The notes under the pieces are model-generated. The model was not told where the DNA came from, did no database searches, and saw only the letters and a list, made by a program, of their open reading frames with translations. Source: Bacillota bacterium (lineage in GTDB: Bacteria > Bacillota > Sulfobacillia > Sulfobacillales > Sulfobacillaceae). Taken from it: a stretch of 64,000 nt of DNA. This document shows, in pieces, positions 1 through 64,000 of the stretch. The position numbers and the translations under genes are program-made. The stretch covers positions 1-64,000 of the forward strand of contig JAKACZ010000009.1 of NCBI GenBank assembly GCA_021820965.1, given 5' to 3'. Every line of letters starts with the position of its first letter. The first letter of the stretch is position 1.

Positions 1-152
1 ACTTTCTCGGGCATAGTGATGTCACGACCACGGAAATCTATGCCCGCGTTGATGCCGAAACCCGCCGTCGCGCCTTAGAAGCGACCCGGATTCCGGGCGT
101 GATTCCCGAGAACTCGTCATGGACAGAAGGAAGCGGTCGTTTCTCCACATAA
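1..152 (+). pseudogene. C-terminal end of a tyrosine recombinase/integrase (cut by window edge)
   Basis: The frame beginning at position 3 reads F-LGHSDVTTTEIYARVD and ends at TAA 150-152. The LGHSDxxTTxIYA motif is the region of the second active-site histidine and the catalytic tyrosine of phage-type tyrosine recombinases (Y is present). Only this tail is in the window, so whether the gene is intact cannot be judged. It is followed within 20 bp by a transposase remnant, so it sits in mobile-element debris. It is a different lineage from the integrase pieces at 38.5-39.6 kb. Confidence 0.75.
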
Positions 153-169
153 CCTACAGCTCCACATAA

Positions 170-424
170 GCCATTGAACACGAGCTATTCAGTGCTATTA
201 GTATCAACTGGCGCGGGCGGCCGCTCGAGACGTTTGACACGGTGGTCCAATGCATTGGCCATACGCGCACCCGACGAGGGGGAGCGGTCCAAGCCGTACT
301 GGATGAGCGTACCTACGAGAAAGGTCGTAAGGTGGCTGACGAGACCCTTAACGCGCTCCATCTAACCCGTCAGACCTTTCACGGGGAGTGGAACTACGTG
401 ATCCGGCCGCAACTCAAATCATGA
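170..424 (+). pseudogene. ISAzo13-family transposase, C-terminal remnant
   Basis: In the frame that ends at TGA 422-424, the translation after a stop at 167-169 reads IEHELFSAISINWRGRPL and continues to a tail DERTYEKG...HGEWNYVIRP. This matches the C-terminus of ISAzo13-type transposases (IEHRLFS..NWRG.PL ... FHGEWNY.I.P), known from family memory rather than a search. Everything upstream of the IEH motif is missing, so about 80 residues of a roughly 400-residue protein remain. No terminal repeat was found. It cannot be functional. Confidence 0.7.
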
Positions 425-427
425 AAG

Positions 428-1660
428 TTATTTTTGCGCGCCGCCTAACTCACCTAATTGTTGAACGAGATCTGGCCGGCCGATCCATCTTAAAATCCAC
501 CATGCGGACACCGAAAACGTGACGGGTCCGACGAAGAAGAAAGGGCGCACAATGTGTGAATTACTTGCAACCGCGAAAACCAACAGCGCGAACGGACCCC
601 CGATTTGGCTGAACGTTCCAACAAGTCCGAAAGCGCGCCCGAGAAAATGATTGGGCACATTCTCTTGAAAAAACACGGCGAACGCGACGCCGTCGATAGC
701 CGTCCCCATTCCGATGAAAAATAACCCGGTTACGCTTGTGAAAACGTTAGGAATCCCCACAAATAATATCATGCCGAAGACGGAACTACTGATGGACATA
801 GCGATCCACTGTTTTAGACTAGCCTTAGAGTGCCACCGGTTCCAGCATAGATTGCCCGCTAAGGCTCCGACCACGACGGTTCCTTCGAGCATGGGATAGA
901 ATTGCATAGTGCGATGCAATTCGTCGCGAACCCAAGAAGCCAACAGATGCGCATAGGGCAAAAAGGCCAGACTGTTGAGCGCTAATAAGGGAATAAGGAT
1001 CCGCACGAACGGCCATCGTCCCATCGCAAACACTTCAATGAATAGCCTATCCCAAACGACTTTCTTATCCTGAGTTTTGGACTCTCGTGCCCGAGGCGCC
1101 CCCGCTGGCGATTCATAATACAATGACAGCATTATCAGTGAAAGAATAAATGTACAGACATCGAATACAAGCGGGGGGACTGTTACTGACCAATGAAACG
1201 CTAGGAAACCCATACTTACCGCAAAAACCTGGGCCACTGTATTACCTGTTTGATAAAGTCCGGTCGTTTTGCGCAATTCCTTTCCTTGGACGACAGAGGG
1301 GATCCACGTTCTGAACGTCTGTCCAAAAAACACGTTAATCCCGGAAACCAATCCCGACACTATCACCAAAACGGTGAACTGATCGAGTTCGATAGCCAGT
1401 ATGGCTACGATCACAAGCAATACCCTTGTTGCATCGGCCAACATAAGCAGCTGCCTTCTGTGTCGGATGCCCGCGTCGATGATAACGCCAAAGAGTCCGC
1501 TGAAAAGCGGGGGCACCAACATGATAGCAGACATGATGCCCACCCAAAAAGTACCATGCCGACTGTGGTACTGTGCCACGGCCAAGATAACCATTACGTA
1601 TAATGCGTTACCTGCCATTGAAGCCCATTCGGCATAAACGACTCGCATTAGTGGTACCAT
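428..1660 (-). CDS. MFS transporter, MefA/enterobactin-exporter-like
   Basis: A 410-residue polytopic membrane protein with about ten to twelve hydrophobic segments. The pattern of a short N-terminus, GNxxYxMVI in TM1, a loop after TM2-3 with PxxSGLFGVIIDAGIRHRRQLL (the MFS A-motif variant with basic residues) and a long central loop around residues 185-205 is typical of the macrolide-efflux (MFS_3) branch of the major facilitator superfamily. Substrate cannot be told. It is a single gene; its start ATG is at 1660 with a purine-rich AAGGGTAAGAGAGG-like stretch upstream. It lies between two stretches of transposon debris, so it may be horizontally acquired cargo. Confidence 0.8.
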   Translation of the reverse strand: MVPLMRVVYAEWASMAGNALYVMVILAVAQYHSRHGTFWVGIMSAIMLVPPLFSGLFGVIIDAGIRHRRQLLMLADATRVLLVIVAILAIELDQFTVLVIVSGLVSGINVFFGQTFRTWIPSVVQGKELRKTTGLYQTGNTVAQVFAVSMGFLAFHWSVTVPPLVFDVCTFILSLIMLSLYYESPAGAPRARESKTQDKKVVWDRLFIEVFAMGRWPFVRILIPLLALNSLAFLPYAHLLASWVRDELHRTMQFYPMLEGTVVVGALAGNLCWNRWHSKASLKQWIAMSISSSVFGMILFVGIPNVFTSVTGLFFIGMGTAIDGVAFAVFFQENVPNHFLGRAFGLVGTFSQIGGPFALLVFAVASNSHIVRPFFFVGPVTFSVSAWWILRWIGRPDLVQQLGELGGAQK

Positions 1661-2011
1661 GTTCGCCTCTCTTACCCTTTAAGCCACATGTTTCTAAATT
1701 CGTGAACGCGCATGCGATGTTCCTGCTCAAGAGTTGGCTAAGATTTCTAGTGCCGCGATTTACTCCTTTCAATAATCGAAATTATTAAGTGCGGGGGTAT
1801 TGCGCAGTCCGGGAGATGAACCTGTGACACTGGTGTTGAGGGTAACTTATCTTGTCATCGTTATCGTGCGACACGCCTAAAAGACTCGATGCGCCGCCCA
1901 TCGCAATGCATCCCAGTGTAATGACCAACCAGAGCTGTGTCATAGCAATTACCCGCCTCGAAAATCTTAAACTGGATCAGGGGCATACCAACCTAAGTCT
2001 CTACCATACCG
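1661..2011. other. Intergenic, no gene seen
   Basis: Between the MFS gene and the left repeat of the relic element. A 109-codon open frame (1852-2181) crosses the inverted repeat and has no recognisable domain; I do not consider it a gene. The upstream side must hold the promoter of the MFS gene but I see no clear -35/-10 pair. Confidence 0.5.
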
Positions 2012-2038
2012 CTAGGAGACTTTTCATAAAGTCCCAAC
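2012..2038 (+). repeat. Left inverted repeat of the relic element
   Basis: Begins ctaggagacttttc; the reverse complement is found at 3323-3349 with a single mismatch (C versus T at the 23rd base). Confidence 0.75.
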
Positions 2039-2715
2039 ATGAGAAGAAATCCGCCTGTGCGGGTTCCGTCTCTCGACAGTTTGTAACACCAGACACACCC
2101 ATGAATGGGATTATCTGGGTTTCCCGGGTCATCGCTGAACGTGGGGTGTCGTCAGATCCATCCAAACGTGTCACGCAGTGACTGTCGTCGACGCGTAGGT
2201 CGCTGGTTTAAATCTGCTGAAACATGAAAAGATAGCGCAGGCTCATGGGACAGCGATCCACCCACTAACCCACAGCAAGATGACACTAAGTGTCATTCAG
2301 GGCGAGATCTTATCCCCAAACTTTGGCCAGTTCCCAGGAACGATTGCCGCTCCATGACAGGCCATGCCCCGGCCTCGCGATGATGCCCGGCCTTATTACC
2401 CCGCATAAGGACACGGCGTGCTGACCACACACGCGATGAGGAGCCGCTCCGCAATGCGGGCCCCAGAAACCGACGGTAAGATCGATACGTAAACAAGGCA
2501 GAGAGGGGGCCGGGCGCGTCCGCGCCCGTGGTATGCATTTGAGCATCAGCCTTTCTCCCCAAAAAGCGCATACATGGGCACATCGTCATCGGATAACATC
2601 GGAGGAGAAACATATACACGCCGGGTCTGAAGGATTTTTCGTGGAGCAATTCGCCCCGTTTTCCGGCGTAATTTTGTCGATTGTATGACAATGGTATACA
2701 ACCGAGCGAAACATT

Positions 2716-3192
2716 ATGAAAAAGCATGACCTTTCTTGGTCCCCTCGGCGGGCCGCCGGCATTCACCTCACCGACCAGAATCAGCCCGTGTGTGCAGCGG
2801 ACCAGCCGTTAATCTGTCTGGGCACGAAACGGCTGGGGGTCACGGTCTACGCGTGTCCTCTCCGCCAACACCGCCACGCGGTGTGTGCGACGCCGTGTGC
2901 GAAAGCTCGCAAAACCGTCACGGTCAACTCCCGGGAATCCCGCTATGCCGATAGCGGCGTGCCCTATGGCACGCCCGCCTGGCAAGCCTTGTATGCCGAA
3001 CGGACCGGGGTGGAACGCGGGTTTAGTTTATGGACGCAGAATGGGGTGAAACGGGCGGGCCACCGCCGACCGTATCTGTGGGTGGCCCGCTTGGCCATCG
3101 GCGCCATTGTGGCTCACAATTGTGGCTCACCATCAAGCCTGGCACCGCAGCGCCGCGAGTGCCGCCTGACGATGACGCCGACAGCGCAGTGA
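2716..3192 (+). pseudogene. DDE transposase C-terminal remnant with a 13-bp tandem duplication
   Basis: The translation contains a cysteine-bearing stretch (CLGTKRLGVTVYACPLRQHRH) and then LYAERTGVERGFSLWTQNG and RPYLWVARLAIGAIVAH, which is the typical C-terminal E-helix region (xxRxxxERxFSxxK...RG...W.ARLA..AIVAHH) of DDE transposases that carry a treble-cysteine insertion. The N-terminal two thirds are absent. At 3106-3131 the 13 bases attgtggctcac+a/c are repeated in tandem; removing one copy would restore the expected ending GAIVAHHQAWHRSAAS..., so the duplication is a visible inactivating frameshift. Confidence 0.65.
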
Positions 3193-3228
3193 TTTAGTTC
3201 TTTCTCTACTATCCGCCCCTCCGCCACT

Positions 3229-3254
3229 CGGGATTCGGCGCCCGCCGAATCCCG
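3229..3254. repeat. Long perfect hairpin in the 3' part of the relic element
   Basis: GGGATTCGGCG at 3230-3240 and CGCCGAATCCC at 3243-3253 are perfectly complementary around a 2-base loop, and C3229-G3254 extends the stem to 12 bp. There is no T-run on either side, so it is not a standard intrinsic terminator; it lies about 40 bp after the transposase remnant and may be a subterminal structure of the element. Confidence 0.6.
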
Positions 3255-3322
3255 GGCATTGTCTGCCCTTCAGCGTCGGTAACGGCACCCGGTTCCCACT
3301 ATAGTTGAACAAGTATCCTTGC

Positions 3323-3349
3323 GTTGAGACTTTATGAAAAGTCTCCTAG
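3323..3349 (-). repeat. Right inverted repeat of the relic element
   Basis: Reverse complement of 2012-2038 with one mismatch, ending ...gtctcctag. Confidence 0.75.
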
Positions 3350-3810
3350 GTCGATCGACAGTCTAAGGCCGTCAACGGCTTCATATTGGTCTGGCAGCCA
3401 ATGTTCAGCGTATATCTATGCTAGGACAGTGCATCGCAGGATTACGCGTGAACTCGACGTGATATGATGTGAGAATCGTCCCTTCAGAAGAGCCACACCT
3501 AAAGCCGACCGAGCCATTGCGTTAGTGATGCAAGCGCCCTAACGGCATCCGATCCGACTGCCGCCCATGACTTGTGAAATCCGGTCACGCGTGACCGGCT
3601 AGCGGCGCTTTGCGGACGGGTCGCCGTCGGCTGCTACGCTAACCCGAGGTTAGCGCTCCCCAGTTCGGTTTACAGGAAGGTTCTGCTGAGTGTCACATGT
3701 TGATGACAATAACTTTGCCGAGGACCTGCCATTCGATAGGGCGCTGTGCAGGCGATCTCCGCCCCGGGGGCAGAGACAGATATGATTGCGAGGCAGGGGA
3801 ACATCCGCCG
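3350..3810. other. Intergenic, nothing recognised
   Basis: About 460 bp between the relic element and the end of the LacI-type gene. No coding frame with recognisable content and no terminator with a T-run was seen. Confidence 0.4.
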
Positions 3811-4803
3811 CTAAGCGGTGCCGCGGACAATCAGCGTGGGTTTAATGAGATGACGCACGGTGCTTAACGAGCCCTCAATGAGACCTACCAAGCCGTCTAA
3901 CGCCGTCTGGATCATGATATCCTGACGTTGAGACATCGTCGTGAGGTTGATACCGTGCAAAGACGACCATGATATGTCGTCGAATCCCATGACCGCGATG
4001 TCGGTTTTGGGCCGAATGCCCCGGTGGCTCAGGGCGTCAAGCACAGACAAGGCCATCAAGTCGTTGGCTGCGAAAACGGCTGTGGGCCGTCTCCCTGGTG
4101 CGTCAAGCACATATTGCATGACTTCATAGGTCCGCGCGTAATCAAAATTACCGTATACCACAACCGGCTCGAGATTGGCCCGGTCCATCGCTTCGCGGTA
4201 TCCTGCAAGACGATGAAACGCGGTCGAATAAGTGACATCGCCGGAGACAAACAGGATTTTGCGGTGGCCTTGGCCTAGCAAATAGTTGGTTGCCTCAATG
4301 GCGCCCAGCTTGTTATCCACCACTACCCAGTTGCCGAGGCCTTGGACCAGGCGGCGATTGTACATGACGTAGGGAACAACGGGGTCGGCACAATAAGCCT
4401 GCATATAAGCATCATGTGCCGAAATTGACGCCAAGAGTAAACCCTCCACCCGACGTCCGATGAGATCCTTCATAATCGTTTGATTTGCAGCCGGGTTGTT
4501 CAACGTCAATGCAATGAGCGGGATGCGACCGACCTGTTTTGCGCGGTCATAAAGCGTATGAGCCGTTTCGGCATAGAATGGGTTGTTCAACGATGGTAGT
4601 ACCACGCCTATGCTGTCACTTCGCTTCGTCCGCATGCGCCGGGCGGCTTCATTAGCATAGTACCCGAGACTTTCCGCGGCCTCCACCACCCGCCGCCTGG
4701 TTGCCTCGCTGACCTTACCCTTTCCCGATAGCACGCGGGACACGGTAGATTGGGATACGCGAGCCAATTTGGCTACATCACGCGACGTCGCAATGCCTTG
4801 CAT
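3811..4803 (-). CDS. LacI/GalR-family transcriptional repressor
   Basis: 330 residues. The N-terminus (residues about 5-55) is a canonical LacI helix-turn-helix plus hinge: RDVAKLARVSQSTVSRVLSG, then SEATRRRVVEAAESLGYYANEAARRMRT. The remainder is a periplasmic-binding-protein fold (SIGVVLPSLNNPFYAE; GRRVEGLLLAS; FVSGDVTYSTAFHRLAGY; AVFAANDLMALSVLDAL; DIAVMGFDDI), the effector-binding module. It is transcribed away from the tartrate/UxaA cluster, sharing the intergenic region where a strong forward promoter and a 12-bp palindrome with a central CG lie (4897-4954). That arrangement suggests it is the local repressor of the downstream uptake and catabolic genes, with the effector being the substrate or an intermediate. 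Confidence 0.93.
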   Translation of the reverse strand: MQGIATSRDVAKLARVSQSTVSRVLSGKGKVSEATRRRVVEAAESLGYYANEAARRMRTKRSDSIGVVLPSLNNPFYAETAHTLYDRAKQVGRIPLIALTLNNPAANQTIMKDLIGRRVEGLLLASISAHDAYMQAYCADPVVPYVMYNRRLVQGLGNWVVVDNKLGAIEATNYLLGQGHRKILFVSGDVTYSTAFHRLAGYREAMDRANLEPVVVYGNFDYARTYEVMQYVLDAPGRRPTAVFAANDLMALSVLDALSHRGIRPKTDIAVMGFDDISWSSLHGINLTTMSQRQDIMIQTALDGLVGLIEGSLSTVRHLIKPTLIVRGTA

Positions 4804-4896
4804 CGCCGTGCCACCCCCCTCTTGCCATCTACCGCTGCATTAGATTCCTTCGCTGCATTCGCGCGAACTTCGGATGATTCGAATATTATCATAGGA

Positions 4897-4925
4897 TTGA
4901 CAAAATAGTGAAATGCGCCTATTAT
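4897..4925 (+). promoter_or_regulatory. Sigma-A-type promoter of the catabolic cluster
   Basis: A perfect -35 box TTGACA at 4897-4902, a 17-bp spacer and TATTAT at 4920-4925. It points toward the decayed hisD-like gene and the ABC transporter genes. Confidence 0.7.
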
Positions 4926-4942
4926 CCCTCATATTACCCGAT

Positions 4943-4954
4943 GAATACGTATTC
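4943..4954. promoter_or_regulatory. Candidate LacI-family operator
   Basis: GAATACGTATTC is a perfect 12-bp palindrome with the central CG typical of LacI/GalR-family operators. It falls at about +12 to +23 from the start expected for the promoter at 4897-4925, a position suited to repression by the adjacent divergent regulator. The assignment is inferred from motif and position only. Confidence 0.5.
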
Positions 4955-5073
4955 CCGGATTTTCGGCGGCTATTTGCTGGTAATGGGGTAGCGTGTTCTC
5001 AGCGTAATTAATGCTAGGCCGTGTCGGATTCCTGCGGATCGTGTGAAGGCCGAAGTGAGGTGTAGGAACCCTA

Positions 5074-5802
5074 ATGGTGAGATGTCCAAACGACAGCACG
5101 TGTCGGGACACGGAAGTTAAAGAGAATGGCGCGGCCGCCATCAGGCGTATTGTCGCCTGTATCCCGCCTACACCGGGACTCATTCTGGAGGCCATAGTGG
5201 CTACGAGGCCCAGGGCAGGGGCAGATGAAACCCATATTGCCGGCGGAGTGCAGGCTCGCACCGCGATGGACTACGGGAGGAAAAGCATCCAGGCGCTTAC
5301 AGAGATCCTGGGTTCTGCGACTGAGCCCACTAACGCCGAGATGGTCGCGGGCGATACTCCCGGGCAGGCCGTGCGCGGATTCGCTTCTGCAAGCGCGCTT
5401 CCCACGGCAGCAGGGCAGATAGTCGCGCAAATACTGCCGGAGAACGAATGTCAAACCCATGGTTTGAAAACGGTCGATATCGTGCGAGTAGCCTGGGAGG
5501 AGAGGTGCCTAACAATGCGGGCGGACACCCTCGAAGACGCTGCCCAAACTGCCGACCGATTAGCCTTCCAACATGGCGAGGCGCTGACGGACAATCCCCA
5601 TGATGTTCTTAAAACCCTCACCAATTTTGGCCGCACAGAGAAAAGGCGTTGTGACGCCAAAGACCGCCTAGTCTGGAGCATGAGCAACATGAGCCCGGAT
5701 ACCCGGGCGATTTCATCGACTAAGAACAGGAAGCGGCCTCTTTGGGAGTTGAGAGCACGTGTACAGGAAAGGGAGGAGTTAATCCATGGTTTTGAAAACT
5801 AA
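5074..5802 (+). pseudogene. Histidinol-dehydrogenase-like protein, internally preserved but truncated
   Basis: The frame stays open for 242 codons and its middle follows the HisD fold in order: KENGAAAIRRIVACIPPTPG (compare the VAGV.RIVVCTPP strand), AGADETHIAGGVQARTAMDYG (compare AGADEVYRIGGAQAIAALAYG), a stretch AEMVAGDTPGQAV aligning with the DMLAGPSE loop, and VAWEERCLTMRADTLEDAAQTADRLAFQHGEALTDNP (compare the A...A..YAPEHLEL region). The N-terminal ~150 residues and the C-terminal ~70 residues, including the NHVLPT catalytic region, are absent, and key residues are substituted. It is therefore a relic of a HisD-homologous NAD-dependent alcohol dehydrogenase (HisD homologues also oxidise diol sulfonates and sugar-like alcohols). 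It overlaps the start of the binding-protein gene by 17 bp. Confidence 0.6.
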
Positions 5803-7018
5803 AGTCGGTGCGGGGGCCGCTCTTGCCTTGCTGAGTACCGGTTTGTTGGCAGGGTGCGGTTCGACCCCGAGCTCCACAGGCTCTAGTTCCACGGGCGGCA
5901 CCGTCACGATTGTATCGCTTAGAGGGACTTCCGGCCCTACGGCATCGTTAGGGGTTCCGGGAAACAATGCTTTGCAAATAGCGGTGAATGCGATTAATGC
6001 CAAGGGTGGTCTCTTGGGAAAGAAAATTAAGTTGGCCTTTCTCAACACCCAGGGCAGTCCCAACCTGGCAACCAGCCTGGCCCGGCAGGCGGTCTTAACC
6101 GATCATGCGGCTGTGATGTTCGGCGGGGTGAGTAGTGGCGACGGAGTGTATGAAGAAGCGGTTGCAAAAAAGTACCATACTCTCTTGTTCTCGTACACCT
6201 TCAACGATGCGGTCTTCACCCGCACCTCGGATTTCACGCCGTACTTCTTCTCCATCGTCCCCAACACCAACATGGAACCCATGGCGTCGGCGTTAGTGTT
6301 TAAGAAAGAAGGCTGGACGCGCATCTACACGATTTCCCCAAATTATAACTATGGCCATGCCGAGGTACAGGGCTTTCTTGCCGCGTTAAAGAAACTGGGC
6401 GTCCACTACACGCTATTGGGCCAGCAATGGCCGGCGTTGGGCGCTCCCAACTTTACCAGCAATATCACCGCCATTTTGGCCGCGCATCCTCAGGCTGTGT
6501 ATGGCGGGATTTACGGTTCTGATCTGTTGACCTTTACGAAAGAAGCAGAAGGGTACGGGTTCTTTAAGAAGACCCATTTTGCTGCCCAGTATGGGTCCAT
6601 TGACTTGCAGACCCTAGGAAGTGCGGCGCCGGTTGGGGCTGTCGGGTTTGCCCGCGGCGGCTGGTGGACCTTGAATTCCCCCAAGGTCACAGCGTGGGCC
6701 AAGCAATACCATAGCAAATACGGCACCTACCCGTCGTCGTATTCGATGCTGGGCACGATGGCCTTCGATGCATGGGTGCAAGGCGTCAAAAAGGCTCACT
6801 CCTTTAACTCAACTAAGGTGAGTCAAGCTCTGGCAGGGGACACCATCTCGACCCTGTTCGGCAACTACGCAATCCGGGCGTGCGACCATCAGGCTGAAGT
6901 TCCCGAGTATATCGGGGTCGTTAGTAGCAAGCCCAATCCCTACGGATTTGACGGCTACAGTCCCACCTACAACGCGTCGTGGAACAACATCAAGCAAGGA
7001 TGCCCGGCGAATCGTTAG
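5786..7018 (+). CDS. ABC transporter substrate-binding lipoprotein (LivJ/branched-chain-type)
   Basis: 410 residues. A lipoprotein signal is clear: a short basic N-terminus, a hydrophobic stretch and LLAGC with Cys-23, followed by a Ser/Thr/Gly-rich linker. The mature part is a type I periplasmic binding fold of the Peripla_BP_6 class (IVSLRGTSGPTASLG; NAINAKGGLLGKKIKL; AVMFGGVSSGDGVY; TIYTISPNYNYGH). It is the first of five genes for a LivJHMGF-type importer (gaps of 79 bp, 1 bp and then overlaps). GGGAGGAG sits 8-10 bases before the ATG. In this setting the ligand is more likely a hydroxy or sugar acid than a branched-chain amino acid, but this is inferred from neighbours only. Confidence 0.9.
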   Translation: MVLKTKVGAGAALALLSTGLLAGCGSTPSSTGSSSTGGTVTIVSLRGTSGPTASLGVPGNNALQIAVNAINAKGGLLGKKIKLAFLNTQGSPNLATSLARQAVLTDHAAVMFGGVSSGDGVYEEAVAKKYHTLLFSYTFNDAVFTRTSDFTPYFFSIVPNTNMEPMASALVFKKEGWTRIYTISPNYNYGHAEVQGFLAALKKLGVHYTLLGQQWPALGAPNFTSNITAILAAHPQAVYGGIYGSDLLTFTKEAEGYGFFKKTHFAAQYGSIDLQTLGSAAPVGAVGFARGGWWTLNSPKVTAWAKQYHSKYGTYPSSYSMLGTMAFDAWVQGVKKAHSFNSTKVSQALAGDTISTLFGNYAIRACDHQAEVPEYIGVVSSKPNPYGFDGYSPTYNASWNNIKQGCPANR

Positions 7019-7097
7019 TGGGCGGCAGAAAGATGGGAGCAAAAGCGTCTCATCGGCGATGGTGTGTAGTGTAATCGGGCGGAGAGGAGTTGTGCGC

Positions 7098-7979
7098 ATG
7101 TCCGGCGGAACCCTGCTAGTGCAAGTGTTGTCTGGTCTCTCGCTTGGCGCGATATTATTTATCGTCGCCAGTGGCATGACCCTCGTCTTTGGGACGATGC
7201 GGATCATCAATATGACGCACGGGTCCTTTTATATGTTCGGTGCTTATCTTTTGGCCATCACTTTCCACAAGTTCGATCAGCAACTGTTTGGCTTTGTCGG
7301 AGCTTTCTTGCTGTCGGCCGCGACCATCTTGGTTCTCGGAGCTATCATCGAGTTTGTGGTGTTGCGTCGTTTGTACTCAGGAGAGCACTTGTTACAGCTC
7401 TTGGCAACCTGGGCGCTGATGCTGATGTTTGAACAGTTGGCTTTGGATGTGTGGGGCTCGGCGACGGTAACGCCACCGAGCCCGGCATCGCTTTCCGGCA
7501 CAATGTCTCTGGGACCTGCAACGATTCCCGTGTTTTATGTCTTTCTCATTCTCTTCGCCGGGCTTATCTTCCTGGCCCTTTGGTTCTTCATCAATCGGAT
7601 GGGTATCGGCCGTTTGTTGAAGGCGGCAGTGGAAGATCACGAACTTTTGTCCACCATAGGAGTCAATGTACGCCGGCTCTATACCGTGGCATTTGCGGTG
7701 GGTGCATTTTTAGCGGCGTTGGGTGGCGCCCTCATTGCCCCGGAGATTTCGGTGGGTCCGGGTATCGACTTGAGCATTTTGGTGGAATCGTTTGTGGTGG
7801 CGGTAGTGGGCGGGTTGGGCAATATCAATGGTGCGGTGATTGGCGCGATCATCATTGGATTGGCCCAGTCCTTTGGGGCCACCTACATTCCGAACATGGC
7901 TGAAGCCGCTATTTACTTCGTGATGGTGATTGTCCTGATCATTCGCCCACGGGGACTTTTGGGTCGGGAGGAGTTTTAA
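7098..7979 (+). CDS. ABC transporter permease, LivH type
   Basis: 293 residues with about eight hydrophobic segments. Diagnostic LivH stretches are LSLGAILFIVASGMTLVFGTMRIINMTHGSFYMFGAY near the N-terminus and VVAVVGGLGNINGAVIGAIIIGLAQSFG near residue 235, the latter containing the cytoplasmic coupling loop. I start at ATG 7098 because GGAGAGGAG (7081-7089) is 8 bases upstream; the in-frame GTG at 7092 is too close. It forms the first half of the membrane channel with the next gene. Confidence 0.92.
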   Translation: MSGGTLLVQVLSGLSLGAILFIVASGMTLVFGTMRIINMTHGSFYMFGAYLLAITFHKFDQQLFGFVGAFLLSAATILVLGAIIEFVVLRRLYSGEHLLQLLATWALMLMFEQLALDVWGSATVTPPSPASLSGTMSLGPATIPVFYVFLILFAGLIFLALWFFINRMGIGRLLKAAVEDHELLSTIGVNVRRLYTVAFAVGAFLAALGGALIAPEISVGPGIDLSILVESFVVAVVGGLGNINGAVIGAIIIGLAQSFGATYIPNMAEAAIYFVMVIVLIIRPRGLLGREEF

Positions 7980-7980
7980 C

Positions 7981-8997
7981 ATGCAGCCAAACATTCAGAC
8001 CACACCACTTGCACCGCCGCGCCGCACGCGGAACATAGGCCCTATCGCGATTTGGGCGGGGGTTCTGATTGTGTTGGCTTTGGGTCCGGTAGTGCTGTCT
8101 CCGGCGACGCAATTTCTCACGCAAACGATGATGGTGTTTGCCCTGTTTGCCATCGCTACCAACTTTCTCGTAGGATTTAGTGGTCTGTTGAGCTTCGGAC
8201 AAGCCGTGTTTTTTGGCTTTGGCGCCTATACCGCCGCGCTATTATGGACGCATGGATTCCCCTTTTGGCCCGGGTTTATTATCGCGCCGTTTATGGCCGC
8301 CCTGGTGGCGGGACTTGTGGCCATTGTGTCTTTAAGAACCTCGCGTCTGTACTTTGCCTTGCTGACGTTGGGATTTTCCCAGCTGGCATACGAAATTTGC
8401 GACGCGTTGTACAACTTTACCGGCGGGGAGACAGGTATCCCGGGCATTAATATTCCTAATGCCATTTCGGGAACCCTGGTCAATTTTGAATTCGTTCTGG
8501 TTATCGGCGCCGCCGCCGTGCTGGGCCTTTATTGGGTGCGGCGTTCATCTTTTGGCGTGGCCCTGCAGGCCATTCGCGAGAACCCCACTCGTGCCGAGGC
8601 CGTAGGCATTCATATATATTGGCACCATGTTTTGGCGTATGTGATTGCCGGGTTCGTTTGCGGATTAGCTGGCGTGCTGTACGTTGTCTATCAACAACAA
8701 GTCAACCCGGCGCTTCTAGACTGGACGACGTCGGGCGAACCGGTACTCATGGCCGTGCTAGGAGGCATGGGCCTATACCTCGGACCTGCGGTCGGCTCCT
8801 TCATCTATGTCTTCTTGGAGCAATATGTGGGGCAATTTACAATTCAGTGGCCTCTGTTGGTGGGGGCGGTCGTCTTGGTATTGGTGCTTGTCTATCCTAA
8901 AGGGTTCGTTGGCGGTGTGGCCGACATCTTCGAGTGGATCCGGCGCCGGTCCGCAGATAGGCGTGAGCTGGCCGCTGGGGAAGGGGGTTCGCCATAA
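7981..8997 (+). CDS. ABC transporter permease, LivM type
   Basis: 338 residues, about nine membrane segments. The LivM signature is seen in NFLVGFSGLLSFGQAVFFGFGAYTAALL, SLRTSRLYFALLTLGFSQLAY, GGETGIPGI and ALQAIRENPTRAEAVGIH (coupling helix). It starts one base after the stop of the LivH-type gene with GGGAGGAG nine bases upstream, indicating translational coupling. The hydrophilic C-terminus (EWIRRRSADRREL) is cytoplasmic. Confidence 0.92.
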   Translation: MQPNIQTTPLAPPRRTRNIGPIAIWAGVLIVLALGPVVLSPATQFLTQTMMVFALFAIATNFLVGFSGLLSFGQAVFFGFGAYTAALLWTHGFPFWPGFIIAPFMAALVAGLVAIVSLRTSRLYFALLTLGFSQLAYEICDALYNFTGGETGIPGINIPNAISGTLVNFEFVLVIGAAAVLGLYWVRRSSFGVALQAIRENPTRAEAVGIHIYWHHVLAYVIAGFVCGLAGVLYVVYQQQVNPALLDWTTSGEPVLMAVLGGMGLYLGPAVGSFIYVFLEQYVGQFTIQWPLLVGAVVLVLVLVYPKGFVGGVADIFEWIRRRSADRRELAAGEGGSP

Positions 8998-9758
8998 TGG
9001 AAATGACGGCTGCCGCCTCCTTGACCGTAAGCGGGCTCACTCGCAAATTTGGAGCCTTTACCGCCGTAGACCATGTCAACATGGCCGTGAGCGAAGGAGA
9101 AGTTCGGGCGGTCATCGGGCCTAATGGGGCGGGAAAGACCACCTTGTTTAACCTTTTAACGGGGCATCTTCGGGCGACGGCCGGAGAAATCCGTTTGGGA
9201 AGCCAGCTGATCAGCGGCCGGAGGCCCCATGAACTCGCCCAGCATGGCGTTACTCGGGCCTTTCAGACCACCAACATTTTCCCCTCGATGACGGTTCATG
9301 AGAACGTGGTCACGGCATTGCTGGGGGTTTCGCGGCGCACCTTTTGCTTTTGGGCACCGCCAGACCAAGGAATCGAGCGGATCGCGGACGAGGCGTTAGA
9401 CCTGGTCGGGATTTCCGAGCATAAAAACCGCAAGGCTGGAATTTTAGCTCATGGCGATCAGCGAGCTCTGGAACTTGCCATTGCGTTAGCCCCCTCACCG
9501 AAGATATTGCTGCTGGATGAACCGACGGCGGGCATGTCACCTTATGAGACGCAGCGTAGCGTTGAATTGCTGCGTAAGATTTGGCGTGAGTTGAACCTCA
9601 CCATCATTTTGAGCGAGCACGATATGGATGTGGTGTTTAATCTAGCCCAAAAGGTTACAGTGTTGGTTTCGGGGCGCGTGCTAGCCGACGGGGAGCCGGC
9701 TGCGGTACGATCCAATCCTGAGGTGGTCAACGCCTACCTGGGGGGAGGAGACGCGTGA
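8997..9758 (+). CDS. ABC transporter ATP-binding protein, LivG type
   Basis: 253 residues. Walker A is GPNGAGKTT (about residues 41-49), the Q-loop follows in ARAFQTTNIFPSMTVHENV, and Walker B plus D-loop is ILLLDEPTAGMSPYE. The usual signature LSxGxQ is altered: the protein reads ILAHGDQRALELA, as LivG proteins often have LxYGxQR. The switch histidine is in SEHDMDVV. The ATG overlaps the stop of the LivM-type gene by one base. It energises transport together with the LivF-type ATPase. Confidence 0.93.
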   Translation: MEMTAAASLTVSGLTRKFGAFTAVDHVNMAVSEGEVRAVIGPNGAGKTTLFNLLTGHLRATAGEIRLGSQLISGRRPHELAQHGVTRAFQTTNIFPSMTVHENVVTALLGVSRRTFCFWAPPDQGIERIADEALDLVGISEHKNRKAGILAHGDQRALELAIALAPSPKILLLDEPTAGMSPYETQRSVELLRKIWRELNLTIILSEHDMDVVFNLAQKVTVLVSGRVLADGEPAAVRSNPEVVNAYLGGGDA

Positions 9759-10462
9759 TGGCAGAACAGAGCTTAGAGGTTCGAGATCTGCACGCCTACT
9801 ACGGACAGAGCCATGTTCTGCAGGGCATTTCGCTGACGGTGAAGCAGGCCGAATGTGTGGCGCTCTTGGGGCGGAACGGTGTGGGCAAGACCACGACATT
9901 TTTGTCGATTGCGGGGTTCATGGCAAAGGCTACCGGCCAAATTACGCTGGGCGACACATCCCTTCTGGGGTTTCCGCCTCATCGCATCGCCCAATCCGGC
10001 ATTGTCTATGTCCCCGCCGGTCGGCGCGCGTTCGCGCGGTTAACCGTGAGGGATAATCTGCAGATGGCAGTGCCTCGTTCGGTCAACAAACAGCAGGCGG
10101 TCGAGGATGTACTCACGGTGTTTCCGGGGCTGCGCGAGCGCCTCAATGTGCAGGCCGGCGTACTTTCCGGCGGGCAAATTCAGATGCTGAAAATGGCCCG
10201 GGCACTCTTGGTTAATCCCAAATTTCTTCTGCTTGACGAACCTACCGAGGGTCTGGCTCCCCTCGTGGTGCAACAGGTGGGTGTACACATCCGGGAGCTG
10301 TTGCAACGCGGCGTCGGGATCCTGATTGCCGAGCAAAATGCGCGGTTCACGTTGCGACTGTCGCGTCATCTGTACATTTTGGACAAAGGGATTATTAAGT
10401 TGGAGCGGGCGGGCGAAAATTTGTCCGATGATCAGGAGGTGCTGTCTAGTCTTGGCATCTGA
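9758..10462 (+). CDS. ABC transporter ATP-binding protein, LivF type
   Basis: 234 residues from ATG 9758 (TGATG overlap with the preceding stop; an in-frame GTG lies one codon earlier; GGGGGGAGGAG is 7 bases upstream of ATG). Walker A LLGRNGVGKTT, LivF-type YVPAGRRAFARLTVRDNL, signature LSGGQIQMLKMARALL and Walker B LLLDEPTEGLAP are all present. The switch region reads IAEQNARFTLRLS, the LivF variant with Gln-Asn instead of His. It completes the importer. Confidence 0.93.
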   Translation: MAEQSLEVRDLHAYYGQSHVLQGISLTVKQAECVALLGRNGVGKTTTFLSIAGFMAKATGQITLGDTSLLGFPPHRIAQSGIVYVPAGRRAFARLTVRDNLQMAVPRSVNKQQAVEDVLTVFPGLRERLNVQAGVLSGGQIQMLKMARALLVNPKFLLLDEPTEGLAPLVVQQVGVHIRELLQRGVGILIAEQNARFTLRLSRHLYILDKGIIKLERAGENLSDDQEVLSSLGI

Positions 10463-11603
10463 GGCGTCCCCGGAGGGTATCTTGCACGATGTTCGCATTC
10501 TGGATTTTACCCAGGTGATGTCGGGACCTTTTGCCAGTATGCTGTTAAGCGATGCGGGAGCCGATGTTGTCAAAGTGGAACGGCCACCCGCCGGTGACAT
10601 TACCCGTCAATGGGGCCCGCCGTTCATTCGGGGAAGGAGCCTATACTTTGGAGCCTTTAACCGGGGGAAGAAGAGCTTGGCGGCCGATTTCAAAAATCCC
10701 CAGGATCTCCATATGGTGAGGCAACTGGCCGAAGCTGCCGACGTGGTAATCGAAAATTTCAGGCCGGGTACGCTTGACCGGTTCGGGTTGGGCTATCAGG
10801 AGCTTAAACCTGGGAACCCTGATTTGGTTTATGTGTCCATTCGCGGATACCGGGAAGACTCGGAGCGGACGTGGGATCCGGCACTCGAAGTGGTCCTCGA
10901 AGCCGAATCGGGACTAATGGCGATTACCGGCAATTCCGGTCAACCGGTACGCCAAGGTATTGCGGTGATCGACATGATGACCGGGGTGCTGGCGGTGGCC
11001 AAAATAATGGAAGCCCTTTATGGGCGAGAACGCGGAGGTCAAGGTCAACGCGTGGTGCTCAGTTTGCAGGAAACCGCTCAGCTCATCATGACGCATCCCT
11101 ATCTTATGCATAGCGCGGCTCAGGCCCCGTATAAAGCCGCCGGCACCATGCACCCCAGTATTGCGCCCTACGAGCACTTTGACACGGCCGACCATCCTAT
11201 CATTGTCGGGGCGGTGAACGACTTGGAGTTCGCGCGACTCTCCGAAATACTAGGGCATCCCGAATGGGTTCAAGGCCAGTGGTCACATAACACGGGACGC
11301 GTGGCGGATCGGAGTGCGCTCCATTCTGTGTTGGAGTCGATATTCCGGGCGGAACCTAGCCACATATGGGTGGATCGGCTACGCCGGGCCAAGCTGGTGG
11401 TGGGCGAGGTGCGCTCTTTGGCTGATGCCGCGGATGCATGGCAAAATGACCCACTCTCAAGGCTATCGTCCCACGATGAGCGATGGGGTCACTTAGCGTA
11501 TCCGACCTCACCCTGGAGAAAAGCGGGAATGGTGGCGGCCGCGCCGGATTTGGGAGAAGACGGACCGGCTGTGATTGATCGTTGGTTGTATGGTGGTAAG
11601 TAA
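10452..11603 (+). CDS. Class III CoA-transferase (CaiB/BaiF family)
   Basis: About 383 residues. The N-terminus has the family hallmark VRILDFTQVMSGPFASMLLSDAGADVVKVERP, then FNRGKKSLAADFKNPQD, VVIENFRPGTLDRFGLGY and SIRGY; these proteins move CoA between carboxylic acids via an aspartyl-CoA thioester. Two TTG starts are possible: 10452 (AGGAGG 12 bases upstream, overlapping the LivF gene) and 10482 (GGAGGG 4 bases upstream); the later one gives MHDVRILDF, closer to family starts. It is co-directional with the importer and suggests that the imported acid or a product is activated as a CoA ester. Confidence 0.85.
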   Translation: MASEASPEGILHDVRILDFTQVMSGPFASMLLSDAGADVVKVERPPAGDITRQWGPPFIRGRSLYFGAFNRGKKSLAADFKNPQDLHMVRQLAEAADVVIENFRPGTLDRFGLGYQELKPGNPDLVYVSIRGYREDSERTWDPALEVVLEAESGLMAITGNSGQPVRQGIAVIDMMTGVLAVAKIMEALYGRERGGQGQRVVLSLQETAQLIMTHPYLMHSAAQAPYKAAGTMHPSIAPYEHFDTADHPIIVGAVNDLEFARLSEILGHPEWVQGQWSHNTGRVADRSALHSVLESIFRAEPSHIWVDRLRRAKLVVGEVRSLADAADAWQNDPLSRLSSHDERWGHLAYPTSPWRKAGMVAAAPDLGEDGPAVIDRWLYGGK

Positions 11604-11782
11604 ATGAAAAAAGCCCGTGGCCAGGTCGAGCGTCGGATGAGATGAAAAGACGGTGAAAAGGAAAACGCCGGCAATGACACACCTCTTTTCCCTACGACTT
11701 TACAGGGGCGAAGGCAGACGAGATTGTGCAATAGCCTTTCCCGGCTCCCGCGGGTTACACCTGAGCCAACAAGGAGGCGAGC

Positions 11783-12958
11783 TTGGTGCCGACACGCGAT
11801 CTTTATTTTGACGGATATTGGCGTTCCGATGGCCGGGTGGGGACGCGCAATCATGTGCTAATCTTGCCGGTAGCTCCCGCGCTGAGTTCGATGGCATCCT
11901 GGTTGCAATCGGTCGTGCCGGGGACGGTCAACGTGGAACTTCATCAAGATATCGATCCAACCATTGCGGGATTTCCACTGGCGATTCGAACTCTTTTGGG
12001 CTGGATCGATCATCCCAATGTGTTTGCGACGATTGTCTTAGCTCTAATTTCGGATGATCCCATCGTTCTGGCCCTGCGCGACCTGATTCCTGAGCCTGTG
12101 CGTTATTACCTGGTGGCCTTCGACCGGGAAGGCGGTCGGATCAGGGCACAGGAGGCGGCACGGAGACTGGCGGTAGAATGCGTATCCGAGGCACGACAGG
12201 AGAGGCGAAAGCCTGCGCCGGCCAGTCAGCTGATTTTATCCACGGAATGCGGCGGATCAGATGCTTGCTCGGGTCTTTCTGCCAATCCTAGTCTGGGATA
12301 CGCCAGCGACCTTTTGATCCAGGCGGGCGGCACGTCCATTTTAGCGGAGACTACCGAACTCATCGGAGCGGAACGGATTTTGGCAGAACGGGCCGTGACG
12401 CCGGAAGTGGCGGATGCCGTGTGGCGTACCGTGTCCCATGCCGAACGGGCCGCCATGCGCATGGGCGTCGACTTTCGGGGCGGGCAGCCTGCGCCCGGCA
12501 ACCTTGCGGGAGGTCTCACGACGATTGAGGAAAAGTCGTTGGGATGTGTGCATAAAGGGGGTACCAGCGCCGTCGTCGACGTGATCGACTATGCTGAGCG
12601 GCCGTCCCGGCGGGGCTTGGTCGTGATGGACACCCCCGGTCACGACGTCATGCAGTTTACCGGCATGGCAGCCTCGGGATCGCAAGTCACGGTGTTTACG
12701 ACCGGGCGGGGGACGCCTACCGGTTCCGCCATCGTTCCGGTGATTAAGGTATCGACGAGGACCGCCTTAAAGCGGGAGTTGCCTGATCTGATCGACTTTG
12801 ACGCGGGAGCCGTTGTGGATGGATTCCTCACGGTCGAACAGGTCGGCGAAGCGCTTTTACGTAAAATCATCTCCGTAGCCAATGGCGAAGTGGTCGCGGC
12901 CGAGCGCTATGGACATCGTGAGTTCGGGATCTTTGGCGGATGGGGAATTGAACAATAA
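11783..12958 (+). CDS. UxaA/altronate-dehydratase-family protein (longer paralogue)
   Basis: 391 residues beginning at GTG/ATG near 11783 after AAGGAGGCGAG. The C-terminal three quarters match the GD_AH_C fold: STECGGSDACSGLSANPSLGYASDLLIQAGGTSILAETTELIGAE (here shortened in function to the CGGSD motif around residues 152-156), then CVHKGGTSAV, VVMDTPGHDVMQFTGMAASGSQVTVFTTGRGTPTGSAIVPVIKV. The family performs iron-dependent dehydration of altronate or galactarate, or C-S cleavage of sulfolactate (SuyB). The N-terminal part keeps RVGTRNHVLILP but the HPxGC motif usual for the family is replaced (LHQDIDPTIAG). The next UxaA-type gene keeps that motif instead, suggesting the two work together. 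Confidence 0.8.
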   Translation: MVPTRDLYFDGYWRSDGRVGTRNHVLILPVAPALSSMASWLQSVVPGTVNVELHQDIDPTIAGFPLAIRTLLGWIDHPNVFATIVLALISDDPIVLALRDLIPEPVRYYLVAFDREGGRIRAQEAARRLAVECVSEARQERRKPAPASQLILSTECGGSDACSGLSANPSLGYASDLLIQAGGTSILAETTELIGAERILAERAVTPEVADAVWRTVSHAERAAMRMGVDFRGGQPAPGNLAGGLTTIEEKSLGCVHKGGTSAVVDVIDYAERPSRRGLVVMDTPGHDVMQFTGMAASGSQVTVFTTGRGTPTGSAIVPVIKVSTRTALKRELPDLIDFDAGAVVDGFLTVEQVGEALLRKIISVANGEVVAAERYGHREFGIFGGWGIEQ

Positions 12959-13151
12959 CCAGGAAATCATATAGTTATTGGCTTATTGGCTAAAGCCATC
13001 ATAACAAACTCATGGCAATGGCCGCGTGGTGTGTCCGGTTCGGTCCTCGACGGCTCGAGACCCGGGTTGTCGGTGGATAATGGGCGCTCGCGGTAAGAGC
13101 GATCACTAAGAGCAAATGACCGCGGTCGGGAATTGATCGGATAATTTTGCG

Positions 13152-13170
13152 CTGTGCCCGTTGGGCACAG
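13152..13170. promoter_or_regulatory. Strong hairpin upstream of the second UxaA-type gene
   Basis: CTGTGCCC-GTT-GGGCACAG is a perfect 8-bp stem with a 3-base loop in the 245-bp gap between the two UxaA-family genes, 33 bp before the second start codon. It has no T-run. It could modulate mRNA stability or differential expression of the two genes; no function is shown. Confidence 0.45.
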
Positions 13171-13202
13171 GATGGCGGTGATCCACTAACGGGAGGCGGT
13201 GG

Positions 13203-14111
13203 ATGGCGATGGCGTCAAGGAATACATTTATGGGCTACTGCCGGGCCAACGGGGCTGTCGGAGTGCGCGACTATCTTTTGGCACTTCCTTCGGTGGTCTG
13301 TGCCACGCGGGCTGCCGCCCGGGCGATCGACGGGATTCCCCATGCGGTCACGGTAGAGCACCCCGTCGGGTGTGCGCAGATTGGCGCCGACCGCGAGCAA
13401 ACGTTGCGGGTGCTGGTTGGCATCGGATCGCATCCGAATGTTCGAGGATGCGCGGTACTGGGCCTTGGCTGCGAAGGGGTGCCTGCGGCCGAGGTCCGCG
13501 ATGGGATTCTCCTATGCGCCCGGGCGGCTGAGGTCGTCACCATTCAGTCCTGTGGCGGAACCGAAAAAGCCGCGATGTGTGCCGGGCAGTTGCTCAAAGA
13601 GTGGGGGCGTTCGTTAAGTTCTCGAGACGAGGTTTCACTAAGCCGCTTGATGTTGGGGATAGGGCCGATTGAGGGTTTAGGAGCGGCGGGCCGTGAGATT
13701 GTGGAGGCGTTTTTGGAACGTGGCGGCTCTGTGCTGGGTGTCAGTGCGCCAGGCAGTTCTGGTTTCGCGTATGGGGAACGCTTCGTTGGTGCCGGGCAGC
13801 GTACGGTGATGCAGGGCGGGAGCGGACCCAGCGAAACCATCACCGGTTTAGTGGCCAGTGGGTCCCAAATTATCCTTGCGCAGGCCGACGGGCAAAACCT
13901 GGGCGGGCATCCTATTGCGCCCGTTGTGCGTCTCGGGTATGAGGAGCGCCTTCAGATGGCTCTCCATGATGATATGGACGGCATGATCGGCGATCGGTCC
14001 GCGGAGGGTTGGGTCGACTGGATCCTGGAGGTGGCGAGTGGACGGCACACGATGGCGGAAGCTGAGGGAGTTTTATCATTTGCGATCAGCCGTGTGGGCC
14101 CCACGCTTTAA
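13203..14111 (+). CDS. UxaA/altronate-dehydratase-family protein (short paralogue)
   Basis: 302 residues from ATG 13203 (GGGAGGCGG upstream). The N-terminus has the intact family start MGYCRANGAVGVRDYLLALPSV, then VEHPVGCAQIGADREQ with the HPxGC motif and VLGLGCEG, and IQSCGGTEKA; the end has GGSGPSETITGLVASGSQIILAQADGQNLGGHPIAPVVRL. The central CGGSDxxSGxxANP segment of full-length family members is missing, replaced by a short RLMLGIGPIEGLGAAG stretch. It thus lacks exactly what the neighbour retains. Function is likely dehydration of a sugar or hydroxy acid, possibly as a heteromeric enzyme with the 11783 product; this is inference. Confidence 0.75.
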   Translation: MAMASRNTFMGYCRANGAVGVRDYLLALPSVVCATRAAARAIDGIPHAVTVEHPVGCAQIGADREQTLRVLVGIGSHPNVRGCAVLGLGCEGVPAAEVRDGILLCARAAEVVTIQSCGGTEKAAMCAGQLLKEWGRSLSSRDEVSLSRLMLGIGPIEGLGAAGREIVEAFLERGGSVLGVSAPGSSGFAYGERFVGAGQRTVMQGGSGPSETITGLVASGSQIILAQADGQNLGGHPIAPVVRLGYEERLQMALHDDMDGMIGDRSAEGWVDWILEVASGRHTMAEAEGVLSFAISRVGPTL

Positions 14112-14671
14112 GAAATGAGAACGCGGAGACCCCGGATGGACCGGCGAGAGTGCGGAGGCGGAGCAACACACCGCCTACGGGGGGCAATGGGGGCCGGTAG
14201 GGAGTTCAGCGGTATCGACGACCATCATGATGGAACTTGAGGTCAAGCGGGTCAGCCCGCAGGGCTAGATATTTAAAAACTTTTGTTTCACAATAAGGAC
14301 ATAGGCCTAGAGCGGTCCGAATCCCCCGTCGGGGACTTCCTAGGGTCGTCGCCTGGGGAGATCTAGCATAAGACGTACGGTGCCCTACGGCTCGGCGCAG
14401 AGGTTGTAGAATCAGGAACTTCTGAGGGCGACCTCAGAAACCCCCGCCCGGGTCCGTGAGAATCAGGCAACGGGAGAGTTCATAAGCCGGCCCGTTTCAA
14501 GACCGCTTCCGCCGCGCGCGGTGCCGACGAGTTCAATAGGCGTTGGCACTCTGCCTCTCATAGGATCTGGCTGGTTGCTGGTAAGGGGGTTGGAATGCGG
14601 GGGTCCCGCACGCTGACATATCCGGGGGGTGCAATCAGCAACGCAGAATCAAGGGAGAGGAGAAGGAATCG
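14112..14671. other. Long intergenic region, possible mobile-element residue
   Basis: 560 bp without a credible gene. The stretch 14310-14490 is rich in short complementary blocks (for example the GGGGGACTTCC and ACGGTGCCCTACGGC region, then CCTCAGAAACCCCCGCCC) and looks like the 3' tail of a TnpB-type gene with its omega-RNA, but I could not establish a pairing or a frame. Otherwise only the Shine-Dalgarno site of the next gene (GGGAGAGGAGAAGG, 14654-14667) is clear. Confidence 0.3.
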
Positions 14672-15838
14672 ATGCGAATTCTGTCCATTACCGAACGAAC
14701 CGTTCCGATACAGTCCGAGATCCAAAACGCTTACATTGATTTTCGCAAGATGACGGTATCGGTGGTCGCCGTCATGACCGATGTGGTGCGTGAGGGGCGG
14801 CGCGTGGTGGGATATGGATTTAACTCCAACGGGCGTTATGGGGTCGGAGGGATTATGCGTGAGCGCTTTATCCCACGTCTGATGCATGCTCCGGCCGAGG
14901 CGCTGGTGACGGACGAGGGGGACAATTTCGATCCGCATAAAATCTGGGATGTGCTAATGGCAGGCGAAAAGCCGGGAGGGCATGGCGAGCGATCGGTGGT
15001 TGTTGGTGTGCTCGACATGGCCATGTGGGACATTGTGGCCAAAATTGAGGGTAAGCCTCTCTACCGCCTGTTGGCGGATCGGTACCGGGAGGGGCAGTTT
15101 GATAGCGCCGTCTTTGTGTATGCGGCGGGCGGCTACTATCAGCCGGGGAAAGATGTGGGTGCCTTGCAACAAGAGGTGCAAGAATACCTCGACCACGGCT
15201 ACACCAAAGTCAAAATAAAGATTGGTGGTCCGCCTCTTCAAGAGGATTTGCGGCGAATCGAAGCCGTGTTGAAAGTTGTGGGAGACGGGCAGAGTCTGGC
15301 GGTAGACGCCAATGGTCGGTTCGATCTGAAACGCGCTATAGCCTATGCCGATGCACTAACGCCCTATAATCTGTTTTGGTATGAGGAGGCCGGCGATCCA
15401 CTGAACTATGCTCTGCAAGCCGCGTTGAGTCAATACTATCCTCACCCCATGGCGACTGGTGAAAATCTTTTTTCGCTGCAAGACGCGCGCAACCTGGTCC
15501 GTTATGCCGGCCTCCATCCGAACCAGGACTTTTTGCAATTCGACTGTGCTCTGAGTTACGGCCTGGTGGAGTATCTCCGAATTTTGGCGATGCTAGGTGA
15601 CCACGGCTGGTCGACACGCCGAGTCATCCCCCATGGAGGGCACCAGATGTCGTTGCATCTTGCCGCGGGGCTAGGGTTAGGCGGCAATGAGTCCTATCCC
15701 GGCGTATTCTGGCCTTTTGGCGGATTCGCCGACAGCTATGCAGTCGAAGGCGGATATGTGCGCTTACCGGATACGCCGGGGATTGGGTTTGAGTGCAAAG
15801 CCGAGTTGTATCGGCTGTTAGCGTCTTTAAGTGAATAG
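14672..15838 (+). CDS. tarD: D(-)-tartrate dehydratase (enolase superfamily)
   Basis: 388 residues, with start ATG 14672 preceded by GGGAGAGGAGAAGG. It follows the Bradyrhizobium D-tartrate dehydratase almost motif by motif: IQNAYIDFRKMTVSVVAV near the N-terminus, VVGYGFNSNGRYG, EKPGGHGERSV, FVYAAGGYY. Catalytic residues of the family fall where expected: KIK with Lys-183, metal ligands Asp-212 (VDANG), Glu-238 (WYEE) and Glu-264 (ATGEN), and His-321 in the IPHGGHQMS motif. It would dehydrate D-tartrate to oxaloacetate in the cytoplasm. It closes the cluster that begins with the LacI regulator and importer, which makes tartrate or a related hydroxy acid the best guess for the imported substrate. 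The 560-bp gap before it leaves open an independent promoter. Confidence 0.88.
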   Translation: MRILSITERTVPIQSEIQNAYIDFRKMTVSVVAVMTDVVREGRRVVGYGFNSNGRYGVGGIMRERFIPRLMHAPAEALVTDEGDNFDPHKIWDVLMAGEKPGGHGERSVVVGVLDMAMWDIVAKIEGKPLYRLLADRYREGQFDSAVFVYAAGGYYQPGKDVGALQQEVQEYLDHGYTKVKIKIGGPPLQEDLRRIEAVLKVVGDGQSLAVDANGRFDLKRAIAYADALTPYNLFWYEEAGDPLNYALQAALSQYYPHPMATGENLFSLQDARNLVRYAGLHPNQDFLQFDCALSYGLVEYLRILAMLGDHGWSTRRVIPHGGHQMSLHLAAGLGLGGNESYPGVFWPFGGFADSYAVEGGYVRLPDTPGIGFECKAELYRLLASLSE

Positions 15839-16106
15839 TGGGAGAACGGCCGATATGGCATCACGTTTGCCCATCTGAAGGGCATGCGCATTTTAATGAT
15901 GGATCTACCACTTCCGAATCTGAACAAGAGGATGTCCCTCTTTTCGTAGATTTTCAGGAAGCGTTCTTCGAATTCCTCGTCGATGTGAGTATCTCCCGAG
16001 CTCCCGCTTTCACAGGATTGACGCCATTGACGGCTTAATCTGTGTAACCTTCGCCGTCTGCGAGTCATTTTTTCACAGATTACCAGATGTTGGACAACGC
16101 ATCATC

Positions 16107-16556
16107 GTGGCGCGAATCGTCATAAACGGCGTCGATTTGTCTAGATCGCAGGTTGTGACCGTTGGTATGGCGGTGCTGCGGGATTTTTGGGGCCGCCGAG
16201 GTGCGCTTCATATCCATGGCCAAGTCGGTCGAGGACGTCTGCAAAGTGGACTGCGTCTTAGTCTCACCGTGGATTGGCATCAAGTTTTTCGCAACAAGGG
16301 GTATGGCGCGGCCTTAATTCCGTTGCCGCCCCGGACCTTTGCTATCCTCGCGTACCTGGCTCGCCACCTCGACACCGTAATTTCCACCGACCAACCGACC
16401 AGTTGCTGGTCTTTGGGCGGCCCCACGGACCGCGGGTCCTGGACGACGACGCGACACCTGCAACGCATTCGTCAAGCGATTGAAATCCACCGGCATCGTC
16501 CGCGAAGTCTCGTGAATCGCCGCGGCACCGGGTTCTGCTTGCGATCACCTGGGTAA
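16107..16556 (+). pseudogene. Winged-helix (OmpR/PhoB-type) DNA-binding domain, frameshifted
   Basis: The translation ends with a response-regulator C-terminal domain: LRLSLTVDWHQVFRNKG, then LPPRTFAILAYLARHLDTVIST, and finally HLQRIRQAIE..RPRSLVNRRGTGFCL, which is the wing (V..RG.GY.L). Between them, at about 16385-16465, the expected sequence (DQLLVFGRPHGPRVLDDD) is found in the next frame, so two compensating frameshifts or a decayed segment are present. No receiver domain precedes it. Probably a decayed regulator fragment; a functional stand-alone winged-helix protein is less likely. Confidence 0.55.
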
Positions 16557-16558
16557 AA

Positions 16559-18241
16559 TACGAGGATTTAAGTAGTCGGAATATTCGTCAAGGGAATTGG
16601 CGAGTTTTTATCGAAGTACTGGGCTATGCTGAAATCTCCGAGAGGCACCGAGACGGTGTTAGAGCAAGACCCGAATATCTTTCCCGGCACCGGCCTGAGC
16701 CTGGCCGTCCGCTGGCTGGCCGACCGCGTTAACTGGCTTGCGGTGGTGGATGACCGTTTGCCGTGGGACCGGGATCGGGCGCGGATCGCGCCCAGTGTGA
16801 TCCTCCTCATGCTGGTCATCAATGTGCTGACCCAACGCAATCCCCTCTATCAGGTGGAAGCCTGGGTGCAGACCTTACCTCTGGCGCTCCTGTGGGGCGA
16901 CACGATCCACGCGTCCCAGTTCAATGACGACGCGTTGGGGCGCGTCTTGGAGGATCTCGCGGACTACGGACCCGCGCTGCTGGCGACGCTGGGGACCCGC
17001 ATGCAGGCGGTGGAACAGGCGGGAGACACGTTTTTACAGTCGGATACCACCGCGTTCGCGCTGTTTGGCGATTACCCGGCCGCAGGCGCAGGGCCGACGG
17101 CCCCGGTCCTGCTGACTTATGGGCATAGCAAAGATCAGCGCCCCGACCTCAAGCAGATCATGATGGGGCTCACGATGGATAGCGCCGGCCAGGTGCTGGC
17201 TGGTAATACCTCGGACAACAAATGGCATCCCGCCTGGCTCGAGCCATTGGAGAAGGACGTGCCGGCGACATTTTGGCAGGATCATTGTTACATCAGCGAT
17301 GCCGCCGTCGTGACCGACGGCGCGCTGACCCAGATCGCGGCGATGGGGATGACCTGGCTGGGTCGGCTGCCGGCTAATTTCACGTTAGCGAAAACGCTCA
17401 AGGAGGAGGCCTGGGCGGAGGGCGCCGACTGGGAGGACCTGGGGCCGCTCTCCCCGAAGCCAAAGGCCGCGCAGTACCGGGCCCAGACCTTTGACGTGAC
17501 GCTATATGATCAGACAGCGCGGGCATGGGTCTACCATTCGTCCGCTCTCGACAAGCGGAAGGAACGCACGTTGCAGCGGGAGATTGACCGGGAGGCCAGA
17601 GCGTTAGCCCGCGAGCTCAAAACACTGGAACGAATGACGTTCGATTGTGAGGCCGATGCGGCCACGATGGTGGCGGCGGTCCGCCGCCGGGTGAAGCCGC
17701 AGTGGCATGCGGTCACCCCCGCCATCACGGCAATCACCACGCCGGTGCGACGCCGAGGCCGGCCGAAAAAGGAGGCGGTGCCCGCCACGATAGTGCTCTA
17801 CCGGGCGGGATGGACCGTCACGCCGCCCTCCGCCGCCGCAATCCAACAGGAACGCGAACGACGGTCCACCTTCGTGCTGGTGTCAAGCCAGCTCACCCTG
17901 AGTGCCCGCACCGCGCTCCAGGAATACAAGCATCAAGACCACAATAAAGACGGATTCCGCTGGGCCAAGGATCCGATCCACTTAGATACGTTCTTTGTGC
18001 AAAAGCCCGCCCGCGTCGCGGGCGTTAGCTATCTGTTGCTCCTCGCGTTGCAATTCGTGCGCTTTATGCGGGCAATGGTACGGGAGGCGCTGAAGGACGA
18101 GCCGCCCCTCGCGGTTCCCCATCGCACGGTCAAGACCCCTCCGATTACGTGATTTTGGCCGCGCTCGGAGTCCCCGCGACGCGGAAGTTCGTGTGGGATC
18201 CCTCGAGCTAACCCCTTCGCGCACTGACCCAAAAATCCCGG
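16559..18241 (+). mobile_element. IS1634-type insertion sequence
   Basis: The left limit is set by comparison with the second, truncated copy at 38816-39083: similarity starts at cgaggattta in both. The right limit is proposed from an imperfect inverted repeat, 18223-18241 (reverse complement CCGGGATTTTTGGGTCAG) against 16559-16577, sharing GGATTT and GTC(A/G)G. No clear target duplication was seen. It carries one intact transposase gene. Confidence 0.6.
16626..18152 (+). CDS. IS1634-family transposase
   Basis: 508 residues. The N-terminal 110 residues form the DUF4277-like domain (RWLADRVNWLAVVDDRLPWDRDRARIAPSVILLMLVINVLTQRNPLYQVEAW). The DDE catalytic core follows, with FLQSDTTAFALFGDY around residue 139, DSAGQVLAGNTSDNK, CYISDAAVVT and a C-terminal EYKHQDHNKDGFRWAKDPIHLDTFFVQKPARVAG, the usual IS1634 ending. 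Length is normal and the frame is open, so it may still be active. A 5' fragment of a near relative lies at 38816-39083. Confidence 0.88.
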   Translation: MLKSPRGTETVLEQDPNIFPGTGLSLAVRWLADRVNWLAVVDDRLPWDRDRARIAPSVILLMLVINVLTQRNPLYQVEAWVQTLPLALLWGDTIHASQFNDDALGRVLEDLADYGPALLATLGTRMQAVEQAGDTFLQSDTTAFALFGDYPAAGAGPTAPVLLTYGHSKDQRPDLKQIMMGLTMDSAGQVLAGNTSDNKWHPAWLEPLEKDVPATFWQDHCYISDAAVVTDGALTQIAAMGMTWLGRLPANFTLAKTLKEEAWAEGADWEDLGPLSPKPKAAQYRAQTFDVTLYDQTARAWVYHSSALDKRKERTLQREIDREARALARELKTLERMTFDCEADAATMVAAVRRRVKPQWHAVTPAITAITTPVRRRGRPKKEAVPATIVLYRAGWTVTPPSAAAIQQERERRSTFVLVSSQLTLSARTALQEYKHQDHNKDGFRWAKDPIHLDTFFVQKPARVAGVSYLLLLALQFVRFMRAMVREALKDEPPLAVPHRTVKTPPIT

Positions 18242-18314
18242 TAATGCCATGACGTGAGTTGCGGACGCTAAGATACGGCATACTGGCCGCCCAGATTAGT
18301 GACGCATTGATGGA

Positions 18315-18749
18315 CTATGTTTGCGGGTCGGTGTGACCTTGGACTAATTGCCCATAGATTTGCTGACATGCTTCACAAATCCCAGTTGCGAGCCCCACAG
18401 CATGGCGGGCATCCTCCGGGCGAAATTCTTTAAGGGGGTTAATCCCGGTTTGTAAATTGATATATCGCGTATTGACCTCATACAGCGTTAGGATCACGCC
18501 GGCACTGCGGTGTGCACTGAGGGGCGGATATTGATCAGCCAAACCATCGATTAGTTCCGCAATCGAATGGGTAAACGCAAAAGGGACGTTGTGAGCCACA
18601 TACAACGCTTTGACAGCCTTCTCCGCGGCTTGCTGACTTAAGTAGCACGCAATATGAGGTTTCGTGTTCTGCAAGGATTCTGCCGTCTGCCGATCGCTTT
18701 CAGCTAGTGCCAGCCAATCGGCCGCCGCCTCCAGACCCAAATGATTCAA
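18315..18749 (-). CDS. HEPN-domain protein (toxin of an MNT-HEPN pair)
   Basis: 144 residues, all-helical. Typical HEPN sequence: DWLALAESDRQTAESL near residue 12 and ACYLSQQAAEKAVKALYVAHNVPFAFTHSIAELI at 34-70. RYINLQTG replaces the usual R-x4-6-H ribonuclease motif (Arg-x-Tyr type), which in MNT-HEPN pairs may be an RNase or a target of AMPylation. It overlaps the upstream nucleotidyltransferase gene by 4 bases, so the two are co-translated. It sits next to an insertion sequence, common for such modules. Confidence 0.85.
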   Translation of the reverse strand: MNHLGLEAAADWLALAESDRQTAESLQNTKPHIACYLSQQAAEKAVKALYVAHNVPFAFTHSIAELIDGLADQYPPLSAHRSAGVILTLYEVNTRYINLQTGINPLKEFRPEDARHAVGLATGICEACQQIYGQLVQGHTDPQT

Positions 18750-19105
18750 ATGATTTTCACCGCCCCTTCGAGTTGCCGTGCTGGCTTTATCCGAGCAAAC
18801 TCTTCTGGCGTATAGACTAGTAAATCCACACTGACTTTCGGATGACTATCCGCTAACAAAGAGATGGCGCGCTGTAACGGGGGCAAGTCCGTCGGCCAAA
18901 CAACCCAAAGGTCAAGGTCACTCATGATGGTGGCGGTTCCTTGGGCCAGGGAGCCAAAGACCCATACTGATTCCGCACCACGATCATGGAATAATTCTCC
19001 GAGACGTCGCGCCTCTGCCCATAGGAGCATTTGCCGCTGCGCACGATTCTTTAACAGTTCCGATAAGGTTCCATTGCGTGGGATCTCGCCTTGTATATTA
19101 CGCAT
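18746..19105 (-). CDS. MNT-type nucleotidyltransferase (antitoxin of an MNT-HEPN pair)
   Basis: 119 residues of the minimal nucleotidyltransferase fold: VWVFGSLAQGTATIMSDLDLWVV gives GSxxxG and the DxD metal ligands, with the third acidic residue in SVDLLVY. It is first in the two-gene operon and its stop overlaps the HEPN start. In characterised pairs the MNT protein neutralises HEPN by adding AMP to a tyrosine; whether this holds here is inferred. Confidence 0.87.
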   Translation of the reverse strand: MRNIQGEIPRNGTLSELLKNRAQRQMLLWAEARRLGELFHDRGAESVWVFGSLAQGTATIMSDLDLWVVWPTDLPPLQRAISLLADSHPKVSVDLLVYTPEEFARIKPARQLEGAVKII

Positions 19106-19245
19106 ATTGCTCCCTCCGCCGCATTATTCTCCTTTATAGTATATCCTGGCCGCCGCCTCGGGTTTGACCTCTCAAGTGATGACTCTTCTTTAATTTGTGC
19201 TTCATTCCCTTGAAAAGGCAATAGCGACGATAGCGGCCAAAGCCA

Positions 19246-19806
19246 TTACAATCGTCGCACCACTTGGTCGGTGTCGGCCACCGTGGCAAATTCTCCGTGG
19301 AGACTGGCTAAGTTAACGTTGTGCATGGTCTGGGCGGGGTAATAGGTTCCGTGAACATCCGTCCGATCAAAGGTAGCGGTGGCATCGGACACAACCCACG
19401 GCTCAAACCCGAGATTAGCACCCATGCGAGTCGTGGTGGACACGCAGTGATCGGTGGTTAGCCCAACAATGACCAAGGTTTGAATGCCGACGGTGCGTAG
19501 ACGCTCCTCCAAATCGGTGCCGACAAACGCGCTGTTCACCTGCTTTCGAATTAATGGCTCGCCGGGATGAGGTTCAAAGCCGGCTTTAAGATTGTTGCCG
19601 GGTTGGCCAGGGCGCAATGGGCTTTGGGGACTGGTTGACATGTGTTGGATGTGAACCACAGGGCGGCGTGTGGCTCGCCAGCGTGCTAGAAGGCGCAGAA
19701 TATTGTCCTCCGCCGTAGGATTATTTCGCCTACCCCAGATAGGGTCGTCAAATCCGTTTTGTACATCGACCACCAGCAATGCAGCGTTCAGGGGCAGCTG
19801 CGCCAT
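19246..19806 (-). CDS. Isochorismatase-like cysteine hydrolase
   Basis: 186 residues from ATG 19806 (a GTG three codons earlier is possible). The catalytic triad is visible: Asp in LLVVDVQNGF, Lys in RKQVNSAFVGT and Cys in GLTTDHCVSTTTRMG, with the conserved cis-peptide region (VIVGLTTD). Members hydrolyse amides, carbamates or isochorismate; nothing here fixes the substrate. It is divergent from the amino-acid permease cluster that follows and may act on a nitrogen compound in the same pathway. Confidence 0.85.
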   Translation of the reverse strand: MAQLPLNAALLVVDVQNGFDDPIWGRRNNPTAEDNILRLLARWRATRRPVVHIQHMSTSPQSPLRPGQPGNNLKAGFEPHPGEPLIRKQVNSAFVGTDLEERLRTVGIQTLVIVGLTTDHCVSTTTRMGANLGFEPWVVSDATATFDRTDVHGTYYPAQTMHNVNLASLHGEFATVADTDQVVRRL

Positions 19807-20109
19807 GGCCACCACTTTCCGGGGTAATTACGTTGCCTCACTATTCTTGCGGCATTGCTCCTGATTATAGCATGGCCGTGATAATCAGTGGAATGGATGG
19901 GCAACATGCAAATTCAATTCTTTTAGGATGGTGCAATCTGCCTAAAGGAATCCACAAGGGCTCGTAGAATAATTCTAATACACCAGGGAATTGATCTTAT
20001 CGGACTATTTGGCGGAACGGCTTCGCATCTCATAAACTAAGTCAACTACCGCGGCCTGACCGTCGGCTTGTGTGGCGGTCAATCGTATGGTGAAAGGGTG
20101 AGATTTAGA

Positions 20110-21522
20110 ATGCAGGAACAAGCCGGGTCCAACGGCCTGCCGTCAGAACTCAAACGCGGCGCTGTCGGATTATGGGAAGCGGTGTTCCAGTCGTTTTCAT
20201 TTGTTGGTCCCGCTGGCGACGTGGCTATCCTCTTGGTAGGTACGGCCGCCTTCGCCTTGGGAGCTACGCCGCTGGCTGTATTGGTAGCATGGGCGCTTTA
20301 CGGTCTGTGGATGGTGGTTCCCATCGAGTTTGCCAAGAACATCGTCAATTCCGGCAGTTACTACGCGTACTCCGCGCAAGGTCTGGGGGGCAGCGGCGGT
20401 GTCCTCGCCCTCTGGTACTGGATGGGCGAAAATCTTACCGGCCCGGCCTTTGGCGTTTTGGGCCTCAGCGGGTTCATTTACCTGCTCAGCTCCACCCTGT
20501 CAAAGACCGGATGGGTCTGGATCCCCATCGCTGTGGCCACCCTGGGGTTCGGTGTGGTGCTCTCGTATCGAGGGATTCGCCCGTCGTTGCAATACACGCA
20601 ATGGACAGGCTTTCTCGAGATCGCATTTCTTGTGGTTGGAGCTATCGTTATCGTCATTAAAGTGGGCGCGCACAACACGTTGTCGCCGTTTACGCTGACA
20701 CCTCTGCATGGTGCCTTTGGCCCGTTGTTTTTAGGCATCGTGTTTTCGGTGCTCGACTTTACCGGCCTGGGCACGGCCACAACGATTTCCGAAGAGGTCA
20801 AGGATTCCCGGCGCTTGGTGACCAGAGCGATTATTATTGCCTGGATTCTTTCCGGTATTGCTCTGATATTTCCCTCCTATGCCCTGACAGTGGGATGGGG
20901 AGTTGGTGCGATGAAGACTTATGCAAGTTCTCCCGACCCGGGACTCATTGTCTTCCGCCATTACCTGGGCAACTTTGGATGGATCCTCTTGATACTCTTT
21001 ACCATCAACAGTTACCTTAACTACATGGTGGCCAAGGTGAATGCGGTTAGCCGCATCTGGTTTAGTGCGGGACGGGACGGGATCCTTTTCGCGCGGATGA
21101 GAAAAGTTCACCCTGTGTTCAAGACGCCGTATCAAACTACCGCATTCTTCTTTGGCGTAATCTTAGTCATTGATGTTGTGGCTGGATTGATTTTGGGCCC
21201 CACCGAAGCTGGTGTGTGGCTTTTGGCGATTGCCGGGGTCTCCATTATCGCTGTCCACATTGTGTCCAACACGGCCCTGACCGTGTATATGGCCAAGATC
21301 CGCAAGTTTAAGTGGTTTACACACGGGGTCATTCCTAGTGTCGCCACCATCATGGGCGTTATCATCATATGGTACAGTGTCTATCCAGTGCCTGCAGGCC
21401 CCGTGGGTGTTGCAGTACTTATCGCCATTGCCTGGCTGATTGTCGGCGCTGTTGTGGCTATCTATTTTCACCGGCGCTATCACGAGTCACTAAAATCAGC
21501 CGGAACGTCTCGGGACGCATAG
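20110..21522 (+). CDS. APC-superfamily amino acid/polyamine permease
   Basis: 470 residues from ATG 20110, with about twelve membrane segments. The N-terminus GAVGLWEAVFQSFSFVGPAGDVA and the segments EFAKNIVNSGSYYAYSAQGLGG (TM3 region) and FSVLDFTGLGTATTISEEVKDSRRLVTRAIIIA are typical of APC transporters. It is followed by a dehydrogenase and an aminotransferase on the same strand (38 bp and 124 bp gaps), suggesting import of an amine or amino acid that is then transaminated and reduced or oxidised. Confidence 0.87.
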   Translation: MQEQAGSNGLPSELKRGAVGLWEAVFQSFSFVGPAGDVAILLVGTAAFALGATPLAVLVAWALYGLWMVVPIEFAKNIVNSGSYYAYSAQGLGGSGGVLALWYWMGENLTGPAFGVLGLSGFIYLLSSTLSKTGWVWIPIAVATLGFGVVLSYRGIRPSLQYTQWTGFLEIAFLVVGAIVIVIKVGAHNTLSPFTLTPLHGAFGPLFLGIVFSVLDFTGLGTATTISEEVKDSRRLVTRAIIIAWILSGIALIFPSYALTVGWGVGAMKTYASSPDPGLIVFRHYLGNFGWILLILFTINSYLNYMVAKVNAVSRIWFSAGRDGILFARMRKVHPVFKTPYQTTAFFFGVILVIDVVAGLILGPTEAGVWLLAIAGVSIIAVHIVSNTALTVYMAKIRKFKWFTHGVIPSVATIMGVIIIWYSVYPVPAGPVGVAVLIAIAWLIVGAVVAIYFHRRYHESLKSAGTSRDA

Positions 21523-21560
21523 CAAGAAATCCGCACAAACACCGATGGGGGGATGTATGC

Positions 21561-22625
21561 GTGAAAGCCATGGTATTCTACGGAACTGAACATCATCTCA
21601 AACTGGAAGAGGTGCCGGTACCACAGATTGGTCCAGATGACGTGTTGGTGCGGGTCCGTGCGGCCGGGATTTGCGGTTCCGACATTCATATTGCCGTGGA
21701 AGGCACCACCAGGCCATCCCGTCTTCCCATTATTCTCGGCCATGAAGCGGCCGGCACGATCGAGGCGTTAGGCGCAAACGTAAACGATTGGAGGCCCAGT
21801 GACCGGGTCTCCATTCTGCCGGACGTGGTCTGCGGAAACTGTGTGAACTGCTGGAACGGTCGTTCCGAGCTGTGCCTTCACCGCCAATTGATTGGCATCC
21901 ACCGAGATGGCGCGCTGGCCGATTATGTGGCAGTGCCAGCCCGCAACCTAGTGAAACTTCCAGAGCGCATTAGTTTTGAGGCGGGCGCCATTGCCACGGA
22001 TGCCGTGGCCACGCCCTATCATGCGCTAGTTCGAGTGGGCAAGATCCATGCCGGGGAGCGCATCCTTATTACAGGTCTGGGGGCATTGGGGCTTCACGCT
22101 GTTACTTTAGCGCGGGTATTAGGCGCTTCTTGGATCGCCGCCGCGACGCATCATCCGCGCGCGGGCCAGCGCGCCCGCGCCCGCGGCGCCGACGAGGTGT
22201 GGGAATCCCATTTTCCGGACTCGGCGTCGGGTTCATATGACCTGGCGGTGGACTTTTCGGGCGATCCACAATTGATCGATGCAGCGATTAGAGAATTGCG
22301 ACCGGGCGGACGGGTGGTGCTGGTCGGAATCAGCGAAAAGACTCTGTCTAAGGCGCAGGTGACAGTCAGCAGTATTGTTCGGCGCGGGATTGCCATCGTT
22401 GGGTCCTACGGGGCGCATGTGGGCGATCTCAGCGAGGTGCTGGCTCTGGCCGATAGCGGCCGTATTAATCTCGAGAATTCCGTGACCCATCGATTTGCTC
22501 TGGCGGACGCCTACCTGGCCATCCAACATCTGGCGGAGAAATTGGGCGATCCCATCCGAGTGGCCATTTTGCCGACGTTGGAAGAATCTCACCCGTCGGC
22601 TCTGTGCCGGCCACAGACCGCTTGA
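21561..22625 (+). CDS. Zinc-dependent medium-chain alcohol dehydrogenase
   Basis: 354 residues starting at GTG 21561 (GGGGGGA 7 bases upstream). Catalytic zinc ligands Cys in AAGICGSDIH and His/Glu in GHEAAG are present, as is the structural-zinc set CGNCVNCWNGRSELC with four cysteines. The Rossmann motif GLGALGLHAVTLAR marks NAD(P) binding. It lies between the permease and the aminotransferase genes; the likely substrate is an alcohol or aldehyde arising from the imported amine. Confidence 0.88.
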   Translation: MKAMVFYGTEHHLKLEEVPVPQIGPDDVLVRVRAAGICGSDIHIAVEGTTRPSRLPIILGHEAAGTIEALGANVNDWRPSDRVSILPDVVCGNCVNCWNGRSELCLHRQLIGIHRDGALADYVAVPARNLVKLPERISFEAGAIATDAVATPYHALVRVGKIHAGERILITGLGALGLHAVTLARVLGASWIAAATHHPRAGQRARARGADEVWESHFPDSASGSYDLAVDFSGDPQLIDAAIRELRPGGRVVLVGISEKTLSKAQVTVSSIVRRGIAIVGSYGAHVGDLSEVLALADSGRINLENSVTHRFALADAYLAIQHLAEKLGDPIRVAILPTLEESHPSALCRPQTA

Positions 22626-22749
22626 GAGCAAGGCGCTCGGGGTAATGCACCGCCCCCTTCACGCCAATTCGCATTAAAACATAAGGGACGTAGGAAAGGA
22701 CGCGATCAATCTGAAAGAGATATTAACACGGTGGGGCCCATACACTGAC

Positions 22750-24045
22750 ATGAGGCAACTGGTCCATACCGGACCGAAAATGATCACGCGGGCGGACGGA
22801 ATTTATGTCTACGACGGCAAGGGTCGCCAGTATATTGACGGACATGGCGGCTTATGGCTTGCCAATGTTGGCTACGGGCGCCGGGAGATTATCGACGCTA
22901 TCGCTCAGCAAGCGGAGGCGCTGGCCTGGTTTCCTTCTTTTGGCGGATTTGCCAACGCGCCTTCGATGAAGCTGGCGGAGCGGCTGATCGAGTTGTTGAA
23001 ACCCGACGGTATGGCCCACGTGATGTTCAGCAATGATGGGTCCGAGGCGGTAGAGACGGCGCTGAAGATTGCCCGCCAATATTGGAAGGTGAAGGGCCAG
23101 GCCAATAAGCACAAGTACATTACGCGACGGCACGCCTATCATGGAGTGACCATGGGCGCTCTGAGCGTCCAGGGCGTCACCGCGAATCGCATGGAATTTG
23201 AACCGCTTTTGCCGGGTGTGGTGCACGTCCCCGCGCCATACACCCATCACTGCACCATGCACCCGGACTCGCCGGTTTGCACCTTTGCCTGCGCCCGGCT
23301 GGTGGAAGAGGCCATCCTCACGCAAGGTCCGGATACGGTCGCAGCCTTTATCGCCGAACCCGTGCAGGCGGCGGGAGGGGTTATCATTCCACCCCCAGAT
23401 TACCTGCGCCAAGTACGCGACATTTGCCGCCGTCACAATGTGCTCTTTATCGCAGACGAGGTGGTAACTGGCTTTGGACGCTTGGGATCGTGGTTTGGCA
23501 GTCGCCATTACGGTATCCAGCCGGACATTATGACAATGGCTAAGGGCATTACCTCCGGGTATGTACCGCTCGGCGCGACTGCGGTATCCGATGCCGTATT
23601 CGAAGCATTCCTGGAGACCCCCGAGTCAGGGCCCGAGTTTCGCCATGGCAACACCTATAGTGGCCATCCTATTGCGGCTGCAGCGGCCCTGGCTAATATC
23701 GATATTCTTGAGCGAGAGCGCCTGCCCGAGCATACGCGAGAGATGGGTCCGGTATTGCGCCAGGCACTCCAAGGCGTACAAGAGCGCCATCCCGATTGGG
23801 TAGTCGATGCAAATGCCGTAGGCTTGCTGGGACGGCTAGAACTGTCCGACCCCGGTGGCAAGCGCCCAGCCGGCGAATTAGGCGCCGCCGTGGCTCAGAA
23901 CATGTATGAATTGGGTGTCATTGTTCGTCCGCTAGGTGACATTGTCACCTTCTCGCCGCCGTTAATTATATCAGAGCAGCAAATTGGGCAAATGGTGGCG
24001 GTCGCCGAGGAAGCGCTGACATTGGCCAAATCCTCCCAAGCCTAG
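22750..24045 (+). CDS. Class III (omega-type) aminotransferase
   Basis: 431 residues from ATG 22750. PLP-fold motifs: GVYVYDGKG-type start (DGIYVYDGKGRQYIDG), NDGSEAVETALKIAR, RRHAYHGVTMGALS, the cofactor Asp in LFIADEVVTGFGRLG and the Lys in DIMTMAKGITSGYVPLGA. It belongs with omega-amino-acid/putrescine:pyruvate aminotransferases. The homology seems to continue upstream of the ATG (LKEILTRWGPYTD, open back to 22693), with AGGAAAGGA at 22692-22700, so a CTG start at 22711 is possible. It acts with the permease and dehydrogenase in amine or amino-acid breakdown. Confidence 0.87.
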   Translation: MRQLVHTGPKMITRADGIYVYDGKGRQYIDGHGGLWLANVGYGRREIIDAIAQQAEALAWFPSFGGFANAPSMKLAERLIELLKPDGMAHVMFSNDGSEAVETALKIARQYWKVKGQANKHKYITRRHAYHGVTMGALSVQGVTANRMEFEPLLPGVVHVPAPYTHHCTMHPDSPVCTFACARLVEEAILTQGPDTVAAFIAEPVQAAGGVIIPPPDYLRQVRDICRRHNVLFIADEVVTGFGRLGSWFGSRHYGIQPDIMTMAKGITSGYVPLGATAVSDAVFEAFLETPESGPEFRHGNTYSGHPIAAAAALANIDILERERLPEHTREMGPVLRQALQGVQERHPDWVVDANAVGLLGRLELSDPGGKRPAGELGAAVAQNMYELGVIVRPLGDIVTFSPPLIISEQQIGQMVAVAEEALTLAKSSQA

Positions 24046-24462
24046 GAACGGCGCTTCATGGCGGGGCTGCGGCCGTAGTGGTCCGAGTATAACGACGTCA
24101 CGGTCGCGGCCGGTGCTCGTGGTCTTGGCCGTCCTAACGAACGGCGCGTTGCGATGAACGAGCCGGCTGTGTCATCGTGGGTGGTTTTGGTGATTGTGAC
24201 TCTGACGACTGGTGTAATTGCCCGGGAAGTCAACCACCCCGCCCTAAAGGCCGGAGGCTGGCGGGGAACTGTAAGCTCCACCGGTTGATCAGCCATAGCC
24301 GCCTGAACCAACAGGGGCTTTGACGGCCTGGGGGAGCGAGCGGCTCCGATCCTTTGGTGCAGACGCTGGGGTGCTACGGAACCCGCGATAACCCAAGCGC
24401 TTGCCGCGGTATTCCGGGCCGATTGGCAGGGGCTGCCGGCCCATGCTGTCAGGTTAAGGTTG
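24046..24462. other. Intergenic residue of an IS200/IS605-type element
   Basis: No intact gene. On the minus strand the region 24220-24311 looks like the tail of a tnpB gene followed by its terminal hairpin; the rest up to the IS4 relic is unassigned. Confidence 0.35.
24229..24266 (-). repeat. IS200/IS605-type right-end hairpin (tnpB/omega-RNA tail)
   Basis: On the minus strand CCCCGCC (24266-24260) pairs with GGGCGGGG-type sequence at 24243-24237 and is followed by TGGTTGAC, the layout seen at right ends of IS200/IS605 elements, where it also forms the 3' end of the TnpB guide RNA. No tnpB reading frame remains upstream. Confidence 0.4.
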
Positions 24463-25530
24463 TCATAAGCATCGGCGTCGGTTTTGCGAGTATTTATTGG
24501 CTTTCTTGCCCTTGTGACGCGGGGCCGTACGGCCCCGTCGAACCGGGATTAAGGCCCGCTGAACCTGATGGATCACACGTTGAAAGGCCGTCTCCCGTTT
24601 GTCGGGATCGGGTTCCAATACGGCTTTAATGAGTCGGGTTTTGATCGTGCCCGCCAAAATGTTCCGATTAATGCGATATTCTGTGTATTTGTAGGGATGT
24701 GAGGATTGGCGGAGGCGTTCGTCCGCTTCGGCTTGCGCGTCTTCTTCGACCACGGTGGCCATATTGCTCAGAAAGGTCGTCGCGTAAAAATCCTGTTCCA
24801 CCACCACGGGGGTATGACCCGAGAAGTTTTCGACTTAAACTTGTTCTTCAGGTCATCATAGTGCGTTTCGAGGCCCCAGCGCCGAAAATACAGGGAGGGC
24901 GCCTCCGCATACGGGAGCTCCGCCGGTGTCAAGTCGGTGATGAGCGTTTCGACTTCCCCTGTTGGCAGAGTCATCGTCAGAACCCGGAGCGTGATCTCCG
25001 TGCCGACACGGGCGTTCCTTGCTCCTTCAGATGACGCGCGCGGTCCTTGGTGATCGGAATGGTGACAACGGCATCGGGCTCGGTCACGGCATCAATCTCA
25101 GTATAAAACCCCTTCGCGACGCGCATCACAAAGCGGAGGTGATGGGCTTTCAGCCACAGAATGAGGTCCGCAGACGGATAGCCGCGATCAAAGAGCACCA
25201 AATGGGGGATGTCCGGTGACGTCAGTTCGAGGAGCGCGATCAAATGCTCTTTGGCCATATCCCGCTCGGCGCGATCGTACCGGCCGAGGATGGTGTGGAT
25301 GACCAGTCCGTTGAGGACATCATACAGGGCCGACGAGCGGGCACGCGCCAGCGTGCCGTGTTCGGCTTGGTTTTCCGATGCCCCATACTTCTCCCGCAAC
25401 GCTGGCGAGTTGGGCAGCTCTATGACGCTACCATCCACCGCGAGTAAGCGAAATCCGCAAAAAGTTGTCAATTGCCGCGGCGGCGGGTATTTAAAAATCT
25501 TTATGACCGCATATATAGTCGCTTGATAGG
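24463..25530 (-). pseudogene. IS4-family transposase, frameshifted and 5'-truncated
   Basis: Three minus-strand pieces in different frames together give one IS4 transposase. Piece one (25515-24977) has FRLLAVDGS (first Asp) and LVLFDRGYPSADLI (second Asp). Piece two (about 24974-24830) has YFRRWGLETHYDDLKNKF, the Y-x2-R-x3-E-x6-K signature. Piece three (about 24830-24463) carries the C-terminus HTPVVVEQDFYATTFLSNMA...KGKKANKYSQNRRR. Frameshifts lie near 24980 and 24830. The N-terminal ~130 residues are missing where the SnoaL-like gene begins. Confidence 0.8.
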
Positions 25531-25565
25531 TCCGTGGGAAAATAGTGCCAAGCGGGGGGTTCCCC

Positions 25566-25964
25566 GTGGAAGAAGACGTGATGCGGATGTTATTAGAACA
25601 GTATGTAGAAGGATGGAAATCGAGGCATATCGAGGCGGTGTTAGACACGCTCGCGAACGACTGTGTGGTCACGGAATGTTACGGACCGGTGTACAAAGGC
25701 CGCGATCGCGTCCGCCAATGGATGGAGACATGGTTCGCCGAAGGTGGTCGAGTTCTAGAATGGGATATTCGCTCCTTTGTTGGGGGACGAAACGCAGCTG
25801 TCATCGAGTGGATCTTCCGATGCTGGTGGCAGGAAGATGAATTCGCGTTTGCTGGAGCAAGCGTTGCGCGGTTTGAGGGCGGGAAAATCGCGACGTTGCG
25901 CGAGTACACAACGACGGCCCCGTTATACGAAGGGCAAGGCGAATGGATACCACAGAACGAGTAA
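25566..25964 (+). CDS. SnoaL-like (NTF2-fold) protein
   Basis: 132 residues from GTG 25566, which has GGGGGG 7 bases upstream. The order helix (MRMLLEQYVEGWKSRHIEAVLDTLANDCVVTECYG), YKGRDRVRQWMETWF, then beta strands WDIRSFVGGRNAAVIEWIFRCWW and a final SVARFEGGKIATLREY is the usual cone-shaped NTF2-like fold with a buried cavity. Such proteins are isomerases, hydrolases or binding proteins; function cannot be given. It stands alone. Confidence 0.75.
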   Translation: MEEDVMRMLLEQYVEGWKSRHIEAVLDTLANDCVVTECYGPVYKGRDRVRQWMETWFAEGGRVLEWDIRSFVGGRNAAVIEWIFRCWWQEDEFAFAGASVARFEGGKIATLREYTTTAPLYEGQGEWIPQNE

Positions 25965-26442
25965 TATGTGCACGACGACGACGGTTCTGTCCTGCTATCC
26001 GAGTCAATCCCTACGACGATAATGCCCGCCGATACTTCATGCATTATCGGAGACGATCGCGCCCTAAGTGGATCCTTGTGCTCATGGAAGGACCAGCCGG
26101 TACGCATCTTTAATTACACTTGGGACCACGAAGTCGTGGCGACGGGCCGGACCGAGTACGCAAGTTTATATTTGAGTACCGACTACGCGTAATCCCAGAA
26201 ATCCGCGCCGTAGCGCGATCATTACTACGCATCTATTTTGTCGGACGGCATCTGCATTGATGATGTTGGCGAGCACACCGACACGGATCCATACGGCGAC
26301 CTGCGGCTAAGCGGACGGCAGCTCAGACGATGCCGGAGGGTTGGGTCATCTATCGCATGCCCGGGCTTGACAGACAGGCGCTCTAAGGCGCCCAAGTTCG
26401 ATGCCATGTATGATAGGATGGGAAAAGACGGGAGGGCGGTTG
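25965..26442. other. Intergenic, nothing recognised
   Basis: About 480 bp with short open frames lacking recognisable content. The 3' end contains the Shine-Dalgarno GGAGGG (26431-26436) of the next gene. Confidence 0.4.
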
Positions 26443-27918
26443 ATGTCAAGCGACAAGTCTTATCGAAGCGGTCACCAGGTATTGAATACTCTGCGCGAGA
26501 TGCTCGGTCTTGAGGGCGACGCGTTCATTTCAGCGATGAGAGAAGCCGTCTGGGTGCCGGGCGGGGTCGACCAGCTGGCGGACCTCATTGTCCGAAGCCT
26601 GAGTCCCGATGACCAATATCGTTTGACCGAAGAACTGCCTGACGTCCCCGAAGTCATGGCCCTTACCGGCCGCCTTTTACTTGCACTCAATGCGCACCCC
26701 GGTCGTCAAGCGCTGGGGCAAGAAATCTCGGAGCGTGCGCGCAAGGTGGGACCCGAGGCGCTGCGGTACCTTTCGCCATACACGTGGTATCCTCCCGTTG
26801 ACCAAATTCGGACGGTATTGGTGTCTCCATACCGCTTGCATGCGCCCTCGCTAATGCTGCGGATGCAGTGGGGCGGAGAATTTGAGGGGGTTGAGGCGGT
26901 CTGGATGATTCGCTTTGGTGCCGGCGATTTGGGGGAGGTTTATTTCGTCACTGATGACACCGAAAAGGCCCCATTTGAAGAGATGCAGTGGATTGAGCTC
27001 ACAATGGAAAAGGCGCTGAGCCTTATTACGTCTGCCGGATTGGTTTCATCGGCCGTGAGTAACCACTTTCCGTTTGACGGCATGACGGGGGTGGGCCTCT
27101 GGATGGTTTTGGCCGGCGGGCGAGAGGTCGCGCCCTGGATTGATAGCGCCTATGCACTGGAAATGGAGCCGCTTTCAGCTAAACAGGCGGCGTTGGCGGA
27201 GTTGAACGCGCTGAACGTCGGCGACTTTTTAGCGGCCTATGATTTATTGGATCCCGAGAATCGCTTGCAAGATGTGCTCAAGTACATTGAAGAAACCGCG
27301 GCAGAACGCAGTCAGCAAGGTGAGCTTTGGCGTCTAGATTCCGGTCCCGTGACGGAGACGGGTGATACGGCCACGCTAGTGCTTCGTGGGTGGTACCGCC
27401 AAGGAAGCCGGATGGTAGATCGGGCCTGGGAGACCGATCTTAGGCGCGACGGCGAGGGCCATTGGCGGGTACGGCGTATGGACGTGGTCTCGGAAGAGAC
27501 TGTTAATGAAGATCACGTTGAGCAATACCTGAGGAATCATCCGCGCTATTTTGCGCAATTGGCGATAGAAGACATGGAGAATTTGGCGGAGTTAATGCCT
27601 GGGCCTCCCAATGGGCAGACAGATCGGGCTGTGCACTTCTCGTCGGGTCCCGATTTCGACTATCGCAACCCTTACGACATAGCTCAGAGCCAAGACGTCA
27701 ACTTCACCATTGTACTTGACGACGAGGCTTTTGCCATTGTCTGGGCCAGCAACGAGATCCTGCTTCATCGGGAGATTTCCCGCTTGCAAGAACAAGGGGC
27801 AGCGGCCGAAGTGATACTAAGCGGCGTCACGGACTTAGTAACCGCGGAGCGCATTCAAGGCGCGGCCGACGAGGGATCGCAGGCCGTGAACCGGCTGCTG
27901 CGGGCTATGGTCGGTTAA
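26443..27918 (+). CDS. Large soluble protein of unknown function
   Basis: 491 residues from ATG 26443 (GGGAGGGCGG 6-12 bases upstream). I do not recognise it. It is acidic, has no signal peptide or membrane segment, and seems built of an alpha-helical N-terminal part (1-110), a mixed central part with WIELTMEKALSLITSAG and FPFDGMTGVGLWMVLAGG, a segment 250-370 that resembles an NTF2/SH3-like strand pattern (ELWRLDSGPVTETGDTATLVLRGWYRQGSRMVDRAW; WRVRRMDVVSEE), and a C-terminal IVLDDEAFAIVWASNEILLHREI region. Codon use matches neighbours. It stands alone between relic elements. Confidence 0.75.
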   Translation: MSSDKSYRSGHQVLNTLREMLGLEGDAFISAMREAVWVPGGVDQLADLIVRSLSPDDQYRLTEELPDVPEVMALTGRLLLALNAHPGRQALGQEISERARKVGPEALRYLSPYTWYPPVDQIRTVLVSPYRLHAPSLMLRMQWGGEFEGVEAVWMIRFGAGDLGEVYFVTDDTEKAPFEEMQWIELTMEKALSLITSAGLVSSAVSNHFPFDGMTGVGLWMVLAGGREVAPWIDSAYALEMEPLSAKQAALAELNALNVGDFLAAYDLLDPENRLQDVLKYIEETAAERSQQGELWRLDSGPVTETGDTATLVLRGWYRQGSRMVDRAWETDLRRDGEGHWRVRRMDVVSEETVNEDHVEQYLRNHPRYFAQLAIEDMENLAELMPGPPNGQTDRAVHFSSGPDFDYRNPYDIAQSQDVNFTIVLDDEAFAIVWASNEILLHREISRLQEQGAAAEVILSGVTDLVTAERIQGAADEGSQAVNRLLRAMVG

Positions 27919-28149
27919 ACCAAACGGGCGGAGCGTCCATTCGAGGCTCTGTCGTACGGCGGTTATGCCATTCCTGGCCTGTAAGCTATCAGGCAAGAAA
28001 CTCCCGACCGACGTTCGTCACGTTCTCACCAGACTGGGGACCGTTCCTTGCGGGTACGAACGGTCGTCCCTCCCTTTCGAGCGTGAACGCCCGCAAGGAG
28101 AGGAACGCAAGGATCCGCTGTTAAGGTGAAAAGGGTTCGCTCGTGCCAT

Positions 28150-28560
28150 CGCTCGGTGTGTTCGTTTCAGAAGCGATAGTATCGGTACGAAATCCCTGGG
28201 GCCCCACGGCGTTCCTGGGCGGAACATGCCAAAGCGGCTGTTGGGTGTACCAGAACGCGTCCTGTATGGGTTCTGCCGTACGTTTCGACCGCTCTGACCC
28301 TCCGGTCTGAAACGAAGGTCTTTCTCTCGTGTCCGCTGACGGATGGGGAATTCATACGGATGGCCCCATGCATTTGTCGCGTGACCTAGCCCTTAGCTTG
28401 CCAGAGCTGCACTGCCAGATCTGCACCGGCGCCGGAACGCCGGAAGAGATGGGTCAATTGGCTGGAGTATTTTCGTTGCATGAGGCCAGAAGGACTTTGC
28501 CGGCAGTGATGGGCCACGACGAAAATTGCGAGACCGTTCCAGAGAATTGCTGTGGGGGGA
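28150..28560 (-). pseudogene. iscB remnant (RRXRR/HNH OMEGA nuclease), mostly deleted
   Basis: On the minus strand, directly after the HEARO-like RNA, the frame from about 28525 reads IFVVAHHCRQSPSGLMQRKY, compatible with the IscB N-terminus (FVLD..R.PL.PC...RARQLL). About 110 bp further, at 28330-28160, another frame reads VSDRRVRAVETYGRTHTGRV followed by RGAPGISYRYYR, compatible with the IscB C-terminal domain (GD.V.A....G...G...GRV.VR......GIS.RYCR). RuvC and HNH regions are gone. The assignment rests on motif order and on the preceding RNA; it is a relic and cannot cleave DNA. Confidence 0.5.
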
Positions 28561-28745
28561 AACACGGCTAGTTTAGGGTAATCGGGATGGTCAACTATCC
28601 CGGCCTGAAGGTCGAGGCTTGCCACTTCCCGGAAGTGCAAACGGTTCAGCAGAATCTCCTTCCGTAAGGTGAGGTCGCATCGTAGGACGGTTGACAACGA
28701 CCCAACCACCCGGACCTGCCGGGATAGCCACTGCGATCCCCGCCG
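28561..28745 (-). ncRNA. HEARO RNA (IscB omega-RNA)-like sequence
   Basis: On the minus strand the region contains, in the order expected for HEARO/omega-RNA: a GC-rich 5' half, CTTACGGAAGGAGA (28665-28650), a hairpin CACTTCCGGGAAGTGG (28637-28621), GGCAAGCCTCGACC, GGGATAGTTGACCATCCC (28601-28584, a GGGAT/ATCCC stem) and then ACCCTAAAC..GCCGTGTT (28577-28561), the conserved 3' end just before iscB start codons. HEARO RNA guides IscB to DNA via its 5' end. The structure looks better preserved than the protein. Confidence 0.6.
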
Positions 28746-28820
28746 AGCTTCTAAGATTCGCAGTGTCGTGGATGGCTTGTATCTTTTACACGCAGGAACG
28801 CATTCTTCCTGCAGATAGAG

Positions 28821-30164
28821 TTGTCAAAGGTCAAAGAGGAGTGCCTTAGTCAACGGTTGTCTCCTCATATCGATTCTTTCATAGAAAGTGGGGACGCTGC
28901 GGCTCCTCCCGGCCAGACGGCCGCGGTTTCCGCCGCACGATGGTGGATGAAACCTTTTGATCCTAATGGATTTAGCGCTCGTGTTGGGCCGGTGCCGTTT
29001 TTGGCGGTGGCCACCCTTTCGCAAACCGGCATGTCCTTTGTGCAACAGGGTATTGTCGTGATGGGCGTGTACTTTGCCGCTCTGTTTCGCCTGACCCTGG
29101 CCCAAATGGGTTTGGTGACTACCGCGTTATCGCTTGGTGTTATGGCGTCGATGGTGGTTATGGGGGCGGTGGCTGACCGAGTGGGTCCCAGGCGTTTGCT
29201 CTTTGCGGGGTCAGGAGCCATGGCGGCGCTATCTTTGGCCTTTTTGTGGATTTCCGGTTTCTATGCGCTGTTGTTGCTGCTTTTTGCTCTCGGCGTCGTT
29301 TTGGCTGTCGCGCCGGCATCCGGAACCAAGGCAGTATTTGCCGCCTTTCGCGGTCGACCGCGGGGTATGATAATGGGAATCCGGCAAACCGGTGTTCCCC
29401 TTGGCGCACTGCTGGCGGCCAGCCTTCTGCCCCGGCTAGTGGGTGGTCCAGAAGGACTTCGGCCTGTGTTTTGGCTTTTTGCGGGAGAACTTCTGTGCTT
29501 GGGTTGGTTATTTGCCGGATTGATGCAGGGTGCGCCGCAGCCGGCCGTTAAGGCTACGCGCAATCGATTAAATGTGCAAGTTCTCGGCCGCATTTGGCGG
29601 CCCGCCCTCATAGCGGTGGTGATGGTATCTGGGCAGTACCTGCTTTTGGGGTTTAGTTTAAGCGAGCTCCATCGTGTGCATCATGTCGCACTGGCGGCGG
29701 CCGGCCTGGTCCTGGCTGCCTCACAATTGGGCGGTGGTGTAGGACGCATACTAACTGGGGTGATTAGTGACCGGCTTGGCGGACGGAGGACACCCGTGTT
29801 GATGTGGTGCGGACTGACTGCGGCGGTGATGTCATGGGTTGTGGCGCTGCTGCCGCCGCACGTCGCTCTTTGGCTCTTGGCCGTTATATGGTTCGTGTTT
29901 GGCCTTGGCGCGGTAGGATGGAACGCACTAGCGATGACCTGGGCCGGCGAATCGGTGACCCCGGATCGCTCCGGGTTTGCGATGAGCAGTGTGGGAACGG
30001 CCGCCTTTTTAGGATCGGCCGTTTTCCCTCCGCTGTTTGGCGCGCTGGTTGACGCCACGCACCAATTCAGTCTGGGCTGGGCATTATTGGGCGGGCTGCT
30101 CAGCCTCGCCTCCTTCTTATCGTGGCGCTTTGGCCGCTCCACCGAGCGATTGGCATCGCAATAG
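28821..30164 (+). CDS. MFS transporter (nitrate/oxalate-formate-like branch)
   Basis: Up to 447 residues from TTG 28821; an ATG at 28948 (MKPFDPNGFSARVG) is the alternative start and the N-terminal 42 residues are polar and poorly supported. Twelve membrane segments follow. The A-motif GAVADRVGPRRLLF lies between TM2 and TM3 and its repeat GVISDRLGGRRTPV between TM8 and TM9; FRGRPRGMIMGIRQTGVPLGALL is the TM4-5 region of cyanate/oxalate-formate-type MFS. It converges on an acyl-CoA synthetase gene with only 2 bp between stops, and may import the acid that the synthetase activates. Confidence 0.85.
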   Translation: MSKVKEECLSQRLSPHIDSFIESGDAAAPPGQTAAVSAARWWMKPFDPNGFSARVGPVPFLAVATLSQTGMSFVQQGIVVMGVYFAALFRLTLAQMGLVTTALSLGVMASMVVMGAVADRVGPRRLLFAGSGAMAALSLAFLWISGFYALLLLLFALGVVLAVAPASGTKAVFAAFRGRPRGMIMGIRQTGVPLGALLAASLLPRLVGGPEGLRPVFWLFAGELLCLGWLFAGLMQGAPQPAVKATRNRLNVQVLGRIWRPALIAVVMVSGQYLLLGFSLSELHRVHHVALAAAGLVLAASQLGGGVGRILTGVISDRLGGRRTPVLMWCGLTAAVMSWVVALLPPHVALWLLAVIWFVFGLGAVGWNALAMTWAGESVTPDRSGFAMSSVGTAAFLGSAVFPPLFGALVDATHQFSLGWALLGGLLSLASFLSWRFGRSTERLASQ

Positions 30165-30166
30165 GT

Positions 30167-31717
30167 TTAGCGCGATGATTCCTGGGCGCGCAGTTCAACT
30201 CGGCGAATTTTACCGCTGGCGGTTTTGGGTAAGCTATCCACGAACTCGATTGCCCGCGGGTATTTGTAGGGTGCGGTGATACGCTTGACATGCTCCTGGA
30301 GTTCCGAGATGAGTCCCGGGTCGCTGGCGTCTTGGGAATTCTTGAGAATCACGAAAGCCTTTACGATGTGGCCCCGTTCGGGATCCGGGCTGGCCACGAC
30401 GGCGCACTCCGCTACTTTCGGGTGCTTGACCAGGGCGTCCTCGACTTCAAATGGACCAATCGTATAGCCGGCTGAAATAATGATGTCATCTGTGCGGCCC
30501 TCAAACCAAATGTACCCGTCTTCATCCATGCGTCCCTGATCACCGGTCACATACCATTGCCCGCGGTATGCCGCCTGCGTACGCTTTTCATCGTTGAGAT
30601 AGCCTTTAAACAAGGCTGGATGACTTTGATGCACCGCGATGTGCCCGATCGTTCCGGTGGGCACGGGCGTACCGTTGTCATCAACGATGGCCACAGGCAG
30701 TCCGGGGAAGGGCTTTCCCATCGATCCGGGACGAACTTCCATGTCGCCCAGGGTTCCCACCAACAGAGTGTTTTCGGTTTGTCCATAGCCGTCCCGGACG
30801 GTCACGCCGAATACCCGGCGGAAGGTGTCAATTACTTCACGGTTCAGGGGTTCGCCGGCAGACGTCGCCGATCTCAATTTGAGCCGGTATCGGTCGAGAT
30901 TGTCGACTTTGGCCATCAACCGGTATTCCGTGGGTGTCGCACAAAGCAGCGAAACATCGTAGGATTGCATAAGGTCGAGATAGACTTCCGGATCGAAACG
31001 GCCCTGGTAGACGAATGCAGTGGCGCCGTTACCCAAAACCGACACGAACGGACTCCACACCCACTTGGCCCAGCCTGGACCCGCAGTCGCCCAGGCCACA
31101 TCGTCGGGTTTGGCGTCAAACCAATAGGTGCCAGCCACTTTGAGATGCTCAAAGGGCCAGCGGTAGGTGTGCATGACCCCTTTGGGCCCACCGGTGGTGC
31201 CACTCGTAAACGATAAAAATGCCATATCTTCTGGTCCTACGTCCGACACCACCGGCTGGTCCGAACCTTCTTGGATTAAGCGGTCCAAGGAAAGCCAGGA
31301 GTGCGGCCCATTGGCTTGGGCGGCCAGGTACCATCGTACTGTAGGCATTTGACGCCGCACTTCTTCGATGGCCGGAATCAGAGTGGGGTCGGCAATGATG
31401 GCGGTGGCTTCACCTCGCTCAACGCGGTAGAGAATGTCTCCGGGACGGAGCATTTCAGATCCTGGCATGATCACGGCCCCCAGTTTTAAGAGAGCGAGAT
31501 AGGTGAGATAGGGAGTGGATCCGCGGCTCATTAACACTAAAACGCGATCCTGACGGCCGATTCCCAAACGTTTAAGGCTGTGGGCCAGCTGGTTGGAGAG
31601 CGACGCTAATTGGCCGTAGCTTATTCTTTCTTCCGCTCGGTCCGCACTAATGACTAACAGCGCACTGCGTTCGGGCACAGATTCCGCAATCCCGTCCACC
31701 AAGTGGGCAAAATTCAT
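30167..31717 (-). CDS. Acyl-CoA synthetase (AMP-forming; ACSM/benzoate-CoA-ligase-like)
   Basis: 516 residues; ATG 31717 has AAGGAGATG ten bases upstream. ANL-superfamily motifs are complete: FTSGTTGGPKGVMH (P-loop, about residue 170), RDGYGQTE (A5), YVTGDQGRMDEDGYIWFEGR (A7-A8) and the catalytic lysine in PKTASGKIRR near the end. GPGWAKWVWSPF is typical of medium-chain/aryl acyl-CoA ligases. It activates a carboxylic acid with ATP to acyl-CoA in the cytoplasm; substrate unknown. It is divergent from the quinol oxidase operon. Confidence 0.9.
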   Translation of the reverse strand: MNFAHLVDGIAESVPERSALLVISADRAEERISYGQLASLSNQLAHSLKRLGIGRQDRVLVLMSRGSTPYLTYLALLKLGAVIMPGSEMLRPGDILYRVERGEATAIIADPTLIPAIEEVRRQMPTVRWYLAAQANGPHSWLSLDRLIQEGSDQPVVSDVGPEDMAFLSFTSGTTGGPKGVMHTYRWPFEHLKVAGTYWFDAKPDDVAWATAGPGWAKWVWSPFVSVLGNGATAFVYQGRFDPEVYLDLMQSYDVSLLCATPTEYRLMAKVDNLDRYRLKLRSATSAGEPLNREVIDTFRRVFGVTVRDGYGQTENTLLVGTLGDMEVRPGSMGKPFPGLPVAIVDDNGTPVPTGTIGHIAVHQSHPALFKGYLNDEKRTQAAYRGQWYVTGDQGRMDEDGYIWFEGRTDDIIISAGYTIGPFEVEDALVKHPKVAECAVVASPDPERGHIVKAFVILKNSQDASDPGLISELQEHVKRITAPYKYPRAIEFVDSLPKTASGKIRRVELRAQESSR

Positions 31718-31893
31718 GCCATCATCTCCTTATGCTTTTTGTCTCACTTTAACGAATCATTTGTCAACATGTGGATGGCGCATAGCGGCCCAGTTCCCGA
31801 AAAAGCACGCTCGAAAATATTCGCCAGCGGCTAGACCCTTTGCAGGTCTGGATAAATACCACAGGCCGGGACATATTTCCCCAAAAAATTTAA

Positions 31894-31922
31894 TTGATGC
31901 TTGGTTTCAAGATTGCTATACT
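31894..31922 (+). promoter_or_regulatory. Promoter of the quinol oxidase operon
   Basis: TTGATG at 31894-31899, 17-bp spacer, TATACT at 31917-31922, about 120 bp before the start of the subunit II gene. The 327-bp divergent region also serves the acyl-CoA synthetase gene. Confidence 0.55.
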
Positions 31923-32044
31923 TCGTGTTAAGTAATCTAATGAATATCAAGCCCGAAAAATCACCCAGGATTTAATAATAATTTCGCCCCGTCGGTATGT
32001 TCTGTCAATTTCTGTTTCCCACTCGGGTTTAGGGGGTTTTTCAA

Positions 32045-32971
32045 TTGTTTGTTAGGTGGTCTAAAAATCCCTACCGCAAGCTGATACTCGCCGCGCTTAC
32101 GGCTGGCATTTTTTCGGCGGGCTGCGGCCAACACTACGTGCTGTTCCACCCCGCCGGGCCCGTCGGCCGACAGGAATTGCACCTGATGGAACTCGCGGCC
32201 ATTGCCATGGGCATTGTTATTGCCATTGTGTTTGCCCTGTTCGTTTACGTCGTGATCCGTTTTCGCGATACGCCTGGCAACACGGCACCCTACCGGCCTG
32301 ATTGGAACAACCACAAGCTGCTGGAAGTGCTGTGGTGGATCGGCCCGGCTGTTTTGTTGACGATAATTGCCATCCCAACGGTGAGCACGATCTACCGACT
32401 GGATCACCTCCCGAAGGCCAAAGATCCGGTGGTAATCGACGTCACATCGCTAACCTGGAAGTGGCTGTTCGAGTACCCCGGGCAGAAGGTCGCGACGGTA
32501 AACTACCTGGAAATTCCGACTGGCGAACCGGTCTTGTTTAAGATGACGGCGGATTCGCCCATGAATACATTGTGGATACCCCAGTTGGGAGGAATGGAGT
32601 ACACAATGCCCAACCGGGTGCTGCCACTTTGGCTTCAGGCCGATAAGCCCGGCACCTATTGGGGTGCCAGCGGCAACTATTCCGGAACAGGTTTTGAAAA
32701 GATGTTCTTTACGGTGAAGGCGGTCTCGCCCAGTCAATTCAAACAATGGACGGCCAGGGTTCATGCCACGGCCAGTCCCATGACGATGGCGGACTATCAG
32801 AAGCTATTAAAGCATGACACCATGGGCCAAGCCTTCTTCGGGTCGTATCCGACGGATACCTTCCCCAACGAAGCGACCGGCTTTACGCTAACCGGCGGCG
32901 GGATGTACATGGTCATGCACGGGCAGCACGGGAGTCTCTCCTACAGTCCAATGGCGACGACTCAGCGGTAA
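32045..32971 (+). CDS. qoxA: Quinol oxidase subunit II (QoxA/CyoA type)
   Basis: 308 residues from TTG 32045 (TAGGGGG upstream). A lipoprotein signal ends in FSAGCG with the lipid-bearing Cys; two membrane helices follow and then a periplasmic cupredoxin domain. NTLWIPQLGGMEYTMPNRVLPLWLQADKPGTYWGASGNYSGTGFEKM matches the quinol oxidase pattern; the CuA ligand set (C-x3-C, H) of cytochrome c oxidases is absent, so electrons come from quinol. First gene of the four-gene operon qoxABCD/cyoABCD. Confidence 0.88.
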   Translation: MFVRWSKNPYRKLILAALTAGIFSAGCGQHYVLFHPAGPVGRQELHLMELAAIAMGIVIAIVFALFVYVVIRFRDTPGNTAPYRPDWNNHKLLEVLWWIGPAVLLTIIAIPTVSTIYRLDHLPKAKDPVVIDVTSLTWKWLFEYPGQKVATVNYLEIPTGEPVLFKMTADSPMNTLWIPQLGGMEYTMPNRVLPLWLQADKPGTYWGASGNYSGTGFEKMFFTVKAVSPSQFKQWTARVHATASPMTMADYQKLLKHDTMGQAFFGSYPTDTFPNEATGFTLTGGGMYMVMHGQHGSLSYSPMATTQR

Positions 32972-33008
32972 AGACACAAGGTTAAACGGTGAAAGGTGGA
33001 ACAGTAGT

Positions 33009-34988
33009 ATGCCGTCTTTTGTGCCCTATCTCATTCACACCCTCTTCCCGCCGACGGTGCGGTATCCCGACATTTTACTCATTGACCTGGGATTAATTGT
33101 CGGCGGCATTGGGCTAGTCGGTTTTATGACCAAGACCCATCGCTGGGGTTGGTTGTGGCGTGAGTGGTTGACGACCGTTGACCATAAACGCATTGCGGTA
33201 TTGTACCTCATTGCGGCGCTGGTCATGCTGTTTCGCGGCGGGATTGACGCGGAGATGCTGCGGATGCAACTGGCCGCGCCCAGCCAGCACTTTATGCCGG
33301 CGGTTCAGTATGATGAAGTATTTACCACCCACGGCACCATTATGATTTTCTTTATGGCGATGCCCTTTATCTTCGCGCTCTTTAATGCCGTGATTCCGCT
33401 GATGATCGGAGCGCGGGACGTCGCCTTCCCCCGCCTCAACGCGATGAGTTATTGGCTCTTTGCTTTTGGTGCCATTTTGTTCAACATCTCTTTCATTATC
33501 GGTGGTTCACCCAATGCCGGGTGGACAGGGTATCCGCCTTACACCGGGTTGGCGTACAATCCGGGACCGGGTGAGAACTACTATTTTCTCGCTCTCTTAA
33601 TTGCCGGGATGGGCACGACGATGACCGGAATTAACTTCTTAGTCACCACCATCCGCATGCGTGCCCCGGGGATGACGCTGATGAAGATGCCGATGTTTGT
33701 GTGGTCGGCGATGGTCACCTCCGCTCTGATCTTGTTTGCTTTCCCGCCGTTGACGGTGGCCCTGGCAATGAGCCTGTTTGACCGTCTCTTTGGCTCGTCC
33801 TTCTTCACGCTGGCCCACGGCGGGATGCCTATGATGTATGTTAACCTCTTCTGGCTGTTCGGCCATCCCGAGGTCTACATTTTGGTGATCCCACTTTTTG
33901 GGGTGTTTTCTGAAGTGGTGGCAACCTTCTCTAAAAAGCAGCTGTTCGGATACCCGTTGATGGTGTTTTCAATTGTGGCGATTATGTTCCTCTCGTATGG
34001 AACCTGGGTGCACCACTTCTTTACGATGGGAGCCGGACCGGGGGTCAACGCCTTCTTCGGTCTGTCGACGATGTTGATCGCCATTCCCACTGGGGTGAAG
34101 ATCTTCAACTGGATCTTTACCATGTGGGGCGGCCGCATTCAAATGACGGTGGCGATGTTGTACCAGTTAGCCTTCATCCCCACCTTCGTGATTGGCGGGG
34201 CGACTGGAGTCATGCTGGCAGTGGTGCCGGCCGACTATCAGGTCCATAACACGTATTTCCTGATTGCCCACTTTCACAACGTGATCATTGGAGGTACCGT
34301 GTTTGGTCTCTTGTCGGCACTGTATTACTGGTTCCCCAAGATGTTCGGCGTCATGTTAAACGAGAAACAGGGCAAGGTGGCATTCTGGCTCTTCTTTATC
34401 GGCTTTTGGGTCACGTTTACACCGCAGTACCTGTTGGGATTCGAGGGCATGCAGCGCCGGCTTTATACTTATCCGGCCGGGCTGGGCTGGCATAACCTCA
34501 ACGTCATATCCACAATTGGGGCTTTGATCATGGGCGCGGGTTTTGTGGTCTTGGTCTATAACATTGTTTACAGTCTGCTTTATGGTGAGCGCGACCTCAC
34601 CGGAGACCCGTGGAATGGCCGTACGTTGGAGTGGTCGCTTCCGTCGCCGGTTCCAGAGTACAACTTTGCCCGGATCCCGGTGGTCCATGACCGCGACGCC
34701 TGGTGGGCGATGAAGCAAAAGGGTCAGTCTTTTGCGACGTCGCTCAATGCCGAGGACGTGAAGGATATCGAGATGCCGAAAAACTCGGCCATTCCATTCC
34801 TGCTTGGCCTCGCGTTTTTTGTGACCGGATTTGGCATGACCTTCAAATGGTGGCCGATTGCGATTGTCGGGCTCATCGGGGTCATTTTAAGCATCCTGTT
34901 CTCGGGATTCGACTATGACGATCATCATTATCTGCACGCTGACGTGATACGCGATACCGAGGCGGCATTAGGGAGGTTGCACGGATGA
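33009..34988 (+). CDS. qoxB: Quinol oxidase subunit I (haem-copper)
   Basis: 659 residues with about fourteen membrane helices. The haem a/b and haem-copper ligands are in place: THGTIMIFFMAMPF (low-spin haem His), GHPEVYILVIP (CuB His plus cross-linked Tyr), YGTWVHHFFTMGAGPGVN (two CuB His) and LIAHFHNVIIGG (high-spin and low-spin haem His). The K-channel Tyr and D-channel region NAGWTGYPPY indicate an A-type oxidase. It reduces O2 to water and pumps protons. The gene overlaps the next by 4 bp. Confidence 0.95.
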   Translation: MPSFVPYLIHTLFPPTVRYPDILLIDLGLIVGGIGLVGFMTKTHRWGWLWREWLTTVDHKRIAVLYLIAALVMLFRGGIDAEMLRMQLAAPSQHFMPAVQYDEVFTTHGTIMIFFMAMPFIFALFNAVIPLMIGARDVAFPRLNAMSYWLFAFGAILFNISFIIGGSPNAGWTGYPPYTGLAYNPGPGENYYFLALLIAGMGTTMTGINFLVTTIRMRAPGMTLMKMPMFVWSAMVTSALILFAFPPLTVALAMSLFDRLFGSSFFTLAHGGMPMMYVNLFWLFGHPEVYILVIPLFGVFSEVVATFSKKQLFGYPLMVFSIVAIMFLSYGTWVHHFFTMGAGPGVNAFFGLSTMLIAIPTGVKIFNWIFTMWGGRIQMTVAMLYQLAFIPTFVIGGATGVMLAVVPADYQVHNTYFLIAHFHNVIIGGTVFGLLSALYYWFPKMFGVMLNEKQGKVAFWLFFIGFWVTFTPQYLLGFEGMQRRLYTYPAGLGWHNLNVISTIGALIMGAGFVVLVYNIVYSLLYGERDLTGDPWNGRTLEWSLPSPVPEYNFARIPVVHDRDAWWAMKQKGQSFATSLNAEDVKDIEMPKNSAIPFLLGLAFFVTGFGMTFKWWPIAIVGLIGVILSILFSGFDYDDHHYLHADVIRDTEAALGRLHG

Positions 34989-35605
34989 GCGCACTCGCAC
35001 AGGAAGAACAGCTGCAGCAGCAACTCCCGATCGAGTTTGCTGATGAAAAAGAAAGTATCAAGATCACCGGGTTCTGGATGTTTCTGGTGACGGACGTGCT
35101 AATTTTCGCCAGCTTATTTTCCACTTATGCGGTGATGCATAGCTCCCTCGCCATGGGCCCGTCCCCGACTCAGCTTTTCAAAATGGGACCGGTCATGCTG
35201 GAGACCCTTCTGCTTTTAACCTCCAGCTTTACCATCGGCCTGAGCATTTACAACATGCGCAAGGGTAACCTCAAGGCGATGTGGTGGCTTCTGCTGCTCA
35301 CCATCGTATTGGGCGCCGGGTTTGTCAGCTCGGAGATAAATGACTTCATCTCGTTCGCACACCTGGGTGCGACATGGCACACCAGCGCGTTTCTCTCGGC
35401 CTTCGATATCTTGGTTGGCACCCACGGGGGCCACGTGACTTTCGGCATCTTCTGGGCGGTGACGCTGCTCTTCCAGTTAAGGAAGCGCGGAATTACGCCA
35501 CAGACGGCCCGCAAGGTCTATACTTTTTCGTTGTACTGGCACTTTCTCGACATTGTGTGGATTTTCATCTACACGTACGTCTATTTGAGCGGAAAGATTG
35601 TATGA
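34985..35605 (+). CDS. qoxC: Quinol oxidase subunit III
   Basis: 206 residues, five membrane segments. Family stretches: FWMFLVTDVLIFASLFSTYAV, LETLLLLTSSFTIGLSIY, FDILVGTHGGHVTFGIFW and YWHFLDIVWIFIYTYVYL (the last with the conserved WHFLDxVW). ATG overlaps the subunit I stop by 4 bases. Structural and assembly subunit of the oxidase. Confidence 0.93.
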   Translation: MSALAQEEQLQQQLPIEFADEKESIKITGFWMFLVTDVLIFASLFSTYAVMHSSLAMGPSPTQLFKMGPVMLETLLLLTSSFTIGLSIYNMRKGNLKAMWWLLLLTIVLGAGFVSSEINDFISFAHLGATWHTSAFLSAFDILVGTHGGHVTFGIFWAVTLLFQLRKRGITPQTARKVYTFSLYWHFLDIVWIFIYTYVYLSGKIV

Positions 35606-35637
35606 AGTGCGGAATCGCACACGTGGAGGTGGTTTGA

Positions 35638-36030
35638 ATGGCTCAGGCTGAGCAGCAGCAGCAGCGGCGGCTGTTGGTGGAGGAAGTGTACCAGCAAGAT
35701 AACGATCGAGGTCTGAAGTTTCTCCGGCCGCACTTTCATAAGGAGTCCCATCCAACGATTCAGATTCTGGGCTACATTGGGTCCTTGGTGCTGACTTTCG
35801 CGGCCTACTTCCTGGTGATGGACCACGTTCTGCCGCCACTCGCCCTGCTGGTGGTTATCCTCGCCTTGGCGGCGCTGCAGGCTGCGTTGCAGCTTGGGGT
35901 GTTTATGCACATCCGGGAAGGCCGCGGACTGGCGTGGCAGATGGTCCCACTATATTTAGTATTCCTGATCGCCATCGGATTGGTTGGCATGTCGATCTGG
36001 ATTATGTTGTTTAAGTCCGGGGTGTCATAA
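35638..36030 (+). CDS. qoxD: Quinol oxidase subunit IV
   Basis: 130 residues with three membrane helices (QILGYIGSLVLTFAAYFLVMDHV; LLVVILALAALQAALQLGVFMHI; VPLYLVFLIAIGLVGMSIWIML). ALQLGVFMHI is the conserved LxLxLFLHM-type motif of the small subunit. The N-terminal 35 residues are Gln-rich and soluble, longer than usual. GGAGGTGG lies just upstream of ATG 35638. Last gene of the operon. Confidence 0.88.
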   Translation: MAQAEQQQQRRLLVEEVYQQDNDRGLKFLRPHFHKESHPTIQILGYIGSLVLTFAAYFLVMDHVLPPLALLVVILALAALQAALQLGVFMHIREGRGLAWQMVPLYLVFLIAIGLVGMSIWIMLFKSGVS

Positions 36031-36446
36031 TAAAACATCGTGCCGGGCCCGCTGCAGCATCATGCCGCGCAAGCCGGATGTGGCCGAAGGATCGGCCCCA
36101 GGCAGGGAAGTCCATTGGGCGGCAGACGGTCCACGCGGATCAAGTGAGAGAGCTCAGATATCGCAAGCAGCTGGCGATCGGGTGAGAGCGTGCTCAGTGG
36201 CCACCGGGCTTTAGCTGAGGTGTCGGCCCGGTCGTCATCGTGCTTGGTTGGAGTGTGTCAAAAGGCGAGGTGTCGTTTTGCACCCCCCAAACCCTTTCCT
36301 CTGGTGATTATCAAATGCTCCTGTTTTGGCTATGAATTCTTTCGACAGAACCGGGAACAGACAGGGATTTAGGGAGTCCACGGAGAATCCATTGGGAAAC
36401 GGGATGGAACTGCCGGATAATCCCTATGCCATGAGGAGAGGATGTC
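36031..36446. other. Intergenic, nothing firmly recognised
   Basis: About 415 bp. The final 120 bp (from tgaattctttcgacagaacc) show weak resemblance to the sequence upstream of the paralogous coiled-coil gene on the other strand (near 40296-40345), suggesting that both genes were duplicated with their leader. Confidence 0.35.
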
Positions 36447-36854
36447 ATGGATTTAGAATTAAAAGTCTATTTGGATGGTATGCGGCAAGAGTTGATGACC
36501 CACGCAGAGCAGTTGAACCAGGAAACACGGCAGGACTTGACCCAGCAAATTGCGGAGTCTCGACAGCACGCGGAGCGATTAAATCGAGAGACGCGTGAGC
36601 ATGCGGAGCGATTAAATCGAGAGACGCGTGAGCATGCGGAGCAATTGAATCAGGAAACCCGCATCCTAGCGGAGCAATTGAATCAGGAAACCCGCATCCT
36701 AATGGAAGCTTTGCACGATGATGTGCGCGGCGTCGCTGACGGCGTGCTTCAGCTTAACGCTCGGCTGGATCGGCTAGAACAGTCCATGACCGAGCAGTTT
36801 CAGCAGCACGATAAGCGCCTGATGCGACTGGAAGCGAGTCGGCCACGGCGGTGA
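36447..36854 (+). CDS. Coiled-coil protein with 11-residue repeats
   Basis: 135 residues from ATG 36447 (GAGGAGAGG upstream). Begins MDLELKVYLDGMRQEL, then five tandem 11-residue units of the form HAE(R/Q)LN(R/Q)ETR(E/I), coded by near-identical 33-bp DNA repeats (36567-36700), and ends with DGVLQLNARLDRLEQSMTEQFQQHDKRLMRLEAS. An 11-residue period is a hendecad coiled coil, here strongly charged. No signal peptide or membrane span. A paralogue sits at 39862-40296. No known family is recognised; role may be structural or multimer scaffolding. Confidence 0.75.
   Translation: MDLELKVYLDGMRQELMTHAEQLNQETRQDLTQQIAESRQHAERLNRETREHAERLNRETREHAEQLNQETRILAEQLNQETRILMEALHDDVRGVADGVLQLNARLDRLEQSMTEQFQQHDKRLMRLEASRPRR
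36567..36700 (+). repeat. 33-bp tandem coding repeats
   Basis: Repeats starting at (c/t)acgcggagcgattaaat and catgcggagcgattaaat are nearly identical; later copies differ at a few bases. They encode the 11-residue units of the coiled-coil protein and would be prone to slippage in number. Confidence 0.7.
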
Positions 36855-37162
36855 ACTGAAAGAACGGCCGACAAAAAGACTCCCGTCGGCATGAGGCCTG
36901 GTTACTGGGCGGCACAGCCGAGTTGCACTTATTGCGTACTTAGTTCACCCGACTCATGGGCCAGGACACGCCGTCTTTTTTCATCGTTTCCCATACGTCT
37001 TTCCACCCATCACGTAGTTTGGCGCTTCACCATGGGTCGCACCCTCCGCATGACAATCCATACTCCCATGGGGATGAGCTTTAATGCACATGATGGGTAA
37101 CGATGGGCAGGAACCGAGGCTATCTTTGTGGTCACAAAAGGGTTTTAACAGTTCCCAACACG
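36855..37162. other. Intergenic leading into the IS607-type element
   Basis: About 300 bp; no gene. The left end of the IS607-type element should lie here but these elements lack clear terminal repeats and I could not fix it. Confidence 0.3.
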
Positions 37163-37192
37163 TTTACCTACGGTTATCCATTGTTGTATAAT
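37163..37192 (+). promoter_or_regulatory. Promoter of tnpA, likely giving a leaderless mRNA
   Basis: TTTACC (37163-37168), 18-bp spacer, perfect TATAAT (37187-37192). The A of the tnpA ATG (37199) is 7 bases after the -10 box, so transcription is expected to start at or within a base or two of the start codon, and no Shine-Dalgarno sequence is present. Confidence 0.6.
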
Positions 37193-37198
37193 TTAGGT

Positions 37199-37828
37199 AT
37201 GACTCGAAAACTTGTTGGCATTCGTGAAGCGGCGGAATTTTTAGGTGTAACCCCCTCGACGTTACGTCGATGGGAACACGAAGGAACGTTGTTGCCCGAT
37301 GAACGTACACCGGGGGGTTATCGACGTTATGACTTGGCGCGACTACGACCCGAACAGTTTCATCATCGAACCAACCCTCGCCAAACCGTCGCCTATGCCC
37401 GCGTATCAAGCCACGACCAGAAAGACGATTTGGCACGGCAAAAACAAGTGCTCGAACTGTACTGTGCCCGCCAAGGCTGGACCTTTGAGGTCGTGGCCGA
37501 CCTCGGGTCGGGGATGAATTATCACAAAAAGGGGCTCAAACGCCTGCTCCATGACATCCTGGCCGACCGGGTCGGTCGGCTCGTCATCACGCACAAAGAT
37601 CGACTCTTGCGATTGGGCGCGGAGCTTGTTTTCGCTATTTGTGAGGCCAAACAGGTGGAAGTCATCATTCTCAATCACGGCGAAGACACAACGTTCGAGG
37701 AAGAGTTAGCCCAAGATGTCCTCGAAATCATCACCGTGTTTTCGGCCCGGCTGTATGGCAGTCGCTCGCGCAAGAGCCAAAAATTGTTGGACGGCGTGAA
37801 GCACGCCGTCGAGGAGGCGTCCTCATGA
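37199..37828 (+). CDS. tnpA: IS607-family serine recombinase TnpA
   Basis: 209 residues. N-terminal MerR-like helix-turn-helix LVGIREAAEFLGVTPSTLRRWEHEGTLLPDERTPGGYRRYD (residues 4-45) is followed by the catalytic serine recombinase domain starting TVAYARVSSHDQKDDLARQ with the nucleophilic Ser, and KGLKRLLHDILADRVGRLVITHKDRLLRLG with the conserved Arg/Asp. The frame is intact, and the stop overlaps the tnpB start by 4 bases. It catalyses transposition through a circular intermediate. Confidence 0.93.
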   Translation: MTRKLVGIREAAEFLGVTPSTLRRWEHEGTLLPDERTPGGYRRYDLARLRPEQFHHRTNPRQTVAYARVSSHDQKDDLARQKQVLELYCARQGWTFEVVADLGSGMNYHKKGLKRLLHDILADRVGRLVITHKDRLLRLGAELVFAICEAKQVEVIILNHGEDTTFEEELAQDVLEIITVFSARLYGSRSRKSQKLLDGVKHAVEEASS

Positions 37829-38472
37829 TTCTGGCCCATAAAATTGCGCTCGATCCCAACGATGTGCAGGAGACGTATTTCCGCAAGGCGGCAGGGGTCG
37901 CGCGCTTTGCCTACAATTGGGCCTTGGACCAGTGGCAGCAGCAATATGATGCGTGGCAAGCCGACCCGACGTTGCCGAAGCCGTCCGAGGCAGCCCTGCG
38001 GCGTCAACTCAATGCCATCAAGCGAAACGAGTTTCCTGGGATGCTGGAGGTCACCAAGAACGCGCCGCAAATGGCCATCATGCAGTTGGGCCAAGCGTTA
38101 AAGAATTTCTTTGCCGGTATCGCGGAGTATCCCACGTTTAAGAAAAAGGGCCGACACGACAGTTTTACCCTGACCCATGACCAATTTACGGTCAAAGGGC
38201 AAAAAGTGCCTATTCCGAAGTGTGGCTGGGTTCGGATGCACGAATCGTTACGCTTTGTCGGGAAAGTGCTGGACGGCACGATCTCCCGGACCGCCGACCG
38301 CTGGTTTTTGAGTGTCACCGTTGAGATTCCCGATCCTCCCAGTATCCGCCGTGAAAATCAAGCGGTGGTCGGCGTGGACTTGGGCGTGTCGGCGTTGGCC
38401 ACGCTCTCGACCGGCGAGAAGATCAGGGGTCCGAAAGCCTATGCGGCCGCCCGGAGAAAGTTGCGCCAGTTA
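37825..38472 (+). pseudogene. tnpB: TnpB (RNA-guided nuclease), truncated
   Basis: Intact up to about residue 216: start MILAHKIALDPNDVQETYFRKAAGVARFAYNWALDQW, then NAPQMAIMQLGQALKNFFAG and FKKKGRHDSFTL of the wedge/REC part, and the first RuvC motif VVGVDLGVSALATLSTGE with its catalytic Asp. Homology stops after ARRKLRQLS near 38472, and the remaining frame (to 38712) reads through unrelated DNA that is the 3' part of an integrase gene on the opposite strand. RuvC-II/III and the zinc finger are missing, as is the omega-RNA that would overlap the 3' end. It cannot cut, so the TnpA gene has lost its partner. Confidence 0.85.
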
Positions 38473-38564
38473 TCGTGGTCCTGCGTTGTCCCAATTTGCG
38501 GCTCTAAATTTCCTTCAAAACGTCCTATTCATGCGGGTTGCGAGATTATCGGTGTTACGGAACG

Positions 38565-39563
38565 TCAGGTTCCGTTGTATAGCGGTTTTGGATGTGTTTT
38601 TAGAGTCTTCTGCGCCCGTCTGCGGCCTGTTGGGCTCGAAACTCTCTCCGAGGAAAGCAGGGCCCCTTCCATCTCGTCGGCCAGTTGTGCCCCATCGTTC
38701 GGAAACACATGACCGTACACTTGCCGTAAAGGCTACATTGGAATGCCCAAGCCGCTTGCTAACGACCACGGGGTTTTCCCGCTGACTCAGACTCTGCCCG
38801 GAAATTGCTGGCAGTCGAGGATTTAAATAGTCAGATTATTCCTCACCTCAAGGAAGCTGGCGAGGTTTTGTCGAAGTGCCGGGCTATGCTGGAATCTCCG
38901 AGAGGCACCGAGACGGTGTTAAAGCAAAGCCGAATGTCTTCCCGGCACCGGCCTGAGCTTGGTCGTCCGCTGGCTGGCCGACCGCGTCAACTGGCTCGCG
39001 GTGGTGGATGACCGTTTGCCGTGGGACCGGGATCGGGCTCGAATTGCGCCCAATGTCATCCTCCTCATGCTGGTCATCAATGTACGGATATATAGTTGGG
39101 ATCAGACCCCAGTCCACAGCGTCATGCAACGCTCTGTTCAACACTGTGTGGACGTATCGTATGGTCCGGGCACTCAGGCGCCGGGTTTGAGCCAAATCGG
39201 TATAGAATTGTTGAATCTCCAGCGGTGCGGAGACTTCTGAGCGAGATACTGCCCAATGCTCGGATACTGTGCGCAGCCGTTCCTCGGTAATCCCGCAGTG
39301 TTTTGGGCGTATGGTTCAAGGCGCCATTCATTCAAATAGTCAGCAAGGTTCTCCTCGCTCAGCGGCTTACGATTCGGGTCATCGCGATAGGTGGCCGCTT
39401 CCGTTTCGGCCCAGTTCTTGGCTTCCTTCTTCGTGTCGAAGGTCCGGTTCATTTCGAAGCGTTTCCCGTTTTCGGGGTCATAGCGCACCACCCGACCTTT
39501 CCAGCGGCCCAACGGGAGCTTGCGCGGTTCGACGGCGTAGCGTTCTTTCACACGGTTTGGCAT
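38565..39563 (-). pseudogene. Tyrosine integrase, frameshifted and interrupted by an IS fragment
   Basis: Minus-strand pieces in order: an arm-binding start MPNRVKERYAVEPRKLPLGRWKGRVVRYD...FDTKKEAKNWAETEAATYRDDPNRKPLSEENLADYLNEW (39563-39365); in another frame NHTPKTLRDYRGTAAHSIRALGSISL (about 39320-39235); then EIQQFYTDLAQTRRLSARTIRYVHTVLNRALHDAVDWGLIP (about 39215-39105); then the IS1634-type fragment; then VVSKRLGHSNVAFTASV and, after a one-base deletion, YGHVFPNDGAQLADEMEGALL (38790-38640), with a stop at 38565-38567. The catalytic Tyr region is present but the RHTHA box is lost. Three frameshifts plus the insertion make it dead. Confidence 0.8.
38816..39083 (+). mobile_element. 5' fragment of an IS1634-type element
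   Basis: Nearly identical to 16559-16828 (left end, leader and first ~67 codons of the transposase). It breaks abruptly after ctggtcatcaatgt. A small frameshift near codon 16 and the loss of the rest of the element show it is a remnant. It interrupts the integrase gene. Confidence 0.85.
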
Positions 39564-39861
39564 AGGGTTGTTATCATCATGAGAAAGGTTCGCCATGGGT
39601 GGGGGGAGTCCCACTGGGATGAGCGCTATTTCGGCAACACCATGCTCTAATTCCCGGTGCACCTGTACTGAGAATACATATTAGTACAGTACAATACGAT
39701 ACAAAAGCGAGAGACATCGTGCTTTTCTTTGTGTCAGAAAAGGGTGTTTGACCTAACTGCCATCCACACCGCCCGGGACGGTCGCTGAGCAGCGTGACAG
39801 TGCCGCGGCGGATCAAATGGGCTCGCCCGCTTGGGCGCCAGCCGTTGCGGGACGAACCATA

Positions 39862-40296
39862 TTAGGCGTCGGAACCTGACCTGCGTTGGGCTTCAAGGCG
39901 CATGACACGTTTGTCGAGTCCGAAGATTTGCGCCTCCACCTCGTCATGGAACCGGTCTAGTTTCTCGTTAACGGTCATCACGCCTTCGGCCACCAATTGG
40001 ACCTGGTGCCGCACGTCTTCAATCAGGACGCCCGTTTCGCGATTCAGTTGCTCCGCATGGGCCATTAAGTCTCGGCGAGTGTCCTGATTCAGTTGCTCCA
40101 CATGCTGGCGGGTCTCCTGATTCAGTTGCTCTCCATGCTGACGTGTCTCCACAATTTGCTGACTTAAATCTTGACGCACGCCCTCCATTTGCTGGGTCAA
40201 ATCCTGCCGCATCCCATCCAAATAGGCTTTCAATTCGGGATCCGTGTGACTTCCCCCTTCATCGCTCTGGTCGCTCGCTCCTGCCTGAGGAGCCAT
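39862..40296 (-). CDS. Coiled-coil protein, paralogue of the 36447 gene
   Basis: 144 residues if started at ATG 40296 (MAPQAGASDQSDEGG); the frame is open further upstream and ATG 40341 is an alternative. After PELKAYLDGMRQDLTQQMEGVRQDLSQQIVETRQHGEQLNQETRQHVEQLNQDTRRDLMAHAEQLNRETGVLI the repeats are less regular than in the paralogue, and the end VAEGVMTVNEKLDRFHDEVEAQIFGLDKRVMRLEAQ aligns with its C-terminus. The conserved start LKxYLDGMRQxL and end DKR(L/V)MRLEA define a small family unknown to me. The two copies flank the IS607/integrase debris in opposite orientation. Confidence 0.7.
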   Translation of the reverse strand: MAPQAGASDQSDEGGSHTDPELKAYLDGMRQDLTQQMEGVRQDLSQQIVETRQHGEQLNQETRQHVEQLNQDTRRDLMAHAEQLNRETGVLIEDVRHQVQLVAEGVMTVNEKLDRFHDEVEAQIFGLDKRVMRLEAQRRSGSDA

Positions 40297-40488
40297 TCGC
40301 CATCCGGTCCACCGATTCCTGTCTATTCTGGGAAAATTCATCCCCGTCAGTGTACGCCTAACGACATCCTTAATCGGTACACGGCAAGACAAAAACCGAG
40401 GGGTTGCAAATCCGCACTGGGCGTCATCGGCCAACCCATGGCTCGACCGCCGTGGCCCAAGCCCAGGACGCCATGGCGGCTTGGATCT

Positions 40489-40839
40489 ATGGTCATCGTG
40501 CCTCCAGCTATCCCCTTCCAGAGCCTTCCATCTATCGTGCAGGAGACCGGAGCGCGTCGAGACGACTTTAGCAGACCCTGCGTTGGACTGGTACCTACCG
40601 GGATTGTCGTAGAGGGACTCACGGCCGCCGAATGGCAATCCGCGTGGGCAGGGGCTAGCGAGGGCGTTCTCGAAGAGATAGCGCAGACAGTTGAACGACT
40701 ATGGTTTATAGGTCGCCGTCACCCTGCAATGCAAAAATTAACGGAAGCCATAGTCACATGCCCTGATGATGTTGCGGAGTTATTGACCAAACTACTCTCC
40801 CACCTGCAAAGTTCGTTAGCGGAAGATTTGCCGTTCTGA
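40489..40839 (+). CDS. Hypothetical protein
   Basis: 116 residues from ATG 40489; the frame is open further upstream but that part overlaps the divergent coiled-coil gene. The C-terminal half (LTAAEWQSAWAGASEGVLEEIAQTVERLWFIGRRHPAMQKLTEAIVTCPDDVAELLTKLLSHLQSSL) is amphipathic helical and looks like real protein. No domain recognised and no strong Shine-Dalgarno site seen. Confidence 0.45.
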   Translation: MVIVPPAIPFQSLPSIVQETGARRDDFSRPCVGLVPTGIVVEGLTAAEWQSAWAGASEGVLEEIAQTVERLWFIGRRHPAMQKLTEAIVTCPDDVAELLTKLLSHLQSSLAEDLPF

Positions 40840-41041
40840 CAAACACTCCAAAATAGAGCCTGGCAGGATGCCGGGGTTGCGGCCCATCCCTGCGGTCCCA
40901 CGGTGTTCACGTGCCGGCCGACTTTTTATGGGCTGTTCCGCGTCTCTGCCAGTGTCACGGTACGTCCTGCGCAGTGCTGTGCATTTTCCTGAGGCCCGCC
41001 GTGCGGCCCGTGGAGGATTTTGGGGGTCGGAGCGGCCCAAC

Positions 41042-41075
41042 AAAAAACCCGCAATCCCTCGCGGGGTGCGGGTTT
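41042..41075 (-). terminator. Intrinsic terminator
   Basis: On the minus strand AAACCCGCA (41075-41067) pairs with TGCGGGTTT (41053-41045), with a loop of 13 bases, and the T-run continues to 41042 (six T). It lies 51 bp after the stop of the small minus-strand gene and ends that operon. Confidence 0.75.
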
Positions 41076-41125
41076 AAACTTGGTGCGTCCGTGAGCATTT
41101 GAACCCCAAGCCGCCTGACCTTGGA

Positions 41126-41446
41126 TCAGCCGGCTTTAATCGTAATCTGGTAGGTTCTTCCGTCGTGTTTGAGTGTATAGGTGTTCAAGAGGTCCCGAGC
41201 TTTCGACAACTGCTCTTCCTGGCCGGCAAGAAAGGCACTGTTATCCTCGGTCATGAGGTTTAGGTGCAAGATCACTCCTTGGAACAAGTCATGTTTAATC
41301 ACCCAGTCCAACTGGGGTCCCTTGCCGGTGTTCAAGGTTCCCTGGTCAAAAATGTCCCCGCTACGACTATAGGGTTCGTGAATATATGTTTCCAACTCCA
41401 CAAGCTTGCTATCATCAAAGGTCAGTGTGCCACTCCAATCGGCCAT
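41126..41446 (-). CDS. Small protein of unknown function
   Basis: 106 residues; ATG 41446 is chosen because GGAGGTGTGG lies 8 bases upstream. Sequence MADWSGTLTFDDSKLVELETYIHEPYSRSGDIFDQGTLNTGKG..., ending LKHDGRTYQITIKAG, suggests a compact beta-rich protein without cysteines, signal peptide or membrane segment. Its start is 43 bp after the end of the glutaredoxin domain of the upstream gene, and a terminator follows, so the two form an operon. Function not recognised. Confidence 0.65.
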   Translation of the reverse strand: MADWSGTLTFDDSKLVELETYIHEPYSRSGDIFDQGTLNTGKGPQLDWVIKHDLFQGVILHLNLMTEDNSAFLAGQEEQLSKARDLLNTYTLKHDGRTYQITIKAG

Positions 41447-41489
41447 ATTATCCACACCTCCATCCCGCTTTGGTTCTATGTGGGCCAAG

Positions 41490-42284
41490 TCAGTACAAGT
41501 TGAGTTGAGTCTTAAGACGGTGACGGTCAAGACCCACCAGGGTTAGGCCGTTAAAGATAATGACGGGAATGCCCCGTTCATCGCCGCGCAGTTGCCGCAT
41601 GGTCTCGACGTTTTTTGGATCGGTCAGGCTGTGGTCTGAATACCAAAATCCGTATTGAGTCAAGAAACTCTTGACGCCATTGCAGACACTTCAAGGCGGG
41701 GCCGTATATAACTCAATGTCGGGAAGCCACATGCGATTACCCATCGCCACCGACATCACCCGCGATCCCATCGGAACCTCCATACGATACAATACAAAGT
41801 AAACGGGGCCGGGGTCGCCCAAAAGCCACATCGACCGCAGTTCTCGGGTATCTCCTACGGAACTGTCGATGTCCATCACGGCGGTACCGTCCTGATACAC
41901 CCGCCGATCAAAGACAGTTACCGGTGCTTCCGCCCGAGTCTTCACCGAGGCGGGAAGTCGTACCCGGAACGAGAACTTTAACGCACCGGCCTTGTATTGG
42001 GCGCGAAGCGTTTCCGCCATCTCGTCGGTCTTAGCGACGATGACCAGGCCCCGATCTTCATCGGCCAGCCGGTGGACCACGCCAGGGCTGACACTGGTTT
42101 CCATTTCCGCCAGCCATCGGTTTGATTGCAACAACGCGTTGACCAAGGTTCCGCGCCCCTGGGCATTCTCGGGATAGACCGCCATGCCGGCCGGCTTATC
42201 GGCCACGACAAACGTCGGGCCTTCGTACCAGATCTCAAGCGGAACCGAGGCGATTTCAATAAGCGGCGTTTTATCCGTCGTCAC
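41490..42284 (-). CDS. RluA-like domain fused to a glutaredoxin domain through an in-frame TGA (candidate selenoprotein)
   Basis: Start GTG 42284 (AGGGAGGGGA upstream). Residues 1-110 resemble the RluA pseudouridine synthase fold: EIWYEGPTFVVADKPAGMAVYP, GTLVNALLQ, VVHRLADEDRGLVIVAKTDE; but the catalytic HRLD has become HRLA and the second half of the domain is missing. The frame meets TGA at 41693-41691 after DIELYTAPP and stays open for 66 codons to TGA at 41492-41490. Reading the TGA as residue 198 (Sec) gives DIELYTAPP-U-SVC-NGVKSFL, then LTDPKNVETMRQL and a GIPVIIFNG cis-proline and GLD segment: a complete glutaredoxin domain with a UxxC active site. No usable in-frame start follows the TGA. 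A SECIS-like hairpin lies just downstream. The alternative is a recent nonsense mutation of Cys (TGC/TGT) to TGA, yielding a 197-residue product and a decaying tail. Confidence 0.65.
41659..41675 (-). promoter_or_regulatory. SECIS-like hairpin downstream of the in-frame TGA
   Basis: On the mRNA strand GTCAAG-AGTTT-CTTGAC forms a perfect 6-bp stem with a 5-base loop, 15 nt after the TGA, within the codons for VKSFL. Bacterial SECIS elements are stem-loops placed shortly after UGA with a G among the first two loop bases; here the loop is A-G-U-U-U. The stem is short, so the assignment is tentative. Confidence 0.4.
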
Positions 42285-42460
42285 TCCCCTCCCTTTCTTG
42301 ATGGTACCTTACATTGTCGCGCTTTAAGGCACTTCAATCAACCGGTGCCGCTCGGCAGGCAAACCCAGCCATTCGAGCGACAAATTCGACGTCTCACCGA
42401 AAAACGCATGGCGCACTCGCGGCCCCCCCTTATCATGAGTGCAGAAGAGGAGGGAATCTC

Positions 42461-42886
42461 ATGGCCATCGACATGTGGGGGACGCATGAACCAGGTCAAG
42501 CACCGCTCTTATATGCCCCGCTTCCCCGATTGCTCAAGGAGATGCACCGGCGTCTTGAGCCGCAACACCCGCCTCTTTTGCATCAGCGGCGTGACTGGCA
42601 GGGACCATGGGACCGGGGCATCCGGCCCAGTTTCCTCCCGAAAATGGAGGGCATTGGGCGGGGTGAATGGCAGGGAGATCCGGTGTCGCCAGATCTGGCG
42701 GACCGACGGATTGAGATTACCGGGGCGACTCACGCGAAAATGCTGTATCCCGGCACTTGGTTTCCGCGACGGGGAGAGGTCGCGAGAAATCATTTGATGG
42801 AGGATTCGGCTACGGTGGAGTTCGCCCATTGCAAACATCCATGGTGTGGCGTGTTTATGACACACTCGGAAGGACTACCGGCGTGA
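42461..42886 (+). pseudogene. aceB: Malate synthase A, N-terminal fragment
   Basis: From ATG 42461 (GAGGAGGGA 6 bases upstream) the product starts like malate synthase A: PLPRLLKEMHRRLEPQHPPLLHQRRDWQGPWDRGIRPSFLPKMEGIGRGEWQGDPVSPDLADRRIEITGATHAKML. The last part corresponds to the family's DLxDRRVEITGPxxRKM just before INALNSGA and the FMADFEDS motif. After KMLYPG homology ends and an unrelated 40-residue tail runs to the stop. About 100 of about 530 residues remain, so it is truncated. It lies directly before isocitrate lyase, the usual partner in the glyoxylate shunt, whose second step must be encoded elsewhere if the pathway works. Confidence 0.75.
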
Positions 42887-43051
42887 GTCGAGCTGGGCAC
42901 TGTTAGGCGGAGGTCGCCTCCGTCGCACGTACCTCTGCGATATTACACGACGCGACCGCCTCTTTACTGCACCACAGCCATACCGAATATACCATCAGGT
43001 ACTGGGAACCCATGAGCTTACGGCTCGACCTCAACTGACGGAGGCAAAGCG

Positions 43052-44320
43052 ATGACACGATCATTAACGGAAGAGTGGCAGATTAGCCCTCGCTGGGCCG
43101 GAATCGAACGGCCATACACGGAAGAAGACGTGACACGTCTACAGGGATCGCTGGAGATAGAATACACGCTGGCTCGGCACGGTGCCGACCGCTTATTTCG
43201 GTTATTGTCGTCCCGCTCGTTCGTACGTACCTTGGGCGCGGTCACCGGGAACCAGGCAGTACAGGAGGTTAAAGCCGGATTGGAAGCTATCTATCTCAGC
43301 GGATGGCAGGTCGCGGCCGACGGAAACACCGCGCTTGAGACGTACCCGGACCAGTCGTTATATCCCGTCGATAGCGTGCCCCGCATGGTGCGGCGTATTA
43401 ATCGCGCCTTGGCCCGAGCCGATCAAACCGAGCACCTGGAGTCGGGTCAGGCGTCGCGCGACTGGTACGTTCCCATCGTCGCGGACGCCGAAGCGGGTTT
43501 CGGTGGCCCCCTCAATGTCTTTGAATTGGTGAAGGCGCTCATTGAGGCCGGCGCCGCCGCCGTACATTTGGAGGATCAATTATCATCTGAAAAGAAATGC
43601 GGGCATATGGGCGGAAAGGTCCTGATTCCGACGCGCCAGGCCATCCGCAATCTAACGGCCGCCCGGTTGGCCGCCGATGTGATGGGGGTTCCCACGCTCA
43701 TCATCGCTCGAACCGATGCTCAAGCGGCAACTTTAATCACCTCCGATATCGATCCCCGCGACCAGACCCGGCTGACCGGCGAGCGCACACCAGAAGGATT
43801 CTTTCGCGTCCAATCGGGGTTGGAGGCAGCCATCCAGCGGGGCTTGGCCTACGCACCCTTCGCGGATATGGTATGGTGCGAGACTTCGGAACCGGATGTG
43901 GGTGAGGCTCGAGAGTTCGCCGAGGGAATCCATCAAAAGTTTCCGGGAAAGTGGCTGGCTTACAACTGTTCGCCGTCCTTTAACTGGAAACGGAAACTGG
44001 ATGACAGGGAACTGGCGGCCTTCCAAGACACCCTGGCTGCTTTGGGTTACAAGTTCCAGTTTATCACCTTAGCCGGTTTTCACGCGCTTAACTGGTCGAT
44101 GTTCAATTTGGCGCAAAAATACCGCGACCACGGGATGGTGGCGTATTCGGAGCTTCAAGAGTCGGAGTTTGCGTTGGAAAGCCGGGGGTATACCGCCGTC
44201 CGCCACCAGCGCGAGGTGGGAGCCGGATATTTTGATCAGGTTTCGCTGACGATAAGCGGTGGGCAGTCGTCGACCACGGCGCTGACGGGATCGACCGAAG
44301 AAGCGCAATTCACGCATTAA
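43052..44320 (+). CDS. aceA: Isocitrate lyase
   Basis: 422 residues. The family signature [14 protein letters not shown] with catalytic Cys-183 is intact, as are WQVAADGN (near 86), [20 protein letters not shown] (metal-binding Asp), HLEDQL, RTDAQAA and YNCSPSFNW. It cleaves isocitrate to glyoxylate and succinate, allowing growth on acetate or fatty acids. Start ATG 43052 follows GGAGGCAAAGCG. The preceding malate synthase gene is truncated. Confidence 0.95.
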
Positions 44321-44339
44321 ATGTAGGGAGGGAAGAATC

Positions 44340-44519
44340 ATGCCGCGTTGTCTCACCTGTGGAACCGTGCCGATGGAAAGTCCGATGCTTGACGCCTATT
44401 TCTGCCGTGATTGCCGTGCTTTATGGTGTGCAATTTGCGGGGCCTCGGACGTAAGGTGCCCGCAATGTGCCAGTGCACGCGTGGAGTCGTTTACGCTGAC
44501 GGAGGACGCCTACCTTTAA
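44340..44519 (+). CDS. Small zinc-ribbon protein
   Basis: 59 residues, ATG 44340, with GGGAGGGAAG upstream. MPRCLTCGTVP ... FCRDCRALWCAICGASDVRCPQCASARVE contains four CxxC pairs, i.e. two treble-clef/zinc-ribbon-like sites. It begins 20 bp after the isocitrate lyase stop and is probably co-transcribed. Similar tiny cysteine-rich proteins are common and of unknown function. Confidence 0.65.
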   Translation: MPRCLTCGTVPMESPMLDAYFCRDCRALWCAICGASDVRCPQCASARVESFTLTEDAYL

Positions 44520-44867
44520 TTGGGATAGCGCCTAAGGTCGTGATCAAAGTGTGCGAATTCGGCGGTGCCGTGTCACCGCCGCGAACCAGGTGGCCGAAAG
44601 GTGCCAGCAGCAAGAGAAATCATATAAAGTTGGCGGTGTGGGAGGGGATGTGGCGCCCACACCGGCAGCGGCCAAGAGCATCAGGAGGCGCCACATGCGG
44701 CACACCTCCCTTGACCCCGGGTTAGGAAGCGAGGCCAAGGGAGGAAACTTCTACGCTCTATTTTTGCAGTGTTATAACTGCGTGGAGGGCACCTCTATCT
44801 TTAAAGTCGAGACGGCCCAACCGTGCGGGGACAACGCTTCCCACTGCGCGGCCCGATGCATGGTGGG
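44520..44867. other. Intergenic with an inverted repeat
   Basis: About 350 bp between the zinc-ribbon gene and the 3' end of the DivIVA-like gene. It holds a 10-bp perfect inverted repeat (44648-44657 and 44687-44696) but no gene or standard terminator. Confidence 0.4.
44648..44696. repeat. 10-bp inverted repeat, 29-base spacer
   Basis: ATGTGGCGCC at 44648-44657 and GGCGCCACAT at 44687-44696. The spacer itself contains short complementary blocks. It may form a structured RNA or bind a dimeric protein; the converging genes on both sides would allow a bidirectional termination role, although there is no T-run. Confidence 0.4.
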
Positions 44868-46559
44868 CTAAAACACCATATGGACAATCAGGTCGGGCAA
44901 AAAGCCCGCCTGTTCCACTCGCTGGACCAATTCGGGCGTGATCATATCACCCGCCCGGGCGATGGGGTTGCCGTCGCTATCTCGGATATCCTGTCCAACC
45001 CGTTTTCCGAACAGAAATGTTCTGACATCCAAGGATCCAGACTCATTAAGTTCCGGGCCGTGGTCCGTCTGCGGCGCCGGGCTCGGCGCGGTGGCCGGAT
45101 CAGGCACCGGGGATTTGGATGCCACCGGGCCGGCATCGGTCCATGAAGGCGTAGGGAGGTTGGTCCGGCCGGTTAGCCCCGGTAGCGCATCGCCCTCTGT
45201 CGGCATCTGCGCGGTTGAAAGGGGAGGTGCCGGATGCCAGGCCGGCGGATTGAGCTCACTAACGCCCGGTAGAGCTAATTCGCACTCAGTCTCTACGGAA
45301 GTCGACGAGGCGGTGTCAAACCACGATGGCGATGGTATCGGAGAGGTGGAGCAGGGGGAGTCGTCCGGCAATTTGGATGCTTTAACTGTGCCGCCAACCG
45401 CCACCGATGGCTTGGCCGCCTTTAAGGTCCGCTCCTCGGACTGAGCGTCCGCCTGGTCCAGGTTAAGGGGGGATGACTCGACGGTCCCGAATCTGTCATG
45501 GGGCAAGAAAGGTAATGGCTTGGCATCAACTCGCGTGAAGCTGGGCCGGAGATCGACCGGTAGCGATTCGTCTTTGGTTGACGCCATGCGTAGAAAATCC
45601 TCCGAAGCAAGTAGCTGCTGTACCCGGGCCTCCGGCTGGGGTTTCCGGTCTGGTTCAATGGTCAAGTCCGGCAATTTGGCGTCTTCAACCGGGTCGGCGC
45701 TATGGGTTGGGAGTGCTGCTGGAGACAATTCGCCAAAGGCCTCGCCTCTTGGCGATGTGGTCTCAAGTGAGTACAGCGCTAGCACATCACTTTCATCCAA
45801 CAGCTTGTACTGCGAGACTACCGTAATGTGTCCCATCCGGAGCACCTGCACGTCTTCGGCCGCGATCCAGAGAGCTTCATCCACGCGATATGCCACAATC
45901 GCGGGGGGAAGCACTGATAGCACCACCCCGGTTAGGTGCCCGAGCCTTTCTCCCTGGCGTGTGGAAACTTGAACCACCCCCGGGGCTATGCGGCGGTTGA
46001 CGAGGCGGCCCGGAACCAGCGTGTCGATCGGCATCCGAAGGTCCTGGGTGCCTAGCACGGTCCTGGCGAAGTCCTGCCATACCGATTCGACAGAATCCAA
46101 AGACAGCTGCTGGTTGGCCACGCTCTGCGAGTCCTGCAGAATGCGGGTGAGGGATTCTGTTAGCTGCCAGAGCTGCTTTTCGTAGCTCTGTGCCTCGAGA
46201 TCGGCACGGGTTTTAGATGCGTCCAAGAGGGCGAGACGGCTTAAATGCTCCTGTTCCAATCGGGCAATTTCCTGGCGAACGCCTGCATCCGCAAACCGTT
46301 GATTGAGTCGCTCCTGAGCCAGCTGAAGATTGAGCCGCTCGCACTCGAGGCGAATATGGTCGGCCAGGACGTTTAATGTCCGCCGGCGCTCCTTTAATCG
46401 GTCAATCTCCATCGTCAAGCGCTGCACCTCATCGCCAAAAGGACGCAGCTCGAGGTCATCCTGCGAGGTGATGCTCTTGATATAGCGATTAATGGTGGGA
46501 ATCCGGTAGCCAAATAACCTGCGGGGCAGTTCGCCCGCCAGGCCTGCTAGCGGCGTCAT
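44868..46559 (-). CDS. DivIVA-like coiled-coil protein with a long disordered linker and C-terminal small domain
   Basis: 563 residues from ATG 46559, four bases after the upstream stop. N-terminal RRLFGYRIPTINRYIKSITSQDDLE recalls the DivIVA membrane-binding start; a coiled coil spans about 40-150 (VQRLTMEIDRLKERRRTLNVLADHIRLECERLNLQLAQERLN). Then LVPGRLVNRRIAPGVVQVSTRQGERLGHLTGVVLSVLPPAIVAYRVD looks like a PRC-barrel/SH3-type fold. About 250 residues rich in Pro, Ser, Asp follow. The end, GKRVGQDIRDSDGNPIARAGDMITPELVQRVEQAGFLPDLI, is a compact GxxVxxDIxDxxGxxIAxAGxxIT module. It may organise the envelope system next to it. Exact role unknown. Confidence 0.65.
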   Translation of the reverse strand: MTPLAGLAGELPRRLFGYRIPTINRYIKSITSQDDLELRPFGDEVQRLTMEIDRLKERRRTLNVLADHIRLECERLNLQLAQERLNQRFADAGVRQEIARLEQEHLSRLALLDASKTRADLEAQSYEKQLWQLTESLTRILQDSQSVANQQLSLDSVESVWQDFARTVLGTQDLRMPIDTLVPGRLVNRRIAPGVVQVSTRQGERLGHLTGVVLSVLPPAIVAYRVDEALWIAAEDVQVLRMGHITVVSQYKLLDESDVLALYSLETTSPRGEAFGELSPAALPTHSADPVEDAKLPDLTIEPDRKPQPEARVQQLLASEDFLRMASTKDESLPVDLRPSFTRVDAKPLPFLPHDRFGTVESSPLNLDQADAQSEERTLKAAKPSVAVGGTVKASKLPDDSPCSTSPIPSPSWFDTASSTSVETECELALPGVSELNPPAWHPAPPLSTAQMPTEGDALPGLTGRTNLPTPSWTDAGPVASKSPVPDPATAPSPAPQTDHGPELNESGSLDVRTFLFGKRVGQDIRDSDGNPIARAGDMITPELVQRVEQAGFLPDLIVHMVF

Positions 46560-46563
46560 TGGC

Positions 46564-47067
46564 TCAGCCACCGGACTGCCCGGTCCTTCCCGGCATGTTG
46601 TGGCTGACATCGTTGGAGGTTGGCGGCGTGTCCCCCCGCTGCCGCGGGGCAGAGCCGCCAATGATGACGCTGGAAATATCCTCGATGACGCGGCGAATCC
46701 GCTCCGGTACGGCGCGAATCGTCTCCGACAGAGTTTGGGCATACCGGTGCCGGCCGTCGAGGTCGGCTCGTGCGGCATTCTCACGGGCGCGAAATGACGC
46801 TTCAACCTCTTCCAGTGTCTGTTGGGCACGCTGCGCCATGGTGGTTAATTCTCCGGCCAGACGAAAATAGTCTGCCTCAACGCGCTTTAAGGCGGCCTCG
46901 GCCTCTGCTACCTCGGCTTCAGCCGCTTTGAGCTCGCCCTGCAACTGTTTGAGGGCAGTTTCGCGCTGTTGCCGTCTTTCGGCGATACGGGCTTCGAGCG
47001 CGTCAATATATGCGTCAGCCGGTTGGGGTTTGTAGCCCCAAAATGCCCGACGCCATGGGCGCAACAT
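46564..47067 (-). CDS. DivIVA-like coiled-coil protein, short
   Basis: 167 residues. MLRPWRRAFWGYKPQPADAYIDALEARIAERRQQRETALKQLQGELKAAEAEVAEAEAALKRVEAD: an F-x-GY motif and YI followed by a long coiled coil, as in DivIVA/GpsB-type proteins, then a disordered tail. It is the first gene of a pair with the 44868-46559 gene (4-bp spacing) and both share the start RR-x-F-x-GY-x-P. Likely a cell-pole or septum scaffold associated with the adjacent polysaccharide locus; inferred. Confidence 0.65.
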   Translation of the reverse strand: MLRPWRRAFWGYKPQPADAYIDALEARIAERRQQRETALKQLQGELKAAEAEVAEAEAALKRVEADYFRLAGELTTMAQRAQQTLEEVEASFRARENAARADLDGRHRYAQTLSETIRAVPERIRRVIEDISSVIIGGSAPRQRGDTPPTSNDVSHNMPGRTGQSGG

Positions 47068-47147
47068 ACCAGCCCACCTCCTCGAAAGCGGCTAAATTTG
47101 TCTTCATAGTAAGGGGATACGGTGTAAAGTACAAGATATAGCGAAGG

Positions 47148-48893
47148 TTAGCTGACTTTGGAGGAGTTTTGCCGAAAGACCGCTTGCAGCACCCGAGATT
47201 TTAGCAAATGGGTATATGCCTCATCCGTTTGGCCCTGGCCTAGTTCGAGGCTGGCGATCTCGGCCAGCAACGGCACAGCGGCGGGATGATTTCCCAAGAG
47301 CTTCAGCGCCGAGCGATATTCGTCCAGTGCCATCTGCGTTTGTTGAAGGCGCCGAAGCAGCAGACCACGGGTCACGTGAATCAGGGCGGGGTCGGCCAGG
47401 TCAACCACGTCCGGTTCGGCCAGCTTGCCTGATTGCCACTGATGGTACAGATCCCAAAATGCCTTCATCGCCTTAGAGATTTCAAAGTACTCTAAGGCAC
47501 GCTGTCTGGCGGCCTTTCCCAGCCGTCGGCGGAGCTCGGCATCTTTGGCCAACATCGCAATACCGGCTGCCAGCTGAGCAGGGTTGCGCGAAGGGACTAA
47601 AATGCCGGCATTCCCTAACGCCTCCCGAGTGCCTCCTACGTCGGTCGCAACCATAGGTACCCCTGACATCATGGATTCGATGACCGAATAGGGGAAGGCT
47701 TCGGTGACACTGGACTGCACCACAATGTCCGCCCTGCGGTATGCATCGCTGATGTCGGGGTGATGACCTTCAAAGTTCACCATGTCCTCCAGACCCAATT
47801 CGCGTGTCAGGGCCAAGACTTTTTGGTGGTAAGATTCGACGGAGACAGATCCGAGCACCCTAAGCTGTACGGGAATATGAAAGGATTTGACTAGGTGAAT
47901 GGCATGCAACAAAGTCTCCAGATCCTTATTCGGGTCGATCCGAGCCACCGATAGTACTTCAACCGGCGCCTCTTCCGAAGTGTTCCGCGGGGTGGCCGGC
48001 GGATGAAAAACCCGAGAGCTGACACCGTTATAAATGACTCGAATTTTCCGGGCATCGGCCCCCAATACCCTCTCCCAGCGGCCGTTAAATGCACACACCG
48101 GCACCAGCGCGTCGGCGAAGTACAGATTTTCGCGGCTGATGGCTTTGACCAGTGAAATGAGAAACCGCTTGGAAAACGGGGTCATGTTGCTGCGCCCAAT
48201 GGCCAGGTATTGTTCGCGTAGGTATACGCCATGCTCCGTCAAGAGGTACGGGGTGCCGTACTCCATCTTGGCTACAATACCCACCATGCCGCAAAAGGCG
48301 GCGGCTGAAGAATGAACCATGTCGGCGTCGGGAATGGCCGTGTTTAATATGGTGAGAAAATGGTAGATCCATCCGAGCCCCTGTACCGACTCGAAGATGC
48401 TGGGTTCACTCCAATAGCCGTCGCGAGCAGCGCTTAAAAGCCAGCTCTTATAAAGTTCCCAGACGTCCTCAGACTTAAAGGTGGTCTGATAGTCGAAGGT
48501 GCGGAAAAAGCGGTACATCTGCGCCAACGCGCTGCCGATCTCGCCAGAACGCTCGTCCACCAGTCCTTTTAGGAAGCGCTCCAGGTGCGGTAAGAATAGA
48601 TCTTGGATGTCTGAATGGCCGGTACGCTGCTTTTGCAGGAAAATCTCCGAATACGCCAGCTCATTGCGGTATTCGGACGGATCCTGCATGCCCCACAGCG
48701 GAACCGCCACGGTCTTTTGCACGTTTGGTGGAAGGTCGAACTGCACCGCCACGTAGGGGTTCATAGCGATAGCCATGATAATGAAATCGACGTCGGGAAG
48801 CTGGTGCACGAGGGCGTCACACCAGGTGCTCACGCCTCCCAGGTGAAAAGGATAGGTTCCTTCGGTTGTTAGCAATACCCGAGGCTTTGCCAT
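47148..48893 (-). CDS. pelF: PelF-type GT4 glycosyltransferase with a TPR-like tail
   Basis: 581 residues, cytoplasmic. The N-terminus (PRVLLTTEGTYPFHLGGVSTWCDALVHQLPDVDFIIMAI) is the DUF3492 region characteristic of PelF. The second Rossmann half has RIDPNKDLETLLHAI, FEGHHPDISDAYRRADIVVQSSVTEAFPYSVIESMMSGVPMVATDVGGTREALG with the GT4 E-x7-E motif. PelF uses UDP-GalNAc/GlcNAc to build the Pel polysaccharide. Residues from about 500 to the end (HVTRGLLLRRLQQTQMALDEYRSALKLLGNHPAAVPLLAEIASLELGQGQTDEAYTHLL) add two TPR-like hairpins, unusual for PelF, possibly for partner docking. It is divergent from the PelG-like gene. Confidence 0.85.
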   Translation of the reverse strand: MAKPRVLLTTEGTYPFHLGGVSTWCDALVHQLPDVDFIIMAIAMNPYVAVQFDLPPNVQKTVAVPLWGMQDPSEYRNELAYSEIFLQKQRTGHSDIQDLFLPHLERFLKGLVDERSGEIGSALAQMYRFFRTFDYQTTFKSEDVWELYKSWLLSAARDGYWSEPSIFESVQGLGWIYHFLTILNTAIPDADMVHSSAAAFCGMVGIVAKMEYGTPYLLTEHGVYLREQYLAIGRSNMTPFSKRFLISLVKAISRENLYFADALVPVCAFNGRWERVLGADARKIRVIYNGVSSRVFHPPATPRNTSEEAPVEVLSVARIDPNKDLETLLHAIHLVKSFHIPVQLRVLGSVSVESYHQKVLALTRELGLEDMVNFEGHHPDISDAYRRADIVVQSSVTEAFPYSVIESMMSGVPMVATDVGGTREALGNAGILVPSRNPAQLAAGIAMLAKDAELRRRLGKAARQRALEYFEISKAMKAFWDLYHQWQSGKLAEPDVVDLADPALIHVTRGLLLRRLQQTQMALDEYRSALKLLGNHPAAVPLLAEIASLELGQGQTDEAYTHLLKSRVLQAVFRQNSSKVS

Positions 48894-49012
48894 GCTCGCG
48901 AGCCCCCTGCCGGAAGTCCCCTTAAAGCTAGCGGTTTTACGGCGCGTTTGATAAGTTTATGATAATTGTGGAGCTTTGTCCATTGGGGCCGAATTTTGGG
49001 AGGATCGGTCGG

Positions 49013-50602
49013 GTGAGTACGCGCAACACATCGGTTCGGGATGTCACTTGGGAACGGTTGCGGGCTCAAGTGCAAGAGACGAATCCCGACCTTCAAGATC
49101 CGCTGGATGTTGCGGCCGTTCTTGAGTCATTGGGATGGACGGACCGGCAAATTGAGGACCGGTTTGGCGCGTCCAACGTTTTTGAGGCAGCTGAAGAGCT
49201 GTTCAGCGAGATACGGCGCCAAGTGACGCAAAACCCTATGCCTATCCGGGTGACCATAACCCGAAAGGCATTGGTGTGGTCCGTATTCCGCGATATTGGT
49301 CATGGGCTGACATTTACACTTCCGATGATTGTGTCGGTTGCGGCGATGATTACCCTACACATCTCTTTCTCCTCCTACCTATACTTTTCCGTGCCTGACG
49401 CCACCGCGATTGCCTTGGCTACCTTTCTCAGTTTCCTCACCACGGGCGGCTTTACCCAGGCCATGACCCATATCTACTACGTCTTAATGGGGATGCAAAA
49501 GATCCAGGAAATTGAGGCCACCGTGTTTTTGGTGATGCGCTGGTCGCTTCTGGTGACGCTCTTTTTCGGGATGTTGGTCATAGTGGGAGACTTTGTCTTC
49601 CCGATCATGCCGGAGAGCTTAGTTTTGCTCATGATTTTGTACACGGTGCTGCTGTCCATGCTATGGCTCTCTTTTACCGGGTTATACATTCTTCGGCGGG
49701 AGTATTGGCTCACATTCATCACGGCGTTTGCCATTTTCGTGGCCTATGCACTTCACAGCCGGGGCATCGCGGTGCAGTGGGCGCAAGTGGCGGCCATGCT
49801 GATTGCTTCCCTGACTGGCCTGGGTACCTCGCTCATAATTTTTCGCAGGCGGACACGAGGGTTTCAGGCGCTGCGGGGTGTCTTTAAGACGCGCCTGGCC
49901 CAGTTGGCCCACGGTGCCAGCCCGTATTTCCTCTACGGACTTTTGTACTTTGTTTTTGTGTACATGGATCGGCTGGTTGCCTGGTCGTCTCAAACCTCCT
50001 ATTTGCCCTACAATATTTGGTTTCGAGGCCAATACGAACTAGGCATGGACTGGTCCCTGGTCGCGCTGTTTCTACCGCTCAGCCTGGCCGAGGTGTTGAT
50101 CTCCACCGTAATGCGCCGGATCGAGAATCTCGAACACCAACTCAGTGTGAGAAAGGACGAGGAGCTTTTGCGTTCCATACGCCGCACATACTTTCGCACG
50201 CTAGGGATTTTTGTGGCGGTCTCGGCCCTGGGAGTAATCCTGACACACGTTGGCGTCACCCTATTGGCGCCGCTGAAGCTTTTCCGCTTGAGTGTTCCCG
50301 TACGGGGGGTTGAGCCTTTTGTATTTATGTGGTCGAGCTGGGCTTACGTGCTGCTTTCGGTTGCCATTTTCAATGTGTTGATGTTGTTCACGCTCTCGCA
50401 TCCACGCCCCGCTCTCATGGTGCTGGGGTATGGTATTGGCCTGGATCTGTTGTCGGGGGTGTTGGCGACGCAGCTGTTAAATGGATACCAATATGCGGTG
50501 CTGGGGCTCTTTTTAAGCTGCGTTTTCGTGGCGGTTTACAGCACCCGCACGCTACTCCAACTTTTGCCCCAGCTGGATTACTTCCTGTATAGATTGACCT
50601 GA
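49013..50602 (+). CDS. pelG: PelG-type polysaccharide exporter (MOP superfamily)
   Basis: 529 residues from GTG 49013 (GGGAGGA 8 bases upstream; an ATG at 48959 is weaker). A soluble N-terminus of ~90 residues contains a helical DPLDVAAVLESLGWTDRQIEDRFG segment; then about twelve membrane segments of the MATE/Wzx fold, with FLTTGGFTQAMTHIYYVLMGMQKIQEIEATVF near TM2-3 and LYFVFVYMDRLVAW, matching PelG (known stretch ...D..I.W). PelG moves the growing Pel chain over the membrane with PelF. It is divergent from PelF with a 120-bp shared promoter region. Confidence 0.82.
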   Translation: MSTRNTSVRDVTWERLRAQVQETNPDLQDPLDVAAVLESLGWTDRQIEDRFGASNVFEAAEELFSEIRRQVTQNPMPIRVTITRKALVWSVFRDIGHGLTFTLPMIVSVAAMITLHISFSSYLYFSVPDATAIALATFLSFLTTGGFTQAMTHIYYVLMGMQKIQEIEATVFLVMRWSLLVTLFFGMLVIVGDFVFPIMPESLVLLMILYTVLLSMLWLSFTGLYILRREYWLTFITAFAIFVAYALHSRGIAVQWAQVAAMLIASLTGLGTSLIIFRRRTRGFQALRGVFKTRLAQLAHGASPYFLYGLLYFVFVYMDRLVAWSSQTSYLPYNIWFRGQYELGMDWSLVALFLPLSLAEVLISTVMRRIENLEHQLSVRKDEELLRSIRRTYFRTLGIFVAVSALGVILTHVGVTLLAPLKLFRLSVPVRGVEPFVFMWSSWAYVLLSVAIFNVLMLFTLSHPRPALMVLGYGIGLDLLSGVLATQLLNGYQYAVLGLFLSCVFVAVYSTRTLLQLLPQLDYFLYRLT

Positions 50603-50637
50603 TACCGGCGCGCCGGGAAGACGGGGGGCGGATACGA

Positions 50638-52536
50638 TTGTCGGTTTGGGGGTCCATTGTCGGTGAGATCCATGTTCTCTTGGCAGCGCTGGTAATGTTT
50701 ATCCTTCTGCCCCGGTGGGCCTTGTCGAGGCGGCGTAAAAGTGCAGTCGGGGCGAGCGTGCTGGCGTTGGGCGTCGCGTTCTGGGTCGTGGCGGTGACGG
50801 TGTTGGCTTATGTGTCATCAGTCCGCTACTCCTTATTGGCGCTAATCGCTGTTGTGGGGTTGGCGCTGCGGCTGGGGATTACGCCGGTAGACCGGGTTAG
50901 TCCTGCCGATTCCCCGCTGCCAGACCATTTTCGCCTGTGGGATGCGTTTGAACACCCAACCGCGACGTTCCGCCATTGGCGGCAAGGTCTATTCGCGGGT
51001 ATGCGCCGGATCTGTAGTGAATTTCGTGCCCACTATGGCGTTGTCGGCGCTTTGCTGACGGTGCTGGCCATGGGTTGGGCCCTAATCTACGGCTCATGGC
51101 CCTGGCTTCATCAAGTGGGACCGGGCACTCTTGACGGCTACCCCGACTTACTGAGAATCGCTAGCCTTTCCAGCAATACTGGTGTGTACCCCAGCGGAGC
51201 GGCTCCCATGGGCGTGCCCGCGTTAGGCGCGGCGATTACCACCGCATTTTTCCTGCCGCCCCTGAATGTCCTCCGGTTTTTATACCCGTTGGCAGACGTA
51301 TTTACCGTAATGGCTGCGGGTGTACTGTCGCATCAATTGACACGGTCGGGGCGGGCATCGGCCCTGGTGATGTTTCTTGTCAGCGTGTCTTCGCTGGCAC
51401 ACTTGGGATTTCCCATCAACTTTGAAAGTCCACTTTCCATGCACTGGGCCGTTATTTTGGTGTTGTTGGCATGGGCCGAAGCTCTCGCGTGGGATCAGTC
51501 TCGGGAACGCACCCATGCGATATTGGCTGGTCTGTGCCTCATGGCCGCATCGCTCACCAGCCCCCCGGAGGCGGTCGCTGGAGTCAGCGTCGTTGCCGGT
51601 TTGACCCTGGGACGCGGTTGGCAGGTGGCAGGGTGGGGGATTTTAGGGACCGTGTTAGGGCTTTTGCCCCTGGTGGGAGGGGTGGCCACAGGGCATGCGT
51701 TCAGTCCGAACGGATGGCTTCAAGCCGGATTCCCAGCGCTGACCGCGATCTGGCACAATCCCGAGAGTTCCGCGTACTGGCTTTCGTGGATTGGTGTAGG
51801 GCTAGGGTTGGTTCGTGCCATATGGCCGGCAGAAGCTATCCGCCGCCGTTTTGCCTATGCGACGGGGCTCGTGGCGGTCACGGGGGCGTTTTTGGGCTGG
51901 AGCAATACCGTCGCCTCCATGATTTTATGGAGCGGTCTTTTAGGTCTCATGGTACTCATTGCTGGGGTCGACATTTTTGTGGTCGTGACCGAAGGCCGCG
52001 CGCGGTTTCGGCCGGCGGACGCCGGGTTGGCGGGCCTGGCGGCTCTGGGGCTGATGCTGCCCGCGAGCGGCCCGGTACTGCACCAATATGAACCGCCACT
52101 GGCGGCAGCCGCGACACTGAAAATCGAGCAGTCCCTGCCTCCCTATGAGTGGACGATTATATCGCCGGTTGGCCAATATAGCGAGGTGTTGAGCCGGGGC
52201 TGGCACCAGGAATTGTCTGTGTTCGCTCAAACTTATTCGATGGCTGAGGCCGAAAACCCTCGATACCAGCTTCGCCATAATCCTAAAGCCCCCATCTTAA
52301 CACCCAACGTATTTCTGTTCGTAGAGCCCCGCCTCTATCCCTCCGGCACCGGGATCACGCGCGCGGATCTCGCCCTATCAATTGCCGGGGGGACTAGCAC
52401 CTATCGAGGACGATCATTGGCGGGCATCGAGGCGCGCGCATACTTTTGGGCCATGGCCTACCATAAGAGCCACCCCCGGACGAGTCAGATCTATGTCTCT
52501 TCGCCAAACCTCATGGTATTATGGATTCGACAGTAG
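50638..52536 (+). CDS. Large polytopic membrane protein of the polysaccharide locus
   Basis: 632 residues from TTG 50638, 36 bp after the PelG-like gene. About thirteen hydrophobic segments, of which the first eleven are spread over residues 1-480, followed by an extracytoplasmic domain (about 490-632) starting HQYEPPLAAAATLKIEQSLPPYEWTIISPVGQYSEVLSRGWHQELSVFAQTYSM. The pattern resembles membrane glycosyltransferases of the GT-C type but I see no clear catalytic DD/DE motif beyond a periplasmic loop DGYPDLLRIASLSSNTGVYPSGAAP after the third or fourth helix, which is a typical place for it. The 58010 gene has the same architecture. Confidence 0.65.
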   Translation: MSVWGSIVGEIHVLLAALVMFILLPRWALSRRRKSAVGASVLALGVAFWVVAVTVLAYVSSVRYSLLALIAVVGLALRLGITPVDRVSPADSPLPDHFRLWDAFEHPTATFRHWRQGLFAGMRRICSEFRAHYGVVGALLTVLAMGWALIYGSWPWLHQVGPGTLDGYPDLLRIASLSSNTGVYPSGAAPMGVPALGAAITTAFFLPPLNVLRFLYPLADVFTVMAAGVLSHQLTRSGRASALVMFLVSVSSLAHLGFPINFESPLSMHWAVILVLLAWAEALAWDQSRERTHAILAGLCLMAASLTSPPEAVAGVSVVAGLTLGRGWQVAGWGILGTVLGLLPLVGGVATGHAFSPNGWLQAGFPALTAIWHNPESSAYWLSWIGVGLGLVRAIWPAEAIRRRFAYATGLVAVTGAFLGWSNTVASMILWSGLLGLMVLIAGVDIFVVVTEGRARFRPADAGLAGLAALGLMLPASGPVLHQYEPPLAAAATLKIEQSLPPYEWTIISPVGQYSEVLSRGWHQELSVFAQTYSMAEAENPRYQLRHNPKAPILTPNVFLFVEPRLYPSGTGITRADLALSIAGGTSTYRGRSLAGIEARAYFWAMAYHKSHPRTSQIYVSSPNLMVLWIRQ

Positions 52537-52662
52537 TCCATCCATTGTCATAGACCTCAGGGGCGAATCCGGGGGCTTCTTGTTGCCGAGTCTCAGGGTC
52601 GGTCGGTGAGAAATGTTAACGATTCATGATCCCGCATACGCGTACGGCACGAAGGAGGGTCC

Positions 52663-54216
52663 ATGGGGCTGCTCAATCGCAAGACCGCCGTTGTAACCCC
52701 GACCGCCGCTGGCCTAGGTGCGGTGGTTAGAGCTTTAAAGCCACCATATCAGCTGAACGATCTTCTCATCATCATATTGAATCAACTGTCGGAATGGATT
52801 CCAGCGGAAGGTTACTATGCGTATACCGCCGACACCGATGACGGCGTGTTGTCGTTGAAAGCCACGCGGGCCTCATCCGGCATCGCCACCATCGGTCCCA
52901 ACTATGCCGGCCTGGTATTAGGGTCGGGCATACGAGCTATGCCGCTTGAGATTCCCGCACTGGCCGATCCGTGGGCGTTCCAAATCGACACGGAGGGGCT
53001 GCTCGACGTTGGATTCGGTCCCAAGGCGGCCATCCGGATCGCGGTCGACCCCAAAATCCGGATAACCGAGGCGTCAAAGCTCCAAATACAGGAGTGGCTG
53101 AGGGATTTGGTGCCGCTTGTCGACCTGGTGCTGGCCGCGGAATCACGTAGCCAGTCGCACGGCACCCAGCGAGTGCTTCCGGCACTCTACCGCTCGCGGC
53201 AAGACTTGCTGCTCCAAATTCCTCATCTCATGGGCCTTTTAGCCGGGCTCGGAACAGGCGTGGTGAAGAGCGCTGACGGGTATCTGGCGCTTTGGAACGG
53301 CGGGGAGCCGCCGGAGTATCCTTGGTCTCTCGGATTGGGTCTTGAGTTGGCGGAGCGGTTGCCCCCGGTCGAATTATATCAAGCGGCCCGCAACTATCGC
53401 CTGGCGGTTTGGGAAGGGGAAAGTCTGCCTGACGTCGTACAGAACATGGGGTTTCACACCTTGTTGGCCATACCGCTGGACGGATCAGACGGCGCGGCCG
53501 GCATTCTCGGTCTGGTGGCAGCGGAGCCCGTGGCGAGTTCGCCATCCTTAATCGGGGCACTGCGCTTTTTGGCTGAAAGCCTCGCCAATTCGCTGCATAG
53601 CCAAGGCGCGTCGCGTACCATGGCCCGCAATTATTTGCAAGCTCTGTTTACTGCCAGCGCGCTGTTAGACGAGGCTGATCCGTACAACAAGAACCATCAT
53701 GACCAGGTTGCCAGCCTCAGTGCACGGTTAGCCATGAAGGCGGGATGGCCCGAGCAACGTGTGCGAGTCGTGCAAACGGCGGGCCGGCTGCACGATGTGG
53801 GCATGGTGGCAGTGGCGCTCGACCTGACGCGGGAGAAGGGAAATTTAGCCGAAAAAGCCCGTGAAGTTATCCAGCAGCATCCGGTGGTAGGCTCGGAGCT
53901 TTTGTCTGGCCTTCCCGAGCCCGTGCTTCCTTCGGCCGTCGGCCGGGCGGTGCGAGAGCATCATGAGCGCTTTGATGGGCTAGGTTATCCTGATGGCCTC
54001 AAAGGCGAAGAACTCTCGCCGGAGGGCCGGATTGTGGCCTGCGCTGAGCAATTTGTCGCCCGCATTTCCCATCGCAGCTATCGCCAGGGACTCAGCGTAG
54101 GCCGGGCTTTGCACGATGTTGAGCGGCTGGCCGGTCACCAGTTGGATCCGGAGGTAGTTTCGTGGCTCATAAGACTTTACGCCGACGCGGGTGTGCGACC
54201 CCAGGCGCCGGCGTAG
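52663..54216 (+). CDS. HD-GYP-type protein with GAF-like sensor (probable c-di-GMP phosphodiesterase)
   Basis: 517 residues; GAAGGAGGGT upstream of ATG 52663. Two GAF-like regions fill residues 30-310 (WIPAEGYYAYTADTDDG; FHTLLAIPLDGSDGAAGILGLVAAEP). The C-terminus is an HD-GYP domain: DEADPYNKNHHDQVASLSARLA, HD at 377-378 in AGRLHDVGMVAVAL, QHPVVGSELL (about 406), and REHHERFDGLGYPDGLKGEELS (GYP at 441-443) with IVACAEQFVARIS. The metal ligands appear complete except that the canonical third-site Glu is hard to place. It would lower c-di-GMP, the activator of Pel systems, or act as a sensor. Confidence 0.82.
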   Translation: MGLLNRKTAVVTPTAAGLGAVVRALKPPYQLNDLLIIILNQLSEWIPAEGYYAYTADTDDGVLSLKATRASSGIATIGPNYAGLVLGSGIRAMPLEIPALADPWAFQIDTEGLLDVGFGPKAAIRIAVDPKIRITEASKLQIQEWLRDLVPLVDLVLAAESRSQSHGTQRVLPALYRSRQDLLLQIPHLMGLLAGLGTGVVKSADGYLALWNGGEPPEYPWSLGLGLELAERLPPVELYQAARNYRLAVWEGESLPDVVQNMGFHTLLAIPLDGSDGAAGILGLVAAEPVASSPSLIGALRFLAESLANSLHSQGASRTMARNYLQALFTASALLDEADPYNKNHHDQVASLSARLAMKAGWPEQRVRVVQTAGRLHDVGMVAVALDLTREKGNLAEKAREVIQQHPVVGSELLSGLPEPVLPSAVGRAVREHHERFDGLGYPDGLKGEELSPEGRIVACAEQFVARISHRSYRQGLSVGRALHDVERLAGHQLDPEVVSWLIRLYADAGVRPQAPA

Positions 54217-54232
54217 GCGGAGGAGGGCAGGA

Positions 54233-55027
54233 GTGAGGCTAACCGGGCGTTCGTTTGTGGTGTATTATGGGCAGGGTCCGCTGCCAGGACTCGAAACTTA
54301 CGATATTGCCATTCTAGAACCGGATGGATGGACCACCCCGCTACTACGACAACTGCAGGGGGACCAGGTGACGGCTCTCGCCTATGTGAGCGTGCTCGAA
54401 GTGCCGGATTGGCGTGTTCACCGGGTTGGCCTTGAAGATGAAGACTTCGTTCGCCTCGAGGGTCAAAAGTGGGTAAAAGAGCCCTTTAAAAATCAGTTGG
54501 CACGGCCGGATTCGGAGAACTGGCGGCGACATCTGACACGTCATGTCGACGCCCTTTATCGCAGCGGCTGGGATGGTCTCTTCCTAGACACACTGGGAGA
54601 CCTGGAGGACGAAGACTTACGTGGTCTAGCTCCCTGGCTGCTGCCGGCCGCCGCCGACCTGGTACGGCGCCTGCGTGCCGCGTTTCCCGATCGGCCGATC
54701 TTGGTCAACAACGGGCTCTGGCGGGTTGTGCCGTTCATTGCTGACTACATTGACGGGGTGTGCTGGGAAGGAGACCTTACTCCCGACATCTTGAAGAAGC
54801 CATGGGCCCAAGCTATGATTGACTTTCTCGGACGTGCGGCGCAGGAGCGCGGCTGGGTCAATCTGATGCTGACCCACCTCTCCGGGACCTCCCCTAGCTC
54901 CCTGCAGCAGATCTTGCGTTTTTCCGAGGATGCCGACCGCTATGGATTTCTTTCATACGTGGCGCCCGGCGACTATGCACACGCCATACGGCTCAGAGAT
55001 GGCCGCGTGATCGGTCGCCCGTCGTAA
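54233..55027 (+). CDS. GH114/PelA-N-terminal-like glycosidase, cytoplasmic form
   Basis: 264 residues from GTG 54233 (GGAGGAGGG upstream). The TIM-barrel motifs of the alpha-1,4-polygalactosaminidase-like family are present: FVVYYGQGP..GLETYDIAILEPD, LAYVSVLEVPDWR, DALYRSGWDGLFLDTLGDLED (catalytic Asp), ILVNNGLWRV, DYIDGVCWEGDL (putative acid/base Glu) and FLSYVAPGDY. PelA carries such a domain (GH166) to cut the Pel polymer. No signal peptide is seen, which is odd for an extracellular trimming enzyme; translocation by another route or a cytoplasmic role is possible. Confidence 0.75.
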   Translation: MRLTGRSFVVYYGQGPLPGLETYDIAILEPDGWTTPLLRQLQGDQVTALAYVSVLEVPDWRVHRVGLEDEDFVRLEGQKWVKEPFKNQLARPDSENWRRHLTRHVDALYRSGWDGLFLDTLGDLEDEDLRGLAPWLLPAAADLVRRLRAAFPDRPILVNNGLWRVVPFIADYIDGVCWEGDLTPDILKKPWAQAMIDFLGRAAQERGWVNLMLTHLSGTSPSSLQQILRFSEDADRYGFLSYVAPGDYAHAIRLRDGRVIGRPS

Positions 55028-55119
55028 TTTGTCATACAGAGTTTGTTTCTGATAATTCCGCATCTATTATTGATTATAGGGTTTTATTTGGCCTGGGCAT
55101 GGTTTCGGAAGGGATCGAT

Positions 55120-55932
55120 ATGGCGTCACGAGCGGTTCTGCTACTGCCCGTCTATAACGAATCAACCACCATTATCGACGTGCTTGAAACAGCCGATCCC
55201 TTTTGTGATCTCATTTTAGTGGTCGATGACGGTTCGCGCGATGCCACTCGCGAGTTGCTCGACGGCTACGCCCGAGCGCATCCCCAGCTGTTCTTTGTTA
55301 GCCATCACACCAATCGGGGAATGTCGGGCGCGATTTTAACCGGATTTTTGATCCTGCGGGAAGGAGTTCGGCTGGGGATCCTCAATGGTGATGATATCGT
55401 TGTGACAATGGATTCAGATGGGCAGCACGATCCCCGCGATATTCCCACCCTGACTCAAATATTGAAGGACAAGCAAGCTGATTTGGTATTGGGCCGGCGG
55501 ACCTTTGAAAAGTATCCAGGGGTTAAACGGCTCGGTAATTGGGGTCTGACGCTCTGGGCCAGTTGGTGGAGTGGATTTCGCTACCAGGATGCGGAGTGCG
55601 GCTTTCGGGCACTTCGTGTCGAACTTTTACTTGACATACTTCCCTATTTTAACCCGACGCAATACGGACTTGCCCAGGAGATGGCGGTCATCGCAGCCCG
55701 ACGCTCGTGGCGGATAATCAACGATGTGACAATTCACGTGCCCAGGTATCGTTCCGGCGCCAAAATTTCAAACGGGTTCAATAACTGCTTGTCGGCGGTC
55801 CGAGCCTGGCGCAGGGTGAGTGCGAACCACGTCGTTGATCATCAACTTATATGGCCCGATTTGTTGATACCACCAAGTGGTGCAGACACCAAAAATGATC
55901 ACCCGAAGTGGGGGCTCAAGGGTGTATTTTGA
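55120..55932 (+). CDS. GT2 glycosyltransferase, dolichyl/polyprenyl-phosphate-mannose-synthase type
   Basis: 270 residues; ATG 55120 has GGAAGGG 6 bases upstream. GT-A fold motifs: LLPVYNESTTIIDVLETA, LILVVDDGSRDATRELL (UDP binding DD), NRGMSGAILTGF, VVTMDSDGQHDPRDIPTL (DxD) and AECGFRAL. No membrane anchor. It likely charges a lipid-phosphate carrier with a sugar for the two polytopic proteins, which would use that donor. It overlaps the following methyltransferase gene by about 56 bp. Confidence 0.85.
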   Translation: MASRAVLLLPVYNESTTIIDVLETADPFCDLILVVDDGSRDATRELLDGYARAHPQLFFVSHHTNRGMSGAILTGFLILREGVRLGILNGDDIVVTMDSDGQHDPRDIPTLTQILKDKQADLVLGRRTFEKYPGVKRLGNWGLTLWASWWSGFRYQDAECGFRALRVELLLDILPYFNPTQYGLAQEMAVIAARRSWRIINDVTIHVPRYRSGAKISNGFNNCLSAVRAWRRVSANHVVDHQLIWPDLLIPPSGADTKNDHPKWGLKGVF

Positions 55933-56569
55933 GGGGGATCGGGCTCAATTTCTCGCCAAGATGCGCGAGCAGCGCAACATTTGGCAGTGGCTTTTGGACC
56001 GCCTGGCTTTCCCCTGGCTGGCGGTCACGCCCGGTTCCGAGGCGCTAAAACACGGGCTCATGCCATTGGACCTTGAACGTTTTCGAGTGGTGCTTGTAGA
56101 AATCCGCGGTCGGCTGTTGGACATCGGATGCGGGGATAATCTCTTGGTGGAGGCGTACGGTAATGGTGTGGGGGCAGACATCATTGACTGGGGACATGTG
56201 GACGTTGTCTTGACCGGGGACGGATCACTACCTTTTGACGATGGCAGTTTTGACACGGTGACAATTGTCGCGGCCTTGAATCACATGGCGCACCGAGATG
56301 AGCTGATCAAGGAGTGCCATCGGGTGCTTTCCCCGCCGGGACGGTTGATTGTGACCATGCTAAATCCTCCCGTCTCTTACATTTCACATCATCTACGGCG
56401 ACGCATAGATCCAGACCAAATCCATCGCCGCCCTAATCGTGACGAGGTCTGGGGCATGTGGCCTCGCGATGTTGAGCGCCTGCTAAATCGGGGTGGCTTT
56501 TCCTTGCAGTCGTCCCGAGGATTTGTCTGGGATCTCAATCTGATAAATATAGCGAAGCGGGTCGATTAG
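55877..56569 (+). CDS. SAM-dependent methyltransferase
   Basis: 230 residues from GTG 55877; ATG 55892 is possible, GTG 55919 also. Class I fold with RLLDIGCGDNLLVEAYGNGVGADI (motif I), DGSLPFDDGSFDTVTIVAALNHM (motif II/III) and LSPPGRLIVTMLNPP. It closely follows the GT2 gene in another frame and may decorate the glycan or lipid carrier. No other cofactor motifs seen. Confidence 0.82.
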   Translation: MVQTPKMITRSGGSRVYFEGDRAQFLAKMREQRNIWQWLLDRLAFPWLAVTPGSEALKHGLMPLDLERFRVVLVEIRGRLLDIGCGDNLLVEAYGNGVGADIIDWGHVDVVLTGDGSLPFDDGSFDTVTIVAALNHMAHRDELIKECHRVLSPPGRLIVTMLNPPVSYISHHLRRRIDPDQIHRRPNRDEVWGMWPRDVERLLNRGGFSLQSSRGFVWDLNLINIAKRVD

Positions 56570-56686
56570 GCGTTCTGTAGCGAGGATGTCGTCGCAACCG
56601 CTGAATAAGTACACTAAAATGCTGGAACTTGTCGGATAGCCTGTATACTAACAACGTGAGTGTACGGATGCAAGAAAGGAAGACAC

Positions 56687-57007
56687 ATGATGGTTCGCCT
56701 GTTGCAAAGAATGGGGGTTCGATTGGCTACGGCGGTGCTGGTGCTGGGAACGGCGGCCGGCGCATCATCGGGAGTTCAAGCGGCATCGCATTCTCGTTCG
56801 GTTAAGCAACCGATTCTGCTTGCCGACAAAAGTCATCACTCTGATCAAGGCCGTAAAAGCAAAAGCAACAGTGATGGCAATCCTCCGAGTAGCTCGAGCG
56901 GGGGGTCAACTTCTTTGCCTGAAACACCTTATGCTATTTTGTTCCCCGTGGCAATAGCTGGCGTGACCTGGACGGTGTACCGAAAGCGCCAACGCCAATC
57001 CCAATAA
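56687..57007 (+). CDS. Small secreted protein with exosortase-type C-terminal sorting signal
   Basis: 106 residues from ATG 56687 (AAAGGAAG upstream). A signal peptide (residues 1-31: basic RLLQRMGVRL, hydrophobic ATAVLVLGTAAGA, cleavage after GVQA) is followed by about 45 residues rich in Ser, Lys, His, Asp and Gly (NPPSSSSGGS). The C-terminus is tripartite: LPETP (77-81), a hydrophobic stretch YAILFPVAIAGVTWTVY (82-98) and a basic end RKRQRQ. This is the layout of PEP-CTERM-like exosortase substrates; LPETP also resembles LPxTG, but no sortase gene is near while an exosortase gene begins 4 bp downstream. So the mature part is a stalk-like, low-complexity extracellular segment that may be processed and glycosylated. 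Confidence 0.75.
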   Translation: MMVRLLQRMGVRLATAVLVLGTAAGASSGVQAASHSRSVKQPILLADKSHHSDQGRKSKSNSDGNPPSSSSGGSTSLPETPYAILFPVAIAGVTWTVYRKRQRQSQ

Positions 57008-57010
57008 ATC

Positions 57011-57991
57011 ATGACAGTTCGTGCGGAGTGGTCCGGATATGGGTGGGCATTTATCCTTGCCAGTATCCCCTTTGCCCTAGCATCGGGGCGCTTGATTCAG
57101 GACTCCTTGTCCGATGTGCCTGAAGCGTACCTGGTCTTTATTCCGCTGGTCGCGTATTTCTGGATCGCGTTATCCCTGCACCGCATGGAGGCGGGGCGAT
57201 CGGCTGATAAGTTGAGGGCTTTGGTTGTCTGGCTTCTAATCGGTACTACAGGCCTGATACTGGAATGGGCTCTTGGGGCGCAATATTCCAGCCGGTTTGA
57301 TACCTCGGCTTTCCTGTTGTGGCCAGCCTGGACTGGTTTGGTGGTGTGGGTTTTATACGGGAGCGGTGCGTTGGCGCGCGTGTGGAAACCGCTCTTGTAT
57401 CTCTATCTGGTTTGGCCTCCCCTGTACATGGCAATCATCAACTTCTTCAATCCGCATCTAGAGAGGGCCTCCTTTGCAATTTTGTACCACCTGGCGCGGG
57501 ATTTGAGTTGGCTTAGCGTCATACGTCCCGGCTCCTACGCGATTCAGTACGGTAACCATTTAACGGCGATCGCCAACGTAACCGCTGCCTGCAGTGGGTC
57601 CGATAGTATATTGGCTCTGTTGGTCGTGTTCCCGGCAGCGTTGTTGGTATTTGAGAGCACGGTGACGCGGAAGTTGGCATTGATCGGGATCGGATGCCTG
57701 TTGGCATTCATCGCCAACAATATTCGCATCATAGTGATTTTGGGGGCCGTGCATGCCTGGGGTCCGTATTGGGGCTTTGATGTCTTCCACCCTCTTTTGG
57801 GTCCAATAATGTTTGTAGCCCTCTTAGCTAGCCTTTTGTCCTATGGAGGGTTGACGGTGCCCCGCCGGGCCCAGGGAAATTCCGTATCCGTGGCAGCGCG
57901 TGCCTCAGGCCAAGTCTATTGGTTGCTGGGCGCCGCAGTTGGTGTGGCGGCTTTACTTTTCCACGTGGCGAATCCGTTTTTGCCTCGATAA
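57011..57991 (+). CDS. Exosortase/archaeosortase-family transpeptidase
   Basis: 326 residues with about eight to nine membrane segments. The three family active-site elements are in order: Cys-194 in NVTAACSGSDSILALLVVFPAALL, Arg-239 in AFIANNIRIIVIL and His-260 in WGFDVFHPLLGPIMF. These correspond to the Cys-Arg-His of exosortase/archaeosortase enzymes, which cleave C-terminal sorting tails and reattach the protein. It starts 3 bp after the stop of the candidate substrate gene, the tightest gap in this locus. Exosortases are mainly found with exopolysaccharide genes, as here. Whether it belongs to a named XrtX class cannot be told by eye. Confidence 0.85.
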   Translation: MTVRAEWSGYGWAFILASIPFALASGRLIQDSLSDVPEAYLVFIPLVAYFWIALSLHRMEAGRSADKLRALVVWLLIGTTGLILEWALGAQYSSRFDTSAFLLWPAWTGLVVWVLYGSGALARVWKPLLYLYLVWPPLYMAIINFFNPHLERASFAILYHLARDLSWLSVIRPGSYAIQYGNHLTAIANVTAACSGSDSILALLVVFPAALLVFESTVTRKLALIGIGCLLAFIANNIRIIVILGAVHAWGPYWGFDVFHPLLGPIMFVALLASLLSYGGLTVPRRAQGNSVSVAARASGQVYWLLGAAVGVAALLFHVANPFLPR

Positions 57992-58009
57992 GCGACAGGG
58001 GGTCACGTG

Positions 58010-59977
58010 ATGACGGCGTCCATGGCATTTCCCCTTCCCTTGATGCTACTCACAGTGGCCCAGGTGGTTATCGGGTCAGCGCTAATCTTCGCTCTCATCC
58101 CGGCGCTCATCTTTCCCCCTCTCTCGGTGGATCCGGCCGATCAATGGGTGGCCCGGGCCGGGTTGATGCTGGCATGGATAATGTTGATGGCATATTTGCT
58201 GGCAGCGGTGCATTTTTTCAGTGCCGTGGCACTGTTAGCGCTGTTGGCCTTGACAGGGTGGTTTCTTCGGCACCGAGCTCCAAGCCGGTATATCCTCAGC
58301 GGGGGGCATCAGGCTAGTGCGTCCTTTTACGATGCGTTGTCGCAAGCGTTTAATTGGCGCAAAAAGGTGCGGGAGAGAGCTCAAGGTGTGGATCGGCTGA
58401 CGAGGCGTTGGATGCCCGCCGATCCAATGGCGTATGTGTGGACGGCAGCGGTTTTTGTCGTGCTGGGGGTGGCCGCCTGGATGCGGTTTGCGCCCAACTG
58501 GCAGCACGCCGGCCTCTTCTTTTCCGACGCCTATGAGACGGTGCAATGGGTCAAAGACATCGATGCCGGCATCCTCTTTCCCAATGGTATCTATCCGATG
58601 GGATACTATCTAGTCGTGGCCGGCATGCAGACGCTGATGCATGCCAACGCGATTGTGTTCATTAAGTTTTTCGGGGCGTTTGTGGGAACGCTGTTGACGG
58701 CGTCCGTCATGTGGTCGACGTACCGATTTTCTGGACGGGTTGTTCCGGCGCTGGCGGCCGGGGCGGTGTACGGACTCATGCCCCACCTTCTCCCGTACGA
58801 CGGAGCCCGGCAGCTGGCCGCGGAGGGTCAGGAATTTGGTAATATGTTGGTCTTGCCCGTAGCTTGGATGGTCTTTCAATCCTGGGTAACAAAAAAACGC
58901 GGGTACGTCATTGCCGCCACGGCGTTGCTGACCACAGTAGGATTGACCCATCCCGTGGCCATTCTTAATGCGGCACTGGCGGCGATCGCCGCTACGTTTG
59001 GAGCATGGGTCGTGACCGGGGTGGCCGGGCGCATCATAAAGCCATATCTTTGGATGGTGCCGTTGGGGGCAGCGACAGCGGTCACTCCCCTGGCGATTGC
59101 CTACGGGCTCGGTGTTCCCCTGCTAACCTCGGGCGTCACCTTTCTCACCGCCTCGGGCGGTACCGCCTCCGCCGTCGTCTACCCACCGGTTGCCCCGATG
59201 GTTTGGGTGGCACTGGCCGGCATCTTCGCCCTTTTTGTCACTAAACTACTTTGGTATGACGATCTTTGGGAAATGGGGCTTCCGGCTGTCGCCCTGTTCA
59301 TCCTGGCCTTCGCCGAAGGTATAGTGCAGCTCCCGCGCATCGGGGTAGATTCCGCCGTGTTGACCACTCGTGCCGGAGAGTTTTTGGCGCTGGCGGAGGC
59401 CTTTAGCATCGGTCTAGGTGTGGCTGGGGCTCAAGAAGCGGCGGAGCGCCTGGGCGTGCCGCGCTCGGCCGCTGCCGCTAGTTTCCTGGCGCTAACCGTG
59501 GCGGCGGCTGTTTTGGTGTTGAAAAGCGCGATTCCCCGTCCGTTTCACGCTTACACCATGAGCAGCGATACGTTTGTGGCGGAATTTGTGCACATCGAAG
59601 AAACTCATCCTCGGTTCTCGTGGGATGCTGTTGCCAATGGAGCCTACGCGCTGGCGCTTAATCAAGGATACCAGTATGATCCGAGTTACTGGGCCGACCA
59701 CACAAGCCCTCTAACGCGCTGGCCGAAGTTTCATTTTGCGGGTCAACAGCCTTATTCCGCGAGCCAACGTTACATCTTCTTTTTTGTTCCCACTCGCGTG
59801 ACGGTTCCAAAAGGACTTGCAGGTCGTGCGCAGCTTCTGATCCAGGACCAGCACCAACAGCACGCACTCAAAAATTGGATCCACAGATGGACCCGGCTTC
59901 ATGGGCCTATGCCGGTGTACTGTAAGAATCGGCAATTGACGGTCTATTGGATTAGAAACGGCAAAAATTCGCTTTAG
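58010..59977 (+). CDS. Large polytopic membrane protein (probable glycosyltransferase), second copy of the architecture
   Basis: 655 residues from ATG 58010 (ACAGGGGG 7 bases upstream; GTG 58007 also possible). About fourteen hydrophobic segments and a short extracytoplasmic C-terminal domain (570-655, with HPRFSWDAVANGAYALALNQGYQYDPSYW). A loop after the fourth helix has SDAYETVQWVKDIDAGILFPNGIYPMGYYL, where GT-C enzymes place catalytic acidic residues; the aligned loop of the 50638 protein is DGYPDLLRIASLSSNTGVYPSGAAP. Possibly a lipid-phosphate-sugar-dependent transferase acting with the exosortase and the GT2 enzyme. Confidence 0.65.
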   Translation: MTASMAFPLPLMLLTVAQVVIGSALIFALIPALIFPPLSVDPADQWVARAGLMLAWIMLMAYLLAAVHFFSAVALLALLALTGWFLRHRAPSRYILSGGHQASASFYDALSQAFNWRKKVRERAQGVDRLTRRWMPADPMAYVWTAAVFVVLGVAAWMRFAPNWQHAGLFFSDAYETVQWVKDIDAGILFPNGIYPMGYYLVVAGMQTLMHANAIVFIKFFGAFVGTLLTASVMWSTYRFSGRVVPALAAGAVYGLMPHLLPYDGARQLAAEGQEFGNMLVLPVAWMVFQSWVTKKRGYVIAATALLTTVGLTHPVAILNAALAAIAATFGAWVVTGVAGRIIKPYLWMVPLGAATAVTPLAIAYGLGVPLLTSGVTFLTASGGTASAVVYPPVAPMVWVALAGIFALFVTKLLWYDDLWEMGLPAVALFILAFAEGIVQLPRIGVDSAVLTTRAGEFLALAEAFSIGLGVAGAQEAAERLGVPRSAAAASFLALTVAAAVLVLKSAIPRPFHAYTMSSDTFVAEFVHIEETHPRFSWDAVANGAYALALNQGYQYDPSYWADHTSPLTRWPKFHFAGQQPYSASQRYIFFFVPTRVTVPKGLAGRAQLLIQDQHQQHALKNWIHRWTRLHGPMPVYCKNRQLTVYWIRNGKNSL

Positions 59978-60343
59978 GAGTCGTCTTCGAAACGGACCAA
60001 AGGGGTGCATTTGGGGTTCACGTGCTATTTTGTCCATTCCCGGCCAAGCGATATTCGCGCGTTGATATTGAAATACCCTCCTCTTCGTGAACATTAGCAA
60101 GGCTTTGCATGGCCGTTATATCCGTACCGTCTTATATTCGCCCAATACGTGGCAACTTAATAGGCGGCTAGGCGTGGCGCTTAAGCTCATGTATAAAGTG
60201 TTGTGGGCTACGAAGGCCGCTATCGTTTTTTGGCGATCGAGAACTGTTCGAGCGTTTCGACGATTGCCGACCTCCTATGTGATGCGGGATAACCCAACAT
60301 CTGGATTGCGAGAGCTGAGTGAAGGAACCGTTGCCATGTCCCA
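59978..60343. other. Intergenic, no convincing gene
   Basis: A frame from 60087 overlaps the end of the next gene on the other strand and has no recognisable domain. I see no terminator with a T-run. Confidence 0.35.
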
Positions 60344-61468
60344 TTATCGGCTGAAAATCCGACGCGACATGAGTAGGCGCTCGGCATGCCGGGTCAAAAC
60401 GTGATATGAGATGCGGCCTTGAGCGACGTCAAGATAGTCGGATAGCAGCGCTTGATTGTTCCGGAACAAGTCCGACCAGAATGCGGCTAGCGGATAGAAT
60501 ATTAGGCCCATTTTGACCGCCGACTTGAGCGATGGCCAAAACTCTTGATACAGACGGTCACGATAGCTTGTCAGGGGTGCATGGCCTTGGGCGGCATTTG
60601 CCACCGCCTGTGCGGCGAGTGCCCCGGACCGCAAGGCGGAATAGATGCCTTCCGCGGAAAACGCGTCCATGTAGCCGGCTGCGTCGCCGCAAAAGAGCAC
60701 ACGCTCCCGGATCGGGTCGGCAAAGGTCAGGCGGTATGGGAGGGGGTGGGCCAAGGGCGCTACAGGGATGTCTCCCAAGATATCTTGGCAAAATGCATAA
60801 AACCGTTCTTTCAAGGGAAACTGACGAGCCCGAAAGGAGCCGACACCGATATTGAGCATGCTATTGCGCGGAATAACCCAGGCATAACCCCAGGGATATT
60901 GGCCGATATGGATTTCGACGCGGCCTTGGTATCGCTGATAAAGCGTGGGCGATACCAGAACTTCCGCCTCCATGGCGGCGCCCATACGGGGGCGGGCAAA
61001 CCCCACGGCTTTAGCAGTTGGGCCACGGGCTCCGTCAGCGGCAATGACGTAATCCGCTCGATAACGGGATGAGGCAGTGATAACCACGGCGCCGCGGTCG
61101 TCTGTCTCTACTCCTAAGACCGCTTCCCCGTCATGTACCTGAGCTCCGGCAGCCTCAGATGCTGTGGCTAAAAACTGGTCAAAGTACCGCCGCTCCACAA
61201 TATGGCAATAGGGTTCGTTTCGCTCGAGAGTTACCGGTGAACCGTGGGCTCCCTGGAATGTCCATTGCGTGGGACTTTCCTTTATTTGTGCTTCAAATCC
61301 CCGCGGGAGAAGGCTCAGGGTCCGATGCGTGAGAGCACCCCCGCATGGCTTGATCCGGGGCATAACCTCTTTTTCGACCAGCAGCACTGGAAAGCCGGCT
61401 TGTGCCAAACTACGGGCGGCGGTCGAGCCAGCCGGGCCGGCGCCGATAACTATTGCCGTATATCGCAT
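60344..61468 (-). CDS. Geranylgeranyl-reductase-family FAD-dependent oxidoreductase
   Basis: 374 residues. The start has the FAD Rossmann fingerprint AIVIGAGPAGSTAARSLAQAGFPVLLVEKE; the CGGALTHRTL motif after it is typical of geranylgeranyl reductases, as is ADYVIAADGARGPTAKAVG, YAWVIPRNSMLNIGVG and FCGDAAGYMDAFSAEGIYSALRSG. These enzymes reduce isoprenoid double bonds of lipids or quinone side chains. It is monocistronic here. Direct role next to the polysaccharide locus is uncertain, although modification of polyprenyl lipid carriers would fit. Confidence 0.88.
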   Translation of the reverse strand: MRYTAIVIGAGPAGSTAARSLAQAGFPVLLVEKEVMPRIKPCGGALTHRTLSLLPRGFEAQIKESPTQWTFQGAHGSPVTLERNEPYCHIVERRYFDQFLATASEAAGAQVHDGEAVLGVETDDRGAVVITASSRYRADYVIAADGARGPTAKAVGFARPRMGAAMEAEVLVSPTLYQRYQGRVEIHIGQYPWGYAWVIPRNSMLNIGVGSFRARQFPLKERFYAFCQDILGDIPVAPLAHPLPYRLTFADPIRERVLFCGDAAGYMDAFSAEGIYSALRSGALAAQAVANAAQGHAPLTSYRDRLYQEFWPSLKSAVKMGLIFYPLAAFWSDLFRNNQALLSDYLDVAQGRISYHVLTRHAERLLMSRRIFSR

Positions 61469-61839
61469 GGTCCCAGTCCTTCCAATTAGTTTTCATCCCC
61501 ATCTTAGCAAAGACAACCGCAGTCAACGGGTCAGTGATTTTTTGCTCTTCATATTTTTAGGCAAGGGATTTTATGATGGACCGAGCCGTTTTTATTGTCG
61601 TCATGGGGACTCAAATACTGATTTTTGTGATCGACCTCATAGACACGCAAAACCGTATTGTGTGATGGATCAGCACTTCCGTTCGGGTCTTTCTGCGAGC
61701 GCTTGAAGCCCTGGGCGGGACTAGACCACAATCCCGGACTGAGGAGTTAATGCGCTCGACGACGGACCGCTGGCCCTCTAATAGGTGGACGAAGCGGCGC
61801 CCCGGAACGTCTGGGGTCGATTTCGTTGAGCGCGTAACG
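61469..61839. other. Intergenic, nothing recognised
   Basis: About 370 bp. An open frame from 61750 continues into the helix-turn-helix gene but its first 30 residues look non-coding. Confidence 0.35.
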
Positions 61840-62241
61840 GTGGCCGAACCCGTTTGGCAGTATTCCACGCGGAAGATGGCCCGGTATTTTGGGGTGTCGA
61901 TCACCACCATTAATAACTGGATCACGGCGGGTCGATGCGTCGGCATTCAGAAAGCAGGCCCTGGGAAGAATGTACGGATCTCCGACACTGCGGCATGGCT
62001 AACCTCAACCGGCAAGGCCGTCCCCGTGACCGAAATCATCGATGCCTACCAAGCCACAGCACCACGACCCCACACGTCCTCGGAGGTGCAGGCTCAGCAT
62101 ATGGCGGACTTGCGGCGTCTCAAAGCCAAGTACGGCAGTCAGTACGCGGCTCGACCTCCCGGGAATCGAAGGTCCAGTCGACCACATTGTCACCTCCTGA
62201 CGACGAGGTTTTCTCTTTGTTCATCTTATGGCACACAGTGA
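61840..62241 (+). CDS. Excisionase/MerR-like helix-turn-helix protein
   Basis: About 133 residues if started at GTG 61840 (ATG 61750 is upstream in frame). YSTRKMARYFGVSITTINNWITAGRCVGIQKAGPGKNVRISDTAAWLTSTG is a typical HTH_17/excisionase domain: helix-turn-helix, wing and a short linker. Following VTEIIDAYQATAP may be a dimer helix. After about residue 105 (RPPGNRRSSRP) the sequence looks random and the frame may be broken. It may be part of former mobile DNA; no integrase is nearby. Confidence 0.55.
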   Translation: MAEPVWQYSTRKMARYFGVSITTINNWITAGRCVGIQKAGPGKNVRISDTAAWLTSTGKAVPVTEIIDAYQATAPRPHTSSEVQAQHMADLRRLKAKYGSQYAARPPGNRRSSRPHCHLLTTRFSLCSSYGTQ

Positions 62242-62311
62242 CTGGGTTGGAGATACTCCTGCGCATTCGCCCCCAATAGTTCGCCGAGATGCCGCTAATA
62301 GGAGGCCCCCC

Positions 62312-63157
62312 TTATGAGGTAGAACGGATATGATCAGCCACTGAACCCACGACGGACGCATCGACCCAATGGACGTAATGGCCGCCGCTAACACCAATCG
62401 CCCGGATATGCGGATTGCGGCGGAGTACCCACTGAACCGATTGTTCCGCCTTGCGTTGCACCTTGGAAGGCTGCGACGGCCTGGTGCTATAGACCAGCAA
62501 AGTGGGTATCGCAATTCGGGCCAAGAGTCGCGGCGGATGAGCCCGATATAGCGTGATGAGGAGCGCCAGCCCCTCAGGCGCTAATACCGGTTCATAAGTC
62601 AATGCTTGTCGGAGATAGTAGTCGTCCTCGAAGGCATACCAGCCCTTCTGCCGACAGGTGTTTACGCGATACTCCCGCGTCTCCGTCTGATCTGCCGGAT
62701 CGTTGAGGCGGTCAAGCCACCGCGACAGTCGTCGGATGCCCACTAATCGTTCCACCCCAGATATGATCGGCACGACATAACCGAAGGCGCCCGGCTGGCT
62801 GTGCCAGCGTGGCAGACGTTCGTGCCCCATATCCAGCAACGTCAATGAGGACACCCGGGATGGATAATGAGAGGCGAAGACCAACGCCATGTAACCGCCC
62901 AGGGAGTGCCCGACTAGATGCACCCGCGAAAGGTTGCGCGAGTCCAAGTAGGATGCCACCCAGTCCGCGATGGCCCGTTCCGAAACGGAGGGGTCAATTC
63001 CGTCACTGCGTCCATAGCCGGGCAGATCGACCATGAAAAACAGGTAGTCGCGCTGGAGTGCCTCACCGATGTTCAACCCGGCGCGGCCCGGCCACCCAGC
63101 GCCGGGCAAAAATACCACGGGCCTTCCCAAGCCGATCATCTCATCATAAAACCTCAT
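62312..63157 (-). CDS. Alpha/beta-fold hydrolase
   Basis: 281 residues. Oxyanion and nucleophile elbow motifs are PVVFLPGAGWPGRAG, FFMVDLPGYGRSDG and VHLVGHSLGGYMALVFASHYPSRVSSLTLLD with Ser in GHSLGG. The acid is probably Asp/Ser in LLVYSTRPS and the base His in GVSGGHYVHW near the C-terminus. Soluble, no signal peptide. Substrate unknown; esterase or haloperoxidase/epoxide-hydrolase-like. Monocistronic. Confidence 0.87.
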   Translation of the reverse strand: MRFYDEMIGLGRPVVFLPGAGWPGRAGLNIGEALQRDYLFFMVDLPGYGRSDGIDPSVSERAIADWVASYLDSRNLSRVHLVGHSLGGYMALVFASHYPSRVSSLTLLDMGHERLPRWHSQPGAFGYVVPIISGVERLVGIRRLSRWLDRLNDPADQTETREYRVNTCRQKGWYAFEDDYYLRQALTYEPVLAPEGLALLITLYRAHPPRLLARIAIPTLLVYSTRPSQPSKVQRKAEQSVQWVLRRNPHIRAIGVSGGHYVHWVDASVVGSVADHIRSTS

Positions 63158-63843
63158 GATGAACCCTCTTCCACAACGGTTTAATTCGGATTAGAAGCCC
63201 TGCATGTCGTTCTCAAAACCATCGTATCGAAATGATCGACGGTTCACCAAGCGACAACGCTCCCTACCGCTAATGGATTTGCCCCTCATAATTGACCACA
63301 TTTGAGTCATTTGAGTTTCCGCCACAAAATCTCACGTGAGACGGTAGTTTGAGGCCCTCGTCAAGTCTTTGTTGGATCGACCGATTCCTGAACACCGGTC
63401 CTTTGCATAATACGCGCGAAATGCTCAAAACCGCGATTCTACCGGGATCTCAGACGTTTTGCACTCACTGACTCGGAAACTAAGAGCAGGGGGGAAACAA
63501 ATGGACCACCGGGTGCTCCTTCCTTCCGGGTATCCTCATGCTCCCTGTTGCTGCGCCAATCAATTTTGGTGAAATCGTCGGGAAAGGCTTGCGGTAGTCC
63601 CGAAGAACGGCTTCGGTCAGCACGAAACGATGTCACAGTGGCTCAATCATAAGATCCGGCTGCCCTTATTTTTCTTCCGACACTAATCTACAAACTGATG
63701 ATTATGTGCGCACATTAGTAAAAGACAGTGCCAGACACTGTCAGATTGCCGCGAATCCTGTGGCGCGCTTTAGGTTGAACCTCATGGGCGCTTTGCTAGA
63801 CTGAAATTAATGGCTGGTAACTAATGGTTAGGATGTGGTGCCC
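63158..63843. other. Intergenic with two palindromes upstream of the last gene
   Basis: About 690 bp without a credible gene. ATGTGCGCACAT (63704-63715) is a perfect 12-bp palindrome, GACAGTG/CACTGTC (63724-63730, 63736-63742) a 7-bp inverted repeat with a 5-base loop, and a weak promoter TTGAAC (63775-63780), 16-bp spacer, TAGACT (63797-63802) lies before the start at 63844. The palindromes could be operators. Confidence 0.4.
63704..63715. promoter_or_regulatory. 12-bp palindrome, candidate operator
   Basis: ATGTGCGCACAT, perfectly symmetrical, about 60 bp upstream of the putative -35 box (63775) of the gene at 63844. Confidence 0.35.
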
Positions 63844-64000
63844 ATGAGCTGTCGCGGCGTATGGATTCTAGACCCATCCGGCGACATTGTGGCATCTGAT
63901 GTGCAAACTGACGCCCAACTGGTCGAAGAGCTTCGCCAAGAGTCTCGCCAGGCCTTTAATGACGAGACGTTTACGCGAGAGTTTTGCCCGGGCCAAGAGC
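63844..64000 (+). CDS. N-terminus of an unknown protein (cut by window edge)
   Basis: ATG 63844 begins MSCRGVWILDPSGDIVASDVQTDAQLVEELRQESRQAFNDETFTREFCPG..., open to the end of the window. It reads like a small alpha/beta protein; no domain is recognised. The start is preceded by a weak TAGGATG Shine-Dalgarno-like sequence and the promoter and palindromes above. Confidence 0.45.
   Translation, partial: MSCRGVWILDPSGDIVASDVQTDAQLVEELRQESRQAFNDETFTREFCPGQE

Follow-up and report, generated by a model that had tools for sequence, protein, structure and literature searches.

A candidate selenocysteine-containing glutaredoxin fused to a degenerate RluA-type domain in Sulfobacillaceae

Organization of the locus

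The window, which is the whole stretch of 64,000 nucleotides analysed here, belongs to a genome of 4.63 Mb in 101 contigs (G000), and a search for relatives placed it in the same genus as assemblies that bear the names Sulfobacillus harzensis and S. acidophilus. Its minus strand carries an open frame that starts at a GTG, preceded by a probable Shine-Dalgarno sequence, and is interrupted by one internal TGA (Table 1). With this TGA read through, the product has 264 amino acids, with selenocysteine (Sec) at residue 198, and the frame ends at a second TGA where orthologues end too. Standard annotation would stop at the first TGA and report a 'truncated RluA protein'. The initial annotation had described one part of a glutaredoxin before the TGA and the rest after it, and an HRLD motif changed to HRLA in the RluA-like part; both descriptions match the sequence exactly. 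It had also claimed that no usable start follows the TGA. A TTG and an ATG in frame are in fact present there, but a product begun at either would be a fragment devoid of the active site.

Several other elements were noted in the window. The gene directly downstream of the fusion encodes a 106-residue protein that is kept in six loci, has no match in Pfam or NCBIfam, and is possibly co-transcribed with the fusion. On the plus strand, a remnant of a malate synthase N-terminus (43% identical to L047) adjoins an intact isocitrate lyase gene; relatives have a full-length malate synthase at the matching place (L043, L045, L047). Further away lies a transposon pair, in which an HTH/resolvase-like frame precedes one of the IS605 OrfB/TnpB type; the latter, of 295 amino acids, looks shortened.

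Table 1. Features of the fusion gene and its surroundings (positions in the window)
Feature	Position	Strand	Basis or remark
Candidate selenoprotein gene	42284-41490	-	single open frame, one internal TGA
Probable Shine-Dalgarno sequence GGGAGGGGA	42285-42293	-	adjoins GTG start; read from sequence
GTG start codon	42284-42282	-	
RluA/RluD-derived pseudouridine-synthase-fold domain, degenerate	41736-42260	-	about residues 9-183; PF00849, RluD profile, fold
Ala74 codon at catalytic-Asp position (HRLD to HRLA)	42063-42065	-	alignment with 8 RluD-like proteins
Glutaredoxin domain, YruB/NrdH-like	41493-41723	-	residues 188-264; PF00462, TIGR02196, fold
In-frame TGA, read as Sec198, first position of UxxC	41693-41691	-	orthologue codons
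Codon of resolving Cys201 (UxxC)	41682-41684	-	invariant, 27/27 aligned rows
Putative SECIS hairpin, stem GTCAAG/CTTGAC, loop AGTTT	41659-41675	-	RNAfold, synonymous-recoding null, orthologue pair counts, bSECIS rules
In-frame TTG after the TGA	41663	-	
In-frame ATG after the TGA	41600	-	
Terminal stop (second TGA)	41492-41490	-	
Gene of 106-residue protein	41126-41446	-	
Malate synthase N-terminus remnant	42461-42745	+	
Isocitrate lyase gene	43052-44320		intact
Transposon pair	37103-38712	+	

Conservation of the in-frame TGA

In relatives and in a genome collection we found 28 full-length fusions, the window copy included, from Sulfobacillaceae, one genome of the same order and two Bacillaceae. 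Twenty-six of them are distributed over 23 genomes of the class; the other two, from Bacillus pinisoli and Terrihalobacillus insolitus, were found by genome scan and are about 35% identical. The family, with either TGA or TGC, thus spans two classes of Bacillota. At the Sec198 position the codon is TGA in 22/28 genes and TGC in 6/28, and these 28 genes have no other codon at this position and no other stop in the frame: TAA and TAG never occur. A cultured relative, Sulfobacillus harzensis DSM 109850, is among the carriers of the TGA form. Among 398 sampled genomes of the phylum, no fusion was found outside Sulfobacillaceae, the other matches being ordinary RluD-type ones.

Taken by itself, the window copy could not be told from a gene with one recent stop, and might pass for a decaying gene in which a Cys codon mutated to a stop and left a truncated RluA-like product. 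The initial annotation had proposed to look at the orthologous codon and at dN/dS. Besides the sharing of TGA by Sulfobacillaceae and Bacillaceae genes, dN/dS downstream of the TGA is only 0.02-0.17 in close TGA pairs of related copies, which is far below 1 and similar to or below the upstream value; these estimates place everything 3' of the TGA under strong purifying selection. A conserved TGA followed by a sequence under such selection cannot be the outcome of a nonsense mutation, and we reject the pseudogene reading as far as sequence allows, leaving it the smallest probability of all the readings considered here. A mobile or viral origin was rejected as well: no relative was found in IMG/VR, and of 39 matching plasmid records none covered 80% of the query, those listed being RluA-type matches that extend over about half of the query at most.

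Copies of the gene can nonetheless decay, as seen in one relative (G007:C203; L065, L086/L087) where a second fusion copy is broken, with its parts in different frames. Genomes that carry the fusion also commonly have separate short frames of about 80-140 amino acids with glutaredoxin similarity and one TGA (e.g. G018:C28:56806-57021 and G017:C29:48114-48329); a short glutaredoxin-like frame of the source genome (C39:24250-24468) is without a stop.

A hairpin downstream of the TGA

Besides a free-energy clause, the bSECIS rules describe bacterial SECIS elements as stems of 4-16 bp with an apical loop of 3-9 nt that has a G in its first two positions and lies 16-37 nt from the UGA (PMC13188914). 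In the window, a 6-bp stem begins 15 nt after the TGA and its loop 21 nt after it, one base nearer than in most orthologues; this hairpin agrees with those of the rules that concern loop size, G position, distance and stem length. Most TGA genes have the form ACGAAAG-AGTTT-CTTTCGT, which begins 18 nt past the T of the TGA, and the Bacillaceae TGA genes have GCGAGAG-AGTTT-CTCTCGA and similar sequences, with the AGTTT loop kept and an AU to GC exchange in the stem.

We compared RNAfold predictions with those for random recodings that leave the peptide unchanged. Alone, the window hairpin is not significant (p 0.086), and a nonsense mutation would find no strong objection in it. Across the family, the mean z is -2.4 in 20 TGA genes versus -0.4 in 6 TGC genes. 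Stem positions are paired in 96% of cases in 18 TGA rows, versus 45-68% when the partner strand is slid, and in 62% of cases in TGC rows, where the pair of columns 8/24 is broken in 6/6. Covariation is thin, with one pair changed on both sides; the stem is nearly constant, which leaves few true compensatory changes. The view, put forward at first from the window alone, that the hairpin argues for Sec is thus borne out by its fit to the bSECIS rules, its presence in TGA genes and its loss in the six TGC genes.

Selenocysteine machinery and tRNAs

The machinery that such a reading needs, whose presence had also been named as a check, is found in the source genome: SelA, SelB, SelD and two tRNA-Sec with anticodon UCA. 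This again counts against a nonsense mutation. A strong SelA match occurs in 36/42 genomes of the order, and SelA was found in 5/5 genomes reached through their loci, both Bacillaceae included. Draft genomes show a few gaps: no SelA match was obtained in G023, despite its TGA gene and tRNA-Sec, nor did any tRNA-Sec hit reach E 1e-9 in G002, G024 or G123, despite a TGA gene and SelA in each. All in all, conservation, selection, hairpin and machinery strongly support the reading of the TGA as Sec.

The selD gene of the source genome (L153, G000:C56:94356-95279) has an in-frame TGA of its own, and SelD is probably itself a selenoprotein. The two tRNA-Sec(UCA) genes differ: one (L034, G000:C12:20786-20877) is of the family type, while the other (L033, G000:C73:140575-140665) is divergent, lies near an apparent recombinase gene, apparent fragments of transposases and what seems a PqqD-like gene, and is perhaps mobile.

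A third tRNA gene (L035 1503-1593; G000:C31:7625-7717) is shaped like tRNA-Sec, with a long variable arm, and has the Cys anticodon GCA and an apparent U73. It fits the known selC* class of tRNA-Cys (PMC7609411), recurs in seven relatives (L109-L115) and coexists with a canonical tRNA-Cys (L166 1592-1666). Decoding of UGA as Cys through selC* tRNA-Cys has been proposed for some Deltaproteobacteria (PMC7609411), and the presence of this tRNA would make the same conceivable here. Its anticodon being GCA and not UCA, it should read UGC/UGU, and we rejected it as a reader of UGA; moreover, both UCA tRNAs are called as tRNA-Sec, and SelA and SelD are present. UGA-as-Cys decoding is consequently very improbable, hardly more credible than the nonsense mutation.

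A pseudo-enzyme domain of the RluA/RluD fold

The N-terminal domain is recognizable as RluA-derived at the level of both profiles and fold. PF00849 matches residues 25-109 (E 3e-6), and TIGR00005 matches with E 2e-13 at 50 bits, against a family cut-off of 192.7. AlphaFold2, run on the 27 aligned rows, returned a confident two-domain model (pLDDT 94.1, pTM 0.91), in which residues 8-215 superimpose on RluD with Z 15.3 and rmsd 3.0 over 177 residues. The RluD matches as a set covered 177-187 residues at rmsd 3.0-3.7, and those to RluD and RluA folds together, for which Foldseek was also run, 163-192 residues at Z about 15.

The functional residues tell a different story. We aligned the fusions with eight RluD-like proteins from this genome and its relatives, each of them with HRLD and GRTHQIR. 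The catalytic position is non-Asp in 26/27 fusion rows (Ala in the window; L067 keeps Asp), and GRTHQIR is replaced by VGDTRELR in the window and by GDTxxLR-like sequences in all rows. The net charge of the domain core is negative in 27/27 rows (-3 to -16, about -9), versus +3 to +12 in the eight comparators. The family has kept invariant residues of its own, among them WYE and NRWLAxME. The degeneracy seen at first in the window copy thereby extends to the whole family, and these alignments support a family-wide pseudo-enzyme, as opposed to decay of the window copy.

RNA modification is unlikely because the catalytic Asp, GRTHQIR and the positive charge are lost, and we reject retained pseudouridine synthase activity given this motif loss and reversed charge. 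A subtler alternative accepts the selenoprotein and supposes that the RluA-derived domain still binds RNA, on the ribosome or a tRNA, and carries the redox centre to a target made of RNA and protein. Roles on RNA or the ribosome that involve no catalysis are established for some pseudouridine synthases, and the RluD fold is retained here; the uniformly negative charge, opposite to that of all eight comparators, and the loss of GRTHQIR make RNA binding improbable, if less so than the two alternative readings of the TGA. We infer that RNA is no longer the ligand of this domain.

A redox domain of the YruB/NrdH type

With the TGA read through, PF00462 matches residues 190-246 at 22.9 bits, which equals the gathering score, and the piece after the TGA scores below this cut-off when taken alone. 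In the model, residues 189-264 superimpose on small redoxins (BC3987, cGrx1) with Z 12 and rmsd 1.4-1.5. Among curated families, those of YruB, Uxx-star and NrdH-like proteins come closest, all below their cut-offs, with TIGR02196 first (36 bits versus 88.6). Thirty-four positions are invariant in the 27 rows, including C201 and the cis-Pro pair I239-P240, and position 198 is always U or C. The GIP and G-F-D motifs resemble those of NrdH and YruB, an indication and no more against glutathione use.

Gene neighbourhood and proposed function

In several loci (L050, L051, L053, L054, L057 and others), the fusion is immediately preceded, on its own strand, by a gene for a flavoprotein of the CoA-disulfide-reductase family, which the corresponding models match below their cut-offs. 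Bacillus pinisoli has a thioredoxin-like gene at this place, and the neighbours in the window's genus are isocitrate lyase and a small uncharacterised protein. Neighbours change between lineages, and a fixed operon partner was therefore rejected.

On sequence grounds, the gene very probably encodes a single 264-residue UxxC selenoprotein with a pseudo-enzyme domain. SelB and Sec-tRNA-Sec(UCA) would decode TGA 41693 as Sec, guided by the downstream hairpin. The Sec198 selenol would then attack a disulfide and Cys201 would resolve the mixed selenide-sulfide, with electrons probably drawn from a flavoenzyme similar to thioredoxin reductase or CoA-disulfide reductase, and not from glutathione. The RluA-fold domain would most likely serve as a docking module that chooses the redox partner or substrate. 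The precise activity is a more tentative matter: a glutathione-independent reductase of disulfides, or of CoA or another low-molecular-weight thiol, docked by the RluA-fold domain, is our working proposal, held at slightly less than even chances.

As for the Sec and Cys forms, their distribution on the protein tree requires three changes. Sec is probably ancestral, since TGA occurs in both Bacillaceae and Sulfobacillaceae, and the Cys genes do not result from SelA loss, since the genomes of all six TGC genes keep SelA. Three TGA genes (L049, L053, L054) group with five Cys genes in one clade, and their stem-loop (GACGAAGGC..GCTTTCGTC) differs from the usual one, possibly a mark of Sec regain; this clade and its stem-loop suggest either several losses of Sec or one regain.

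The broadest scenario is possible, although we hold it with still less assurance than the reductase proposal. A dead pseudouridine synthase would have become an acidic docking scaffold, for a CoA-disulfide-reductase-type flavoenzyme or for the substrate, in a selenium-based, glutathione-independent thiol system of acidophiles, and Sec would have given way to Cys and perhaps been regained, with SECIS elements lost and re-created. In extreme acidophiles that live in sulfide-mineral habitats, an RNA-modification fold would thus have become acidic, lost its catalysis and been paired with a redox enzyme. The family also offers a natural experiment, with Sec genes that have a SECIS and Cys genes without it, the latter in genomes that keep SelA.

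Comparison with known systems

The fused family of Sec-glutaredoxin and RluA-derived domain is apparently undescribed. NCBIfam and Pfam have no model of such a fusion, no report joining a selenoprotein and a pseudouridine synthase in this manner was found in the literature searchable in full text, and neither a 2026 review nor the deep-Sep paper mentions it.

Its parts have known relatives. With RluD and RluA, the N-terminal domain has the fold and a partial profile in common, and differs by its lack of the catalytic Asp, GRTHQIR and basic charge. The YruB family (TIGR02196) is the best redox match, but the fusion falls below its cut-off, has two domains and carries Sec for Cys. Uxx-star and the HUGP/GUXX-star fusion (NF041212, NF045501) likewise contain a glutaredoxin-like selenoprotein domain, fused in one case, but are matched well below their cut-offs (31 versus 66 bits and 18 versus 325) and the fusion partner is a different one. 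Finally, Sec-glutaredoxins as such were already known, as the initial annotation stated; examples are Clostridium oremlandii Grx1 and a Sargasso Sea Grx (PMC13188914, PMC1088965). They share with the present family the glutaredoxin fold, Sec in the first position of UxxC and a SECIS just downstream; whereas they are small and described as glutathione-linked, the redox domain found here is YruB/NrdH-like and joined to an RluA-fold domain.
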